In this document: positions 1 through 55,046 of the stretch, piece after piece
Layout of the letters: each line of letters begins with the position of its first letter
How positions within the stretch are numbered: position 1 is the stretch's first letter
Assembly (NCBI GenBank): GCA_016191995.1
Contig: JACPVA010000178.1
Span: forward strand, 1 to 55,046
Source: Burkholderiales bacterium
GTDB lineage: Bacteria; Pseudomonadota; Gammaproteobacteria; Burkholderiales; Burkholderiaceae_C
Direction of reading: 5' to 3'
Length of the DNA: 55,046 bases
Notes under the pieces: generated by a model
Databases searched by the model: none
What the model saw: only the letters and a program-made list of their open reading frames with translations
What the model was told of the DNA's origin: nothing
Translations under genes and position numbers: made by a program

Positions 1-792
1 CTCGACGCCCGGGCCGCCGCGCGCGCCGGCGGGTCCGCGCCCGATGCGGCGCGCGCGCCGCTGGCGGTGCGCTGGGCGCGCGACGAGGCCGAACTGCGCG
101 CCGCCCAGCGGCTGCGCCACCTTGTCTTCGTGCAGGAGATGGGCGCGCGCATCGCGCCGCCGCGCGGCACGCCGCCCGGGCACGACGCCGACCTGTTCGA
201 CCCGTTCTGCGAGCACCTGCTCGTCGTCGCCGGCGAGGGCGACGCGGCCGAGGTCGTCGGCACCTACCGCGTGCTGACCCCGGACGCCGCGCGGCGTGCC
301 GGCGGCCTGTACAGCGAGACCGAGTTCGACCTCACCCGGCTGCGCCCGCTGCGGCCGCGCCTGGCCGAGCTCGGCCGCTCCTGCGTCCACCCCGACTGGC
401 GCCGCGGCGGCACGATCCTGCTGCTGTGGGCGGCGCTGGCCGACTTCATGGCGCGCAACGCGCTGGACGCGATGGTCGGCTGCGCCAGCGTGCCGATGCG
501 CGACGGCGGCCACGCCGCCGCCGACCTGTGGCGGCAGCTCGCCGCGACGCATCTGGCGCCGGTCGAGCACCGGGTGCGCGCGCGGCTGCCGCTGCCGGTC
601 GACGAGCTCGGCAGCGGACGCTCGGTCGAGCCGCCGCCGCTGCTCGCCGGCTACCTGCGTTGCGGCGCCAGGCTGCTCGGCGCGCCGGCCTGGGACCCGG
701 ACTTCGGCACCGCCGACCTGCCGCTGCTGTTGCGCCTGGCCGACCTGCCGCCACGCCACCGGCGGCACTTCCTCGGCGCGCACGGCGGCTGA
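1..792 (+). CDS. OlsB-like GNAT N-acyltransferase (5' end outside the window)
   Basis: The reading frame is open from base 1, so the true start may lie upstream; a GTG at 67 is the first internal candidate. The protein has the hallmarks of the ornithine lipid N-acyltransferase / 'putative hemolysin' branch of the GNAT fold: an N-terminal RLRHLVFVQEMG block, a central VVGTYRVL strand, and the ELGRSCVHPDWRRGG segment that forms the acyl-donor loop. Known members transfer a 3-hydroxyacyl group from acyl carrier protein to ornithine, giving lyso-ornithine lipid. The substrate here is inferred. The gene ends convergently against ptsH with 75 bp between them. Confidence 0.75.
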   Translation, partial: LDARAAARAGGSAPDAARAPLAVRWARDEAELRAAQRLRHLVFVQEMGARIAPPRGTPPGHDADLFDPFCEHLLVVAGEGDAAEVVGTYRVLTPDAARRAGGLYSETEFDLTRLRPLRPRLAELGRSCVHPDWRRGGTILLLWAALADFMARNALDAMVGCASVPMRDGGHAAADLWRQLAATHLAPVEHRVRARLPLPVDELGSGRSVEPPPLLAGYLRCGARLLGAPAWDPDFGTADLPLLLRLADLPPRHRRHFLGAHGG

Positions 793-867
793 AGCGTTCG
801 GCGTGGCCGACGCGGCCGGCGCCGCCTCGACGCGCGCGCCGGCGCGCGCCACCCAACCTGGCGCACG

Positions 868-1137
868 CTACTCGCCCTCGCCGAACTTGTCGTCGATCAG
901 CGCCCGCAGCGCGGCCATCGCCTGCTGCTCGTCGGCGCCGTCGGTCTCGATCTCGACCTCGCTGCCCTGGCCGGCGGCCAGCATCATCACGCCCATGATG
1001 CTCTTGGCGTTGATGCGCCGGCCGTTGCGGCTCATGTGAACCTCGCACGCGAAGCCGGCGGCCAGCTTGGTCAGCTTGGCGGACGCGCGCGCGTGCAGGC
1101 CCAACCTATTGCTGATGGTGATCGTCGTTCGGATCAC
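868..1137 (-). CDS. ptsH: HPr phosphocarrier protein of the PTS
   Basis: An 89-residue protein of typical HPr length. The active-site histidine lies in GLHARAS near residue 15 and the regulatory serine in AKSIMGVM near residue 46, so both phosphorylation sites are present. HPr passes phosphate from enzyme I to EIIA proteins. The start is a GTG and lies 32 bp inside the end of the EIIA gene, so the two are translationally coupled. Enzyme I (ptsI), which commonly follows ptsH in Burkholderiales, is not here: the next gene is a convergent acyltransferase. A regulatory rather than sugar-transport PTS is likely, because no sugar permease is seen. Confidence 0.93.
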   Translation of the reverse strand: MIRTTITISNRLGLHARASAKLTKLAAGFACEVHMSRNGRRINAKSIMGVMMLAAGQGSEVEIETDGADEQQAMAALRALIDDKFGEGE

Positions 1138-1555
1138 GGCCGGTGGCGGACGGTTTCTGGTTCTGCGGCCGCGTCGACGCCGCCGGCATCACCCCCTGGG
1201 TCGCGCCGACGACGGCGCGCTCGGCGAGCGCCTCGAGCGACTCGCCGGCATAGCACAGCGCGCGCCACAGCATCGGCACGTTGACGCCGCAGACGACGCG
1301 CACATGCGCGTCGTCGGCCAGCGCCTGCACCGCATTGCACGGCGTGGCCCCGAAGACATCGGTCAGCACCAGCCAGTCGGCCTCGCTGCCCGCGTCCATC
1401 AGCGCGCGCGCCTGCGCCCGCACCGCCTCGGCCGTGGCCGCCGGCGGCACGTCCAGCGCCAGCACCGGATGCCCGCAGTCGGCATAGACATGCCGCGCCA
1501 CGGCCTGCAACGCGGTGGCCAGAGGGGCGTGGGCGACGATCAGCACGGCCGTCAT
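1106..1555 (-). CDS. PTS system EIIA component, mannose/fructose family
   Basis: A 149-residue protein starting at an ATG. It resembles the EIIA-Man fold: MTAVLIVAHAPLA puts the phosphorylatable His at residue 9, and VLTDVFGATPCNA and VCGVNVPML match the conserved second half of the domain. The last 25 residues are polar and probably disordered. It follows the MFS gene by 11 bp and overlaps ptsH, so the three are probably co-transcribed. In Burkholderiales this stand-alone EIIA/HPr pair is thought to have a regulatory role, for example in carbon storage control. That role is inferred here. Confidence 0.9.
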   Translation of the reverse strand: MTAVLIVAHAPLATALQAVARHVYADCGHPVLALDVPPAATAEAVRAQARALMDAGSEADWLVLTDVFGATPCNAVQALADDAHVRVVCGVNVPMLWRALCYAGESLEALAERAVVGATQGVMPAASTRPQNQKPSATGRDPNDDHHQQ

Positions 1556-1566
1556 GTTGCAGTGCA

Positions 1567-2778
1567 TTATGCGCGGCGCAGAAACCACAGGTAGGCCAGC
1601 AGGCATAGCAGCCCGAAGCCGCCGAGCGCCCCCTGGAACGCCGCGGCCGTCTCCCAGCCGGCCGCGCGCAGCCCGTCGATCGCCAACCCGAGCGCCCACT
1701 GGACCGCAAACACGCCGGCGAAGATCAGCAGGTTGTAGGCCGACAGCGCGCGCCCGGCCAGCGTGTCGGGGAAGACCTGCGCCAGCGCCGGCTGCGTCAG
1801 CGAGATGCAGGTGCTCGCGACGCACCAGGCGGCCCAGTGCGCGGCCGCGCTGGACGCCCCGCCGGCGACCGTCCACGCCAGCAGCCCCAGAACCACCGGC
1901 ATGCCGAGCGCGACGACGCGCATCGGGTCCAGCCCGCGCGAGGCCAGGCGTGGCATCAGCGCGCCCCAGGCGAGGAAGGCCAGCAGCATCGCCAGGTTGA
2001 TCGCGAACAGCCCGCCGGCGGCCTGCGCGGCGGTCCAGCCGGCGACCTCGGTCAGCCAGGGCCCGGCCCACAGCGCCTGCACCGCGATCAGCCCGCCATA
2101 CTGCAGCACCGCCAGCGGCGCCAGGCGCAGGAAGAGCGGGTGGCGCGCGATCTCCGCATAGCCGGCGCCGGCCCCCGCGCCGACCTTGCTGGCCGTGCCG
2201 CGCGCGGCGCGATCCGGCGGCGCGAGCCAGGCCACGAGGACGATCGCCGCCGCCAGCATCAGGGCCAGCGCCACGAACAGCCCGCGCCAGCCGAGCAGCG
2301 GCAGCGCCCACTGCACCGGCAGCGTCGACGCGACCATCCCGAGCGAGCCCGTCATCAGCATCCAGGCGTTCGCGCGCAGCTGCATCGGGGCCGAGAAGCG
2401 CAGCCGGTAGCAGGTCAGCGGCGCCATCAGGCAGGCCGCCACCCCCATGCCGATCAGCACGCGCGAGGCGAGCAGCGCGGCGAGCGTTTGCGCGCGCGCG
2501 AAGGCGATGCAGCCCGCCACCGCCAGCGTCATCAGCACTGCCTGCGTCCGCCGCGGGCCCCAGCGGTCCAGCGCCTGGCCGAGCGGAAGCTGCATCAGCG
2601 CGAAACCGAGGAAGTAGGCGCCCGCCAGCAGCCCCAGGTCGCCCGCCCCGAGCGCCAGCTCGCGGCTGAAGACCGGCGCCAGCGTCGCGGTGATGGCGCG
2701 CAGCAGCGCCGACAGGAAATAGGCGAAGGCGAAGACGAGGAAGACGCGCGCCGCTGCCGCGCCGGTGATCGGCGTCAT
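1567..2778 (-). CDS. Major facilitator superfamily transporter
   Basis: A 403-residue protein with about 12 hydrophobic segments and the MFS loop 2-3 signature in GQALDRWGPRRTQ near residues 66-78. It is full length for a 12-helix MFS member and should sit in the inner membrane. The substrate cannot be read from the sequence. It lies 52 bp downstream of a lipoprotein gene and 11 bp upstream of the EIIA gene on the same strand, so it may share a transcript with the PTS genes. Confidence 0.85.
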   Translation of the reverse strand: MTPITGAAAARVFLVFAFAYFLSALLRAITATLAPVFSRELALGAGDLGLLAGAYFLGFALMQLPLGQALDRWGPRRTQAVLMTLAVAGCIAFARAQTLAALLASRVLIGMGVAACLMAPLTCYRLRFSAPMQLRANAWMLMTGSLGMVASTLPVQWALPLLGWRGLFVALALMLAAAIVLVAWLAPPDRAARGTASKVGAGAGAGYAEIARHPLFLRLAPLAVLQYGGLIAVQALWAGPWLTEVAGWTAAQAAGGLFAINLAMLLAFLAWGALMPRLASRGLDPMRVVALGMPVVLGLLAWTVAGGASSAAAHWAAWCVASTCISLTQPALAQVFPDTLAGRALSAYNLLIFAGVFAVQWALGLAIDGLRAAGWETAAAFQGALGGFGLLCLLAYLWFLRRA

Positions 2779-2830
2779 CGCCGCATCGCCGGGCCGATCG
2801 GCGCGGCGTCCCTCCGGGGCCGCGCCCCCC

Positions 2831-3448
2831 TCATGGACGCCGGCGCAGGCTCAGGCTGTCGAAGAAGGTCTGCGCCTCCTCGGCCAGCACCACGCTGCCG
2901 ACCACGCTCGCCTGGTAGACGCGCGCGCCCTCGACGAAGAACGCGACCTGCTGCTGCACCGCGCGCCCATCGGGCAGCCGGCCGCGCGAAGCGAGCCGCG
3001 CGCGCGGCGAATCCGGCGTCGCGCCGTCGACCTTCAGCGGCAGCGCCTCGCCATCGCTGGCGCCGATGTTCGACAGCGCGCTGCGGCGCAGCTCGCGCAG
3101 CACGGCGTCGACGCGCGTGGGGTCGTCCAGGGCGGCAAAGCCGAAGCCCCAGGTCATGCCCATGGCCTGGCAGGCATGCAGCGTCCAGGTGACTTCGGCC
3201 CCGCCGAGCTCGACCCGGCGCGCGTGGCTCGCCGGCTTGCACGGCATCAGCACCAGCGCACCGCTGCCGTCGGGCCGGACCTCGCGCCAGTCCAGCGCCG
3301 GGCTGCACGCATGCAGCGCGGCGAGCAGCACGAGGCAGGCCAGCGCCGCCGCCGGCCGCCCGACGGGGGCGCTGGCCAGCGCGACGGCCGCGGTGCAGGC
3401 CGGCGCGCCGGCAGGGGTGGCAGGTGACCGACGCGAGGCAAGCGGCAT
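2831..3448 (-). CDS. Probable lipoprotein of unknown function
   Basis: A 205-residue reading frame. A hydrophobic stretch near residues 33-47 ends in a lipobox-like LHAC, which would lipidate Cys48. The 30 residues before it are long for a signal peptide, so the real start may be further in, although I see no better start codon. The mature part has no domain I recognise; it is a mix of short strands and helices ending in FFDSLSLRRRP. It is divergent from the CoA-transferase gene, with 95 bp between them. Confidence 0.6.
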   Translation of the reverse strand: MPLASRRSPATPAGAPACTAAVALASAPVGRPAAALACLVLLAALHACSPALDWREVRPDGSGALVLMPCKPASHARRVELGGAEVTWTLHACQAMGMTWGFGFAALDDPTRVDAVLRELRRSALSNIGASDGEALPLKVDGATPDSPRARLASRGRLPDGRAVQQQVAFFVEGARVYQASVVGSVVLAEEAQTFFDSLSLRRRP

Positions 3449-3543
3449 ACCGCGATTATCCCGGGCGGACCGCCCGCCGGGGGTCGCCGCGCCCTCGCGG
3501 CGGTCGGCGCCACGGTCGGCGCTGCGGCGACAATCGCCCCACG

Positions 3544-4818
3544 ATGAACCCGCCGCGCCCGACCCCTGCCGACCCCACGCCCGGCGCGCTCGAAGGGGTG
3601 CGCGTGCTCGACCTGTCGCGCGTGCTCGCCGGCCCCTGGTGCACGCAGACGCTGGCCGACCTCGGCGCCGACGTGATCAAGGTCGAGCGGCCGCCCGCAC
3701 CCGGCGGCGGCCATCCGGGCGGCGACGATACGCGCGGCTGGGGCCCGCCCTTCCTGCAGGACCGCGACGGCCGCGACACCGCCGAGGCAACGTACTACCT
3801 CGGCACCAACCGCAACAAGCGCTCGATCACGGTCGACCTCGCGCACCCCGACGGGCAGGCGCTGATCCGGCGCCTCGCGCGCGACTGCGACATCGTGGTC
3901 GAGAATTTCAAGGTCGGCGACATGGCACGCTACGGGCTGGATGCGGCGTCGCTGCTGGCGCTGCAGCCGCGGCTCGTCTACTGCTCGATCACCGGCTTCG
4001 GCCAGACCGGCCCGTACCGCGACCGCGCCGGCTACGACTATGCGATCCAGGGCCTGGGCGGGCTGATGAGCGTGACCGGCGAGCGCGACGAGCTGCCCGG
4101 CGGCGGGCCGCAGAAGGTCGGCGTCGCGGTCGCCGACCTGTTCACCGGGATGTACGCGACGGTGGCGATCCTGGCCGCGCTGCGTCACCGCGACGCGACC
4201 GGCTGCGGGCAGGCGATCGACATGGCGCTGCTCGACTGCCAGGTCGCGATGCTCGCCAACCTCGGCGCGAGCTACCTCGTCACGCGCCGGCCGCCGCGGC
4301 GGCTCGGCAACGCACACCAGAATATCGTGCCCTACCAGGTGTTCGAGGCCGCCGACGGGCACATGATCCTGGCCGTCGGCAACGACGCCCAGTTCGCGAA
4401 GTTCTGCGCCCTCGCCGGGAGGCCGGAGCTGGCCGCCGATGCGCGCTTCGCGACCAACGCCGGCCGCGTCCGGCACCGCGAGCAGCTGGTGCCGATCGTC
4501 GCCGGGCTGATGCGAACGCGCAAGCGCGCCGACTGGCTGGCCGCGCTGGAGGCGGCGAAGGTGCCTTGCGGGCCGATCAACGACCTGGCCGAGGTCTTCG
4601 CCGACGCGCAGGTGCGCGCGCGCGGCATGACCGCGACGCTGCCGCACCCGCTGGCCGACGCGGTCGAGGTCGTCGCCAGCCCGATCCGGATGTCCGCCAC
4701 CCCGCCGACGCTGCGCCGCGCGCCGCCGCTGCTCGGCCAGCATACCGACGAGGTGCTGGCCGAGTTCGGACTCGGCGCCGACGAGACCGCTGCGCTGCGC
4801 GCTGCCGGCGCGATTTGA
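3544..4818 (+). CDS. CaiB/BaiF family acyl-CoA transferase (family III)
   Basis: A 424-residue protein beginning at ATG 3544. The N-terminal GVRVLDLSRVLAGPWCTQ, then LGADVIKVERP, and VADLFTGMYA with the catalytic Asp near residue 198, are diagnostic of family III CoA-transferases, which move CoA between carboxylic acids through an aspartyl anhydride. IDMALLDCQ and QNIVPYQVFEA are also typical. The donor and acceptor cannot be told from sequence; succinyl-CoA:glutarate or a similar pair is common in this group. The frame opens earlier, at a GTG at 3424, but that would overlap the divergent gene and adds no conserved residues. Confidence 0.9.
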   Translation: MNPPRPTPADPTPGALEGVRVLDLSRVLAGPWCTQTLADLGADVIKVERPPAPGGGHPGGDDTRGWGPPFLQDRDGRDTAEATYYLGTNRNKRSITVDLAHPDGQALIRRLARDCDIVVENFKVGDMARYGLDAASLLALQPRLVYCSITGFGQTGPYRDRAGYDYAIQGLGGLMSVTGERDELPGGGPQKVGVAVADLFTGMYATVAILAALRHRDATGCGQAIDMALLDCQVAMLANLGASYLVTRRPPRRLGNAHQNIVPYQVFEAADGHMILAVGNDAQFAKFCALAGRPELAADARFATNAGRVRHREQLVPIVAGLMRTRKRADWLAALEAAKVPCGPINDLAEVFADAQVRARGMTATLPHPLADAVEVVASPIRMSATPPTLRRAPPLLGQHTDEVLAEFGLGADETAALRAAGAI

Positions 4819-4882
4819 GAGCGGTCGCACGGGCCGCGAGCCGGACCTCGGCCGACTCGTCATTCACGCTGGAGCCCCTTCC

Positions 4883-4896
4883 GGGGGGGGGGGGGG
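4883..4896. repeat. Run of 14 consecutive G residues
   Basis: A 14-G homopolymer between two convergent genes, followed at once by a second run of seven G. It lies inside two similar units, each beginning GGAGCCCC and folding back on the following G run (about 4871-4896 and 4921-4940). The tract is outside any coding region. Its length could vary by slippage or be a sequencing error. Confidence 0.9.
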
Positions 4897-4968
4897 CTGG
4901 GGGGGCTGTCCGACATGCTGGAGCCCCCTCTCGGAGGGGGCGCGGGGAGCGGTACGCAAAGGCCCGAG

Positions 4969-4999
4969 GGCCTTGAGCGGCCAACGGCCGCTCAAGGCC
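4969..4999. terminator. Strong hairpin between convergent genes, probable bidirectional terminator
   Basis: Two perfectly complementary 14-base arms (4969-4982 and 4986-4999) flank a 3-base AAC loop. The right arm covers the TGA stop of the AEC transporter gene (4992-4994). There is no T tract on either side, so it would act as a GC-only terminator or as an mRNA 3'-end stabiliser for both convergent transcripts. The structure is seen directly; the role is inferred. Confidence 0.6.
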
Positions 5000-5954
5000 G
5001 CGCCCCGAACCCCCAGGCCAGCAGCGAGAAGCTGACGAAGGCGGCCGCGGTGCTGCTCATGATGATGCGCGCGATGCGGCCGTTGTCGGCGCCGTAGCGC
5101 TCGGCCAGCAGCGAGACGTTGCTCGCGCTCGGCAGCGCCGCGGCGAGCGTGATCACGGTCGCCTGGAAGGTCGAGATCGGCAGCCCGAGCCTCATCGCGG
5201 TGCCGGCGAGCACGAAGATCAGCAGCGGATGCACGAACAGCTTGACCGCGGCCACCGGCAGGTAGCGCGACGGCGGCGTGCGCGTATGCGCATGCTGGCC
5301 GCCTCGGTGCAGCACGGCGCCGATCGTGAACAACGCCACCGGCGTGGCGGCATCGGCGAGCATGCGAACCACCGTGTCGACCGGCCCGGGCAGCTTCCAG
5401 CCCCCGACCGAGAACAGTGCGCCGAGCGCGATCGCCCACGGCAGCGGGTTGGCGAGCGCGCCGCGCAACGCGCGCACCGCGCCGGCGCGCGCGCCATGGC
5501 CGACCGCATCGCCGGCCTGCGCCAGCGCGATGCAGATCGAACTCGTCACGAACAGGTCCGCCAGCACGACGCTGATCACCGGCCCGGCCGCCGCCGGGCC
5601 GAGCAGCGCCACCAGCAGCGGCACGCCCATGAAACCGGTATTCGGGAATGCCGCCACCAGCGCGCCGAAGGCGGCATCCTTGAGCCCGACCGGCTCGCGC
5701 CAGGTCAGCGCGATGGTGAAGAAGACGATCAGCAGCGCGCTGGCGAGATAGACGCCGAGCACGACCGGGTCGAACAGCTGCAGGATCGGCGTGCCGGCGC
5801 CGAAGCGGAACAGCAGCGCCGGCAGCGCGAAGTACAGCACGAAGGCGTTGAGCCCCGGGATCGCGCTCTCGGGCAGCACATGCCGGTGCGCTGCCAGGTA
5901 GCCCGCCAGCACGAGGGCGAAGAACGGGACCGTGACGGCGAGGATGGCCTGCAT
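4992..5954 (-). CDS. AEC (auxin efflux carrier) family transporter
   Basis: A 320-residue, very hydrophobic protein with about ten membrane segments, starting at the ATG of MQAILAVTVPFFALVLAGYL. The segments AAFPNTGFMGVPLL and PVALFTIGAVLHRGG match the two half-repeats typical of the AEC family. Bacterial members export or import small organic acids such as malate or malonate; the substrate here is unknown. Its stop codon lies in a hairpin. The gene is divergent from the next lipoprotein gene, with 66 bp between the start codons. Confidence 0.85.
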   Translation of the reverse strand: MQAILAVTVPFFALVLAGYLAAHRHVLPESAIPGLNAFVLYFALPALLFRFGAGTPILQLFDPVVLGVYLASALLIVFFTIALTWREPVGLKDAAFGALVAAFPNTGFMGVPLLVALLGPAAAGPVISVVLADLFVTSSICIALAQAGDAVGHGARAGAVRALRGALANPLPWAIALGALFSVGGWKLPGPVDTVVRMLADAATPVALFTIGAVLHRGGQHAHTRTPPSRYLPVAAVKLFVHPLLIFVLAGTAMRLGLPISTFQATVITLAAALPSASNVSLLAERYGADNGRIARIIMSSTAAAFVSFSLLAWGFGARP

Positions 5955-6020
5955 CGCGGCGCGCAGTATCGCCTCACAGCCAGCACTCGCCCGGGGCGCG
6001 CCGCGGCTACCATCGCGGTC

Positions 6021-6569
6021 ATGGATTCGTTGCGCCTGCCCCTGCGGCCCGCGGCCCGGGTCGTCGCGCGCGCCGCGCCCCGCCGCGGCGCGGCATACGC
6101 CCGGGCGCTCGCGCCGATGCTCGCGGCCTTGCTGGCCGCGGGCTGCGGCAAGGAGGCGCCGGCGCCGATCGGCGCGCCCGGCGCCCCGCTGCCGCCGCTG
6201 GCCCAGGCCAACCCGGCCGTCCGCGTCGACAGCGTCGCCGCCGACGAGGCCGCGCTCGGCGTGCCGCTTTACCCGCGCGCGTCGATCGAGGGCGAAGGCG
6301 CGTCGCACGTCGCATCCGCCGGCAGCACGACGCTGCTGCTGTCGCAGCGCTCGCCCGACCCGGCGCGCGATGTCGCCCTCTTCTACCGCGAGGCGATGCG
6401 CGTGCTCGCCGAAGGCAAGGAGCTGGCCGAGATCGGCAGCGCGGACGACGGCGCGACCACGCTCGTGCTCGGCGACCCGGCGGCGCGGCGTGCGGTGCAG
6501 GTGCACATCAGTGCCGACGGGTCGGGCAGCCGGATCCAGATCGTCAGCACACGCGCGACCGCGCCCTGA
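6021..6569 (+). CDS. Probable lipoprotein of unknown function
   Basis: A 182-residue protein. Its N-terminus is Arg-rich, followed by a hydrophobic stretch and a clear lipobox LLAAGC near residue 40, so it should be lipid-anchored and periplasm-facing. The mature region starts with a Pro/Ala-rich linker and then a small alpha/beta domain with GVPLYPRA and VALFYREAM. That pattern (a value compared with a 'Y/F-R-E-x-M' helix) is common in uncharacterised envelope proteins of Burkholderiales. No enzyme motif is visible. Confidence 0.7.
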   Translation: MDSLRLPLRPAARVVARAAPRRGAAYARALAPMLAALLAAGCGKEAPAPIGAPGAPLPPLAQANPAVRVDSVAADEAALGVPLYPRASIEGEGASHVASAGSTTLLLSQRSPDPARDVALFYREAMRVLAEGKELAEIGSADDGATTLVLGDPAARRAVQVHISADGSGSRIQIVSTRATAP

Positions 6570-6684
6570 AGGCCCTCGACCCCCTCGGATGCGGGTCCAC
6601 CCGGTCTGCGCAGCGCGCGCGGCGCGGCTAGCATCCGCCGGTCGCCGCCCGGGTGCGGCCACCGACGAAAGAAGGAGACCCATC

Positions 6685-7884
6685 GTGCGAACCACCAAGC
6701 GTGCGGCCGTGCTCGCGATCGCGATCTCGCTGGCCACCCTGCCGGCGATGGCCGGCAAGCCGCTGCCACCGCGCGACTGGCAGGAGGTCACGCCGGCGGC
6801 CAGCGTCACCGGCGTCGACGGGCAGAGCTACAGCCCGAGCTGCTCGGCGCTGCCCGGCACCGACCCGAGCTTCCGCTTCTGGCACCGGCCCGGGCGCAGC
6901 GACAAGCTCGTCGTCTACTTCGAAGGCGGCGGCGCGTGCTGGGACGACCTGACCTGCAGCTTCCCGATCGGATCCGGCCTGCCGTCGCCGGCGCCTCAGT
7001 TCTACGCGCCGGCGATCCCGCCCGGCTCGACGCCGGCGGGCATCGGCGGGATGTTCGACACCACGCGCGCCGACAACCCGGTGCGCGACTGGAACCTGGT
7101 CTACATCCCGTACTGCAGCGGCGATATCCACACTGGGTCGACGACGAAGAACTACTTCAACGCCGGCAACCCCTACCTGCCCGCGCAGTACGAGATCCGG
7201 CACCGCGGCTTCGACAACTTCATGGCGGTGCTCGCGTGGATGAAGAGCGAACTGCCCAAGCCGAACCAGATCCTCGTCACCGGAGTGAGCGCCGGCGGTT
7301 ACGGCGCGACGGCCAATTTCCCGTGGGTCGAGCGCAGCTACGGCTCGGCGCGCGTCTCGCTGCTGGCCGACGCGAGCCAGGGCGTGACGACCGAGGCCTT
7401 CGACAACGGCCCGGTCGGCCGCAACAGCTGGAACCCGCAGCTCGCCCCCTGGGTCTTCGGCGCCGCGCCGACGATGCTGCCCGGCAACCAGCTGATGCGC
7501 GCGGTCGCGCTCGCCCACCCGCGCAGCAAGGTCGCGCAGTTCACGACCGCGCTGGACGAGGTCCAGATCGGTTTCTACGGGGTGATGAAGCAGTTCTACG
7601 GCCCCGGCGGCAGCTGCCCGAACCCGGCCGTCGACTGGAACCAGCAGATGCTCGCCGCGCTCTCCGCCGATGCCGGGCTGCCGAACTACCGCCACTATCT
7701 GGCCGCCGGCAGCTACCACACGTTGCTGCGCGACGACCACTACTACGACGAGGCCTCGGCCGGCGTGCCGTTTGCCGGCTGGCTGGGCCAGATGCTGGCC
7801 AACCAGGGTGGCACCGGCGGCGCCGGCGGCAAGTGGTTCGACGCCGCCTGCCCGGGCTGCCTGACGCCGCTGCCCTGCGAGTGA
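6685..7884 (+). CDS. Secreted pectinacetylesterase / Notum-like serine hydrolase
   Basis: A 399-residue protein read from a GTG at 6685. This start is set by a good AAGGAG ribosome site at 6671-6676 and is followed at once by a Sec signal peptide (hydrophobic LAIAISLATL, cut after AMA). The mature protein carries VVYFEGGGACWDD (oxyanion-hole region), the nucleophile elbow GVSAGGYGA near residues 199-207, and Cys pairs including SCPNP and CPGC. These are the marks of the pectinacetylesterase/Notum family of alpha/beta hydrolases, which remove ester-linked acyl groups from polysaccharides or other polymers. The actual substrate is not known. Confidence 0.85.
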   Translation: MRTTKRAAVLAIAISLATLPAMAGKPLPPRDWQEVTPAASVTGVDGQSYSPSCSALPGTDPSFRFWHRPGRSDKLVVYFEGGGACWDDLTCSFPIGSGLPSPAPQFYAPAIPPGSTPAGIGGMFDTTRADNPVRDWNLVYIPYCSGDIHTGSTTKNYFNAGNPYLPAQYEIRHRGFDNFMAVLAWMKSELPKPNQILVTGVSAGGYGATANFPWVERSYGSARVSLLADASQGVTTEAFDNGPVGRNSWNPQLAPWVFGAAPTMLPGNQLMRAVALAHPRSKVAQFTTALDEVQIGFYGVMKQFYGPGGSCPNPAVDWNQQMLAALSADAGLPNYRHYLAAGSYHTLLRDDHYYDEASAGVPFAGWLGQMLANQGGTGGAGGKWFDAACPGCLTPLPCE

Positions 7885-7890
7885 CGCGGC

Positions 7891-7912
7891 GCCGGGGCCG
7901 GCCGGCCCCGGC
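7891..7912. terminator. Perfect 22-bp GC palindrome between convergent genes
   Basis: The 22 bases are fully self-complementary and consist only of G and C. They lie between the stop of the secreted hydrolase gene (7884) and the end of the amidase gene (7924). There is no T tract. The position suggests a shared terminator or 3'-end structure for both transcripts. Confidence 0.5.
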
Positions 7913-7923
7913 CTTGCCGCCCG

Positions 7924-9447
7924 TCAGACCCCCGGCGGCACGCGGTCGGCCCAGGGCCGCGCGCGCTCGAGCTGGCCGGCGACCCGGAACAAGGTCGCCT
8001 CGTCGCCGAAGCGGCCGACCAGCTGCACGCCGATCGGCAGCCCCTGCGCATTCCAGTGCAGCGGGACCGACATCGCCGGCTGCCCGGTGACGTTGAACAG
8101 CGGCGTGAACGGGATGAAGTCGAAGCTGCGCTCGGCCAGCGGGCCGACCACCCCGAGCCGGTCGAGCAGCCAGCCAGCGCCGAGCATGTTGACCGCGCGC
8201 ATCGCGCGCAGCTCGGCCGCCTTCGGCTGCAGCGCCCCGATCGCCGGCGGCGGGCCGCCCAGCGTCGGCGTCAGCAGCAGGTCGTGGCGGGCGAAGAACG
8301 GCGCCAGCTTGCGCGACGCGAGCTGCAGGGTCTCGATCGCGGCGATATAACGCGGCGCGCTGATCGACCGCCCGAGCAGCCCGAGCGCATAGGTCGCGGG
8401 CTCGAAGTCCGCCGCGCGCGGCCGCGTGCCGGCGGCGGCGGCGACGACCTCGATCTGCGCCCGCGTCTGCGCCGCCAGCATCGTCACGAAGGCCTGCGAC
8501 CAGGCCTCGCGATCGACCGGCAGCGCCGTCTCCTCGACCTCGTGGCCGAGCGCGGCGAGCAGCTCGGCCGCATCGCGCATCGCCGCGATGCAGTCCGGGT
8601 GCACGTTGCGGCCGAAGTGCGGCTGCGCGCTGAAGGCGATACGCAGCCGCCCGGGCTCGGCCGTCACCTCGTCGACGAAGCGCCGTGCCTGCGGCGGCGC
8701 GGCGTAGGGGGCGCCGGCGTCGGCGCCGGCCACGGCGTCGAGCAGTGCCGCGCTGTCGCGCACGCTGCGCGTGATCGCATGCTCGATCACGAAGCCGGAC
8801 CACAGCTCGCCGAAGGCCGGCCCGGTCGGCACGCGGCCGCGGCTCGGCTTGAGCCCGAACAGGCCGCAGCACGATGCCGGGATCCGGATCGACCCGCCGC
8901 CGTCGCCGCCGCTGGCCATCGGCACGATGCGCGCGGCCACCGCCGCCGCCGAGCCGCCGCTGGAGCCGCCCGCGCTGCGGTCCAGCGCCCAGGGGTTGCG
9001 CGTCGGCCCGTACAGCGCCGGCTCGGTCACCGGCGTGAGCCCGAATTCGGGCGTGTTGGTGCGCGCGGCGATCACGAGCCCGGCGGCGCGCAGCCGGCGC
9101 ACCAGCTCGCTGTCCTGCGGCATCGGCAGGTTGGCCAGCAGCCGGTTGCCATGCCCGGTCGGCTCGCCGGCGATCGTCGCGATCAGATCCTTCAGAAGGT
9201 AGGGTACGCCGACGAAGGGCGCGGCCGCGGCCTGCCCGTCGCCGCGCGCCAGATCGGCGTCGATGCGCGCGGCCTCGGCGCGCGCGGCGGCATCGCGCCG
9301 GCGCACGATGGCACCGATCGCCGGATCCACCGCCTGCAGGCGCGCCAGCACGGCGTCGAGCAGCTCGGCCGCACCCAGCTCGCGCCGGCGCACCAGCTCG
9401 GCCAGGCCCAGGCCGTCGTGGCGGGCGTACTCTTCGAAACCGATCAT
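7924..9447 (-). CDS. Amidase (amidase-signature family)
   Basis: A 507-residue protein of full family length. The Ser-Ser-Lys triad is present: Lys in VPYLLKDLIA near residue 90, and the serines in the glycine/serine-rich block DRSAGGSSGGSAAAV near residues 150-165, with GGDGGGSIRIPAS following. Family members hydrolyse amide bonds of varied small molecules, and 6-aminohexanoate-cyclic-dimer hydrolase and GatA are relatives. No gatB or gatC lies nearby, so a role in tRNA amidation is unlikely. The ATG at 9447-9445 overlaps the start codon of the divergent gene. Confidence 0.9.
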   Translation of the reverse strand: MIGFEEYARHDGLGLAELVRRRELGAAELLDAVLARLQAVDPAIGAIVRRRDAAARAEAARIDADLARGDGQAAAAPFVGVPYLLKDLIATIAGEPTGHGNRLLANLPMPQDSELVRRLRAAGLVIAARTNTPEFGLTPVTEPALYGPTRNPWALDRSAGGSSGGSAAAVAARIVPMASGGDGGGSIRIPASCCGLFGLKPSRGRVPTGPAFGELWSGFVIEHAITRSVRDSAALLDAVAGADAGAPYAAPPQARRFVDEVTAEPGRLRIAFSAQPHFGRNVHPDCIAAMRDAAELLAALGHEVEETALPVDREAWSQAFVTMLAAQTRAQIEVVAAAAGTRPRAADFEPATYALGLLGRSISAPRYIAAIETLQLASRKLAPFFARHDLLLTPTLGGPPPAIGALQPKAAELRAMRAVNMLGAGWLLDRLGVVGPLAERSFDFIPFTPLFNVTGQPAMSVPLHWNAQGLPIGVQLVGRFGDEATLFRVAGQLERARPWADRVPPGV

Positions 9448-10723
9448 GCGCGAGGCCCCCGTCGTGTCCGCGAAGCGGCGCATTGTCGCCGCCGACGCGC
9501 CGCTGCCGGCGGTCGTTTTCGGCGCCTTCGACCGCCACAACCTCGGCGACCTGCTGCTCGCGCATGTCGCCCAGGCGCTGCTCGGCGATCGCGAGCTCGT
9601 CTTCGCCGGCCTCGCGGACCGCGACCTGCGGCCGCTCGGCGGCCATCGCGTGCACGCGCTGGCGGCGCTGGCCGCACGCTGGCGGCATGGCCCGGCGCTG
9701 CTCTGGCACGCCGGCGGCGAGCTGCTGGGCTGCCGCGCCTGGCAGGCGGCGCTGATGCTGATGGACCCGGCCGAGGCCCCCGCGGCCGCCGCCTACTGGC
9801 AGCGGCGCGCGGTCGCGCGCACAGCCTGGGCGCGGCGCATGCTCGGCACCGGCGCGCGCACGCCGTATGCGGTCGCGCGCGAGCGCTTCCCGGCGGCGGT
9901 GCGCATCGTCCACGCCGGCGTCGGCGGCGTCGCGTTGGCGCGCGCGCCGCAGCCGGTGCAGGCCGAGCTGCGCGCGACGCTGGGCAGCGCCGACGCGGTG
10001 GCGGTGCGCGATGAGAGGACGCTGGCGTGGATGCAGTCGCAGCGGATTGCGGCGCGGCTCGTCCCCGACCCCGCCGTGCTGGTCGGCGAGCTGTTCGGCC
10101 GCCGCATCGCCTGGCATGCGGCGCGCGGCGAGCCGGCGCGGCTGCGCGCGGCCTTTCCGCGCGGCTGGATCGTGCTGCAGTGCAGCGCGGACTTCGGCGA
10201 CGACGCGACGCTGGATACGCTCGCCGCCGCGCTCGCGCCCGCGGCCGCCGCGCACGGGCTGGGCATCGTGCCGTTCCTGGCCGGCACGGCACCGTGGCAC
10301 GACGATGCCGGCGTGCTGCGGCGCCTGGCCGCGCGCCTGGCAACGCGTGGCGTGCACCTCGTCGAGTCGCGGCAGCTCTGGGACCTGTGCGCGGTCGTCG
10401 CCGGGGCGCGCGCCTGCGTCGCGAGCAGCCTGCACGCGCGGCTGGTCGCCGCCGCACATGCGCGGCCACGCATCACGCTGGCGCCGCCGGCGCGCGAGGG
10501 CGCGCTCAAGCAGCGCGCGGTGATCGGCGCCTGGGATGCCGCGCCGCTGCCCGGCGCCCCGATGCCGGGCGTGGTCGGCGTGGGCGCGCTCGCCCCCGCG
10601 CTGGACGGTCTGCTCGCGCGCGACACGCCGCTGCGGCGCGCCGCCGACGCCGCTCGCGCGGCGGCACTGGCGGCGCGCTGCCGGCGCGACCTCGAGTCCT
10701 TGCTAACGGATGCCGACCGGTGA
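9446..10723 (+). CDS. Polysaccharide pyruvyl transferase-like protein
   Basis: A 425-residue protein if the ATG at 9446 is used; a GTG at 9464 is an alternative. GAFDRHNLGDLLLAHV near the start, LLWHAGGELLG, the region around VAVRDERT, and the C-terminal ASSLHARLVAA match the polysaccharide pyruvyl transferase / CsaB fold. Known members add ketal pyruvate to cell-surface sugars. No other glycan genes lie nearby, so the acceptor is unknown. Its start codon overlaps that of the divergent amidase, which leaves no room for an ordinary intergenic promoter. Confidence 0.75.
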   Translation: MREAPVVSAKRRIVAADAPLPAVVFGAFDRHNLGDLLLAHVAQALLGDRELVFAGLADRDLRPLGGHRVHALAALAARWRHGPALLWHAGGELLGCRAWQAALMLMDPAEAPAAAAYWQRRAVARTAWARRMLGTGARTPYAVARERFPAAVRIVHAGVGGVALARAPQPVQAELRATLGSADAVAVRDERTLAWMQSQRIAARLVPDPAVLVGELFGRRIAWHAARGEPARLRAAFPRGWIVLQCSADFGDDATLDTLAAALAPAAAAHGLGIVPFLAGTAPWHDDAGVLRRLAARLATRGVHLVESRQLWDLCAVVAGARACVASSLHARLVAAAHARPRITLAPPAREGALKQRAVIGAWDAAPLPGAPMPGVVGVGALAPALDGLLARDTPLRRAADAARAAALAARCRRDLESLLTDADR

Positions 10724-10773
10724 GACAGCCCCGCGCGCCTGGCGTTGCGCCGCGCCTGCCGCCGGCGCGCCGT

Positions 10774-11927
<1,154 letters not shown>

Positions 11928-11931
<4 letters not shown>

Positions 11932-13376
11932 GTGCGCGCTCCCACGCCGACGACGCTGTCGAAATAGCTCACCTCGTAGCGCGCCAGCGTCAGGTCCTCG
12001 GCCCAGAAGCCCGGCGCCAGCCCGGCCTTGCGCAGCAGCGCGGCGAGGAAGTCCTCGGCCTCGGGCAGTTGCGCCCAGACCTGCGGCAGGAAGGTCGCCC
12101 TGCGCCCGCGCCAGGCGAGCACGATGCCGTCGCGCCCCGGGCGCAGCGCGCGCGCCGCCGTGCGCGCGTCCGGCTGCCGCGGCAGCGGCTCGTGCGCGCC
12201 GAGCAGCGAGACCGACAGCGCGAGCCCCGGCCACTCGTGCGCCGCCAGCGGTGCGAAGCGCGGGTCGGCGAAGGCCGCCGCCTGCGCGTTGCGGCGCACG
12301 TCGACTTCCAGCGCTGCATCCGGTTCGAGCCGGCCGATACAACCGCGCAACCCGCCGCGCACATCCTTCAGCGTCACGAAGGTCGCTCCAGGAGCAGCCA
12401 GCGCCGGGTGCGCGGGTTCGTCGACCGCCCCCAGGCCGAGCCGGCCGGCGATCGCGTTGTGCGCGCGCGCCAGCAGCGCGCCGCCGAGCGCGTCGCGCCC
12501 GGCCGATGCGTGACCCTGGCCGCCGGCGCGCGCCGGATCGCCTGCAGCCTGCCCGGCGACGAAGGCGGCATAGCCGACGACGCGCCGCCGGTCGCCCGCG
12601 GTATCGCCCGAGTTGCACAGGTCGATGCGCCGCAGCGCCAGCGCGTGCCGGCGCACGGCGAGAAGCGCGCCGTTGAGCGCGCGCGCACCGCAGGCCTCGT
12701 CGGGCTGCAGGTCGGTCGCGCCGGCGGCGATGCGCCCGGCGGTGCGCGCATCCTGCGCCTGCGCCCCGGCATATGGCAGATAGTGCGACAGGTCGCTGCT
12801 GATGACGACGAGCGTCTCGTCGCCGCCCCACAGCCGCTCCAGCACCTCGGCGACCTCGTCGGCACCGGCCTGGCCGACGACCAGCGGGACGATCGTGAAG
12901 CCCGCGCCGAGCACCTGCTGCAGGAAGGGCAGCTGGACCTCGATCGAGTGCTCCTCGGCGTGCGCCGCGGCGCTGGTCGTCACCTGCGGCAGGTCGGCCA
13001 GCGCCGCGCGCGCCGGCGCATCGACGGCGATGCGGCCGAGCGGGGTCTCGAAGGTCTCGTGGGCCGGCAATGCGAGCCCGCGCAGGGCCAGGCGATGGGC
13101 CGGGCCGAGCACGACGACGCGCCGGATCGCCGCGGCGTGCGGGCGCAGCCGGGCATAGGCCTGCCCGGCGACCGCGCCCGAATAGACATAACCCGCGTGC
13201 GGCACGACGAGCAACTTGGGCCGCGCCGGGATCGGAGCGCCCGCGACCTCGCCAGCGCCGACCGGGCCGGCACGCAGGCAGGCGTCCACCTCGGCGCGCA
13301 GCGCCTTGGCGTCGCGCGGGTAGAACATCCCGGCCACCGCGGCCGGGCGCGCCGTCGCTGTCGCATGCATCGTCAT
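11928..13376 (-). CDS. Memo-AMMECR1 fusion protein (AmmeMemoRadiSam B and A)
   Basis: A 482-residue two-domain protein. Residues of about 10-280 form a Memo domain, with LLVVPHAGYVYSG, VVVLGPAHR, HAEEHSIEVQLPFLQ and VISSDLSHYL carrying the metal-ligand His residues. Residues of about 300-480 form an AMMECR1 domain with the signature FVTLKDVRGGLRGCIG. The start is at ATG 13376 or 13370; an AGGAGG site at 13381-13386 precedes both and fits the second slightly better by spacing. The third component, the radical SAM enzyme, follows with an ATGA overlap. Memo relates to ring-cleavage dioxygenases, and human MEMO1 and AMMECR1 are homologues. Confidence 0.92.
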
Positions 13377-13695
13377 CGTTCCTCCTCGCAAGGTCGGGCC
13401 GGAATCCGGCCGCGCGGCCGGCCGCGGCAAGGCCGAGCGATCCAGCCACGCAGCGCCCCGCGCGCCCAGGCCCGACGGGCACTCCGCGCGGCGCGGCCGC
13501 AGCGATCCTCGTCCACCATCGGGCCCACCGCTCGTACTTTGGGGGCGCGGCCGGCCGCACGCAAGAGCGCGGCGCGTGCAAATCTCGACCCCCCTGAATG
13601 GGGTGGGTCGATATACTCGGGCGCCGTTTCCACGGCGACCGTGCCCGCCGTCGACCCTGCGGGCGGTGCAGCCACCATCCGAGACGACTGGATCC
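13377..13695. promoter_or_regulatory. Divergent intergenic region with candidate -10 box and operator-like inverted repeat
   Basis: 319 bp between the Memo-AMMECR1 gene and the TPR gene, with no convincing reading frame. A good -10 box, TATACT, lies at 13612-13617 pointing to the TPR gene; no clear -35 is seen. Just before it, 13585-13611 holds an inverted repeat with 7-base arms TCGACCC and GGGTCGA, a plausible operator. The rest is GC-rich without recognisable elements. Confidence 0.4.
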
Positions 13696-14892
13696 ATGCC
13701 AAGCAAGTTCCCGCCGCCCGCGCGAAACCTCCTGCGCGCCGTCGCGATCGCGGCCGCGCTCGTCGGCGCGATGACCTGCGCCGCCGCGCAACGCGGCGTC
13801 GATCCCCAGCTCGAGGCGCACCTGAAGGACAAGCGCTGGGCCGAGGCGCTGGCGCTGGTCGAGCGCCGGTTGCGCGACAAGCCCGACGACGTCGAACTGC
13901 AGATGCAGGCTGGCGCGCTGCTGGCGACGCTGAACCGCAGCAACGAGGCGCTGGCGGTATTCCGGCGCGTCGCCGAAAAGCACCCGGACCAGCCCGCGGC
14001 GCACAACAACATGGCCGTCATCCTGGCCGCCAGCGGCCGCTACGACGAGGCGCGCGAGGCGCTGGAGAAGGCCCTGCGCACGCACCCGGCGTATTCCACT
14101 GCGCACGAGAACCTCGGCGACCTGTATACGCACCTGGCCGGCGAGGCCTACAAGCGCGCGCTGCAGTTCGACACCGAGGGCAAGACCGCACGCCCGAAGC
14201 TGGCGATGATCAGCGAGCTGACCGCGCTCGTCAGCGCGGCGCCGGCGGGTAGCGGGCTGGCCGCCGACGCGTCGGCGGCCAAGGCGACGGCGCCGGCCCA
14301 GGTCGCCCAGGCTGGCGCCACGCCGGCGCAGGTGGCGCAGTCCGGCGCCACGGCGCCGAAACCCGCGCCTGCAACCGCAGCCCCGGCCGCCGCAGCGCCG
14401 GCGCCATCCGCGACACCGTCGCCCGCCCCGGCGGCCAAGCCTGCGCCGACGCCGCCGAGCGCGTCCAGGCCCGAGCCGGAACCTGCGCCCAAGCCCGCGG
14501 CCACCCCGGCGCAACCGCCGGCCGCGGCCGCCTCGCCCGCGCCGACGCCACCGGCGAACGCCGCCGCCGAAGTTCGCAGCGCGCTGCAGTCCTGGGCCCG
14601 TGCCTGGTCCGCGCGCGATATGAAGGGCTATGTCGCCGCCTATACGCCCGCATTCAAGGGCAGCCAGCCGACACGTGCGGCCTGGGTCGCGCAGCGGCGT
14701 TCGGTGATCGAGCCGCGGCGCAGCATCCAGGTCGACCTGTCGGATATCGCCGTCGCGATCGACGGCGACCGCGCCGAGGCCAGTTTCCGGCAGTCCTACC
14801 AGTCCGACGGCCGCTCGATCGTCTCGCGCAAGACGATCTCGCTGCGCCGCGTCGACGGTCGCTGGCTGATCAGCGACGAGCCCGGGCGGTGA
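13696..14892 (+). CDS. TPR protein with C-terminal Cds6-like (NTF2-fold) domain
   Basis: A 398-residue exported protein. A signal peptide occupies about residues 1-33, cut near AAAQ. About residues 38-170 form tetratricopeptide repeats (for example AAHNNMAVILAASGRYDEA). About residues 175-295 are a low-complexity Ala/Pro/Lys linker. The last 105 residues form an NTF2-like domain (AYTPAFKGSQPTRAAW, RRVDGRWLISDE) of the type linked to L,D-transpeptidases. The stop overlaps the GTG start of the L,D-transpeptidase gene, so the two are coupled. I infer a periplasmic scaffold or partner for that enzyme. Confidence 0.8.
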   Translation: MPSKFPPPARNLLRAVAIAAALVGAMTCAAAQRGVDPQLEAHLKDKRWAEALALVERRLRDKPDDVELQMQAGALLATLNRSNEALAVFRRVAEKHPDQPAAHNNMAVILAASGRYDEAREALEKALRTHPAYSTAHENLGDLYTHLAGEAYKRALQFDTEGKTARPKLAMISELTALVSAAPAGSGLAADASAAKATAPAQVAQAGATPAQVAQSGATAPKPAPATAAPAAAAPAPSATPSPAPAAKPAPTPPSASRPEPEPAPKPAATPAQPPAAAASPAPTPPANAAAEVRSALQSWARAWSARDMKGYVAAYTPAFKGSQPTRAAWVAQRRSVIEPRRSIQVDLSDIAVAIDGDRAEASFRQSYQSDGRSIVSRKTISLRRVDGRWLISDEPGR

Positions 14893-16259
14893 ACCTGACG
14901 CTGCAGCCCCCGGACGCCGTGGCGAACGGCCCACTGCGGCCTTCGCGCTGGTTCTGGGTCGGGGTCGTCGTCGTCGTCACCGCGTGCAGTGCGGCGCTGG
15001 TGCCGCTGCGCGACGGCGCCGTGGCGCCCCCCGCGGCCCGGGGCGACGGCGACGTGGCGCCGGTCATCGCCTCCGCGCCGGCGGCAGGCGCAGCCGACGA
15101 CGGGCTGCCGTTCACCGACCCGCGCAGCGCGCGATCGCCCGAGGAGCGGCTCGTCGCGGCCTATGCCGCCCTGGCGCGCGGCCTGGGTCGCAGCGCGCTG
15201 GCGCAGGCCGAGGCGCTGGTGCGCGACGAGCCGCATTTCGCGCTCGCGCAGATGCTCAAGAGCGACCTGCTGGCGGCCCGCGCCGGCCTGCCGAGCGCAT
15301 TCGGCGCCGAGCTGCAGCTCGACACCAGCGCGATCGAGGTCGACGACCCGGCCCGGCTGGCGCTGCGCGGCGAGGCCAGGCAGCGGCTGGCGGCGCTGCT
15401 CGATCGCCCGCCGCAGGACAGGATTCCTTCCGGGATGCTCCAGCTCGCGCCGTGGATCCGGCACGCGGTCGCCGTCGACGCGTCGCGCTCGCGGCTGTAT
15501 CTGTTCGCCAACGGGCCCGAGGGGCCGAGGCTGGTGTCGGACAGCTACATCTCGGTCGGCAAGGCGGGTGTGGCCAAGCGCATCGAGGGCGACCAGCGCA
15601 CGCCGCTGGGCGTGTACTGGATCACCTCGGCGCTCGACGCGACGCGGCTCGACGACCGCTTCGGTGCGGCGGCGCTGCGCATCAACTACCCGAACGCGTG
15701 GGATCGCATGGCCGGCCGCACCGGCAGCGGGCTTTACCTGCACGGCGTGCCTCGGCGCACGCTGTCGCGCCCGCCGCTGGAGACCGACGGCTGCGTCGCG
15801 ATGGCCAACGACGATATCGCGCAGCTGCTGGCGACGCTCGATGTCGACGCCACCCCGGTCGTCATCGCCGAGCAGCTGCGCTGGTCGACGCCGGCCGAGA
15901 TCGCGCAGGCCGCGGCCGAGTTCCGCCCCGCCTTCGAGGCCTGGGACGATGCGCGCCGGCATGCCGACCAGCGCGACCTCGCGCGCTGGTACCTTGCCGA
16001 TTCGACGCGCCCGCCGGCCGACGCGATCGACACTCGGCCGACGCTGGACGCGAGCTTCGTCGCCTGGCACGGCGAGTCCGTGCCGATCATGGTCGTCACG
16101 ACGCGCCGCGCCGCGCCGGTGGCCGGGGCCGATCCGGACGTCTACCGCCAGTACTGGGTGCAACGCCGCGGCCGCTGGCGCATCGCCTTCGACGGCCCGG
16201 TGCAGGTCAGCGGGCGCGCGCTGGCGGCTCTTCGCCCGGGCTGGTCCGGGCAGCCCTGA
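14889..16259 (+). CDS. L,D-transpeptidase (YkuD domain) with N-terminal anchor
   Basis: A 456-residue protein starting at a GTG inside GTGA, overlapping the previous stop. One membrane segment lies near residues 17-37. The catalytic YkuD domain (about 190-320) has the His in LYLHGVPRR and the Cys in ETDGCVAMAND. The residue before GC is Asp where classical enzymes have His, a variant I believe is usual in this proteobacterial subgroup. The C-terminal 100 residues resemble the NTF2-like tail of the upstream TPR protein (YRQYWVQRRGRWRIAFDG). Such enzymes make 3-3 crosslinks or attach or release proteins at meso-diaminopimelate; which of these applies is not readable here. Confidence 0.87.
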   Translation: MNLTLQPPDAVANGPLRPSRWFWVGVVVVVTACSAALVPLRDGAVAPPAARGDGDVAPVIASAPAAGAADDGLPFTDPRSARSPEERLVAAYAALARGLGRSALAQAEALVRDEPHFALAQMLKSDLLAARAGLPSAFGAELQLDTSAIEVDDPARLALRGEARQRLAALLDRPPQDRIPSGMLQLAPWIRHAVAVDASRSRLYLFANGPEGPRLVSDSYISVGKAGVAKRIEGDQRTPLGVYWITSALDATRLDDRFGAAALRINYPNAWDRMAGRTGSGLYLHGVPRRTLSRPPLETDGCVAMANDDIAQLLATLDVDATPVVIAEQLRWSTPAEIAQAAAEFRPAFEAWDDARRHADQRDLARWYLADSTRPPADAIDTRPTLDASFVAWHGESVPIMVVTTRRAAPVAGADPDVYRQYWVQRRGRWRIAFDGPVQVSGRALAALRPGWSGQP

Positions 16260-16344
16260 ACGCCCCGCCGGGCAGGCCCGGCGTCGCGCCCGCGCCGCCG
16301 TCCCGCCGCCTGCCGCACGCGCCCGACTCGCCACCGACGCCCCG

Positions 16345-18366
16345 ATGGCCGAAACGCTCAACCCCGCCCAGCTGCGCGCCGTGCACCACCTGCGCGGGCC
16401 CTGCCTCGTGCTGGCCGGCGCCGGGTCGGGCAAGACGCGCGTGATCGCGCACAAGATCGTCCGGCTGCTGCAGCATGGGCTCGAACCGTCGCAGATCGCG
16501 GCCATCACCTTCACCAACAAGGCAGCACAGGAGATGCGCGAACGCGCGCGCGCGCTGGCCGGGCCGAAGTCGGCGCGCGAGCTGCTCGTGGCGACCTTCC
16601 ACGCGCTCGGCGTGCGCATGCTGCGCGAGGACGGCGAGCGCATCGGCCTGAAGCCCAGCTTCTCGATCCTCGACGCCGACGACGTGCTCGGGCTGCTGCG
16701 CGAGGCCGGCGGCTGCAGCGACAACGCGCGCGCGCGGCGCTGGCAGTGGGCGATCAGCCGCTGGAAGAACCAGGGGCTGGATGCCGACGGCGCTGCGGCC
16801 GCCGCGACCGACGCCGACGAGCAGCAGGCCGCGCGGCTGATGCGGCAATACCAGGATCGGCTCGCGGCCTACCAGGCGGTCGACTTCGACGACCTGATCA
16901 CGCTGCCGCTGGCGCTGCTGCGGCGCGACGCCGTCGCGCGCGCGAAGTGGCGCCAGCGCCTGCACCACGTCCTCGTCGACGAGGTCCAGGATACCAACGC
17001 GGTGCAGTACGCGCTGCTGCGCGAGCTCGTCGGCGAGCGCGCGATGTTCACCGCCGTCGGCGACGACGACCAGAGCATCTACGGCTGGCGCGGCGCGACG
17101 CTGGACAACCTGAAGCGCCTGGGCGAGGACTTCCCGGCCCTGCAGGTCATCCCGCTGGAGCAGAACTACCGCTCGACCGGGCATATCCTGCGCGCCGCCA
17201 ACGCCGTCATCGCGAACAACCCCAAGCTGTTCGACAAGACGCTGTGGAGCGAGCTCGGCGACGGCGAGCCGGTGCGCGTCGTCGAGTGCGACGGCGAGGA
17301 GCACGAGGCCGAGCGCGCGGTGGCGCGCATCCAGGCGCTGCGCGCCGCCGGCGCGGCCGCGAGGCTCGCGGACTTCGCGATCCTGTACCGCGCCAACCAC
17401 CAGTCGCGCGCCTTCGAGCACAAGCTGCGCGCGGCGCAGATCCCGTACAAGGTCTCGGGCGGGCAGAGCTTCTTCGACCGCGCCGAGATCAAGGACCTGG
17501 TCGCCTGGCTGCGGCTGCTCGTCAACGAGGACGACGACCCGGCATTTCTGCGCGCGGCGACGACGCCGCGGCGCGGCATCGGCCACCAGACCCTGGCCAC
17601 GCTCGGCGAGTTCGCCGCCCGGCGCCGCTGCAGCCTGTTCGCGGCCCTCGCCGCCCACAGCCTGCCGTCGGTGCTCGCGCCGCGCGCGATCGCCAGCCTG
17701 CACGCCTTCGGCCGCGAGCTCGGCGATCTGGCCGAACGGGCGCGCCAGGCCGAGGGCGCCGAGGCGGCACGCGCGCTGCTGCTGGCGTGGCTGGCCGAGA
17801 TCGGCTACGAGCAGCACCTGCACGACGGCGCCGACAGCGAGGCGCTGGCCGCCGCGCGCTGGGCCAACGTGCTCGACTTCGTCGACTGGATCGCGCGCCG
17901 CTGCGAGGCCGACGACGACGCCGGGCGCGGGCGCGGCAACGTGCTGCAGGTGGCGCAGACGATCAACGTCATCCTCAGCCTGGCCGAGCGCGGCGACGAC
18001 GCCGACGTCGTCACGCTGTCGACGCTGCACGCGGCCAAGGGGCTGGAATGGCCGCATGTCGTGCTCGCCGGTGTCGTCGAGGGGTTGCTGCCGTTTCGCG
18101 CCGACGGCGAGGCGCTGAGCGCCGAGCGGCTGCACGAGGAGCGGCGGCTGATGTATGTCGGTATCACGCGCGCGCAGCGCACGCTGCTCGTCAGCACGCT
18201 GCGCCGGCGCAAGCGCGGGCGCGAGACGGTGCCGGCGCAGCCGAGCCGCTTCGTCGCCGAGATGAAGCTCGATGCCGCCGCGGTCAAGGACGACCCGCGC
18301 GAGCGCCTCAAGCGGCTGCGCGCCGAGCTCGCCGCGCGTGCGCAGCCGCTGGAGGCGACGCCGTGA
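16345..18366 (+). CDS. rep: ATP-dependent DNA helicase Rep
   Basis: A 673-residue UvrD/Rep family helicase of standard Rep length. Walker A is AGAGSGKT at residues 24-31; motif Ia is ITFTNKAAQEM; motif II is VDEVQDTN; motif III is GDDDQSIYGWRGA; motif IV is LEQNYRS; motif V is TLHAAKGLEW; motif VI is VGITRAQRT. Rep moves 3' to 5' on single strands and clears proteins ahead of the replisome. The start ATG at 16345 sits 85 bp after the L,D-transpeptidase stop. Its 3' end overlaps the GTG start of the next gene. Confidence 0.95.
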   Translation: MAETLNPAQLRAVHHLRGPCLVLAGAGSGKTRVIAHKIVRLLQHGLEPSQIAAITFTNKAAQEMRERARALAGPKSARELLVATFHALGVRMLREDGERIGLKPSFSILDADDVLGLLREAGGCSDNARARRWQWAISRWKNQGLDADGAAAAATDADEQQAARLMRQYQDRLAAYQAVDFDDLITLPLALLRRDAVARAKWRQRLHHVLVDEVQDTNAVQYALLRELVGERAMFTAVGDDDQSIYGWRGATLDNLKRLGEDFPALQVIPLEQNYRSTGHILRAANAVIANNPKLFDKTLWSELGDGEPVRVVECDGEEHEAERAVARIQALRAAGAAARLADFAILYRANHQSRAFEHKLRAAQIPYKVSGGQSFFDRAEIKDLVAWLRLLVNEDDDPAFLRAATTPRRGIGHQTLATLGEFAARRRCSLFAALAAHSLPSVLAPRAIASLHAFGRELGDLAERARQAEGAEAARALLLAWLAEIGYEQHLHDGADSEALAAARWANVLDFVDWIARRCEADDDAGRGRGNVLQVAQTINVILSLAERGDDADVVTLSTLHAAKGLEWPHVVLAGVVEGLLPFRADGEALSAERLHEERRLMYVGITRAQRTLLVSTLRRRKRGRETVPAQPSRFVAEMKLDAAAVKDDPRERLKRLRAELAARAQPLEATP

Positions 18367-19058
18367 CCGGGATGCCCGGCGCGCCGGCCGTTTCCGGGTC
18401 GCGACCGGATGCGCGCACCGCCACGCTCGCGGCGCTGACCGCGGTGGCCGCGCTGCTGGCGATCGTCTCCGCCCCCTGGGCGCTCGGCCAGCCCTGGATG
18501 AACATGGTCTTCAAGCCGCTGGCGACGATCGGCATCATCGCCTACGCCGCCGGGCGTGGTCTGGATACGCCGGTGCTGCGCCGCTGGGTGCTGGCGGGGC
18601 TGGTCGCGTCGCTCGCTGGCGACATCGCGTTGCTCTGGCCCGAGCGCGGCTTCCTGCCCGGGCTGGTCGGCTTTCTCGTCGCCCACCTATGCTACCTGGT
18701 CGCCTTCACGCGCGGGCTGCGGCTGGCGGCGCGGCCGCTGCCCTTCGTCATCTACGCGGCGGTCGCCGGCGCGGTGCTGGCCTGGCTGTGGCCCGGGATC
18801 CCGGCGCCGCTGCGCCTGCCGGTCGTCGCCTATGTCGTCGCGCTGGCGGCGATGGCGGCGCAGGCGGCGGTGCGCTGGCGCGCCGGGCTGGCGGGGCCGT
18901 GGCTCGCCGCGGGCGGCGCGCAATTCCTCGCCTCGGACGCGCTGCTGGCGGCGGACCGCTTTGCCGAGCCGCTGCCGATGGCCTCGCTGTGGGTGCTGAC
19001 GACCTACTGGGCGGCGCAGTGGTGCATCGCCAGCTCGCTGGCGCCGGCGCGGCGCTGA
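18363..19058 (+). CDS. YhhN/TMEM86 family membrane protein (lysoplasmalogenase-like)
   Basis: A 231-residue integral membrane protein with about seven to eight hydrophobic segments. KPLATIGIIAYA near the N-terminus, ASLAGDIALLWP, and GAQFLASDALLAADRF match the conserved polar residues (K, D, SD) of the YhhN family, which contains vertebrate lysoplasmalogenase. The bacterial substrate is uncertain. The GTG start overlaps the stop of rep (GTGA); an ATG nine bases later is an alternative. Confidence 0.82.
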   Translation: MTGMPGAPAVSGSRPDARTATLAALTAVAALLAIVSAPWALGQPWMNMVFKPLATIGIIAYAAGRGLDTPVLRRWVLAGLVASLAGDIALLWPERGFLPGLVGFLVAHLCYLVAFTRGLRLAARPLPFVIYAAVAGAVLAWLWPGIPAPLRLPVVAYVVALAAMAAQAAVRWRAGLAGPWLAAGGAQFLASDALLAADRFAEPLPMASLWVLTTYWAAQWCIASSLAPARR

Positions 19059-19099
19059 GGCCGCAGCTCGTCATGCCGCGCCGGCCGCACCCGGTTCCC

Positions 19100-19126
19100 T
19101 CAAGTCCTCGCGCGATCGGCCGACAA
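19100..19126 (+). promoter_or_regulatory. Sigma-28 (FliA)-like flagellar promoter
   Basis: TCAAGTCC at 19100-19107 and GCCGACAA at 19119-19126 are separated by exactly 11 bases. The consensus is TAAAGTTT-N11-GCCGATAA. The -10 element differs by one base and the -35 element keeps the AAGT core. The ATG of the PilZ gene lies 27 bases downstream. The match is seen directly; promoter function is inferred. Confidence 0.6.
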
Positions 19127-19153
19127 GACGACGATGCGGGACCGGGACCGGCG

Positions 19154-19618
19154 ATGAACCAGCAAGCGCACGACGCCTATGCCGTCTCGGTGCTGCCGGC
19201 GGCGCCGCCGCGTGGCGGCAACTGCCCGATGTGCGGGCGGACTGGCGGCGGGGCGAGTTGCGCCGGCTGCGGCGCGCCGCTGGCGCCGCCGCCGCATTTC
19301 GACGACGGGCTGGAGGCCTGGGTCGGCCGCCGCGGCAGCCCGCGCGTCGACCGCGACGAGGCCGCGTTGTGGCTGCCTGCGGGTGCCGCGCGCCCGCAGG
19401 CGGTGCAGCTGCTCGACCTGTCGTTCAGCGGGCTGCGCGTGGCCAGCGCGCTGCCGGCCGCCGAAGGCGCCGTCGCGCGCGTCCGCACCGAGGCGCTGGA
19501 CGCCGTCGTCGAGGTCGTTCGCTGCCGCGCCGAGGGCGGCCGCTGGCTGCTGCACGCGCGGCTGCTGACGCTGCGGCTGCTGCAGCGCAGCGGGGCCTTC
19601 GTCTCGGCGACCGCCTGA
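19154..19618 (+). CDS. Zinc-ribbon plus PilZ domain protein, probable c-di-GMP-binding motility factor
   Basis: A 154-residue protein. Residues of about 22-40 form a two-knuckle zinc ribbon (CPMC and CAGC). The rest is a PilZ domain: RGSPR gives the RxxxR motif and DLSFSG gives the DxSxxG motif, the two c-di-GMP contacts. A sigma-28-like promoter stands directly upstream, so it is probably expressed with late flagellar genes. By analogy with YcgR, a brake or modulator of motility is plausible. The zinc ribbon is unusual for that group. The gene is separated by 95 bp from the YhhN gene and is convergent with the histidine kinase. Confidence 0.75.
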   Translation: MNQQAHDAYAVSVLPAAPPRGGNCPMCGRTGGGASCAGCGAPLAPPPHFDDGLEAWVGRRGSPRVDRDEAALWLPAGAARPQAVQLLDLSFSGLRVASALPAAEGAVARVRTEALDAVVEVVRCRAEGGRWLLHARLLTLRLLQRSGAFVSATA

Positions 19619-19671
19619 GCGTCGCCGCGGCCCGCATCCCGGGGTTGCCGCCGCCACGCTGGCGCCGACGC

Positions 19672-21492
19672 TCAATCGGCGGCCTGCGACCCCTGCCGCA
19701 ACCCGAGCTTGTAGGCGATCATCGCGCGCAGTCGCGCCGGCAGCACCGGTTTCGTCAGCAGGTGGTAATCGTGCTGCTCGGCCTGGGCTTCGTGGCCACC
19801 CATGGTGCTGCCGGTGATCACGACCGCCGGCAGCGTCGACCCGCTCCAGTGCGCGCGCACCAGCGCCAGCGCGTCGATGCCGGTGTGGCCGTCGGGCAGC
19901 CGGTAGTCGACCAGCAGCAGATCCGGCGCGCGCGGCGGCGGCTCGGCGAGCCAGGCCTGGACGGCGTCGACCGCCTCGAACGCCAGCACGTCGGCCCCCC
20001 AGGCCTGCAGCAGCACGACCAGCCCCTCGCGCACCGCGGCCTCGTCCTCGACGACGAGCACCAGCCGGCCGTCCAGCGCCAGCCCGATCGGGGCCCGGAT
20101 CCCGGCCGCCGGCGCGTCGAGGCTGCGCGTCACCTTGCCCGCGGGCAGTTCGAGCTCTAACACGCTGCCGTGGCCGACGCGCGAACGCACCGCCAGCGGC
20201 GCCTCCATCAGCGCCGCCAGCCGCTTGACGATCGCCAGCCCCAGCCCGAGGCCCTTGCGCTGCTGCGGTGCCAGCGGGCGCGGCCCCTGGACCTGGTAGA
20301 ACTCGTCGAAGATATGCGGTAGGCTGGCCTCGGCGATGCCGATGCCGCTGTCCCAGACCTGCAGCAGCACGCGCTCGCCGCGCGCGCGTGCCCCGACCAG
20401 CACGCCGCCGTCGTCGGTATAGCGCAGCGCGTTGCTGACCAGGTTGCGCAGGATGCGCTCCAGCAGCACCGGGTCGGCGCGCACGACGCGGTCGCCGCCG
20501 CGCAGGGTCAGCTGCAGCCCCTTCTCGAACGCCAGCGGCTCGAAGTGCAGCCGCAGGCGGGCGAACAGCTCGCGCAGGCGCAGCGGCTCGGCGCGCACCT
20601 CGACCGCGCCGGTGTCGATGCGCGTGATGTCGAGCAGCTCGCCGAACAAGCCCTCCAGCGCGTCGACCGACTCGTTGATGCTGTGCACCAGCGAGGCCAC
20701 CTCGGGGTCGCGCGAGCGCTGGCGCAGCGCCTCGGCGAACAGGCCCATCGCGTGCAGCGGCTGGCGCAGGTCGTGGCTGGCGGCGGCGAAGAACTGCGTC
20801 TTGGCCTGGCTCGCCGCCTCGGCGGCGCGGCGCGCCGCCTCGGCCTCGGCCTTGCCGATCCGAAGCTGCATCGCGATCTCGTCGGTGCGCGTCTTCAGTT
20901 CGATCGCCTGCCGCAGCGCGGTGCCGGCGGTGCGCCCCATCACCAGCGCGAGCACGAACAGCAGCAGCATGACGCCGGCCATCTGCCAGTGCCAGGGCTG
21001 CGAGGCGTCGCTGGCCACGCGCACGATCGCCGGCAGCAGGACGATGCCGGCCAGCGCGAGGAACAACCGCCACTGCCCGGCCAGCAGTTGCACCGCGCCC
21101 AGACAGTAGCTGTACACGACCAGCAGCAGCGCGAGCCGGTGGTAGGGCTCGCCCAGCCCCCAGAACAGCCACACCGCCACGCCCCACATCGCGCCCTGCG
21201 CGACGACGAGGGCGCGCCAGCCCTTGCGCCAGCCGTGCAGCGCGGCGTCGTCGTCGTGCTCGGCGGCGTTCCGGTAGCGCCAGTGATGCGCCAGCCGCAG
21301 CAGCCACAGCGAGCCGCCGCATCCCAGCCAGGCGAGCATCGCGCGGCGGTCGGCCCAGGGCCAGAAGATCGCGCCCAGCAGCACCAGCCCGACCGCATTG
21401 CCGGCCAGCGAGGCCGGCGTCTGCACCGCCAGCGCGCGCAGGTGGTCGACCTCGCGCGGGACGCGCCGCCGATCGGGCGCGCCAGCCTTCAT
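19672..21492 (-). CDS. Membrane-bound hybrid histidine kinase with C-terminal receiver
   Basis: A 606-residue protein if started at ATG 21492. Residues of about 15-190 hold six or so membrane segments; a coiled helix follows (KTRTDEIAMQLRIGKAEAEA). The HisKA H-box is FFAAASHDLRQPLHAMG, then N-box NLVSNALRY, G1 DSGIGI and G2 KGLGLGLAIV. A receiver domain ends the protein (VVEDEAAVREG, phospho-acceptor in LLLVDYRLPDG, Lys in LLTKPV). The frame is open to a GTG at 21693, which would add an Ala-rich stretch without family features. It is paired with the NarL-type regulator just upstream. The signal is unknown. Confidence 0.88.
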   Translation of the reverse strand: MKAGAPDRRRVPREVDHLRALAVQTPASLAGNAVGLVLLGAIFWPWADRRAMLAWLGCGGSLWLLRLAHHWRYRNAAEHDDDAALHGWRKGWRALVVAQGAMWGVAVWLFWGLGEPYHRLALLLVVYSYCLGAVQLLAGQWRLFLALAGIVLLPAIVRVASDASQPWHWQMAGVMLLLFVLALVMGRTAGTALRQAIELKTRTDEIAMQLRIGKAEAEAARRAAEAASQAKTQFFAAASHDLRQPLHAMGLFAEALRQRSRDPEVASLVHSINESVDALEGLFGELLDITRIDTGAVEVRAEPLRLRELFARLRLHFEPLAFEKGLQLTLRGGDRVVRADPVLLERILRNLVSNALRYTDDGGVLVGARARGERVLLQVWDSGIGIAEASLPHIFDEFYQVQGPRPLAPQQRKGLGLGLAIVKRLAALMEAPLAVRSRVGHGSVLELELPAGKVTRSLDAPAAGIRAPIGLALDGRLVLVVEDEAAVREGLVVLLQAWGADVLAFEAVDAVQAWLAEPPPRAPDLLLVDYRLPDGHTGIDALALVRAHWSGSTLPAVVITGSTMGGHEAQAEQHDYHLLTKPVLPARLRAMIAYKLGLRQGSQAAD

Positions 21493-21697
21493 CGTCTCGC
21501 CGACTGCGGCGGCCGCGTCACCGCCGGCTGCAGCAAGAGCCTCTTCGCCCGATGCGGGTGGCGCGCCGCCGCGCGCGCCGGCGGCCGCGCCGAGCTTCAG
21601 CGTGGCGACGTCCGGTCGTCCTTCGGCCGCCGGCACGACGCGGTCCGCGGCGGCTGCGGCAGCCGACCCGGCCGCGGAGCCCGCGCTCGGCACGGCG

Positions 21698-22429
21698 TCA
21701 GCGCGGCGCCGGCCGCCGCGCGCTGAAGCCGCCTTGCGCCTGCGTCATCTGGCTGACGGCGAGCACCGCCTGGGTGCGCGTGCTGACCCCGAGTGCACGC
21801 AGCACCGCCGCGACGTGATCCTTGACGGTCTCGACCGAAACGCCGAGCTGGCGCGCGATCAGCTTGTTCGGCAGGCCCTGCAGCAGCAGCGCCAGCACCT
21901 CGGTCTGGCGCGGCGTCAGCCCGATCGATTCGAGCGTGGCCACGCGCTGGTGCGGCGCCGCCTGCGCGTGTTCGGCCAGCGGCCGCATGACCTGCGGCTC
22001 GGTATCGACCTCGTCGCTGCGCGGCGCGCGCTCGAGCCCGAGCATCGACGGCGGCACGTACAGCCCGCCCGACATCACCAGCCGCAGCGCCTCGACGAGC
22101 GCATCGTTGGACGTGCGCTTGGGCACGAAGCCCATCGCGCCGAGGTCGAGCGCGCGGATGACGTCGCTCGTGCGCTCGGAGGCCGAGACGATGACCACCG
22201 GGACGGCCGGCCAGGTCGCGCGCAGCTCGGCCAGGACCTCGAAGCCGTCGACCTCGCCGAGCGCCAGATCGAGCAGCACGAGGTCGAAGCTGTCGTCCTC
22301 GCGCAGCGCCTGCCGCGCCGCCTCGGCGGTGGCCACGCCGACGACGGTGACGTCGTCGCCGATGCCCTGGATCACGCGCTCCAGGGCGGCGAGGATCAAC
22401 GGATGGTCGTCGACGAGCAGCACCTTCAT
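21698..22429 (-). CDS. NarL/LuxR-type response regulator
   Basis: A 243-residue two-domain regulator. The receiver (MKVLLVDDHPLIL, phospho-acceptor Asp in DLVLLDLALG near residue 55, Lys in GFVPKRTS) is followed by a linker and a LuxR helix-turn-helix (LTPRQTEVLALLLQGLPNKLIARQLGVS in two parts, then ETVKDHVAAV). A GGGGAGA ribosome site precedes ATG 22429 at good spacing. The gene lies immediately upstream of the hybrid kinase on the same strand, so they probably form one two-component system. Target genes are not evident. Confidence 0.92.
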   Translation of the reverse strand: MKVLLVDDHPLILAALERVIQGIGDDVTVVGVATAEAARQALREDDSFDLVLLDLALGEVDGFEVLAELRATWPAVPVVIVSASERTSDVIRALDLGAMGFVPKRTSNDALVEALRLVMSGGLYVPPSMLGLERAPRSDEVDTEPQVMRPLAEHAQAAPHQRVATLESIGLTPRQTEVLALLLQGLPNKLIARQLGVSVETVKDHVAAVLRALGVSTRTQAVLAVSQMTQAQGGFSARRPAPR

Positions 22430-22570
22430 CGCAGCATCTCCCCGGCGGTCGCGGCCGCGCCGCGCGGCCGCCGCATCGGCTGGGCTGCGCATGCTACGCC
22501 GTGGCGCGCGCGGGCGCTCGCCCCCCGTTGGTGGGAAGGCGCCGGCATGCCCTCGCTCGGGGGCGCCCGT

Positions 22571-23023
22571 TCAGACGAATCGGCGCGACACCGCGAGCGC
22601 GACGCAGGCCGGCTTGCTGCTGCCGTCGAGCTCCATCGTGCACTCGACGACGAGCTGCGCGCCGCCTTCGATCGGCTGGAACTCGCGCAGCACGAAGCGC
22701 CCGCGCAGCCGGCTGCCGGCGCGCACCGGGGCCGGGAAGCGCACCCGGTCCAGGCCGTAGTTGACACTCATGCGCAGGCCACCGATCTCGAACGCCGCCA
22801 TGCCCATCGCCGGCAGCATCGACAGCGTCAGGAAGCCATGCGCGATCGTCGCGCCGAACGGCCCGGCGGCGGCGCGCACCGGGTCGACGTGGATCCACTG
22901 GTCGTCGCCGGTGGCCTCGGCGAAGCGATCGATGCGCGCCTGGTCGATCACGAACCAGTCGCTCACACCGATCTCCTGGCCGACCAGCGGCTGCAGATCG
23001 GACAGATGCGCGTATCGCTTCAT
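22571..23023 (-). CDS. MaoC-like hotdog dehydratase
   Basis: A 150-residue single hotdog-fold protein. DQWIHVDPVRAAAGPFG and TIAHGFLTLS carry the catalytic Asp and His of (R)-specific enoyl-CoA hydratases, in the NodN/MaoC branch. These enzymes hydrate trans-2-enoyl-CoA and can feed polyhydroxyalkanoate or fatty acid metabolism. The start codon overlaps the stop of the parA-like gene (ATGA), so the two are co-translated although no functional link is obvious. Confidence 0.9.
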   Translation of the reverse strand: MKRYAHLSDLQPLVGQEIGVSDWFVIDQARIDRFAEATGDDQWIHVDPVRAAAGPFGATIAHGFLTLSMLPAMGMAAFEIGGLRMSVNYGLDRVRFPAPVRAGSRLRGRFVLREFQPIEGGAQLVVECTMELDGSSKPACVALAVSRRFV

Positions 23024-23712
23024 GCGTGGGGTTCCTTGGAGGGGTTGGGGTTCGGGGCGCCGGCCGCCGGGCCGGGCAGCGGCGCGTGTCCCGCGTCGAC
23101 GCCCAGCCACTCCAGCAGCGGCGCCCACTGCGCGAGGTCGCGCTCGACGCGGCCGGCGGCGACGTCCCACAGCGTCAGCCCGCGCGCGGCCAGGTGGACG
23201 TAATTCTGCGTGTCGCGCAGCGCCGCGACCAGCGGCGGCGCCAGCGTCGCCGTCCAGTGGCGCAGCTGCTCGAGCGCGATCGTGTGCTCGCGCACGCGCA
23301 TCGCGACCAGCGCGACACGGATGGCGCCAGCACGCTTGTGCTCGGCCAGCGCGCGCACGAAGCCATGCGTGGCCTGGATGTCGAACAGGCTGGCCTGCAG
23401 CGGCACCAGGATCCGGTCGGCGATGCGCAGCACGGCGTCCAGCCGCTTGCCATGCAGCCCGGCCGGGGTATCGAGCACGATGTCCGTCGTGCCCCGGGGC
23501 GGGCGCACGATATCGCCGGGTGCCACCTCCCAGCCGCGGATCGTCGCCAGCTGCGGCGGCCGCAGCGCCAGCCATTGGCGCGACGACTGCTGGCGGTCGA
23601 CGTCGCCGAGCATCGGCGCGCGGCCGGCCGCCGCCAGCGCGCCGGCGATGTTGGTCGCCAGCGTGCTCTTGCCGACGCCACCCTTCGGGTTGGCGATCAC
23701 GATCACCGGCAT
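23020..23712 (-). CDS. ParA/MinD-family ATPase
   Basis: A 230-residue P-loop ATPase. The deviant Walker A is KGGVGKST in IANPKGGVGKSTLATN near residues 9-16; a switch I-like GDVDRQQSS and Walker B VLDTPAG follow. ATG 23712 has an AGGAG site about 7 bases upstream. No parB or centromere-like repeats are nearby, so this is probably an orphan ParA that positions another cargo (chemoreceptors, PHA granules, carboxysome-like bodies) rather than the chromosome. The adjacent MaoC-type gene makes a PHA-granule role thinkable, but that is only a guess. Confidence 0.88.
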   Translation of the reverse strand: MPVIVIANPKGGVGKSTLATNIAGALAAAGRAPMLGDVDRQQSSRQWLALRPPQLATIRGWEVAPGDIVRPPRGTTDIVLDTPAGLHGKRLDAVLRIADRILVPLQASLFDIQATHGFVRALAEHKRAGAIRVALVAMRVREHTIALEQLRHWTATLAPPLVAALRDTQNYVHLAARGLTLWDVAAGRVERDLAQWAPLLEWLGVDAGHAPLPGPAAGAPNPNPSKEPHA

Positions 23713-23791
23713 GGCCCGCTCCTGTCCTGGCCCCGGCACGCCGCCGGGACCGGCGCGCATCGTAGCCGCTGACGCGGGTCGCGCCGCATGC

Positions 23792-24883
23792 TCAGCGTTC
23801 TTCGCCCAGGTAGCGCTTGCGCCGGAACAGCAGCACCAGCGCGACGACGACCGCCGCCATCAGCCCCACCGTGGCCCACACGCCGGTGGCCGAGTGGATC
23901 CACGGCAAGGCCTCGAAATTCATGCCGAAGAAGCCCGTGATCAGGTTCAGCGGCAGGAAGACCGCGGTCAGCACGGTGAGCGTGCGCATGATGCCGTTCG
24001 TGCGGTGGCCGAGCGCCGAGAAGTGCATCTGCACCGCGACCTCGGCCGACTCCTCCAGGCGGCGCACATGCGCCAGCACGCGGCCGATATGCTCGAGCAC
24101 GTCGCGCGAGCGCACGCGCAGCAGCTCGCGCTCGCGCCGGGCCGCGGCGTCGGGCTCCTGCGGCCACTCGTCCAGGGCGTCGATCCACTCCTGCACCGCG
24201 CTGCGCTGGTCCTCGCAGATGTCCTCCAGCAGGTGCAGCAGGTCGCGCGAGGCCAGCAGCGCGTGCCAGTCGCGGAAGCGGCTGCGCGGGTCGAGCAGCT
24301 CGTGCTGCTGCCGACCGAGCTGGCGCGTCAGCAGCCGGCGCAGGTCGAGGTAGCTGTCGACCATGTGGTTGACCATGCGCAGCATCAGGTCCGCGGGGCT
24401 GGCCGGCAGCCGCGCAGTGCCGCGCCCGTCGGCGCTGGCGGCCAGCGCCTGCAACCGCTGGGCGAAGTGGTCGCGCACTGCGCACTCGGCCGAGTGCACC
24501 GTCAGCAGCACGCGGTCGAAGACGACGAAGCCCACCGGGCTGGTGTCGATCGCCTCCGCCGCGCCGGCGCCGGAGGCCGGCAGCGCGAGCTCGTCGGCGC
24601 CGCCGCGCGCACCGCCGGCCGCCGCCAGGCGGCGAAAGACCATCATGTCGTAGCTCGACGTGTAGTCGTAGTGGCTCGGCAACTGCTGGTTGAGCAGGTC
24701 CGAGACATGCAGGTCGACGACCGTCGCGCCGCACCAGCGCTGCAGCACGGCCTGGACCTGCACGAGATGCGCGTCGAGCACGCTGCGCGCCACGCCGATC
24801 CAGACGAATCCGGCCGCAGGCAGCTCGTCCGGCAGCCCGGGCAGCTCGGCGAAGCGCTCCGCACCGAGGTGGAAGACGCGCAT
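23792..24883 (-). CDS. corA: CorA-family magnesium/cobalt transporter
   Basis: A 363-residue protein. The two C-terminal membrane helices and the signature loop GFFGMNFEALPW (GMN motif) near residues 315-327 define the CorA channel family; the long N-terminal cytoplasmic funnel domain precedes them. The C-terminus ends in basic residues (RRKRYLGEER), as is usual. It forms homopentamers in the inner membrane and conducts Mg2+, sometimes Co2+ or Ni2+. It sits between hemB upstream and parA downstream on the same strand. Confidence 0.93.
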   Translation of the reverse strand: MRVFHLGAERFAELPGLPDELPAAGFVWIGVARSVLDAHLVQVQAVLQRWCGATVVDLHVSDLLNQQLPSHYDYTSSYDMMVFRRLAAAGGARGGADELALPASGAGAAEAIDTSPVGFVVFDRVLLTVHSAECAVRDHFAQRLQALAASADGRGTARLPASPADLMLRMVNHMVDSYLDLRRLLTRQLGRQQHELLDPRSRFRDWHALLASRDLLHLLEDICEDQRSAVQEWIDALDEWPQEPDAAARRERELLRVRSRDVLEHIGRVLAHVRRLEESAEVAVQMHFSALGHRTNGIMRTLTVLTAVFLPLNLITGFFGMNFEALPWIHSATGVWATVGLMAAVVVALVLLFRRKRYLGEER

Positions 24884-24902
24884 CGGGCAGGCGGGCGTCG
24901 CT

Positions 24903-26060
<1,158 letters not shown>

Positions 26061-26068
26061 TCACATTC

Positions 26069-26077
26069 TGATACAGT
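26069..26077 (+). promoter_or_regulatory. Candidate extended -10 promoter for the hemB-hemJ intergenic RNA
   Basis: TGATACAGT reads as an extended -10 element (TGn followed by TACAGT). No good -35 is seen 17 bases upstream, which extended -10 promoters tolerate. A start near 26084 would give an RNA of about 110 bases ending at the terminator at 26195. Confidence 0.4.
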
Positions 26078-26083
26078 GATCAG

Positions 26084-26195
26084 CGGGTGACGGCCGCGAG
26101 GCCCGAGCCCCCTGCTTTTCCTCCCTGAGCAGGTGCCTTGTTGCACGACAGCGATGAGGCTTGCAGGCCCCGGCTCCCGCCGGGGCCTCTTTTTT
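26084..26195 (+). ncRNA. Candidate structured small RNA or attenuated leader upstream of hemJ
   Basis: Three stem-loops follow one another. Stem 1 pairs CCTGCT (26111-26116) with AGCAGG (26128-26133), and its 11-base loop contains CCTCCC, an anti-Shine-Dalgarno motif. Stem 2 pairs GCCTT (26135-26139) with GAGGC (26156-26160). Stem 3 is a perfect intrinsic terminator. GAGGCCC at 26098-26104 could also pair with GGGCCTC in the terminator, so an antiterminated form is possible. No convincing protein frame explains the region. It could be a trans-acting sRNA or a hemJ leader. It matches no RNA family that I recognise. Confidence 0.5.
26165..26195 (+). terminator. Intrinsic terminator between hemB and hemJ
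   Basis: Ten-base-pair stem, left arm 26165-26174 and right arm 26179-26188, with a TCCC tetraloop, then C and six T residues (26190-26195). It points along the plus strand, yet no plus-strand protein gene precedes it: hemB runs the other way. It must therefore end a short RNA or attenuate hemJ, whose ATG is only 20 bases further. Confidence 0.85.
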
Positions 26196-26214
26196 CGCCG
26201 CCCATAATGCCCGC

Positions 26215-26643
26215 ATGAGCACCGGCTACCTGTGGGTCAAGGCCTTCCACATCGTCTTCGTCGCCGCCTGGTTCGCGGGGCTGTTCTACCTGCCGCGGCT
26301 GTTCATCAACCTGGCGCTGGTACCCGCCGACAGCCACGCCGAGCGCGAGCGGCTGCTGCTGATGGCGCGCAAGCTGTACCGCTTCATGAACCTGCTGATG
26401 CTGCCGGCGGTCGCGCTCGGGCTGTGGCTGTGGCTGGGCTACGGGATAGGTGGCGGCTGGATGCATGCCAAGCTCGCGCTGGTGCTCGTCGTGATCGGCT
26501 ACCACGAGGCCTGCCGGCGGCTGCTGCGGCGCTTCGAGGCGCTCGGCAACCGCCACGGCCACCGCTGGTACCGCGTGTTCAACGAGCTGACGGTGCTGCT
26601 GTTCGCCGCCATCGTCGTGCTGGTGGTCGTCAAGCCGTTTTGA
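26215..26643 (+). CDS. hemJ: HemJ-type protoporphyrinogen IX oxidase (CopD/UPF0093 family)
   Basis: A 142-residue membrane protein with four hydrophobic segments. VKAFHIVFVAAWFAGLFYLPRL holds the conserved His of HemJ, and MHAKLALVLV ahead of GYHEACRR holds the essential Lys and the second His. HemJ oxidises protoporphyrinogen IX to protoporphyrin IX, the penultimate step of haem synthesis in bacteria lacking HemG or HemY. Placement beside hemB supports the call over a copper-resistance role. ATG 26215 lies 20 bases after a strong terminator, so a downstream promoter or readthrough is needed for expression. Confidence 0.88.
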   Translation: MSTGYLWVKAFHIVFVAAWFAGLFYLPRLFINLALVPADSHAERERLLLMARKLYRFMNLLMLPAVALGLWLWLGYGIGGGWMHAKLALVLVVIGYHEACRRLLRRFEALGNRHGHRWYRVFNELTVLLFAAIVVLVVVKPF

Positions 26644-26650
26644 AATAGGA

Positions 26651-26783
26651 CCCCCACGCTCACTGCGTTCGCTGCCCCCCGAAGGGGCGCTTGCTGCGGA
26701 CCGGCAGAGCCGGATCCGCGCAAGGGCTTCACTGGGCCGGTTTCATGCGTCGCGGGTGACGTGGTGGCGCCATGGACAACTGA
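26651..26783. repeat. 133-bp intergenic repeat, copy A
   Basis: This segment matches the reverse complement of 54828-54960 over its full 133 bases without gaps; I count 11 differences by eye. It contains a hairpin-forming core: GCCCC with GGGGC around 26683-26699, and an imperfect stem of about 35 bases around 26699-26725. It carries no open reading frame and no transposase. It follows the hemJ stop codon by seven bases. Confidence 0.9.
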
Positions 26784-26865
26784 CACGACGCGCCGCGGGC
26801 CGCAGGCACCCTTTGCGCGCACCGCGGCGCGCCTCGCGGCGATCGCCGCTGCCTACAATCGCCCG

Positions 26866-27198
26866 ATGCCCACGCCCTACTACCAGCGTCATATCTTCTT
26901 CTGCCTCAACCAGCGCGAGAACGGCGAGGCCGCGTGCGCGCAGCACGATGCGATCGGCGCCTTCGACCACTGCAAGCAGCGCGTCAAGGCGCTCGGCCTG
27001 GCCGGCCCGGGCAAGGTGCGCGTCAACAAGGCCGGCTGCCTGGACCGTTGCGCCGGCGGCCCGGTCGCGGTGGTCTACCCCGAGGGCACCTGGTACACCT
27101 ACGTCGACCCGAGCGACATCGACGAGATCGTCGAGCGCCACCTGCAGCACGGCGAGCCCGTGCCGCGGCTGCTGCTGGCGCCCGACATCGGCCGATGA
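26866..27198 (+). CDS. Thioredoxin-like [2Fe-2S] ferredoxin
   Basis: A 110-residue protein. Cysteines at residues 13, 24, 58 and 62 (FFCLNQR, AACAQ, GCLDRC) fit the cluster ligands of the small thioredoxin-fold ferredoxin family (COG3411); Cys36 is extra. GVRVNKAGCLDRC-type spacing and VVYPEGTWYTYV are typical. The electron partners are unknown. Its stop overlaps the start of the following hydrolase gene (ATGA), so they are expressed together. Confidence 0.9.
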   Translation: MPTPYYQRHIFFCLNQRENGEAACAQHDAIGAFDHCKQRVKALGLAGPGKVRVNKAGCLDRCAGGPVAVVYPEGTWYTYVDPSDIDEIVERHLQHGEPVPRLLLAPDIGR

Positions 27199-27815
27199 AC
27201 GCCGGCACGCGGCGCTTCGAGCTGGCGGGCCCGGCCGGGGCGCTCGCCTGCGCGCTCGACGAGCCGGCCGGCGCCGGCGCGGCCGGCACCGCGGTGCTGG
27301 CGCACCCGCACCCGCTGCACGGCGGCACGATGGACAACAAGGTCGTGCAGACGCTGGCGCGCGCTTTCGTCCAGCTCGGCTGGCGCGCGTTGCGCTTCAA
27401 CTTCCGCGGCGTCGGCGGGTCGGCCGGTGCGTGGGACGAGGGGCGCGGCGAGGTCGAGGACCTGCTCGCCGTCGTCGACCACGCCGCCGAGTCCGGGCTG
27501 CCGCTCGCGCTCGGCGGCTTCAGCTTCGGCGGCGCGATGGCCGCGCGCGCCGCGCTGAGGCTGGCCGATTCCGGCGGCGCGGTCCCGGCACGGCTGGTCC
27601 TGGTCGGCCCGGCGGTGGCGAACTTCCCCGCGCCGCCGGTGCCGCAGCATGCGCTGGTCGTGCACGGCGAGGCCGACGAGGTCGTGCCGCTGTCGTCGGT
27701 GCTGGACTGGGCCCGGCCGCAAACCCTGCCGGTGGTCGTCGTCCCCGGCGTCGGCCATTTCTTCCACGGCCAGCTCGGCGTGCTCAAGCGCATCGTCGTC
27801 CAGGCCTGCCGCTGA
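27195..27815 (+). CDS. Small alpha/beta hydrolase (COG2945-like)
   Basis: A 206-residue alpha/beta hydrolase. HPHPLHGGTMDNKVV near residues 36-50 is the family's N-terminal block, the nucleophile Ser lies in GGFSFGGAMA, the acid in HGEADEVVPL, and the catalytic His in VPGVGHFFHG. The reaction is unknown; COG2945 proteins are often annotated as esterases or dienelactone-hydrolase relatives. It overlaps the ferredoxin gene. Confidence 0.88.
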   Translation: MNAGTRRFELAGPAGALACALDEPAGAGAAGTAVLAHPHPLHGGTMDNKVVQTLARAFVQLGWRALRFNFRGVGGSAGAWDEGRGEVEDLLAVVDHAAESGLPLALGGFSFGGAMAARAALRLADSGGAVPARLVLVGPAVANFPAPPVPQHALVVHGEADEVVPLSSVLDWARPQTLPVVVVPGVGHFFHGQLGVLKRIVVQACR

Positions 27816-27884
27816 TCCGGGCCGCGGGCGCTCGCGCGAGCGCGCGAACGGCCGTCCCCATTGCCTGCATCCCATCCCTGACTC

Positions 27885-29081
27885 ATGCACCCCAGACTGC
27901 CGATCCTGTCCCTGGCCGCGCGCGCGCGCCGCCTCGCCGCGCTCGCGCTTTCGATCGCCGCCTTCGCCGCCGCCGCCCCCGCCGCCGCCGAGCTGCCGCA
28001 GCCGCCGGCGCTGGCCGCGCGCCAGTACCTGCTGGTCGACGTGACGAGCGATCAGGTGCTCGCCGAGCGCGACGCCGACGCGCGTGCCGACCCGGCGTCG
28101 CTGACCAAGATCATGACCGCCTACCTCGTCTTCCAGGCGCTCGGGGACGGCAAGCTGACGCTCGAGCAGACGCTGCCGGTCTCCGAGCGCGCATGGAGCG
28201 AACGCAAGGGCGGCGGCTCGATGATGTTCATCGAGCCGCGCATGAAGCCCAAGGTCGACGAGCTGCTGCGCGGCATGATCGTGCAAAGCGGCAACGACGC
28301 CTCGGTCGCGCTCGCCGAGGGTGTGGCCGGCAGCGTCGAGTCCTTCGTCGAGGCGATGAACCGGCAGGCCCAGGCCTGGGGGCTGAGGAATACGCAGTTC
28401 CGCAACGTCACCGGGCTGACCGAGTCGGGCCACTACAGCAGCGCGCGCGACATCGCGACGATCGCGGCGCGGCTGATCCGCGACTTCCCCGCCGGCTACC
28501 GCAACTACTCGCTGCGCGAGTACACCTTCAACGGCATCCGGCAGGACAACCGCAACATGCTGCTCGGCCGCGACCCGACGGTCGACGGCATGAAGACCGG
28601 CTTCACCGAGGCCGCCGGCTACTGCCTGGTGGCCAGCGCACGGCGCGAGCTGCCCGGCGGCGAGCGGCGCCTGCTCAGCGTCGTGCTCGGGACCGACTCG
28701 CGCAACGCGCGCGCCAGCGAGAGCGAGAAGCTGCTCAACTGGGGCTGGCAGGCCTGGGACATGGTGCGCCTGTTCGAGCCCGGCCAGCCGGCGACCAAGG
28801 TCCCGGTGTGGAAGGGGGCCCGCAGCGAGGTCGGCCTCGGCGTGCGCGGCGGCCTGACGGTGACCGTGCCGCGCGGCGCCGGCGCGGGGCTGGCGACCAG
28901 CGTCGAGCGCACCGACCCGCTGGTCGCGCCGCTGCAGGCCGGGCAGGCGGTGGGCACGCTGCGCGTGCGCACCGCCGGCGGTGACGAGATCCGCCGCCTG
29001 CCGCTGGAGGTGCTCGAGCCGGTGCCGCTGGCCGGCCTCTTCGGCCGCGCCTGGGATGCGCTGCGGCTGTGGATCCGCTAA
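27885..29081 (+). CDS. dacC: D-alanyl-D-alanine carboxypeptidase (low-molecular-weight PBP, PBP5/6 type)
   Basis: A 398-residue exported protein with a signal peptide of about 37 residues (cut near AAAE). The three penicillin-binding motifs are present: SLTK (SxxK) near residue 70, SGN in IVQSGNDAS, and KTG in DGMKTGFTE. A C-terminal beta domain and an amphipathic end (GLFGRAWDALRLWIR) should tether it to the inner membrane. It trims the terminal D-Ala from peptidoglycan pentapeptides. The next gene makes or uses D-amino acids, matching the usual dacC-dat-ybeD order. Confidence 0.94.
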   Translation: MHPRLPILSLAARARRLAALALSIAAFAAAAPAAAELPQPPALAARQYLLVDVTSDQVLAERDADARADPASLTKIMTAYLVFQALGDGKLTLEQTLPVSERAWSERKGGGSMMFIEPRMKPKVDELLRGMIVQSGNDASVALAEGVAGSVESFVEAMNRQAQAWGLRNTQFRNVTGLTESGHYSSARDIATIAARLIRDFPAGYRNYSLREYTFNGIRQDNRNMLLGRDPTVDGMKTGFTEAAGYCLVASARRELPGGERRLLSVVLGTDSRNARASESEKLLNWGWQAWDMVRLFEPGQPATKVPVWKGARSEVGLGVRGGLTVTVPRGAGAGLATSVERTDPLVAPLQAGQAVGTLRVRTAGGDEIRRLPLEVLEPVPLAGLFGRAWDALRLWIR

Positions 29082-29121
29082 GCTGGGCGACCGCCCGAAC
29101 CGGGCCTGCCGAGCGCGACGC

Positions 29122-30009
29122 ATGAACCCCCTGCCCGACACGCCGTGCGAGCTGCACGGCGAGCTGCTGCCGCTGAACCAGGCCCGCGTCAGCGTGCTCG
29201 ACCGCGGCTTCATCTTCGGCGACGGCGTGTACGAGGTGCTTCCGGTCTATGGCGGCCGGCTGTTCCGCTTCGATCAGCATATGGCGCGGCTGGCGCGCGG
29301 GCTGTCCCAGATCCGCATCGCGGCGCCGCGCTCGCGCGAGCAGTGGCTGGCCGCCGCGCGCCGCCTCGTGCAGGCGATGCAGGCGCAGACCGGTGTCGAC
29401 GACCAGCTCGTCTACATCCAGGTCACGCGCGGCGTCGCGCTGCGCGACCACGTCATGCCGCCGGACATCGAGCCGACCGTCTTCATGATGGTCAGCGCGA
29501 TGAAGCCGCCGACGGCCGAGCAGCGCCATCATGGCGTGGCCTGCGTGACCGCGCGCGACTTCCGCTGGCAGCGCGGCGACATCAAGAGCACCAGCCTGCT
29601 GGGCAACGTGCTGGCGCGCCAGATCTCGGCCGACCAGGGCGCGGCCGAGACGATCATGCTGCGCGACGGCTTCCTGACCGAGGCCTCGGCGAGCAACGTC
29701 TGGGTCGTCCACGAGGGCGCGCTGCTCGGGCCGCCGAAGAGCGAGCATGTCCTGGAGGGTATCCGCGTCGAGCTGCTGCGCGAGCTGTGCGAGGACGAGG
29801 GCATCGCCTACAACCTGCGCCCGATCGCCGAGGCCGACCTGCGCAGCGCCGACGAGGTGCTGCTGAGCTCGGCGACGAAGGAGGTGCTGCCGGTCACGCG
29901 CATCGACGGCGAGCCGGTCGGGCACGGCGCGCTGCGCGGCAAGCCGGGGCCGGTGTACGCGCGGCTGCACGAGGCCTACCAGCGCGCCAAGCGCGAGCAG
30001 TGCCTCTGA
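29122..30009 (+). CDS. dat: D-amino acid aminotransferase
   Basis: A 295-residue fold-type IV PLP enzyme. SVLDRGFIFGDGVYEVLP is the class signature; the Schiff-base lysine is in RGDIKSTSLLGNVLA near residues 155-160; and LTEASASNVWVV and LEGIRVELL are the PLP phosphate-binding parts. D-amino acid transaminases convert D-Ala and 2-oxoglutarate to pyruvate and D-Glu. Branched-chain aminotransferases share the fold, but the neighbouring carboxypeptidase and the short length favour D-amino acids. Confidence 0.9.
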   Translation: MNPLPDTPCELHGELLPLNQARVSVLDRGFIFGDGVYEVLPVYGGRLFRFDQHMARLARGLSQIRIAAPRSREQWLAAARRLVQAMQAQTGVDDQLVYIQVTRGVALRDHVMPPDIEPTVFMMVSAMKPPTAEQRHHGVACVTARDFRWQRGDIKSTSLLGNVLARQISADQGAAETIMLRDGFLTEASASNVWVVHEGALLGPPKSEHVLEGIRVELLRELCEDEGIAYNLRPIAEADLRSADEVLLSSATKEVLPVTRIDGEPVGHGALRGKPGPVYARLHEAYQRAKREQCL

Positions 30010-30037
30010 CGCCAGCCGGCACGAGCGCCGCTCGCCC

Positions 30038-30313
30038 ATGTCCGACATCCCGCCCGAGTCCAGCCTGATCGAATACCCCTGCGCCTTCCCGATCAAGGTG
30101 ATGGGGGCGCGGGTCGAGGGCTTCGTCGAGGCGATCGTCCATGTCGCCCGGCGCTTCGACCCCGGCTTCGACCCGGCGAGCGTCGAGCAGCGGCCGAGCC
30201 GCGGCGGCAACTACCTTGGCCTGACGATCACCGTGACGGCGACCAGCCGCGCGCAGCTCGACGAGCTCTACCGCACGCTGAGCACGCACCCGATGGTCAA
30301 GGTTGTGCTCTAG
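30038..30313 (+). CDS. ybeD: YbeD/DUF493 family protein
   Basis: A 91-residue protein of the DUF493 family (EYPCAFPIKVMG at the start, GGNYLGLTITVTATSRAQLDELYR, ending in THPMVKVVL). It has an ACT-like ferredoxin fold. In many proteobacteria it lies directly before lipB; here ggt and a Sel1 gene, both on the other strand, are inserted between. A small regulatory role in lipoate or D-Ala metabolism has been proposed from gene context only. Confidence 0.9.
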   Translation: MSDIPPESSLIEYPCAFPIKVMGARVEGFVEAIVHVARRFDPGFDPASVEQRPSRGGNYLGLTITVTATSRAQLDELYRTLSTHPMVKVVL

Positions 30314-30351
30314 CCCGGCCGGTCCCTGCCGGCCCCGGCCGCGCGCGCGCT

Positions 30352-32301
30352 TCAGCGCCCGCCGCCCGGGCGCGGCAGCCCGATCACCGTGCCCTCGCGC
30401 CGCGAGTCGGCGGCGCCATACTGCTTGCCGGTCTGCGGCTCGACATACACCGCCTGCACCGAGCCGATGTCCGACACCGCGCCGACCGTGTGGCCGAGCG
30501 CGCGCAGCCCGTCCAGCGATGCCTGCGGGAAGCCGTCGAAGCGCCCGAGCGGCGCGCCGGGGTCGACCGACACGCTCCCGCCGGCCGAGGCCACCGACAA
30601 GCGCGGCGCATCGATCGCATCCTGCAGCGTCATGCGGTGGTCGATCAGGTTCAGCGTCACGTTGAACACCGAGTTGATGATCGTCGCGCCGCCCGGCGAG
30701 CCGTAGGCCAGCAGCGGCCGCCCGGCGGCGTCGAAGACCATCGTCGGCACCATGCTGCTGCGCGGGCGCTTGAAGGCCGCGACATCGTTGGCGCCGGGGT
30801 TGTAGCTCGCCGGGTCGGGGTCGGCTGCCGGCGTGAAGTTGAAGTCGGTCAGCTCGTTGTTGAGCAGGAATCCGAGGCTGCGGAAGCACGCGACCTCGGC
30901 GCAGCCCGCGGGGTAGTAGCCGGCGAACATGCCCGCCCCGTGCGAGGATTCGATCGTATTCGTGTACGAGACCATGTTGCCCCACTTGTCGACGACCGAG
31001 AAATGCGTCGTCGACCCACCCGGGCCGCTGAAGACCTCGCCCGTGTCGAGCGCGCCGACGACGGAGCCGGTGCCGGGCTCGAACGGGCGCGGGTCGCCGG
31101 GCAGCGCCGCCGGCTGGCGCGCATCGGGGTCGATCAGCGCGCTGCGCAGCGCGACATAGTCCGGGTCGACCAGGCCGCGGCTCGGGAGCTCGACGAAGTC
31201 GGCATCGCCCATCCAGACCGCGCGGTCGGCGAAGGCCAGCCGCATCGCCTCGGCCATCACGTTGAGGGTGCGCGTGCTGCCGAAGCCGAAGCCCTGCATC
31301 GCGTCGCCGAGCGGGAAGCGCTCGACCATGCCGAGCATCTGCAGCACGGTCAGCCCGCCCGAGGACGGCGGGCTCATCGCCTTGATCGTGTAGCCGCGGT
31401 ACTGGCCGACCACCGGCTCGCGCAGCGCCGGCAGGTAGGCGTCGAGGTCGGCCTGCGTCATGCGGCCCGGCTCGGCCCCGGCCACGCCGGCACGGAAGCG
31501 CGCCTGGCCTTCGAGGATGCCGCGCGCGATCTCGCCGCGGTAGAAGGCGTCCGCACCGTCGCGTGCGATCGTGCGCAGCGTCTCGGCCAGCGCCGGGTTG
31601 CGCACGGTCTCGCCGACCGCCACGCGCGACAGGCCGCCGGGGCAGAAGAAGGCCTCGGTCTCGGGGTAGTTGAGGGCGCGCGCGTTGCAGCTCGCCGAGA
31701 CATAACGCGGCGTCGCGGCGAAGCCCTGGTCGGCGAGATCGATCGCCGGCTGCAGCACGCGCGCGAGGTCGAGCTCGCCCCAACCCTGCAGCGCCATCGC
31801 GGTGCCGCGCACCATGCCCGGCACGCCGACCGCCAGCCCCGAGGTCGACGCCGCCGCGAAGCTCTTGTCCTTGAACATCTCGGGGGTGGCCTGCGCCGGC
31901 GCACGCTCGCGCGAGTCGATCGCGAAGGTCTCGCCGCTGCGGGCCAGGTGGATCATCATGAAGCCGCCGCCGCCGATCCCGGCCGACTGCGGCTCGACGA
32001 CGTTGAGCGCGTAGGCGATCGCCACCGCCGCGTCGACCGCATTGCCGCCCTGCTCGAGGATGCGCGCACCGGCCTCCGCGGCATGGGGGTTGGCCACCGA
32101 GACGACCCCCTGGCGGTAGGCGGGGCCGGTCCAGGCCGGCGGCTGGCCCTTGGCCTGCGCCGGCAGATCGACCCCAGTCGCGGGGGCGAGCTGCGCGACC
32201 GCCGGGCCGGCGCAACTCACCACCATCATCGCGCTGCAGGCCAGCAGCGCAGCCAGTCCGAACGCGCTGCGGCCACGGGCCGCCTTGAATGTCACGGGCA
32301 T
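30352..32301 (-). CDS. ggt: Gamma-glutamyltransferase
   Basis: A 649-residue exported Ntn hydrolase. The hydrophobic N-terminus ends in VVSCAGP, which could be a lipobox or a Sec cleavage region. GGNAVDAAVAIAYALNVVEPQSAGIGGGG (read in two parts) is the family N-domain block; the autocatalytic and catalytic Thr is the first Thr of GGSTTHFSVVDKWGN; SPPSSGG and GSPGGATIINSV follow. It cleaves the gamma-glutamyl bond of glutathione in the periplasm. ATG 32301 has a GAGGAGA site six bases upstream. The gene interrupts the ybeD-lipB order. Confidence 0.93.
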   Translation of the reverse strand: MPVTFKAARGRSAFGLAALLACSAMMVVSCAGPAVAQLAPATGVDLPAQAKGQPPAWTGPAYRQGVVSVANPHAAEAGARILEQGGNAVDAAVAIAYALNVVEPQSAGIGGGGFMMIHLARSGETFAIDSRERAPAQATPEMFKDKSFAAASTSGLAVGVPGMVRGTAMALQGWGELDLARVLQPAIDLADQGFAATPRYVSASCNARALNYPETEAFFCPGGLSRVAVGETVRNPALAETLRTIARDGADAFYRGEIARGILEGQARFRAGVAGAEPGRMTQADLDAYLPALREPVVGQYRGYTIKAMSPPSSGGLTVLQMLGMVERFPLGDAMQGFGFGSTRTLNVMAEAMRLAFADRAVWMGDADFVELPSRGLVDPDYVALRSALIDPDARQPAALPGDPRPFEPGTGSVVGALDTGEVFSGPGGSTTHFSVVDKWGNMVSYTNTIESSHGAGMFAGYYPAGCAEVACFRSLGFLLNNELTDFNFTPAADPDPASYNPGANDVAAFKRPRSSMVPTMVFDAAGRPLLAYGSPGGATIINSVFNVTLNLIDHRMTLQDAIDAPRLSVASAGGSVSVDPGAPLGRFDGFPQASLDGLRALGHTVGAVSDIGSVQAVYVEPQTGKQYGAADSRREGTVIGLPRPGGGR

Positions 32302-32502
32302 GTCGGTCTCCTCGAGGTTTCTTGGCAGGTCGGACTCGCGTCGCCGAGCCGGGTCGCATGGCAAGGCCGGCTGCGGCGCACCATAAGGGCGCCGCGCCAC
32401 CTGCGCCCGCTGGCGGCAAGCTATCCACGTCGCCGGGATGGGTGTGCGCGGGTCGCGCCCGGCCGGGCCGCAGGCCGCGCCAGCGCCGATCGTGGGCCGG
32501 CC

Positions 32503-33183
32503 TCAGTCGTCGCTCGCGCCGGCCAGGCGGTCGATCGCCTCGACCTTGGCCGCCGCCGCGACATCACCCTGCGCGGCGGCCGCGGCATACCAATGACGCG
32601 CCAGCCGCAGGTCGCGCGCCACCCCTTGCGCATGCTCGTACATCGACGCGACCAGGTACTGCGCGCCGATATCGCCGCCCTTGGCGGCCTCGCGGTACCA
32701 GCGCGCCGCCTCGGCCAGGTCCTGCGCGACGCCGCGCCCGAGGTAATACGCGGTGCCTGCCTCGACCTGGGCCTCGACGCTGCCGGCCAGCGCGGCGCGC
32801 CGATGCCACGCGAAGGCGCGCACCGGGTCCGGCGCACCGAGCCGCCCCTGCTCGTAGAGCTGCCCGATGCCGAACATCGCCGTCACGAAGCCGGCGTCCG
32901 CGGCCCGCGTCATCAGCCGCAAGGCCGCGGCGGCGCCGCCGGGCAGTTCGCCGTGCAGGTGCATCACCGCCAGGTTGAAGTCGGCCACCGGCAAGCCCTG
33001 GCTCGACAGGGCCTCGAACGCGCGGCGCGCGCCGTCGAGGTCGCCGCGCTCGTGCAGGCCGATCGCGTCGGCCAGCGCGCGCTGGCTCGAGGCCGCGCCG
33101 TCGACCGCGGCCGCGGGTGTGACGAGCAGCCAGGCGGCCGCGAGCAGCCAGGCGGCGGGACGAAGCGGCGGGAGCGGCACCAT
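32503..33183 (-). CDS. Exported Sel1-like repeat protein
   Basis: A 226-residue protein with a signal peptide ([20 protein letters not shown]). About five Sel1/TPR-like repeats follow, for example [36 protein letters not shown] and [18 protein letters not shown]. These repeats form a superhelix for protein contacts in the periplasm. The partner is unknown. The gene is divergent from lipB, with 73 bp between the starts. Confidence 0.85.
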
Positions 33184-33256
33184 ACCGCGTCGCAGGCTAG
33201 CAGCACGCCCCGCGCGCTGCACGGGCGCGCCCGATGCCACCCGTACACTGAGGGCG

Positions 33257-33937
33257 ATGAAGCTGGTCTGGCTCGGCCGCCGCCCCTACGACGGCATCGA
33301 GGCCGCGATGCGCGGCTTCACCGATTCGCGCGCGCCCGACACCGCCGACGAGCTGTGGCTGGTCGAGCACGACCCGGTCTTCACGCAGGGTGTCGGCGGA
33401 CGCTCCGAGCACCTGCGCGCGCCGAGCGGCATCCCGGTCGTGCAGACCGCGCGCGGCGGGCAGGTGACCTACCACGGCCCGGGGCAGCTCGTCGCCTACC
33501 CGCTGGTGGACCTGCAGCGGCTGGGCATCTTCGTCAAGGAGTATGTCTACCGGCTCGAGCAGGCGGTGCTCGACGTGCTGGCGTCGGCCGGCGTCACCGG
33601 CCACCGCGTCGCCGGCGCGCCGGGGATCTACGTGCGGCTGGACGATTCCTTCGGCCACGCCAGGCTGCCACCCGCCGCGCCGGGCGCCGACCCCTTCGCC
33701 GGCCTGGGCAAGATCGCCGCGCTCGGCATCAAGGTCAGCCGCCACCGCGCCTACCACGGGCTGGCGCTCAACCTGGCGATGGACCTGGAGCCGTTCAGCC
33801 GCATCGACCCCTGCGGCTACGCCGGGCTGCGTACCGTCGACCTGAGGAGCCTGGGCGTCGAGCTGGCGTGGCACGAGGCCGCGGCGCGGCTGGGGACGCG
33901 GCTGCAGCGGCTGCTCGCGCCGCCCCCCGGCGCCTAG
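33257..33937 (+). CDS. lipB: Octanoyl-[ACP]:protein N-octanoyltransferase
   Basis: A 226-residue Lip[22 protein letters not shown] is the family signature (split here as [12 protein letters not shown] and LVAYPLVDL); the catalytic Lys lies in [12 protein letters not shown] and the catalytic Cys in [10 protein letters not shown]. It moves octanoate from acyl carrier protein to the lipoyl domains of 2-oxoacid dehydrogenases. lipA follows after 9 bp. ATG 33257 is the only start that keeps the family N-terminus. Confidence 0.95.
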
Positions 33938-33946
33938 AATGAACCG

Positions 33947-34951
33947 ATGGAAAACCCCGATTCCACCGGCGCCGTCGCCGCCTACGACCCGACCGCCAAG
34001 CAGAAGGCGCAGGCCAAGACCTCGCGCATCCCGATCAAGGTCGAGCCGGCCGAGACGCTGAAGAAGCCGGCGTGGATCCGCGTCCGTGCCGGCAGCCCGG
34101 GTACGCGCTTCTTCGAGATCAAGAAGGTCCTGCGCGAGCACCGCCTGCACACCGTGTGCGAGGAGGCGAGCTGCCCGAACATCGGCGAGTGCTTCGGCCG
34201 CGGCACGGCGACCTTCATGATCATGGGCGACAAGTGCACGCGCCGATGCCCGTTCTGCGACGTCGGCCACGGCCGCCCGGACCCGCTCGATCCACAGGAG
34301 CCGGACAACCTCGCGCGCACGGTGGCGGCGCTGAAGCTGCGCTATGTCGTCGTCACCAGCGTCGACCGCGACGACCTGCGCGACGGCGGCGCCGGCCACT
34401 TCGCCGACTGCATCCGCAAGCTGCGCGAGCTGGCGCCGCACACGCAGATCGAGATCCTCACGCCCGACTTCCGCGGCCGCATGGAGCGCGCGCTGGAGGC
34501 GCTGAAGGCGGCACCGCCCGACGTCATGAACCACAACCTGGAGACCGTGCCGCGGCTGTACAGGCAGGCGCGCCCGGGCGCCGACTACGCCTTCAGCCTG
34601 AGCCTGCTGGCACGCTTCAAGGAGGCGGTACCCGGCGTGCCGACCAAGAGCGGGCTGATGGTCGGCCTGGGCGAGACCGACGACGAGATCCTGCAGGCCA
34701 TGCGCGACATGCGCGCGCACGGCATCGACATGCTGACGATCGGCCAGTACCTCGCGCCGAGCGGCCACCACCTGCCGGTGCGGCGCTATGTCCACCCCGA
34801 CACCTTCGCGATGTTCGAGCGCGAGGCGCGCGCGATGGGATTCGGCCACGCCGCGGTCGGTGCGCTGGTGCGCAGCAGCTACCACGCCGACCAGCAGGCG
34901 CATGCCGCTGGCGTGGCGACGGCCGCCGACCCGGCCGCGCCCGGGCGCTGA
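33947..34951 (+). CDS. lipA: Lipoyl synthase
   Basis: A 334-residue radical SAM enzyme. [12 protein letters not shown] near residues 69-80 binds the auxiliary 4Fe-4S cluster that donates sulfur, CTRRCPFC near residues 97-104 binds the radical-SAM cluster, and the C-terminal RSSYHAD gives the conserved serine ligand. It inserts two sulfurs into protein-bound octanoate. It is probably co-transcribed with lipB. Confidence 0.96.
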
Positions 34952-35105
34952 GCCCGCGCCCCGCATCGTCGCCCGCGCAGGGCCGCGCATATCGGGCATG
35001 ATCGGCGGCGTGCGCGGGCGGGCGCGCGCGGGGCCGGCTCGGCAGACCGGGCCGGCGATCTCCGAAGCGAATGCGCGCAGCTTGCGCGACCAAGGGAACA
35101 CGCCC

Positions 35106-35795
35106 ATGAGACGACGCGATATCCATCACCTTGGGCTCGCCATGGCGCTGGCCGGTACGGCCACGCTGGCCGGCCGCGCGCACGCGCTGGCGCTGACCGA
35201 GAGCGACGCCGCCGGCGGCGTGCGCGAGGCGCTGATGCGCGGCGCCGAGGCCGCGATCGGGCTGCTCGGCCGCAAGGACGGCTTCCTCGGCAACCCGAAG
35301 GTGCGCATCCCGCTGCCGGGCTACCTGGACGACGCGGGCAAGCTGCTGCGAACGCTCGGCCAGGGCAAGCGCGTCGACGAGCTCGTCACGGCGATGAACC
35401 GCGCCGCCGAGGCCGCGGTGCCCGAGGGCCGCGCGCTGCTCGTCGGCGCGGTGCGCGACCTGACGGTCGAGGACGCGCTGAAGATCGTGCGCGGCGGCGA
35501 CACCGCGGTCACGCAGTTCTTCGAGCGCAAGACGCGCGCGCCGCTGGCCGAGCGCTTCGCGCCGATCGTCAGCGCGAGCACGGCGCGCGTCGACCTGGCG
35601 AAGAAGTACAACCGCGTCGCTGCCAAGGCGCAGGGGCTCGGGCTGGTCGGCAAGGAGGACGCCAACATCGAGGGCTACGTCACGCGCAAGGCGCTCGACG
35701 GCCTGTACCTGATGATCGGCGAGCAGGAGCGCAAGATCCGCGCCGACCCGATCGGCACCGGCAGCGCGCTGCTCAAGCGCGTCTTCGGCGGCTGA
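35106..35795 (+). CDS. DUF4197 family exported protein
   Basis: A 229-residue protein with a signal peptide (residues of about 1-28, ending in RAHAL). LLGRKDGFLGNPKVRIPLPG and the downstream GGDTAVTQFFERKTRAPL, YNRVAAKA and TRKALDGLYLMIGEQERKIR match DUF4197, a helical periplasmic family of unknown function common in Proteobacteria. It is convergent with ruvC, with 85 bp of GC-rich sequence between them. Confidence 0.87.
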   Translation: MRRRDIHHLGLAMALAGTATLAGRAHALALTESDAAGGVREALMRGAEAAIGLLGRKDGFLGNPKVRIPLPGYLDDAGKLLRTLGQGKRVDELVTAMNRAAEAAVPEGRALLVGAVRDLTVEDALKIVRGGDTAVTQFFERKTRAPLAERFAPIVSASTARVDLAKKYNRVAAKAQGLGLVGKEDANIEGYVTRKALDGLYLMIGEQERKIRADPIGTGSALLKRVFGG

Positions 35796-35880
35796 GCAGC
35801 GCCCGCGCCGCCGGCGCGGCGGCGGCGCTTGCCGCACCCCGCCTCACGACAGCGGCGACTCCGGCAGCCTGCTTGCACCG

Positions 35881-36429
35881 TCAGTAGACCCGCCCGCGGC
35901 GGTATTGCGCGTGCGCGCGCCGCGCCAGCGGCGTCGCGGACGCCATCGCCGCCAGCGACGCGCTGGCATGCGCGTGCGCGATCGCCAGGCCGAGCGCATC
36001 GGCGGCATCCTTGCCCGGCAGCCCGGGCAGCGCGAGCAGCCGGCGCACCATCTCCTGCACCTGCGGCTTGGTCGCCAGGCCGTGGCCGACGATCGACTTC
36101 TTCATCTGCAGCGCGGTGTACTCGGCCACCGGCAGGCCGCCGGCGACCAGCGCCGCCAGCGCCGCGCCGCGCGCCTGCCCGAGCAGCAGCGTGCTCTGCG
36201 GGTTGACGTTGACGAAGACGATCTCGGCCACGGCGCAATCCGGCGCGTAGGTCGCGACGACCTCGCGCACGCCGTCGAAGATCAGCTTCAGCCGCGCCGG
36301 CAGGTCGCCGCGCGGCACCTCCAGCGTGCTGACGGTGCCGCTGGCGACATACGCCAGCCGCGCCCCCTCCACCTCGACGACGCCAAAGCCCGTTCGCTGC
36401 AGACCGGGATCGATGCCGAGGATGCGCAT
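35881..36429 (-). CDS. ruvC: Crossover junction endodeoxyribonuclease RuvC
   Basis: A 182-residue resolvase. The catalytic acidic residues are Asp7 ([14 protein letters not shown]), Glu near 68 ([10 protein letters not shown]) and the two Asps of [16 protein letters not shown] near 139 and 142; the MKKSIVGHG loop is intact. RuvC cuts Holliday junctions and works with RuvAB, which are not in the window. The 5' end of the gene, with its start codon, is duplicated 128 bp upstream. Confidence 0.95.
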
Positions 36430-36437
36430 GGTGCAGG
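36383..36437. repeat. Direct repeat, genuine ruvC 5' end (copy 1)
   Basis: This 55-base segment covers the first 15 or so codons and the start codon of ruvC. It recurs at 36511-36565 with one mismatch. The two copies are 128 bases apart, in the same orientation. Confidence 0.93.
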
Positions 36438-36510
36438 CCGACTCGCTCGTCAGTGGCGGCAAGGGCTTCGGCGAAGGCTCACGTCGGCCGTAGCCGACGT
36501 GATGCCGCAG

Positions 36511-36565
36511 CCAAAACCCGTTCGCTGCAGACCGGGATCGATGCCGAGGATGCGCATGGTGCAGG
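36511..36565. repeat. Direct repeat, duplicated ruvC 5' end (copy 2)
   Basis: A near-exact copy of 36383-36437, upstream of the real ruvC start. It has its own ATG (36557 on the minus strand), which opens a 35-codon frame that shares 16 residues with RuvC and then runs out of frame to a stop before the true start. The 73-base spacer contains an 8-bp inverted repeat, ACGTCGGC with GCCGACGT, at 36481-36500. Confidence 0.93.
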
Positions 36566-36587
36566 GGGCGTTGCGCGAACCGCGGCG

Positions 36588-37553
36588 TCAGGCGCCGCCG
36601 AGGTACCAGCGTACCGAGTGGAAGAAGACCGGCGCCGCGAAGCAAAGCGGCGCGAGCCGGTCGAGCAGCCCGACGGCGCCGGTCACCGAGCGCTGCGCGC
36701 CCCAGTGGGGCACGCCGGCATCGCGCTTGATCGCCTGCATCACCAGCGCCCCCAAGGTCCCCGCAGCGCCGGCGAGCGCCCCCAGCGCGGCCGCCTCGGC
36801 GATGGCAAACGGCGTGCTCCAGGTCAGCAGCGCGCCGGCCAGCGCCGCGGCCGCGGCGCCGGTCGCCCAGGCGCGCCACGAGAACAAGCGGTCGATGCGG
36901 CGCGCCACCGGGCGCCGGCGCAGCCAGCGGCTGCCGGCGTCCTGCGCCAGCTGCGCGGCGCTCGCGCAGGCGACGAGGAAGAAGACGAGGAAGGCGCCGC
37001 CGCCGGCGCGCCCCTGCAGCGGCAGCGCCAGCAGCGCCGGCGCATGGCTCAGGCCGTAGACGCAGACCATCAGCCCCCATTGCAGCTTGGCGTTGCGCTC
37101 GAGAAATCGCCCCGGGTCGCCGGCCAGCGCCGCGGCCACCGGGATCGCGAGGAAGGCATACACCGGGATGAAGACGCTGAAGAGGTCGAAGCCGCGCCCG
37201 CCGACGATCAGGTACTGCAGCGGCAGGACGACGAAGAAGGCCAGGATCAGCCCGCGGTGGTCGCCGCGCCGCGTGTGCACCAGCGTCACGAACTCGCGCA
37301 GCGCGAGGAAGGACAGCACCGCGAACAGCAGCGTCGCGCCGACCGGACCCGAGACCCAGGCGAGCCAGAACAGCCCGGTGCCGGTCCACAGCGCCCCCAG
37401 CTCGCGCTGCAGCGCGCGCCGGCGCGGGTCGGACTCGTGCCGCAGCGACCACAGCACGACCGCCGCCGTCGCCGTCACCAGCAGCCCGAACAGGGCGACG
37501 AACAGTAGCGCGACCTGCTGGTCGACCGTCAATGCGCGCAGCCGCTCGATCAT
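36588..37553 (-). CDS. CdsA-like phosphatidate cytidylyltransferase
   Basis: A 321-residue integral membrane protein with eight or more hydrophobic segments. The C-terminal [19 protein letters not shown] followed by [18 protein letters not shown] matches the CdsA signature (K-R-D then D-R-x-x-x-L). It would make CDP-diacylglycerol from phosphatidate and CTP. The N-terminal half is longer and less conserved than in classical CdsA, so it may be the second, YnbB-like paralogue found beside a PlsC-like acyltransferase. The acyltransferase gene ends 16 bp upstream. Confidence 0.87.
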
Positions 37554-37569
37554 GAAGGGCGGCCCCGTC

Positions 37570-38193
37570 TCATTGCAGGCGCGGCCGCAGCGCGACGACC
37601 GCGGCGCGCGCGCGCTCGAGGAAGGCGCGCTTGTCCTCGCCGGCGTCGAGCCGGATCGGCGCGCCGAAGATCGCGCTGCACAGGATCGGCACCGGCACGA
37701 CCTCGCCCTTGGGCATCACGCGCTGCACGTTGTCGATCCACACCGGCACCAGCTGCACCTCGGGGAAGCGCTCGGCCAGGTGGTACAGCCCGCTCTTGAA
37801 CGGCTGCGGCTCGTCGCCGGCGCCGCGCGTGCCCTCGGGGAAGATGACGAGCGAGTCGCCGGCGGCCAGCGCCTCGACCAGCGGCTCGAGCGGATCCTGG
37901 TCCTGGCTGCGCTGGCGGTCGACGTAGACGGCGTTGAAGACCTCGCGCGTCAGCCAATGCCTGAAGCGGCTGCGCGTCCAGTAGTCGCGCGCGGCGATCG
38001 GCCGCGTCGTGGCGCGCAGCTCGGCCGGCAGCGCGGCCCAGATCAGCACCCAGTCCAGGTGGCTGCGGTGGTTGGCGAAGTAGATGCGCTGCTCGGCCTT
38101 CGGCGGGCAGCCCTTCCAGTGCCCCTGGGCCCCGGTGATCAGCCGCGCGATCGAGGCCAGCAGCAGCCCCATGCCGTGGGCGGCGGCCGACAT
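37570..38193 (-). CDS. 1-acyl-sn-glycerol-3-phosphate acyltransferase (PlsC-like)
   Basis: A 207-residue acyltransferase. NHRSHLD is the catalytic HX4D motif, and VIFPEGTRG is the glycerophosphate-binding block; AVYVDRQRS lies between them. It probably acylates lysophosphatidate to phosphatidate, the substrate of the CdsA-like enzyme encoded 16 bp downstream. This gene pair, separate from the main plsC and cdsA loci, is likely to serve a side branch of phospholipid synthesis. That is inferred from context. Confidence 0.88.
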   Translation of the reverse strand: MSAAAHGMGLLLASIARLITGAQGHWKGCPPKAEQRIYFANHRSHLDWVLIWAALPAELRATTRPIAARDYWTRSRFRHWLTREVFNAVYVDRQRSQDQDPLEPLVEALAAGDSLVIFPEGTRGAGDEPQPFKSGLYHLAERFPEVQLVPVWIDNVQRVMPKGEVVPVPILCSAIFGAPIRLDAGEDKRAFLERARAAVVALRPRLQ

Positions 38194-38276
38194 GCCTGCA
38201 TGCTAACCGCGCGCGCCGCGCCTGCCGCCCGCGCCTGCGACTCGGGCGCCGGCTTTCGGCCGCCGCCGCGGCTCGC

Positions 38277-39470
38277 TCAGCCCGCGCAGCGCCGCGCCAG
38301 CACCTCGAACGCCGGCAGCGTCTTGCCCTCCAGCACCTCGAGAAAGGCACCGCCGCCGGTCGAGATATAGCCGATCTCGCGCTCGATCCCGTACTTGGCG
38401 ATCGCCGCCAGCGTGTCGCCGCCGCCGGCGATGCTGAACGCCATGCTGCGCGCGATCGCGCGCGCGATCGTCTCGGTACCGTGGGCGAAGGCGTCGAACT
38501 CGAACACGCCGACCGGCCCGTTCCAGACGATGGTGCCGGCGGCCTCGAGCCGCGATGCCAGCGCGCGTGCGGTCTCGGGGCCGATGTCGAGGATCATGTC
38601 GTCGTCGGCAACCTCGTCGGCGCGCTTGACCGTCGCCGCGGCGTCGGCGGCGAAGGCCTTGGCGACGACGACGTCGGTCGGGATCGGCACCTCGGCGCCG
38701 CGCGCGGCCATCGCCTGCATCACGGCCTTCGCTTCGCCGACCAGGTCGGTCTCGGCCAGGCTCTTGCCGATCTTCAGTCCGGCGGCGAGCAGGAAGGTGT
38801 TGGCGATGCCGCCGCCGACGATCAGCCCGTCGACCTTGGCTGCCAGGCTCTGCAGGATCGTCAGCTTGGTGCTGACCTTGGAGCCGGCGACGATCGCCAG
38901 CAGCGGCCGCTTCGGGTCCGCCAGCGCCTTCGTGATGGCGTCGATCTCGGCCGCCAGCAGCGGGCCGGCGCAGGCCAGCGGCGCGTGCTCGGCGATGCCG
39001 TAGGTGCTGGCCTCGGCGCGGTGTGCGGTGCCGAAGGCATCGTGCACGAAGACGTCGCAAAGCGCCGCCATCTTCTTCGCCAGCGTGGGGTCGTTCTTCT
39101 TCTCGCCCTTGTTGACGCGGCAGTTCTCCAGCAGCACGACCTGCCCCGGCGCCAGCTGCACGCCGTCGACCCAGTCGCGCCGCAGCGGCACCTCGCGCCC
39201 GAGCAGTTCGCCCAGGCGCGCCGCCACCGGCGCCAGCGAGTCCTCGGGGCGCAGCGTGCCCTCGGTCGGGCGGCCGAGGTGGCTGGTGACCATCACCGCG
39301 GCGCCGGCGTCCAGCGCCATCCGGATCGCCGGCAGGCTGGCGCGGATCCGCGTGTCCTCGGTGATGTGGCCGCCGGCGTCCAGCGGCACGTTCAGGTCGG
39401 CGCGGATGAAGACGCGGCGGCCGGCGACGCGGCCCTGAGCGATCAGGTCGGCAAAGCGCAGAACATTCAT
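38277..39470 (-). CDS. pgk: Phosphoglycerate kinase
   Basis: A 397-residue glycolytic kinase of normal length. [13 protein letters not shown] at residues of about 19-31 is the PGK signature; [13 protein letters not shown] binds the substrate phosphate; [16 protein letters not shown]-like and [11 protein letters not shown] follow; the nucleotide loop GGGDTLAAI lies near the C-terminus. It transfers phosphate from 1,3-bisphosphoglycerate to ADP, and in autotrophs also runs backwards in the Calvin cycle. No other glycolytic genes are in the window. Confidence 0.96.
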
Positions 39471-39566
39471 GGTCGGGGGCGCCGGCGACGCGGCGAAGAG
39501 GTCAACGACGAGCGCTAGTGTCGCAGACCCGTGCAGATACCCCCTGGGTCTTCGGCGCTGGGCGGC

Positions 39567-40418
39567 TCAGCGCGGCCGCACCGTACCGCTGCCGACGACC
39601 GCGCTGCGCACATCGGTGACGCCCCCGCCGTAGCGGACGTCGCCGCTGCCGGCGATACGCACCCGCAGCGATCGGTTCGCGGTCACGCTGGCGTCGCCGC
39701 TGCCGGCGATCGAGACCTGCACGGCGTCGGCCTGCAGCGCCTGCAGGTCGGCGTCGCCGCTGCCGGTGATCGCGAGCTCGAGCTCGGCGGCCGCGCCGGC
39801 TGCGCGCAGATCGCCGCTGCCGGCCATGCGCAGGCTCAGCGACGCAGTGCGCAGGCCGCTCAGCTCGACCTCGCCCGAGCCGGCCGTCGACACCGCCAGC
39901 GCCGGCGTCTCGAAGGCTTCGAGCACGATGTCGCCCGAGCCCGCCGCGGCGATCGCGCGCAGCTGGGTGGCGTCGACGACGACGCGGATCGGCGAGTGCG
40001 TGCGCAGGCTGGCGCCGCGGCGGACGCCGATGCGCAGGGTCGCGCCGGCGTCGCCGCGCTCGACGACGGTCTCGACGAGCTCGACCAGGTTGTCGTCGGC
40101 CGTCACCGTCACCGCGGGCGAATCGGCACGGCGGATGCGCAGCTCGATCGGGCCGGAGACCGCGATGGCGTCGAAGTCGCCCGGCGTGCGCGTCACGGTC
40201 GCGCTGCGGCCCGAGCCGGTCATCGTCGCCGCCGCGGCCGGTTCGGCCAGGCCGAGCACGACGATCGCGCAGGCCAGCACGAGCGCGAGTGCGGTCGCGA
40301 GGCTGCCGCGGGCGCCGAAGGGGCTCGCGGGCGTGGCGGCGAATGCAGCGGGTGCGGGGTGGCGGGCGTGCACGGCGGGGCTCCGTGGGATGCAGATCGG
40401 CCGATGCTCGGCCGCCAT
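39567..40418 (-). CDS. Exported GIN-domain (DUF2807) beta-solenoid protein
   Basis: A 283-residue frame with a hydrophobic export segment near residues 40-63 (LATALALVLACAIVVLGLA). The mature part is a DUF2807/GIN domain. A [A/T/V]GSG[D/E/T] turn recurs seven times at roughly 20-residue steps, each followed by a short strand, as expected for a right-handed beta-helix. The function of GIN domains is unknown; many are envelope-associated. The 39 residues before the export segment suggest that the true start is further in. Confidence 0.75.
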   Translation of the reverse strand: MAAEHRPICIPRSPAVHARHPAPAAFAATPASPFGARGSLATALALVLACAIVVLGLAEPAAAATMTGSGRSATVTRTPGDFDAIAVSGPIELRIRRADSPAVTVTADDNLVELVETVVERGDAGATLRIGVRRGASLRTHSPIRVVVDATQLRAIAAAGSGDIVLEAFETPALAVSTAGSGEVELSGLRTASLSLRMAGSGDLRAAGAAAELELAITGSGDADLQALQADAVQVSIAGSGDASVTANRSLRVRIAGSGDVRYGGGVTDVRSAVVGSGTVRPR

Positions 40419-40613
40419 GGCGCAGCGCGCAAGGCGCGCGCGACCGGCTGCGGCGAAGGCCGACGAACGCGGGTGCGCGGCGGACGAGCCGGCGGCGCGC
40501 GCCCCAGGGGCGGCATGGCCGACGAGCGCCAGCGCGCCCTCGTGACGATCGACGCGCGCGGTCTCGCGTTGTCCCTGAGTGTTGTCCCCGCGCGCTGGCC
40601 GCGCCGGGCGCGC

Positions 40614-40958
40614 TCAGCCGCCGCGGCGCTGCGTCGGCGGCTCGGCGTCGGTGGCGGGGTCGTCGTCGTGCGTGGCCAGGTCGGCGCCGTCGCGCTGCGG
40701 CGGGACGACCTCGATCCGGTTCTCGGTCATGTAGTCGTTCATCTCGCGCCAGCCGGCGTAGACCGCGGCCTTGTCGACACGCGCGTTGAGCGCGAAGCAG
40801 TCCTCGATCGCGCGCCCGGCGTGGCGGCAGGCCGCACCGATCGCCTTGCCTTCGGCGGCGCGCCGCGCCTGCGCTGCGCTGGCCGCCTCGATGCCGAGGT
40901 AGTCGCAGCCGGCCAGGGCGACGAGGCCGGTCAGCAGCAGGGGCAGGCGGGGATGCAT
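40614..40958 (-). CDS. Small lipoprotein of unknown function
   Basis: A 114-residue protein with a short signal and a clear lipobox (LVALAGC, Cys18). The mature part has a helical region with AACRHAGRAIEDCFALN, where two cysteines could form a disulfide, then KAAVYAGWREMNDYMTEN and a polar disordered tail. The function is unknown; it resembles small lipoproteins of Burkholderiales with a 'G-W-x-x-M-x-x-Y-M' helix. Confidence 0.7.
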   Translation of the reverse strand: MHPRLPLLLTGLVALAGCDYLGIEAASAAQARRAAEGKAIGAACRHAGRAIEDCFALNARVDKAAVYAGWREMNDYMTENRIEVVPPQRDGADLATHDDDPATDAEPPTQRRGG

Positions 40959-41139
40959 GGGGAGCAGGGCTCGCGGCGGCGACGGTCCCCGGGTTGTCGG
41001 CCGCGCGTGCCGCCGACTTGAGCGCTCGTGGAGGCATGCATCGCGGGCGCGATCCCCATCTCTTCACAGGCGCTCGGGCCCGCGCTTCGGCGACGTGCCG
41101 CCCCGATTCCCGCGTGCGCGGCCGAAAGGAGCCTCGCCG

Positions 41140-42123
41140 TCAACCGGGCGCGCCGGGCCCGGAGAGCCGCATGCCGGGTGCGACGGCGTGCGGCGGCAAC
41201 GCGCGCCGCCAGTCCGCCGCCGCGATGCGCCGGCCGCCCGCGCGCTGCACCTGCAGCAGCTCCAGCGCCCCTTCGCCGCAGCCGACGACGATGCGGCCGG
41301 CGCCGGCGTCGAGCAGCTCGCCCGGCGTCCCGGCGAGGCCGAGCGCGGCGGCGCGCCAGACCTTGACCGTCTCGCCTGCCAGCTTCAGGCTGGCGCCGGG
41401 GAAGGGGTCGAAGGCGCGCACGCGGCGTGCCAGCACCGCCGCCGGCTGGCACCAGTCGAGTGCGGCCTCGGCCTTGTCGATCTTGCGCGCATAGGTGGCA
41501 CCCTCGGCCGGCTGCGGCTCGGGCTTCAGCCGCCCGGCGGCGGCATCGTGCAGCGCCTGAACGACGAGCCGGGCACCGAGCCCGGCCAGCCTGTCGTGCA
41601 GCGTCGCGGCGCTGTCGTCGTCGCGGATCGGCTCGGAATCGCGCAGCAGCATCGGCCCGGTATCGAGCCCCTCGTCCATCTGCATGATCGTGATGCCGGT
41701 CGAGGCATCGCCGGCTTCGATCGCACGCTGGATCGGCGCCGCGCCGCGCCAGCGCGGCAGCAGCGAGGCGTGGATGTTCAGGCAGCCCAGGCGCGGCAGG
41801 CCCAGCACCCAGGCCGGCAGGATCAGCCCGTAGGCGGCCACGACCATGATGTCGGGCGCGGCCGCGGCCAGCGCGTCGCGCGCCGCGGCGGCATCGGTGG
41901 CGAAGCGGCCGTCCAGGCGCAGGCCGCGCGGTTGCGCCAGCGCCAGGCCATGCGCGCGCGCGCAGCGCGCGACCGCCGACGGCTGCAGCTTCATGCCGCG
42001 CCCGGCCGGGCGGTCGGGCTGGGTCAGCACCAGCGGCAGCTCGAAGCCGGCGGCGCGGATCGCCTGCAGCGCCGCGGCGGCGAACTCGGGGGTCCCGGCG
42101 AAAGCCACGCGCATCGTCGTCAT
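41140..42123 (-). CDS. fmt: Methionyl-tRNA formyltransferase
   Basis: A 327-residue enzyme. [16 protein letters not shown] at the start, [20 protein letters not shown] with the conserved Asn-His and the SLLP loop, and [16 protein letters not shown] with the catalytic Asp define Fmt. It formylates initiator Met-tRNA using 10-formyltetrahydrofolate. The ATG at 42114 is an alternative start that removes three residues. It lies 60 bp downstream of def, the usual partner. Confidence 0.95.
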
Positions 42124-42183
42124 CGGGCCCGGATTGTGCGGGCCGCGGCGCCCGATGCGGCCTGCGAGCGCCGAGCCGGCGCG

Positions 42184-42711
42184 CTAGCGCGCCGGCTCGG
42201 CCGTGCGCGACTCCTCGCGCGCGCGCTTGAGCATGCGCGATCGGATGCGGTCGCGCTTGAACGCGCTCAGGTATTCGACGAAGACCTTGCCGACGAGGTG
42301 GTCCATCTCGTGCTGGATGCACACCGAGGTCAGCCCGGCGGCCTCGCGCTCGAAGACCCGTCCGTCGCGGTCGAGCGCGCGCACCGCGACGCGCGCATGC
42401 CGGCGCACCTTGTCGTAGACCTGCGGCACCGACAGGCAGCCCTCGTCGCCGACATGCATGTCCTCGCTGCGGGCGACGATCTCGGGGTTGATCAGCACCA
42501 GGGGGCGGTCGCGCGTCTCGGAGGTGTCGATGACGATCACGCGCTCGTGGACATCGACCTGGGTCGCCGCCAGGCCGACGCCCTCGGCCGCATACATCGT
42601 CTCGAGCATGTCGTCGACGAGCCTGCGGATTCGCTCGTCGACCGCCTCGACCGGCCGGGCGACGGTGTGCAGCCGCGGGTCGGGGTAGCGCAGGATGGTC
42701 AGCAGGGCCAT
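42184..42711 (-). CDS. def: Peptide deformylase
   Basis: A 175-residue metalloenzyme. The three motifs are [16 protein letters not shown] (Cys metal ligand) and QHEMDHLVG (two His ligands and the catalytic Glu). It removes the formyl group from nascent proteins. ATG 42711 begins the family N-terminus [14 protein letters not shown]; upstream in-frame codons are not family-like. It is divergent from the LysM gene. Confidence 0.96.
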
Positions 42712-43039
42712 GGTCCGGGTGGAGGATGACGCGCGTTGGGTCTGGCGACGGCGGCTCGATCGAGGAGTCGCCCAGGTTCCTGGGCGGTGCCCCGGATCCT
42801 GGGCGTCAGGCGGTCGAACCTGCGCTCGCGGCGCAGGGCCGGGCGGCTGTCGCGACCGCACAACGGCGGCGCCGGCCGGTCGCACCGCCGAACATGATAT
42901 GACACGCTTTCATACCGCTGATTTCGTTGCCATATCAAGGCCCTAGGGCAGAATCTTGAACGATGTTCGAAGATCGCCGAGCGCTGCCGCGCGCCCCCTC
43001 CGGGCCGCGACGGCCCGGCTCCTGGCCGGGAGACCCCTG
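42712..43039. promoter_or_regulatory. Divergent def / LysM intergenic region with candidate promoter
   Basis: 328 bp with an AT-rich island at about 42890-42960, rare in this window. On the plus strand, TTGCCA (42927-42932) and CAGAAT (42949-42954) with a 16-base spacer form a plausible sigma-70 promoter for the LysM-dprA-smg genes. A matching minus-strand promoter for def could not be picked with confidence. There is no convincing gene in the gap. Confidence 0.45.
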
Positions 43040-44263
43040 ATGCGGCGCCATTCTGACAGTTCGACCGCGGCCGCGCCGCGGCAGGCCCTTGCCGCGCAGC
43101 GCGCATCCCCGGTGCGCGGCCACACGCTGCGCCGCGCGGCATGGCTGCTGGCCGGCTTCGGCCTGGTCGCCGGCTCGGCCGTCGCGCGCGAGCCCAACTT
43201 CCCCGTCACGCCCGCGTGGCGCGCCACCGCGCAGCAGGTCGCGCAGGCGGGTGTGCCGCTGTCGGCGCTGGCGCCCGATGCGCCCGAGCGTCACACGGTG
43301 CAGCGCGGCGACACGCTGTGGGCGATCTCCAAGCTCTTCCTCGCCAGCCCCTGGCGCTGGCCCGAGCTGTGGGGCATGAATCTGCAGCAGATCCGCAACC
43401 CGCACCTGATCTACCCCGGGCAGGTGCTGGAGCTGGTCCGCGTCGGCGACCGCGCGATGCTGCGCGTCGCCGGCGGCGAGTCCGGCACCGTCAAGCTCTC
43501 GCCGCGGGTGCGCGCCGAGCTGCTCGATGGCGGCGCGATCGCGTCGATCCCGCTGCACCTGATCGGCCCCTTCCTGAGCGAGGCGGTGGTGTTCGACACC
43601 GACGAGCTCGCGCGCGCGCCGCGCATCGTCGCCACCCAGGAGGGGCGCGTGATGCTGTCGCGCGGCGAGGTCGCCTACGTGCGCGGCGAGCTCGGCGGCG
43701 CGCGTGCATTCCGGCTGTTCCGCGAGCCCAGGCCGCTGCTCGACCCGGGGACGCGCGAAGTGCTCGGCTACGAGGCGCGCTACGTCGGTGCCGCCGAGCT
43801 GGAGCACCCGGGCGGCGACGGCGTCGGCGCCGACGGACGGCCGGCGCTGGTGCCGGCGACCTTCCGCATCGGCGACCTGCGCGTCGAGGCCGGGATCGGC
43901 GACCGGCTGCACCCGGTGACGCAGCAGGACAGCGCCGCCTTCGTGCCGCGCGCGCCGGCCAGCCCGGTCGACGGGCGCATCGTCTCGATCTACGGCGAGG
44001 CGCTGACGGCGGGGCAGAACCAGATCGTCGCGCTCAACCGTGGCGCGCGCGACGGCCTCGAGCGCGGCCATGTGCTGGCGCTGTGGCGCGCCGGCCGCGA
44101 CGCCTTCGACACCACGACCGAAGGCCAGCGCACGCCGTTGCGGCTGCCCGACGAACGCCACGGGCTGCTGTTCGTCTTCCGCGTCTTCGATCGCGTGTCC
44201 TACGCGCTGATCCTGGAAGTCGCCGAGCCGGTGAACCCGGGCGACCGCTTCACCCAGCCCTGA
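43040..44263 (+). CDS. LysM-domain exported protein upstream of dprA
   Basis: A 407-residue protein. The ATG at 43040 follows a GGGAGA site. A basic N-terminus and the hydrophobic RRAAWLLAGFGLVAGSAVA form a signal peptide. A single LysM domain (HTVQRGDTLWAISKLFL, then NLQQIRNPHLIYPGQVLEL) binds peptidoglycan, and a long C-terminal part of beta character follows with DGRIVSIYGEALTAGQNQI. This protein, between def and dprA, is conserved in betaproteobacteria; its exact role is not known. dprA follows after 26 bp. Confidence 0.88.
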   Translation: MRRHSDSSTAAAPRQALAAQRASPVRGHTLRRAAWLLAGFGLVAGSAVAREPNFPVTPAWRATAQQVAQAGVPLSALAPDAPERHTVQRGDTLWAISKLFLASPWRWPELWGMNLQQIRNPHLIYPGQVLELVRVGDRAMLRVAGGESGTVKLSPRVRAELLDGGAIASIPLHLIGPFLSEAVVFDTDELARAPRIVATQEGRVMLSRGEVAYVRGELGGARAFRLFREPRPLLDPGTREVLGYEARYVGAAELEHPGGDGVGADGRPALVPATFRIGDLRVEAGIGDRLHPVTQQDSAAFVPRAPASPVDGRIVSIYGEALTAGQNQIVALNRGARDGLERGHVLALWRAGRDAFDTTTEGQRTPLRLPDERHGLLFVFRVFDRVSYALILEVAEPVNPGDRFTQP

Positions 44264-44289
44264 CGGCGGCCGGCGCGGGGCGCAGCGGC

Positions 44290-45447
44290 GTGGCCGGCGT
44301 CGCGGGCGACGACGAACTCGCCGCCTGGCTGCGGCTGGCGTTGAGCGAGGGTGTCGGGCGCGAATCGGCGCGCCGGTTGCTGGCCGCACTCGGTCCGCCG
44401 GAGTCGATTCTCGCAGCCGGCAAGCGCGCCTGGCGCGAGGTCGTCGGCGAGACCGCGGCCGAGGCCCTGGTGCGCCCTCCGGCGGACCTGGATGCGCGCG
44501 TCGCGCTGGCGCGCCGCTGGCTGGCCGGCGGGCCCGAGCCGCGCACCTTGTGGACGCTGGCCGACGCCGGCTACCCGCGCGCGCTGCTCGCCGCACCCGA
44601 CCCGCCGCTGTTCCTCTTCGCGCAGGGCGACGCCGCCTGGCTGGCACGGCCCGCGATCGCGATCGTCGGCAGCCGCAATGCGACGGCGCAGGGGCTGGAC
44701 CATGCGCGCGGCTTCGCGCGCGCGCTCGCCGAGGCCGGCTACGCGATCGTCTCCGGGCTGGCGGCCGGGATCGACGGCGCCGCGCACGAGGGCGCGCTGG
44801 CCGGCCGCGGCGGCACGATCGCGGTCGTCGGCACCGGGCCCGACCGCGTCTACCCGGCGCGCCACCGGGCACTGGCGCACCGCATCGTCGGCCAGGGGCT
44901 GATCCTCAGCGAGTATGTGCCCGGAACGCCGCCGCTGGCGGTCAACTTCCCGCAACGCAACCGGCTGATCGCCGCGCTCGCGCAGGGGACGCTGGTGGTC
45001 GAGGCGGCGCTGCAGTCGGGGTCGCTGATCACGGCACGGCTGGCGGCCGAGATCGGGCGCGAGGTGTTCGCCATCCCCGGATCGATCCACGCCCCGCAGT
45101 CGCGCGGCTGCCACGCGCTGATCCGCCAGGGCGCCAAGCTGGTCGAGACGGCCGAGGACATCCTGGAGGAGCTGCGCGCCCAGGCGGGCCCGGCGCCGGC
45201 ACACCCGCGGCAGGTGCCGCCAGCGACCGGGGCGGATCCCGCATCGGCGGCGGAACCCGGCGCCGCGACCGGCGGCGACGACCCGCTGCTGCAGGCGATG
45301 GGGCACGACCCGGTCTCGATCGACGCGCTGTCGGCGCGCACCGGCTGGGATGCCGCAACGCTGGCCGCCAGGCTGCTCGAACACGAGCTCGAAGGCCGCG
45401 TCGCGCGCCTGCCGGGCGGGCTCTACCAGCGACGCGCGCTGGCCTGA
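44290..45447 (+). CDS. dprA: DNA-processing protein DprA
   Basis: A 385-residue protein, probably from a GTG at 44290. An N-terminal helical (SAM-like) part is followed by the Rossmann domain: AIVGSRNATAQG, IVSGLAAGIDGAAHEG, NFPQRNRLIAAL and GSLITARLAAEIGREVFAIPG (the last in overlapping pieces). A C-terminal winged-helix domain (SIDALSARTGWDAAT) ends it after a Pro/Ala-rich linker. DprA loads RecA on incoming single-stranded DNA during natural transformation. Confidence 0.93.
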   Translation: MAGVAGDDELAAWLRLALSEGVGRESARRLLAALGPPESILAAGKRAWREVVGETAAEALVRPPADLDARVALARRWLAGGPEPRTLWTLADAGYPRALLAAPDPPLFLFAQGDAAWLARPAIAIVGSRNATAQGLDHARGFARALAEAGYAIVSGLAAGIDGAAHEGALAGRGGTIAVVGTGPDRVYPARHRALAHRIVGQGLILSEYVPGTPPLAVNFPQRNRLIAALAQGTLVVEAALQSGSLITARLAAEIGREVFAIPGSIHAPQSRGCHALIRQGAKLVETAEDILEELRAQAGPAPAHPRQVPPATGADPASAAEPGAATGGDDPLLQAMGHDPVSIDALSARTGWDAATLAARLLEHELEGRVARLPGGLYQRRALA

Positions 45448-45547
45448 CAGGGTGCGGCCGGGGGGGTCCGGCTGCCGGGTGAACGACGGCGGCGTGGCGT
45501 CGCGAGGGCCCCACCCCGGCGGCGATCCGCTCGGGTATAGTGGGTCG

Positions 45548-46000
45548 ATGTTCGACGTCCTCGTCTACCTCTACGAGAACTACTGGCGCCCGGACGCCTG
45601 CCCGGACCACAAGCAGTTGTCGCGCAAGCTGAGCGCGGCCGGGTTCGAGCGCGACGAGATCCAGGAGGCGCTGCGCTGGCTCGACGGCCTGGCCGAGAGC
45701 GCCGAGGCCGCGGTCGCCAGCCAGCAGCCCGGCAGCCACCGCGTCTATACCGACGCCGAGCGCGAGCTGCTCGGCGACGAGTCGATCGGCTTCATCCGCT
45801 TCCTCGAGTCCGCCGGCGTGCTGCCGCCGGCGATGCGCGAGATGGTCGTCGACCGCGCGACCGCGATCGGCACCGGCCCGATGTCGCTCGACGACGTCAA
45901 GGTCATCGTGCTGATGGTCTTCTGGAGCCTGGGCGAGGAGCCCGATGCGCTGATCCTCGACGAGCTGTTCGTCGACCCCGAGGACCGCGTCATCAACTGA
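45548..46000 (+). CDS. smg: Smg (DUF494) family protein
   Basis: A 150-residue protein of the Smg family: MFDVLVYLYENYWRPD at the start, LGDESIGFIRFLESAGVLPP in the middle and DDVKVIVLMVFWSLGEEPD near the end. It follows dprA, its usual neighbour in beta- and gammaproteobacteria. The molecular function is unknown. ATG 45548 is set by the family N-terminus. Confidence 0.92.
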   Translation: MFDVLVYLYENYWRPDACPDHKQLSRKLSAAGFERDEIQEALRWLDGLAESAEAAVASQQPGSHRVYTDAERELLGDESIGFIRFLESAGVLPPAMREMVVDRATAIGTGPMSLDDVKVIVLMVFWSLGEEPDALILDELFVDPEDRVIN

Positions 46001-46110
46001 CCCGCGCGCGCCGGCCGGCGTCGAGGACGCCGCGCGCGCGCCGTCGGCTTGCCGCCTCGACGCGACTCGACTCCCAAGGGGGCGGTCCGGGCGCAGCCCA
46101 GGCCCGGGGG

Positions 46111-48192
46111 TCAGAAGCTCAGCGGATCGACATCCACCGCCCAGCGCAGCAGGCCGCTGAACGACGCCTTGTCGGCGGCGCGCAGCGCGTGCAGCTGCGC
46201 GAGCCACTCGCCGAGCCACTGCTGCAGCGCGCCGCGCGACGGCGACTCGACCAGGAGCTGCATGCGCTCCACTCCGGCCACGCGCGCCACGCTCGTCGGC
46301 ACCGGCGCGTAGCGCGTGATCGCCGCCGGCGCCGGCAGCGCGGCAGCGGCGTCGAGGAAGGCCTTCGCGACCGCGGCCGACTTCGCCTCGGCGCGCAGCA
46401 GCGCCAGGTGGACGAAGGGCGGCAGCCCGAGCGCGCGCCGCTCGGCGAGCTGCTCGGCAGCGAAGGCGGCGAAGTCGTGCCGCGCCAGCGCGGCCAGCAG
46501 CGGGTGAGCCGGGTGCCAGGTCTGGATCCACATCTCGCCGGCGGCGGACTGCGCGGCGTCGCGGCCGGCGCGGCCTGCGGCCTGCATCAGCAGCGCGAAC
46601 AGCCGCTCCGGGGCGCGGAAGTCGCTCGCGAACAGCGCGCCGTCGGGGTTGACTGCCGCCACCAGCGTCATGCGGCGGAAGTCGTGCCCCTTGGCGACCA
46701 TCTGCGTGCCGACCAGCACGTCGACCTCGCCCGCGTGCACCGCCGCCAGCCGCGCCTGCAGCGCCCCCTTGGCGCGCGTCGTGTCGGCGTCGATGCGGCC
46801 GATGCGGGCGCCGGGCAGCAGCGCGCCGATCTGCTCCTCGAGTTTCTCGGTGCCGCGGCCGATCGGCGCGATGTCGGGGTTGCCGCAGTCCGGGCAGGCG
46901 CGCGGCACGCGCTCGGCCAGGCCGCAGTGGTGGCAGCGCAGCGTGCGATCGGCCTTGTGGAAGACGCGCCACGCGCTGCAGTGCGGGCAGCCGCTCTTCC
47001 AGCCGCAGGCGCCGCAGTGCAGCACCGGCGCATAGCCGCGCCGGTTCAGCAGCAGCAGCGACTGCTCGCCGCGCGCGAGGCGCGACTCGATCGCCTCCAG
47101 CAGCGCCGGCGCCAGCGCAGGCGCGGCCTGGCCGCGCGTGCGCGGCAGCCGGTTCATGTCGACGACACGCACCGCCGGCAGCGCACCGCCGCCGACGCGC
47201 GCGGCCAGCGTCAGGCGCCGGTAGCGCCCTTGCTCGGCGCGCTGCCAGGTCTCGAGCGACGGCGTCGCCGACCCGAGGATCACCGGCACGCCCTCCAGCC
47301 GGCCGCGGTAGACGGCCAGGTCGCGCGCCGAGTAGCGCGCCCCTTCCTGCTGCTTGAACGAAGAGTCGTGCTCCTCGTCGACGACGATCAGCCCGAGGCT
47401 GGGCAGCGGCGCGAAGACCGCCATGCGCGTCCCCAGCACCAGCTCGGCGCGGCCGGCCAGCGCCAGCAGCCAATGACGCAGCCGCTGCGCCGGGGTCAGC
47501 CGGCTGTGCAGGCTGACCAGCATGCGGCCGGGGAATCGCGCCGCGAAGCGCGCCTCCAGCTGCGGCGTCAGGTTGATCTCCGGCACCAGTACCAGAGCCT
47601 GGCGGCCGGCCGCCAGCGCCTGCTCCGCCGCGCGCAGGTAGACCTCGGTCTTGCCCGAGCCGGTGACGCCGTGCAGCAGCACGGTGCCCGCCCGCAGCCC
47701 GGCCAGCACCGCGAGTGCGGCGTCCTGCTCGGCGGTCAGCGGCGGCGGCTCGGCTGCGCCCTGGCCATCGACCTGAGGTACGGCGGCCAGCCGTCCGAGC
47801 CGGCGCGCGAGCTGCCCGGCGTCGAGCCGTCGCAGCTCGGGTGGCAGCACCGACAAGGCCAGCTCGCCGACCCCTCGCTGATAGTAAGTGGCCGCAAACT
47901 TCAGCAGTTCGAGCCAAGCCGCGGGCAAGGGCGGGATCGAGTCCAGCACCTGCAGCAGCGGGCGCAGACCTTGCACCGGCGCTGCCTCGTCGCCCGGCCC
48001 CCAGACGATGCCCGTCACGGTGCGCCGCCCGAGCGGCACCCTCAGCAGCGTGCCGGCGGGCAGCGGGCGTGGGGCCAGATAGTCCAGCAGGCCGCCGATA
48101 GCGCTGTGCTGCGGCGTCTCGACCGCCACCTGCAGCCGCGTCGGCCGCCCGTCAGTTGCGTGAACTATCTCCGAACTGGCTGAAGAAGACAC
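46111..48192 (-). CDS. priA: Primosomal replication protein N' (PriA helicase)
   Basis: A 693-residue protein from a GTG at 48192. The frame is open to 48294, but that extra part is AT-richer and unlike PriA. Walker A is GVTGSGKTEVY, the helicase box VDEEHDSSFKQQEG, then GSATPSLE and the zinc-binding cysteine cluster (CGACG, CPHC, CHHCG, CPDCG), and VLVGTQMVAKGHDF for motif V. PriA restarts stalled forks. No Shine-Dalgarno is obvious at the chosen start. It is convergent with smg. Confidence 0.93.
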   Translation of the reverse strand: MSSSASSEIVHATDGRPTRLQVAVETPQHSAIGGLLDYLAPRPLPAGTLLRVPLGRRTVTGIVWGPGDEAAPVQGLRPLLQVLDSIPPLPAAWLELLKFAATYYQRGVGELALSVLPPELRRLDAGQLARRLGRLAAVPQVDGQGAAEPPPLTAEQDAALAVLAGLRAGTVLLHGVTGSGKTEVYLRAAEQALAAGRQALVLVPEINLTPQLEARFAARFPGRMLVSLHSRLTPAQRLRHWLLALAGRAELVLGTRMAVFAPLPSLGLIVVDEEHDSSFKQQEGARYSARDLAVYRGRLEGVPVILGSATPSLETWQRAEQGRYRRLTLAARVGGGALPAVRVVDMNRLPRTRGQAAPALAPALLEAIESRLARGEQSLLLLNRRGYAPVLHCGACGWKSGCPHCSAWRVFHKADRTLRCHHCGLAERVPRACPDCGNPDIAPIGRGTEKLEEQIGALLPGARIGRIDADTTRAKGALQARLAAVHAGEVDVLVGTQMVAKGHDFRRMTLVAAVNPDGALFASDFRAPERLFALLMQAAGRAGRDAAQSAAGEMWIQTWHPAHPLLAALARHDFAAFAAEQLAERRALGLPPFVHLALLRAEAKSAAVAKAFLDAAAALPAPAAITRYAPVPTSVARVAGVERMQLLVESPSRGALQQWLGEWLAQLHALRAADKASFSGLLRWAVDVDPLSF

Positions 48193-48441
48193 CGTAAACC
48201 GATGATTCAGAAAGACTTTCCAGTTACCCACCCAGGCTGTGGACAACTTTGTGGGCAAGCCGCGCGCGGGCACGCCAAGTGCTTGATTCGACATCGCCCG
48301 GGGCCCCCTGCCTCATTCGGCAGCAGCCCGACAATCCCAATAAAATCATCGACTTGCACCGCAACGCCAGGGCCCGCGGGGGAGGCGGCGAGTCATGCCG
48401 CGTCGCAGCACGAAATATGGGGATAAGTCAAGCCTGAGCGC

Positions 48442-49581
48442 TCACTCACGCGCTCGCCCAGCAGCGGCGCCGCGCAGCCGGCGCGAGTGGGTGTGCACCG
48501 CCTCGACGAGTGCGCCCACATGCTCGGGTGGGGTGAGCTGGTGGATGCCGTGGCCGAGGTTGAAGATATGCCCGTCCCAGGCGCCATCGGCACGCTGCGG
48601 CGGCCCGAAGCGGTCGAGCACCGCCTGCGCCTCGCGCGCGACCGCCTCGGGCGGCGCGAACAGCACCGCCGGATCCAGGTTGCCCTGCAGCGCGACGCGG
48701 TTGCCGACGGCAGCGCGCGCGCGGCCGAGGTCGACCGTCCAGTCCAGCCCGACGACGTCGGCGCCGCAGCCGGCGATCTCGTCCAGCCACGGCCCGCCGC
48801 CCTTGGTGAAGACGATCACCGGCACCCGCTGGCCATCCTTCTCGCGCTGCAGCGCCTGCACGACACGGCGCGTATAGGCCAGGCTGAAACTCTGGAAGGC
48901 GCCATCGGCGAGCACGCCGCCCCAGGAGTCGAAGATCATCGCCGCCTGCGCGCCGGCGTCGATCTGCGCGTTCAGGTAGGCCGCCACCGCCTGCGCGACC
49001 ACGTCCAGCATGCGGTGCATCAGGTCCGGCCGCGCGTACAGCATCGTCTTGACGAGCCGGTAGTCGTCCGAGCCGCCGCCCTCGACCATGTAGCAGGCCA
49101 GCGTCCACGGGCTGCCGGAAAACCCGATCAGCGGCACGCGCGCGACGCGCCGGCCGCCGGCGTCGGTCGTCACGAGCGCGCGCCGGATCGACGCCACGGC
49201 GTCGAAGACATAGCGCAGCGCGGCCAGGTCGGGAACGCGCAGCGCCGCCACCGCGGCCTCGTCGCGCACCGGGTGCGCGAAGCGCGGCCCCTCGCCGGTG
49301 CTGAAGCTCAGCCCCAGACCCATCGCGTCGGGAACGGTCAGGATGTCGGAGAACAGGATCGCGGCGTCCAGCGGCCAGAGCTCGAGCGGTTGCAGCGTGA
49401 CCTCGGTGGCGAAGTCGGGGCTGGTCGCCAGCCCCATGAAGCTGCCGGCGCGCGCGCGCGTGGCCCGGTATTCGGGCAGGTAGCGCCCGGCCTGCCGCAT
49501 GAGCCAGATCGGGGTGTGGCCGGTCGGCTGGCGCAGGCAGGCGCGCAGAAAGGAATCGTTGGCAAGCGGCAGCGCGGTCAT
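48442..49581 (-). CDS. hemE: Uroporphyrinogen decarboxylase
   Basis: A 379-residue HemE starting at ATG 49581. [19 protein letters not shown] near the start is the signature 1 block, the catalytic Asp lies in [31 protein letters not shown] is signature 2, and [15 protein letters not shown] ends the active-site set. It decarboxylates uroporphyrinogen III to coproporphyrinogen III. It is the third haem gene in the window. priA follows on the same strand. Confidence 0.96.
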
Positions 49582-49726
49582 CGATCGATTATCGGCCGCG
49601 GCCCGGCACGGCCCCGCCGCACGCGTTGCGGCCGCCGCGGCGGTGCGCGCCGCACGCGATACAGTCCGCGCTGTCGACAACGATCGCGCCCCGAGCGTCG
49701 GCGGCGCCGACCCCAAGGAGGACACG

Positions 49727-50335
49727 ATGACCCCGACCCTCGCCCGCTGGCAGCGCCTGCTGCTGGCGCTCGGCCTGGCCGCGCTGCTGGCAGGCTGCGG
49801 CTACAACGACTTCCAGCGCCTGGACGAGCAGGTCAAGTCGAGCTGGGCCGAGGTGCTGAACCAGTACCAGCGCCGCGCCGACCTGATCCCGAATATCGTC
49901 GCCACCGTCAAGGGCGAGGCCGACTTCGAGCAGACGACGCTGACGCGCGTGATCGAGGCGCGCGCCAAGGCGACCAGCATCCAGGCCACACCCGAGCTGA
50001 TCAACGACCCGCAGGCCTTCGAGCGCTTCCAGGCGGCGCAGGGCGAACTCTCCAGCGCGCTGTCGCGGCTGATGGTGGTCGTCGAGCAATATCCGAACCT
50101 GAAGGCCAACCAGGCCTTCCAGGACCTGCGCGTGCAGCTCGAAGGCAGCGAGAACCGGATCACGGTGGCGCGCAACAAGTACATCGGCGCCGTCCAGGCC
50201 TACAACGTGCTGCGGCGCGAGTTCCCGACCAACCTGACGGCGATGGTCTTCGGCTACGAGGTCAAGCCGACCTTCAGCGTCGCCAACGAGGCCGAGATCT
50301 CGGCGCCGCCGAAGGTCGACTTCGGCACCAAGTAG
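49727..50335 (+). CDS. LemA family lipoprotein
   Basis: A 202-residue protein with an AAGGAGGA ribosome site just before ATG 49727. A signal with lipobox LLAGC (Cys24) is followed by the LemA helical bundle: [25 protein letters not shown], read as two parts, and [18 protein letters not shown]. LemA proteins are extracytoplasmic and usually occur, as here, beside TPM-domain genes. The role is unknown; envelope stress has been suggested for some relatives. Confidence 0.93.
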
Positions 50336-50342
50336 GCGCGCG

Positions 50343-51266
50343 GTGCGGGACCGGGTGGCGACGCGGGCGTGGCCGGCGGTCTGGCTGCTGCTGGCGCTGC
50401 TGGCCTGGCTGCCCGCCGTGCCGGCGGCGCGGGCGCAGCCGCTGCAGCCGGTGCCGGAGCTCGTCGCACGCGTGATCGACCGCACCGGCACGCTGCCACC
50501 CGACCGCATCGCCGCGCTCGAGGCCAAGCTCGCCGCCTTCGAGGCCGAGGCCGGGCCGCAGATCGTCGTGCTGATGGTCGCCAACACTGCGCCCGAGGAC
50601 ATCTTCAGCTACGCGAACCGTGTCGCCGACAGCTGGAAGATCGGCCGGCGCGAGGTCGGCGACGGGCTGCTCGTCGTCGTTGCCAAGGACGACCGGCGCG
50701 TCAATATCCAGGTCGCGCGCGCGCTCGAAGGCGCGGTGCCCGACCTCGCGGCGCGCCAGATCATCGACCGCGCGATCGTCCCCGCCTTTCGCGCCGGCGA
50801 CTATGCCGGCGGCCTCGACGCCGCGCTCGACCAGCTGATCGCCCGCATCCGCGGCGAGGACCTGCCGGCGCCGCAACGCCGCGGCGACGCCGGGCAGGGG
50901 GTGCAGGTCCAGGAACTGCTGATGTTCTTCTTCGTCGCCGTGCCGATCATCGGCGCCGTCTTCACCGGCGTGTTCGGGCGCAAGCTCGGCAGCGTCGTGA
51001 CCGCGGGGGCGGCGGGCGGCCTGGCGTGGTGGATCAGCGCCAGCATGCTGATCGGTGTCGGTGCGGCGCTGGCGGCGCTGATCCTGGTCGGCGTCTTCGG
51101 CCTCGGCAACGCACTGCAGCGCGCCGGCCGTGGCGGCAGGCACGGCGGCGGATTCGGCGGCGGGTTCGGCGGCGGCGGGTTCGGGGGCGGCGGCGGGGGC
51201 GGCGGCGGCTTCTCGTCCGGAGGCGGCGGCAGCTTCGGCGGCGGCGGCGCCTCGGGCAGCTGGTGA
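50343..51266 (+). CDS. TPM-domain (YgcG-like) membrane protein with Gly-rich tail
   Basis: A 307-residue protein from a GTG at 50343, 7 bp after lemA. A signal peptide is cut near ARAQ; the TPM domain spans about residues 35-170 (VIDRTGTLPPDRIAALEAKL, VADSWKIGRREVGDGLLVVVA). Two membrane helices follow (about 195-255). The last 45 residues are almost only Gly, Phe and Ser, ending in GASGSW, as in other YgcG-type proteins. Related to photosystem II repair factor TLP18.3; the bacterial role is unclear. Confidence 0.9.
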   Translation: MRDRVATRAWPAVWLLLALLAWLPAVPAARAQPLQPVPELVARVIDRTGTLPPDRIAALEAKLAAFEAEAGPQIVVLMVANTAPEDIFSYANRVADSWKIGRREVGDGLLVVVAKDDRRVNIQVARALEGAVPDLAARQIIDRAIVPAFRAGDYAGGLDAALDQLIARIRGEDLPAPQRRGDAGQGVQVQELLMFFFVAVPIIGAVFTGVFGRKLGSVVTAGAAGGLAWWISASMLIGVGAALAALILVGVFGLGNALQRAGRGGRHGGGFGGGFGGGGFGGGGGGGGGFSSGGGGSFGGGGASGSW

Positions 51267-51276
51267 GGATGGCGCG

Positions 51277-51783
51277 ATGAACCGCTGGTGGCGCCTGCTC
51301 GTGCACCGCTTCAGCGACGATCGCGACGTGCGGCGCGCAATCGGCGACGCGGGGCTGGCCCGGCTCGAAGCGCGCGTGCGCGCGAGCGAGCGCAGCCACG
51401 CCGGCGAGATCTGCATCAGCATCGAAGGCGGGCTGCCGCTGTCCTACGTCTGGCGCCGCCTGACCGCGCGCGACCGCGCCATCATGCTGTTCGGCAAGCT
51501 GCGCGTGTGGGACACCGAGGCCAACAACGGTGTCCTGATCTACCTGCTGCTGGCCGAGCGCGCGATCGAGGTCGTCGCCGACCGCGGCGTGGCGCGCCAT
51601 GTCGCGGTCGGCCATTGGGACGAGGTCGTGACGCACATGCGCGAGGCCTTCGCGGCCGGGCGCTTCGAGGACGGGCTGATGCAGGCGGTGGCCGAGGTCG
51701 AGGCGCTGCTCGTCGCGCATTACCCGTTGGCCGAGGGGCAGGCGAACCCGAACGAACTCGCCGACGCGGTCGATGTGAGGTGA
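51277..51783 (+). CDS. Second TPM-domain protein
   Basis: A 168-residue soluble protein. It has a TPM fold (ARVRASERSHAGEICISIEGG, then LIYLLLAERAIEVVADRGVA and EAFAAGRFEDGLMQAV) without a signal peptide or membrane helix, so it should be cytoplasmic or membrane-associated through partners. It starts 11 bases after the YgcG-like gene, completing a lemA-TPM-TPM operon typical of Burkholderiales. Confidence 0.88.
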   Translation: MNRWWRLLVHRFSDDRDVRRAIGDAGLARLEARVRASERSHAGEICISIEGGLPLSYVWRRLTARDRAIMLFGKLRVWDTEANNGVLIYLLLAERAIEVVADRGVARHVAVGHWDEVVTHMREAFAAGRFEDGLMQAVAEVEALLVAHYPLAEGQANPNELADAVDVR

Positions 51784-51796
51784 GAGGACCGCGTGC

Positions 51797-52939
51797 TCAC
51801 AGCCGGTGCGAGCGGTCGCCGGCCGAGAAGCCGACGGCGTCGAAGACCGCGCCCTTGGCCAGGCCGATGACCTTGAACAGCTCGCCCATCTCGTGCTCGT
51901 CGATCAGCCGCCGCGCTGCGGCGCGTGCCGGCAGGTCGGCCTCGGCCAGCAGCCCCGGCAAGCCGCAGTTGATCAGGAAGCGCGCCTGCGCGGTGTAGCC
52001 GAGCACTTCCATCCCGGCGTCCTGCGCAGCCAGCGCGATCGCGGTGAAGTCGACATGCGCGGTGATGTCCTTGTCGCCGACCTCCGCCAGCGGGTCGGCA
52101 TCCGCGCAGTGCGCGCGGTGGCACATCAGCGTGCCGGCGATGCGTTGCGGGTGGTAGTACTCGGACTCGGGGAATCCGTAGTCGACGAAGAACGCGGCAC
52201 CGCGGCCGAGCGTGGCCGCCAGGGTGCGGACGAAGGCCTGCGCCTGCGGGTGGATCTCGGTCACGGTGCCGGGCGCGAACGGGCCCGCGACCGGCGGCCG
52301 CAGCGCGGTCGGGCGATCGGACCAGGCGAAGCGCGGCGCGCCAGCCGCATCCGCCTCGGCGGCGAGCGCGACGCCGCGCTCGAACCAGGACGCACCGTCC
52401 CAGTGCAGCAGCTGCACCGGCATCGCGTCGAGCAGCTCGTTGCCGACGACGACACCGTCGATGCGCTCGGGCAGCGCCGAGACCCAGTGGACGCGATCGC
52501 CGAAGCGCGCCAGCCGTGCACGCTGGCGCGTCGCCAGCGCGCCCGAAAGGTCGACGATCAGGTAGCGCCGCACGCGCTCGCCCAGCGCCACCAGCAGCTG
52601 CTCGGCCAGCGCGCCGGTGCCGGCGCCGAACTCCCAGACCTCGTCGGTGCCGGTGGCGTCCAGCGCCTGCGCCAGCTGCACCGCCAGCGCGCGCCCGAAC
52701 AGCGGCGACAGCTCGGGCGCGGTGACGAAGTCGCTGCCCGCACCACCGCCCGCAGCGCCCGGCCCGTCCGCCGGCCAGCGCCCGATCTGCGTATCGCCGC
52801 GCGTGTAGTACCCGAGGCCCGGCTCGTAGAGCGCGATCGCCATGAAGCGGTCGAAGGGCAGCCAGCCGCCGGACTCGCCGATCGCCTCCTGAAGACGCTG
52901 CGCGAGCCGCTTCGGGGGGGGCGTGGGCTGCGCGCGCAT
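51797..52939 (-). CDS. MidA/NDUFAF7-like SAM-dependent methyltransferase
   Basis: A 380-residue COG1565 methyltransferase. LPFDRFMAIALYEPGLGYYTRG at the start (two adjoining blocks), SDFVTAPELSPLFGRALA, the SAM-binding EFGAGTGALAEQLL, GNELLDAMPVQ and FVDYGFPESEYYHPQR are all family marks. The eukaryotic relative methylates an arginine of complex I subunit NDUFS2. The bacterial target is not established. ATG 52939 starts the family N-terminus; the frame extends 26 codons further up. It is divergent from a CWC-domain gene. Confidence 0.88.
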   Translation of the reverse strand: MRAQPTPPPKRLAQRLQEAIGESGGWLPFDRFMAIALYEPGLGYYTRGDTQIGRWPADGPGAAGGGAGSDFVTAPELSPLFGRALAVQLAQALDATGTDEVWEFGAGTGALAEQLLVALGERVRRYLIVDLSGALATRQRARLARFGDRVHWVSALPERIDGVVVGNELLDAMPVQLLHWDGASWFERGVALAAEADAAGAPRFAWSDRPTALRPPVAGPFAPGTVTEIHPQAQAFVRTLAATLGRGAAFFVDYGFPESEYYHPQRIAGTLMCHRAHCADADPLAEVGDKDITAHVDFTAIALAAQDAGMEVLGYTAQARFLINCGLPGLLAEADLPARAAARRLIDEHEMGELFKVIGLAKGAVFDAVGFSAGDRSHRL

Positions 52940-53026
52940 GAGGGCCACGATTGTAGGAACGTGCCATGGGGCCGGGCGTAAGCTCCGGGTCCCGCGCGCC
53001 GTCGTGCGCCGCCGCAACCCTTGCCG

Positions 53027-53278
53027 ATGAACACCCGCCCGGCGTCGATCGACGCCACCCGCTGCCCGCTGTGCGGCGGCGACAACGCCTGCGCGATGGC
53101 TTCAGGCCACGCCGACCGGCCTTGCTGGTGCACCCAGCTGAGCTTCGATGCCGGACTGCTCGCGCGCGTCCCGGCGGACGCGAAAGGGGCGGCGTGCATC
53201 TGCCGGCGCTGTGCCGAGACGGCTGGGCGCTCGGAGGCCGGGGGCGGGGCGATGGCCGTGTCCCCACAGCCGCGCTGA
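53027..53278 (+). CDS. Cysteine-rich CWC family protein
   Basis: An 83-residue protein from ATG 53027. CPLCGGDNACAMA, CWC and CICRRC give seven cysteines in the pattern of the cysteine-rich CWC family, which is presumably metal-binding. The family has no known function. Its gene is divergent from the MidA-like methyltransferase gene, with 87 bp between the starts. The C-terminus past residue 67 is low-complexity. Confidence 0.85.
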   Translation: MNTRPASIDATRCPLCGGDNACAMASGHADRPCWCTQLSFDAGLLARVPADAKGAACICRRCAETAGRSEAGGGAMAVSPQPR

Positions 53279-53616
53279 TCGCTGCGTCCAGCGCCTCGTC
53301 TCAACGTCGCGGCCAAGCGGGGGCGAGTGCCGGCGCTTCGTCGACCGACGCCGACCAGGACATGCCGGGCCTGGCCGCGGCGACCCTGCACCATCCCGCC
53401 AGCAGGTCCGCGGCGCGACTCGCGCGGGTTTCAAGCGCCCTGCGAATCGCACTTGCATCTGGGAAAGACCCGGGGGCGGGCATCTGCGCAAGCGATGCGG
53501 CCCGAGGTCAGAGCGAACAACCGGCGAGCACGGGGGGACATCGTGCGCGGTCCTGATGGCTCATCCACGCCACCAGCTGGAGTCCGGCGCGCCGAAGCTC
53601 AGGGGACGGCTCTGCT
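53279..53616. other. 338-bp gap between convergent genes, no gene seen
   Basis: All frames here are short, Arg-rich or contain frame breaks, and none looks like a protein family. The base composition is somewhat less GC-biased than in the genes around. I see no terminator with a T tract. Confidence 0.5.
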
Positions 53617-54027
53617 TCAGGAGAACCAGCGGAGGAAAGCCGCCGCGGCGAGCGCGGTGGCCGCCAGCGCGGCGAGTGCGCGCCAGGAAAGCTTGCGCTG
53701 CACCTCGTTCCACCGCTCGGCGCGCGACTGCAGGCGCAGTGCGAGCGCGAGCCCCCCGGCGGCGCATGCAAGCTTGGTGACGAGCGCTGCGACGGCCACG
53801 CCGTGGATGTCGGGAAGCCGGCCGTAGTAGTAATAGCTGACCGCGCCAAGACCGGCACCGCTCGCGATCTGCACGGCCCAGCCCAGCGCGCCCAGCCGCG
53901 CCAGCCGCGTTTCGCGCTCGGACGGCAAGGGCGCGGCCCGCAACGCAAACACCGGGACACCCACGACCGCGACCCCACCGAAATTGTGGAGCACCTGGGT
54001 CAGCGCGTACGCCAGATTCTCCGGCAT
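53617..54027 (-). CDS. Small four-helix membrane protein of unknown function
   Basis: A 136-residue protein with about four hydrophobic segments: ALTQVLHNFGGVAVVGVPVF, ALGWAVQIASGAGLGAVSYYYYG, ALVTKLACAAGGLALAL and ALAALAATALAAAAFL. HNFGGVAVVG near the start holds a histidine inside the membrane region, but there is no recognised cofactor motif. It follows the secreted-protein gene on the same strand with only 3 bp between, so the two are co-transcribed. Confidence 0.78.
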   Translation of the reverse strand: MPENLAYALTQVLHNFGGVAVVGVPVFALRAAPLPSERETRLARLGALGWAVQIASGAGLGAVSYYYYGRLPDIHGVAVAALVTKLACAAGGLALALRLQSRAERWNEVQRKLSWRALAALAATALAAAAFLRWFS

Positions 54028-54030
54028 CGG

Positions 54031-54378
54031 TCACTCGACTTCGACCCTCACGCACTGCTCGACGCCGATCGGAACGTGGGCCTTGTTGACGACCTTGATG
54101 CAAACCGTACGCTGTCCCGGCAAGAGCGGCTGCAGGGCATGGCTGCCCTTCAGCTGCCGCAGGATGCCAACCTCCTTGCCGTCGACGTAGACATGGACAT
54201 GCTCGCCGCGAGGACCGGGTTCCACCTCGTAGATGAGCTCCGTGGGGTTCATCGCGTCGAGTCGGGCGCCTTCCGCGGGTGCAAGGATCCGCACATGGGC
54301 CGCGGCGGCAGGCACGGCCGCCAGCGCAAGGAAGAGCGCGAGCGGGCCGCCGCGCGAGACGTTCCGTAGCCAGCGCAT
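54031..54378 (-). CDS. Small secreted protein of unknown function
   Basis: A 115-residue protein with a signal peptide (LALFLALAAVPAAAA, cut before HVRIL). The mature part of about 88 residues looks like a single Ig-like beta sandwich: HVRILAPAEGARLDAMNPTE, VHVYVDGKEVGILRQLKGSHA, and two cysteines in TVCIKVV and EQCVRVEV that could pair. An N-terminal His after cleavage recalls copper-binding 'His-brace' or CopC-like proteins, but the other ligands are not evident. It is paired with the membrane protein gene. Confidence 0.75.
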   Translation of the reverse strand: MRWLRNVSRGGPLALFLALAAVPAAAAHVRILAPAEGARLDAMNPTELIYEVEPGPRGEHVHVYVDGKEVGILRQLKGSHALQPLLPGQRTVCIKVVNKAHVPIGVEQCVRVEVE

Positions 54379-54413
54379 GATCAGGTTCTCAGTCGGCTTG
54401 GGCAGTGTACGTT

Positions 54414-54827
54414 TCAGCGCCGCACTTGGGCAATAGCGTGGCGGACCGTTGCCTGGCCCGCCCCATGCGCCGCACCGCTGCGCGTCCGCCTGGCGCCGAC
54501 TTCCAGAGCCTGCGCGGGCTTGGGGCTGCCGATTCCGACGCGGCGAACCCGGGCACGACAGGCCCCGCAGTGCTCGGTGTCGGTGGCGGCCACGCTGCAT
54601 GAACGTGCGGGCGTCCTCGCCCGCCATCGGCTTGGGCTGCGGCATCGCCTGCAGGCGGCGCGCCAGCGAAGCGAAGAACTTGACCTCGTATCGCCTCGCG
54701 TGCGCACCGGGCCCTTCCGCCCAGGCGACGACAGGCGAAGCGCCTTCGCGTGCCGCACCAGGTCGCGTGCGAGCCCGACGAAGACCGTCGCCCAGGCCGC
54801 CAGCGCGATGCGGGCGAAGACCTCTCT
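54414..54827 (-). pseudogene. Possible decayed gene with two frame breaks
   Basis: Minus-strand coding-like pieces fall in different frames. First comes ARIALAAWATVFVGLARDLV (near 54810), then in another frame RYEVKFFASLARRLQAMPQP (near 54680), then in a third a cysteine motif DTEHCGACRARVRR (near 54575). A gene broken by two frameshifts would explain this; the Cys motif resembles the C-terminal tail of Rieske-type oxygenases of the pheophorbide oxygenase group, which is a weak guess. Sequencing error or chance remain possible. Confidence 0.3.
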
Positions 54828-54960
54828 TCAGTTATCCATGGCGCGACCGCGCCACCCGCGACGCATGAAACCAGCCCCGCCAAGCCCTTGCGCGGATCCG
54901 GCTTCGCCGGTCCGCAGCAAGCGCCCCCTCGGGGGGCAGCGAACGCAGTGAGCGTGGGGG
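54828..54960. repeat. 133-bp intergenic repeat, copy B (inverted relative to copy A)
   Basis: The reverse complement of this segment aligns without gaps to 26651-26783, with 11 differences by eye. It carries the same hairpin core. The distance between the copies is about 28 kb and they point in opposite directions. Confidence 0.9.
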
Positions 54961-54968
54961 TTTCATCT

Positions 54969-55011
54969 CAGTTGCTCCACCGCGCTTCGCGCGACCCGCG
55001 ACGCATGAAAC
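54969..55011. repeat. Partial tandem copy of the repeat's end
   Basis: CAGTT at 54969 and ACCCGCGACGCATGAAAC at 54994-55011 repeat the layout seen at 54829 and 54854-54871, with the same 20-base gap between the two blocks and an exact offset of 140 bases. After 55011 the sequence no longer matches, so this is a truncated second unit. Confidence 0.75.
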
Positions 55012-55046
55012 GGGCGTCCAATAGCGGCGCGGCTGTGTCCGGCGCA

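Follow-up and report, generated by a model that had tools for sequence, protein, structure and literature searches.

The window, that is, the whole stretch of 55,046 nucleotides analysed here, carries two divergent haem genes. hemB lies on the minus strand at 24903-25907, with a putative TTG start at 25907, and hemJ on the plus strand at 26215-26643, with a putative ATG start. Between them, at about 26084-26195 of the plus strand, there is a real, free-standing small-RNA gene. The first-pass annotation had proposed for this place a short structured RNA with transcription of its own and an exposed anti-Shine-Dalgarno loop. That proposal is supported, and the structure is conserved together with hemB and hemJ. 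We establish the anatomy of the gene, its conservation, covariation, promoter boxes and neighbours by comparison of sequences.

The promoter is an extended -10 box, TGATACAGT, at 26069-26077 (+), recognized by its sequence and by its relatives. Its TACAGT starts 48 bases 5´ of CCTCCC, and transcription is predicted to begin at about 26083-26085. The resulting RNA of about 112 nt, with a predicted 5´ end and a 3´ end at the T run, consists of plus-strand hairpins. Hairpin H1 (26085-26110) is capped by the tetraloop GCGA (26096-26099). Hairpin H2 (26111-26133), defined by fold and covariation, presents the loop UUCCUCCCU (26118-26126), unpaired with a probability of about 1.0, in which the anti-Shine-Dalgarno sequence CCUCCC occupies 26120-26125. 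Hairpin H3 (26135-26160), defined by fold and relatives, has 10 bp in the predicted fold and contains the conserved GACAGC at 26147-26152. The intrinsic terminator with its T run (26165-26195), found by folding and by a terminator scan, is formed by 10 pairs and the 4-base loop UCCC at 26165-26188; the next bases are C and six T. There are 3 terminator-like sites in 3 kb, 1.1 being expected from shuffles. As a whole, 26069-26207 folds to -66.1 kcal/mol (z -3.74), and 0 of 200 shuffles fold as well.

The extended -10 box, the second stem and the 10-bp terminator with six T had all been named in the first-pass annotation and are in place. The 11-base loop with CCUCCC that it described is indeed exposed, but its size depends on the fold: the best one has a 7-bp stem and a loop of 9 bases, which grows to 11 when the closing U-G pair is opened. 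Finally, GAGGCCC (26098-26104) had been read as a partner of the terminator arm. Such pairing is possible over 7 bases, but GAGGCCC is also the 3´ side of H1, and the pairing is not conserved (see below), so that its role as a switch is disfavoured.

Membership in RF02837 and conservation

A covariance-model search matches Rfam family RF02837 (anti-hemB) to 26109-26195 (+), with 56.8 bits at a curated cut-off of 49.5, an E-value of 1.4e-12 and the full model (1-81) covered. It is the single match of a genome-wide search in the window's genome. The neighbour that gives the family its name is present as well: hemB is on the minus strand, starts about 200 bases before the match and is transcribed away from it. 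The window RNA is thus a new member of a known family, and the proposed Rfam search has overturned the earlier statement that no known family could be recognized. The match spans hairpins 2-4 only; H1 and the promoter are added by the present analysis, which gives the RF02837 small RNA four hairpins in its predicted transcript. The window's copy of this small RNA, previously without annotation, now has a name, ends, a promoter and a structure.

The homologue in Burkholderia cenocepacia is ncS04, given as 105 nt in Table 1 of PMC5688073. Its 3´ end was mapped by RACE and dRNA-seq, it was seen on Northern blots, and Hfq binding or co-purification was described (PMC5688073, PMC4603805). Table 2 of PMC5688073 gives no significant change of its expression across 7 conditions. 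A survey of B. pseudomallei lists it too (PMC3521395). The identifier RF02837 itself, used as a search string, was not found in the literature searched. With RF02837, also known as Burkholderia RNA 7 or ncS04, the window RNA shares a terminator of its own, the CCUCCC loop, a length of about 105-112 nt and the position next to hemB. Although the family is named for Burkholderia, its matches reach far wider.

At a threshold of E <= 0.001, RF02837 was found in 20 of 21 genomes of the window's genus and in 126 of 150 genomes of its family (117 over the curated cut-off). The order sample gave 67 of 80 genomes (61 over cut-off); it includes two genomes from the window's family, both among the 67. 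The class sample gave 124 of 274 (14 over cut-off), with two of its three genomes from the window's family among the matches. Within the family, 111 places from 93 genomes were read, which leaves out 33 of the 126 genomes with a match. They comprise 91 best matches, one per genome, and 20 lower ones; two of the latter come from genomes whose best match is not among the 111. hemB stands divergently upstream and hemJ downstream at 74 places (one of them, L094, a lower match), hemB only at 7, hemJ only at 2, and neither gene at 28 (9 best and 19 lower matches). The 83 copies beside hemB and/or hemJ are referred to below as linked, or window-type.

All 83 linked copies carry the CCUCCCU loop, and 13 alignment columns are invariant. 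Of these copies, 82 have a TAnnnT box, most often at one of two tightly defined distances from the loop, as compared with 23 of 83 in a control stretch, and TGn precedes the box in 73. The complete pattern TGnTAnnnT occurs upstream in 73 of 83, with a shuffle mean of 4.3. With its extended -10 box kept, the linked RNA therefore appears to be transcribed as an independent unit.

The alignment of relatives proposed in the first-pass annotation also speaks for the stems. Covariation was scored on the named structure for H2 and H3, folding was done per sequence, and the terminator lay outside the covariation test. In the linked copies 95.9% of the cells of H2 and H3 are paired, and every slid version pairs worse. 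Both-side changes occur in 48 cells, while shuffles average 17.1 and 0 of 500 reach as high. However, a single C-G to U-A exchange, which divides the linked set in two, accounts for 38 of the 48, so that the number of independent events is smaller. Further pair types in H2 and H3 are not above the shuffles (14 vs 12.3; 72 of 500 as high). RNAalifold, run on the 83-row alignment, gave hairpin 2 only, because the variable H3 and the terminator are poorly aligned.

Folding of single copies against mononucleotide shuffles (60 each) gave z below -1 for H1 in 77 of 82 linked copies and for H3 in 79 of 82, the window's own values being -1.0 and -4.2. L002, in which no -10 box was found, is left out of these 82-copy counts. 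The apical loops of H1 are mostly stable tetraloops (GCAA 24, CUUG 17, GCGA 10 and UUCG 9, n=82). H3 carries the motif UGACAGC in 68 of 82 copies; the window reads CGACAGC.

In several family drafts (for example G010:C2, G071:C41, G132:C3 and G146:C51) the contig ends at 7-8 kb from the small RNA. This constant distance suggests a repeat, perhaps an rRNA operon.

Neighbours and promoters outside the family

Within the order, 28 of 30 fetched loci from outside the family were readable; the other two were dropped, the H2 motif not having been found by script. hemB lies on the left and engB on the right at 22 of the 28, engB on the left at 3, hemB only at 1, and neither gene at 2. Outside the order, 60 class loci with 70 places were fetched down the score list, one being skipped; they stand for 60 of the 122 genomes with a match in other families. 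polA and/or engB adjoin the RNA at 47 of these 60 (both 19, engB only 18, polA only 10). hemB was beside 0 of 60, but 40 of the loci hold < 1.3 kb, and absences of neighbours there mean little. In the window's family engB or polA was found at 0 of 111 places, each 2-4 kb long, and neither gene was found in the window, the genome's own engB being on contig C19. Since engB takes hemJ's place in the order and polA/engB are the neighbours outside it, and since 73 of 75 hemJ loci have no Shine-Dalgarno-like motif (see below), the earlier idea that the RNA links haem supply with translation is unsupported.

Before the RNA we searched for the strict box pair (A/G)AACT-N-GTC, a putative sigma-E-like promoter. 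It occurs at 47 of 70 class places (shuffle mean 0.4, maximum 3) and at 8 of 28 order loci, as compared with 1 of 83 window-type copies. A wider version of the pair is found in 26 of 28 order loci, 51 of 69 class places (one of the 70 was dropped, its H2 motif not having been found by script) and 1 of 83 window-type copies, with shuffle means of 0.5, 1.0 and 1.2; these wider counts are not blind, because the pattern was set after reading the order-level sequences.

When named genomes were scanned for a sigma-E box together with hairpin 2, 58 loci came up, including those of Nitrosospira, Dechloromonas, Glaciimonas, Ectothiorhodospira and Steroidobacteraceae; as both elements were required, these loci cannot show the frequency of the promoter. 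Their neighbours are hemB and engB at 24, polA and engB at 15, engB only at 10, polA only at 3, hemB only at 3, and none of these at 3. One locus of the type hemB-RNA-engB, proteobacterial in kind, is on a contig titled Chitinophaga pinensis (L237). This is a Bacteroidota name, and the bin is probably mislabelled.

Among the RNAs that could be scored, a C-rich terminator loop occurs in 18 of 24 hemB-linked ones of the sigma-E type, 2 of 19 polA-linked and 2 of 81 window-type ones (the UCCC of the window included), and a C-rich H3 loop in 4 of 24, 4 of 19 and 1 of 81, respectively. A rule by which the older RNAs would have three C-rich loops fails on these scripted counts.

Two further observations concern copies in other settings. 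Six genomes (L149, L150, L151, L152, L165 and L166) have 2-4 related small RNAs in tandem, with spacings of roughly 150-340 bases; the arrays adjoin polA or engB in four of the six, and 13 of 16 copies have the strict sigma-E-like pair. In the window's family, for example in G087 (L004, L093-L097), there are extra RF02837 matches away from hemB and hemJ, and the total reaches six matches in one genome. The 28 unlinked places have the extended -10 pattern TGnTAnnnT upstream in 6 and the sigma-E-like pair in 1.

hemB, hemJ and the mode of action

hemJ starts 20 bases past the end of the RF02837 match. This proximity and the 7-base complementarity of GAGGCCC to the terminator would suit a leader of hemJ, with the terminator regulated and GAGGCCC as anti-terminator arm, as had been considered in the first-pass annotation. 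However, hemJ appears to be served by a promoter of its own. CATAAT at 26203-26208 (+), six bases before the ATG, is a -10-like box and the predicted separate promoter of a leaderless hemJ. By script, a box of this type lies 4-9 bases before the start codon of hemJ in 62 of 75 loci, the window included, the control being 385 of 3772 ATG codons in general; by eye, 10 of the remaining 13 read GATAAT at that place. A Shine-Dalgarno-like motif precedes hemJ in just 2 of the 75 loci, and the window is among the 73 without one. hemJ therefore looks leaderless, without a ribosome-binding site for the RNA loop. The alternative pairing is not conserved either: over 82 loci, the longest complementarity between H1 and the terminator averages 5.76 in true pairs and 5.88 in swapped pairs. 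Moreover, none of the 28 order-level, 60 class-level and 58 named loci was found to have hemJ as a neighbour of the RNA. With an own -10 box and an unconserved switch pairing, attenuation of hemJ is disfavoured to the point of being hardly credible, and the idea loses its ground.

A second alternative is a regulator acting in cis on hemB, either through antisense overlap with the hemB leader or through pairing at the hemB ribosome-binding site. hemB is divergent upstream at 81 of 111 family places and at 23 of 28 order-level loci. In the window GGGAG precedes its TTG start, and the duplex with the loop reaches -11.0 kcal/mol, a value attained by 7% of random stretches, so an effect on hemB is possible in the window's lineage. 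Against this, a shared target at the hemB ribosome-binding site is not conserved, since in 81 loci hemB has a Shine-Dalgarno-like motif in 23 and looks leaderless in 31 (both in 1, neither in 28). hemB, then, looks leaderless in a good third of the relatives, with a -10 box few bases before its start codon. Its absence from the class loci outside the order, short as most of these are, points the same way, as do the 28 family places that lie away from both haem genes as far as 3-4 kb show: 25 of them keep CCTCCCT. We therefore consider regulation of hemB in cis very improbable as the main function.

What we propose with good confidence is a free-standing RF02837 RNA that acts in trans, pairs through its loop with Shine-Dalgarno regions, does not have hemB or hemJ as main targets and descends from a polA/engB locus. 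RNA polymerase with the housekeeping sigma factor would start at the extended -10 promoter, and the RNA's own terminator would end transcription after about 112 nt and four hairpins. With Hfq, the invariant CCUCCCU in the H2 loop would then pair with the Shine-Dalgarno regions of several mRNAs, and this pairing would lower their translation. Pairing with ribosome-binding sites in trans is the likeliest action, as far as action and targets can be inferred. hemB and hemJ would be neighbours by ancestry. In terms of position, the gene in the window would go back to an older polA/engB-locus RNA, one that other lineages would keep mostly behind a sigma-E-type promoter.

Exact complements of the loop at start codons are not in excess in the window's genome. 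GGGAGGA-N3-11-ATG occurs 23 times there and the reversed pattern 32 times; the corresponding numbers for CAGGGAGGA-N3-11-ATG are 0 and 1. A few of the 23 places stand before plausible genes; from their translations we presume L134 to be glmM-like, L129 sigma-factor-like and L127 oxidoreductase-like, all putative names. Across 40 family genomes a longer complement of the loop was matched 13 times, in 12 genomes, and its reversed pattern 0 times; 6 of these 13 matches are the small-RNA gene itself read backwards.

The missing excess would agree with a sponge or decoy, whose C-rich loop binds a protein or titrates Shine-Dalgarno-bearing RNAs while mRNAs are not regulated. The second conserved motif, UGACAGC in H3, and the 2-6 RF02837 matches of several family genomes would fit such a function too. 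Other small RNAs speak against it. sX13, an RNA with C-rich loops from the polA locus, represses mRNAs through G-rich motifs (PMC3771888), and for double-hairpin RNAs and S17 an action on ribosome-binding regions has been predicted or shown (PMC5688073 and PMC11722255). A sponge or decoy is thus improbable in our opinion, and repression in trans remains our preferred reading.

Locus history and related small RNAs

The neighbours form a chain from polA-engB through hemB-engB to hemB-hemJ, and hairpin 2 is nearly the same throughout, which makes descent from one locus likely. This suggests that the anti-hemB RNA descends from a polA/engB locus, the direction of the history being inferred. In the window's family the promoter was probably swapped for the housekeeping type.

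Similar positions are known from other small RNAs. In E. coli K-12, spf (Spot 42) follows polA in the same direction and yihA faces both (polA> spf> <yihA). YihA is the EngB homologue, with 47% identity, so the polA/engB order and orientation around Spot 42 are the same as in the polA-linked relatives of RF02837. The Rfam scans gave no Spot 42 match. The gene of ErsA is presumably also near polA. ErsA of Pseudomonas is driven by the ECF factor AlgU and is called a functional orthologue of Spot 42 (PMC8395346). The window RNA differs: no ECF box precedes it, and its place is elsewhere than at polA. What links these RNAs to Spot 42 is position, and to ErsA it is promoter type together with a presumed position; neither link is one of sequence.

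sX13 (RF02232, Xanthomonadaceae) shares a C-rich loop with the window RNA and the polA locus with its relatives. It is always downstream of polA in Xanthomonas, and its authors compared this locus with those of Spot 42 and the alpha-r7 RNAs (PMC3771888). The same source describes three C-rich loops for sX13 and an action independent of Hfq. The window RNA has CCUCCC in H2 and UCCC in the terminator, and its H3 loop is not C-rich. RF02232 has no match in the window's genome at E 0.01. In the class sample it was found at 17 places in 12 of 274 genomes, and 5 of these places, in 3 genomes, are also RF02837 matches. Ten other places were read. Two are over the cut-off, with polA 162-163 bases upstream and no engB found; of the other eight, one adjoins both polA and engB, another engB, and six neither gene, these six possibly being chance matches.

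The Betaproteobacteria toxic small RNA RF02278, or double-hairpin RNAs (ncS27, bdhR1), and S17 of Bordetella have CU-rich stretches complementary to ribosome-binding sites (PMC5688073 and PMC11722255). They differ from the window RNA in having two hairpins, another sequence and other loci. The small-RNA locus does not match RF02278; the only match in the window's genome, with 63.5 bits, is on another contig (C13:3648-3709, L032).

A broader scenario, on which our judgement is evenly divided, would unite these RNAs. Anti-hemB and sX13, and probably ErsA and Spot 42 too, would come from one ancient gene at the polA/engB locus, and the RF02837 branch would go back to an RNA that was under sigma-E control and had the CCUCCC hairpin. 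hemB would have taken the place of polA as neighbour in betaproteobacteria; in the window's family an extended -10 box would have replaced the sigma-E promoter, engB would have been lost and hemJ gained. If this is true, an envelope-stress regulator became a housekeeping one. In a literature search combining these RNA names, with most subscription papers outside its reach, none of the papers that named several of them named anti-hemB, and as far as our searches show, the locus history and the promoter exchange are new.

The authors of the sX13 study asked in 2013 whether the polA locus elsewhere encodes small RNAs (PMC3771888). The loci gathered here provide many candidates, most of them with a sigma-E-like promoter. 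They also tie a family named for Burkholderia to the polA locus, so that one order offers a setting in which to study how a conserved small RNA exchanges its promoter.
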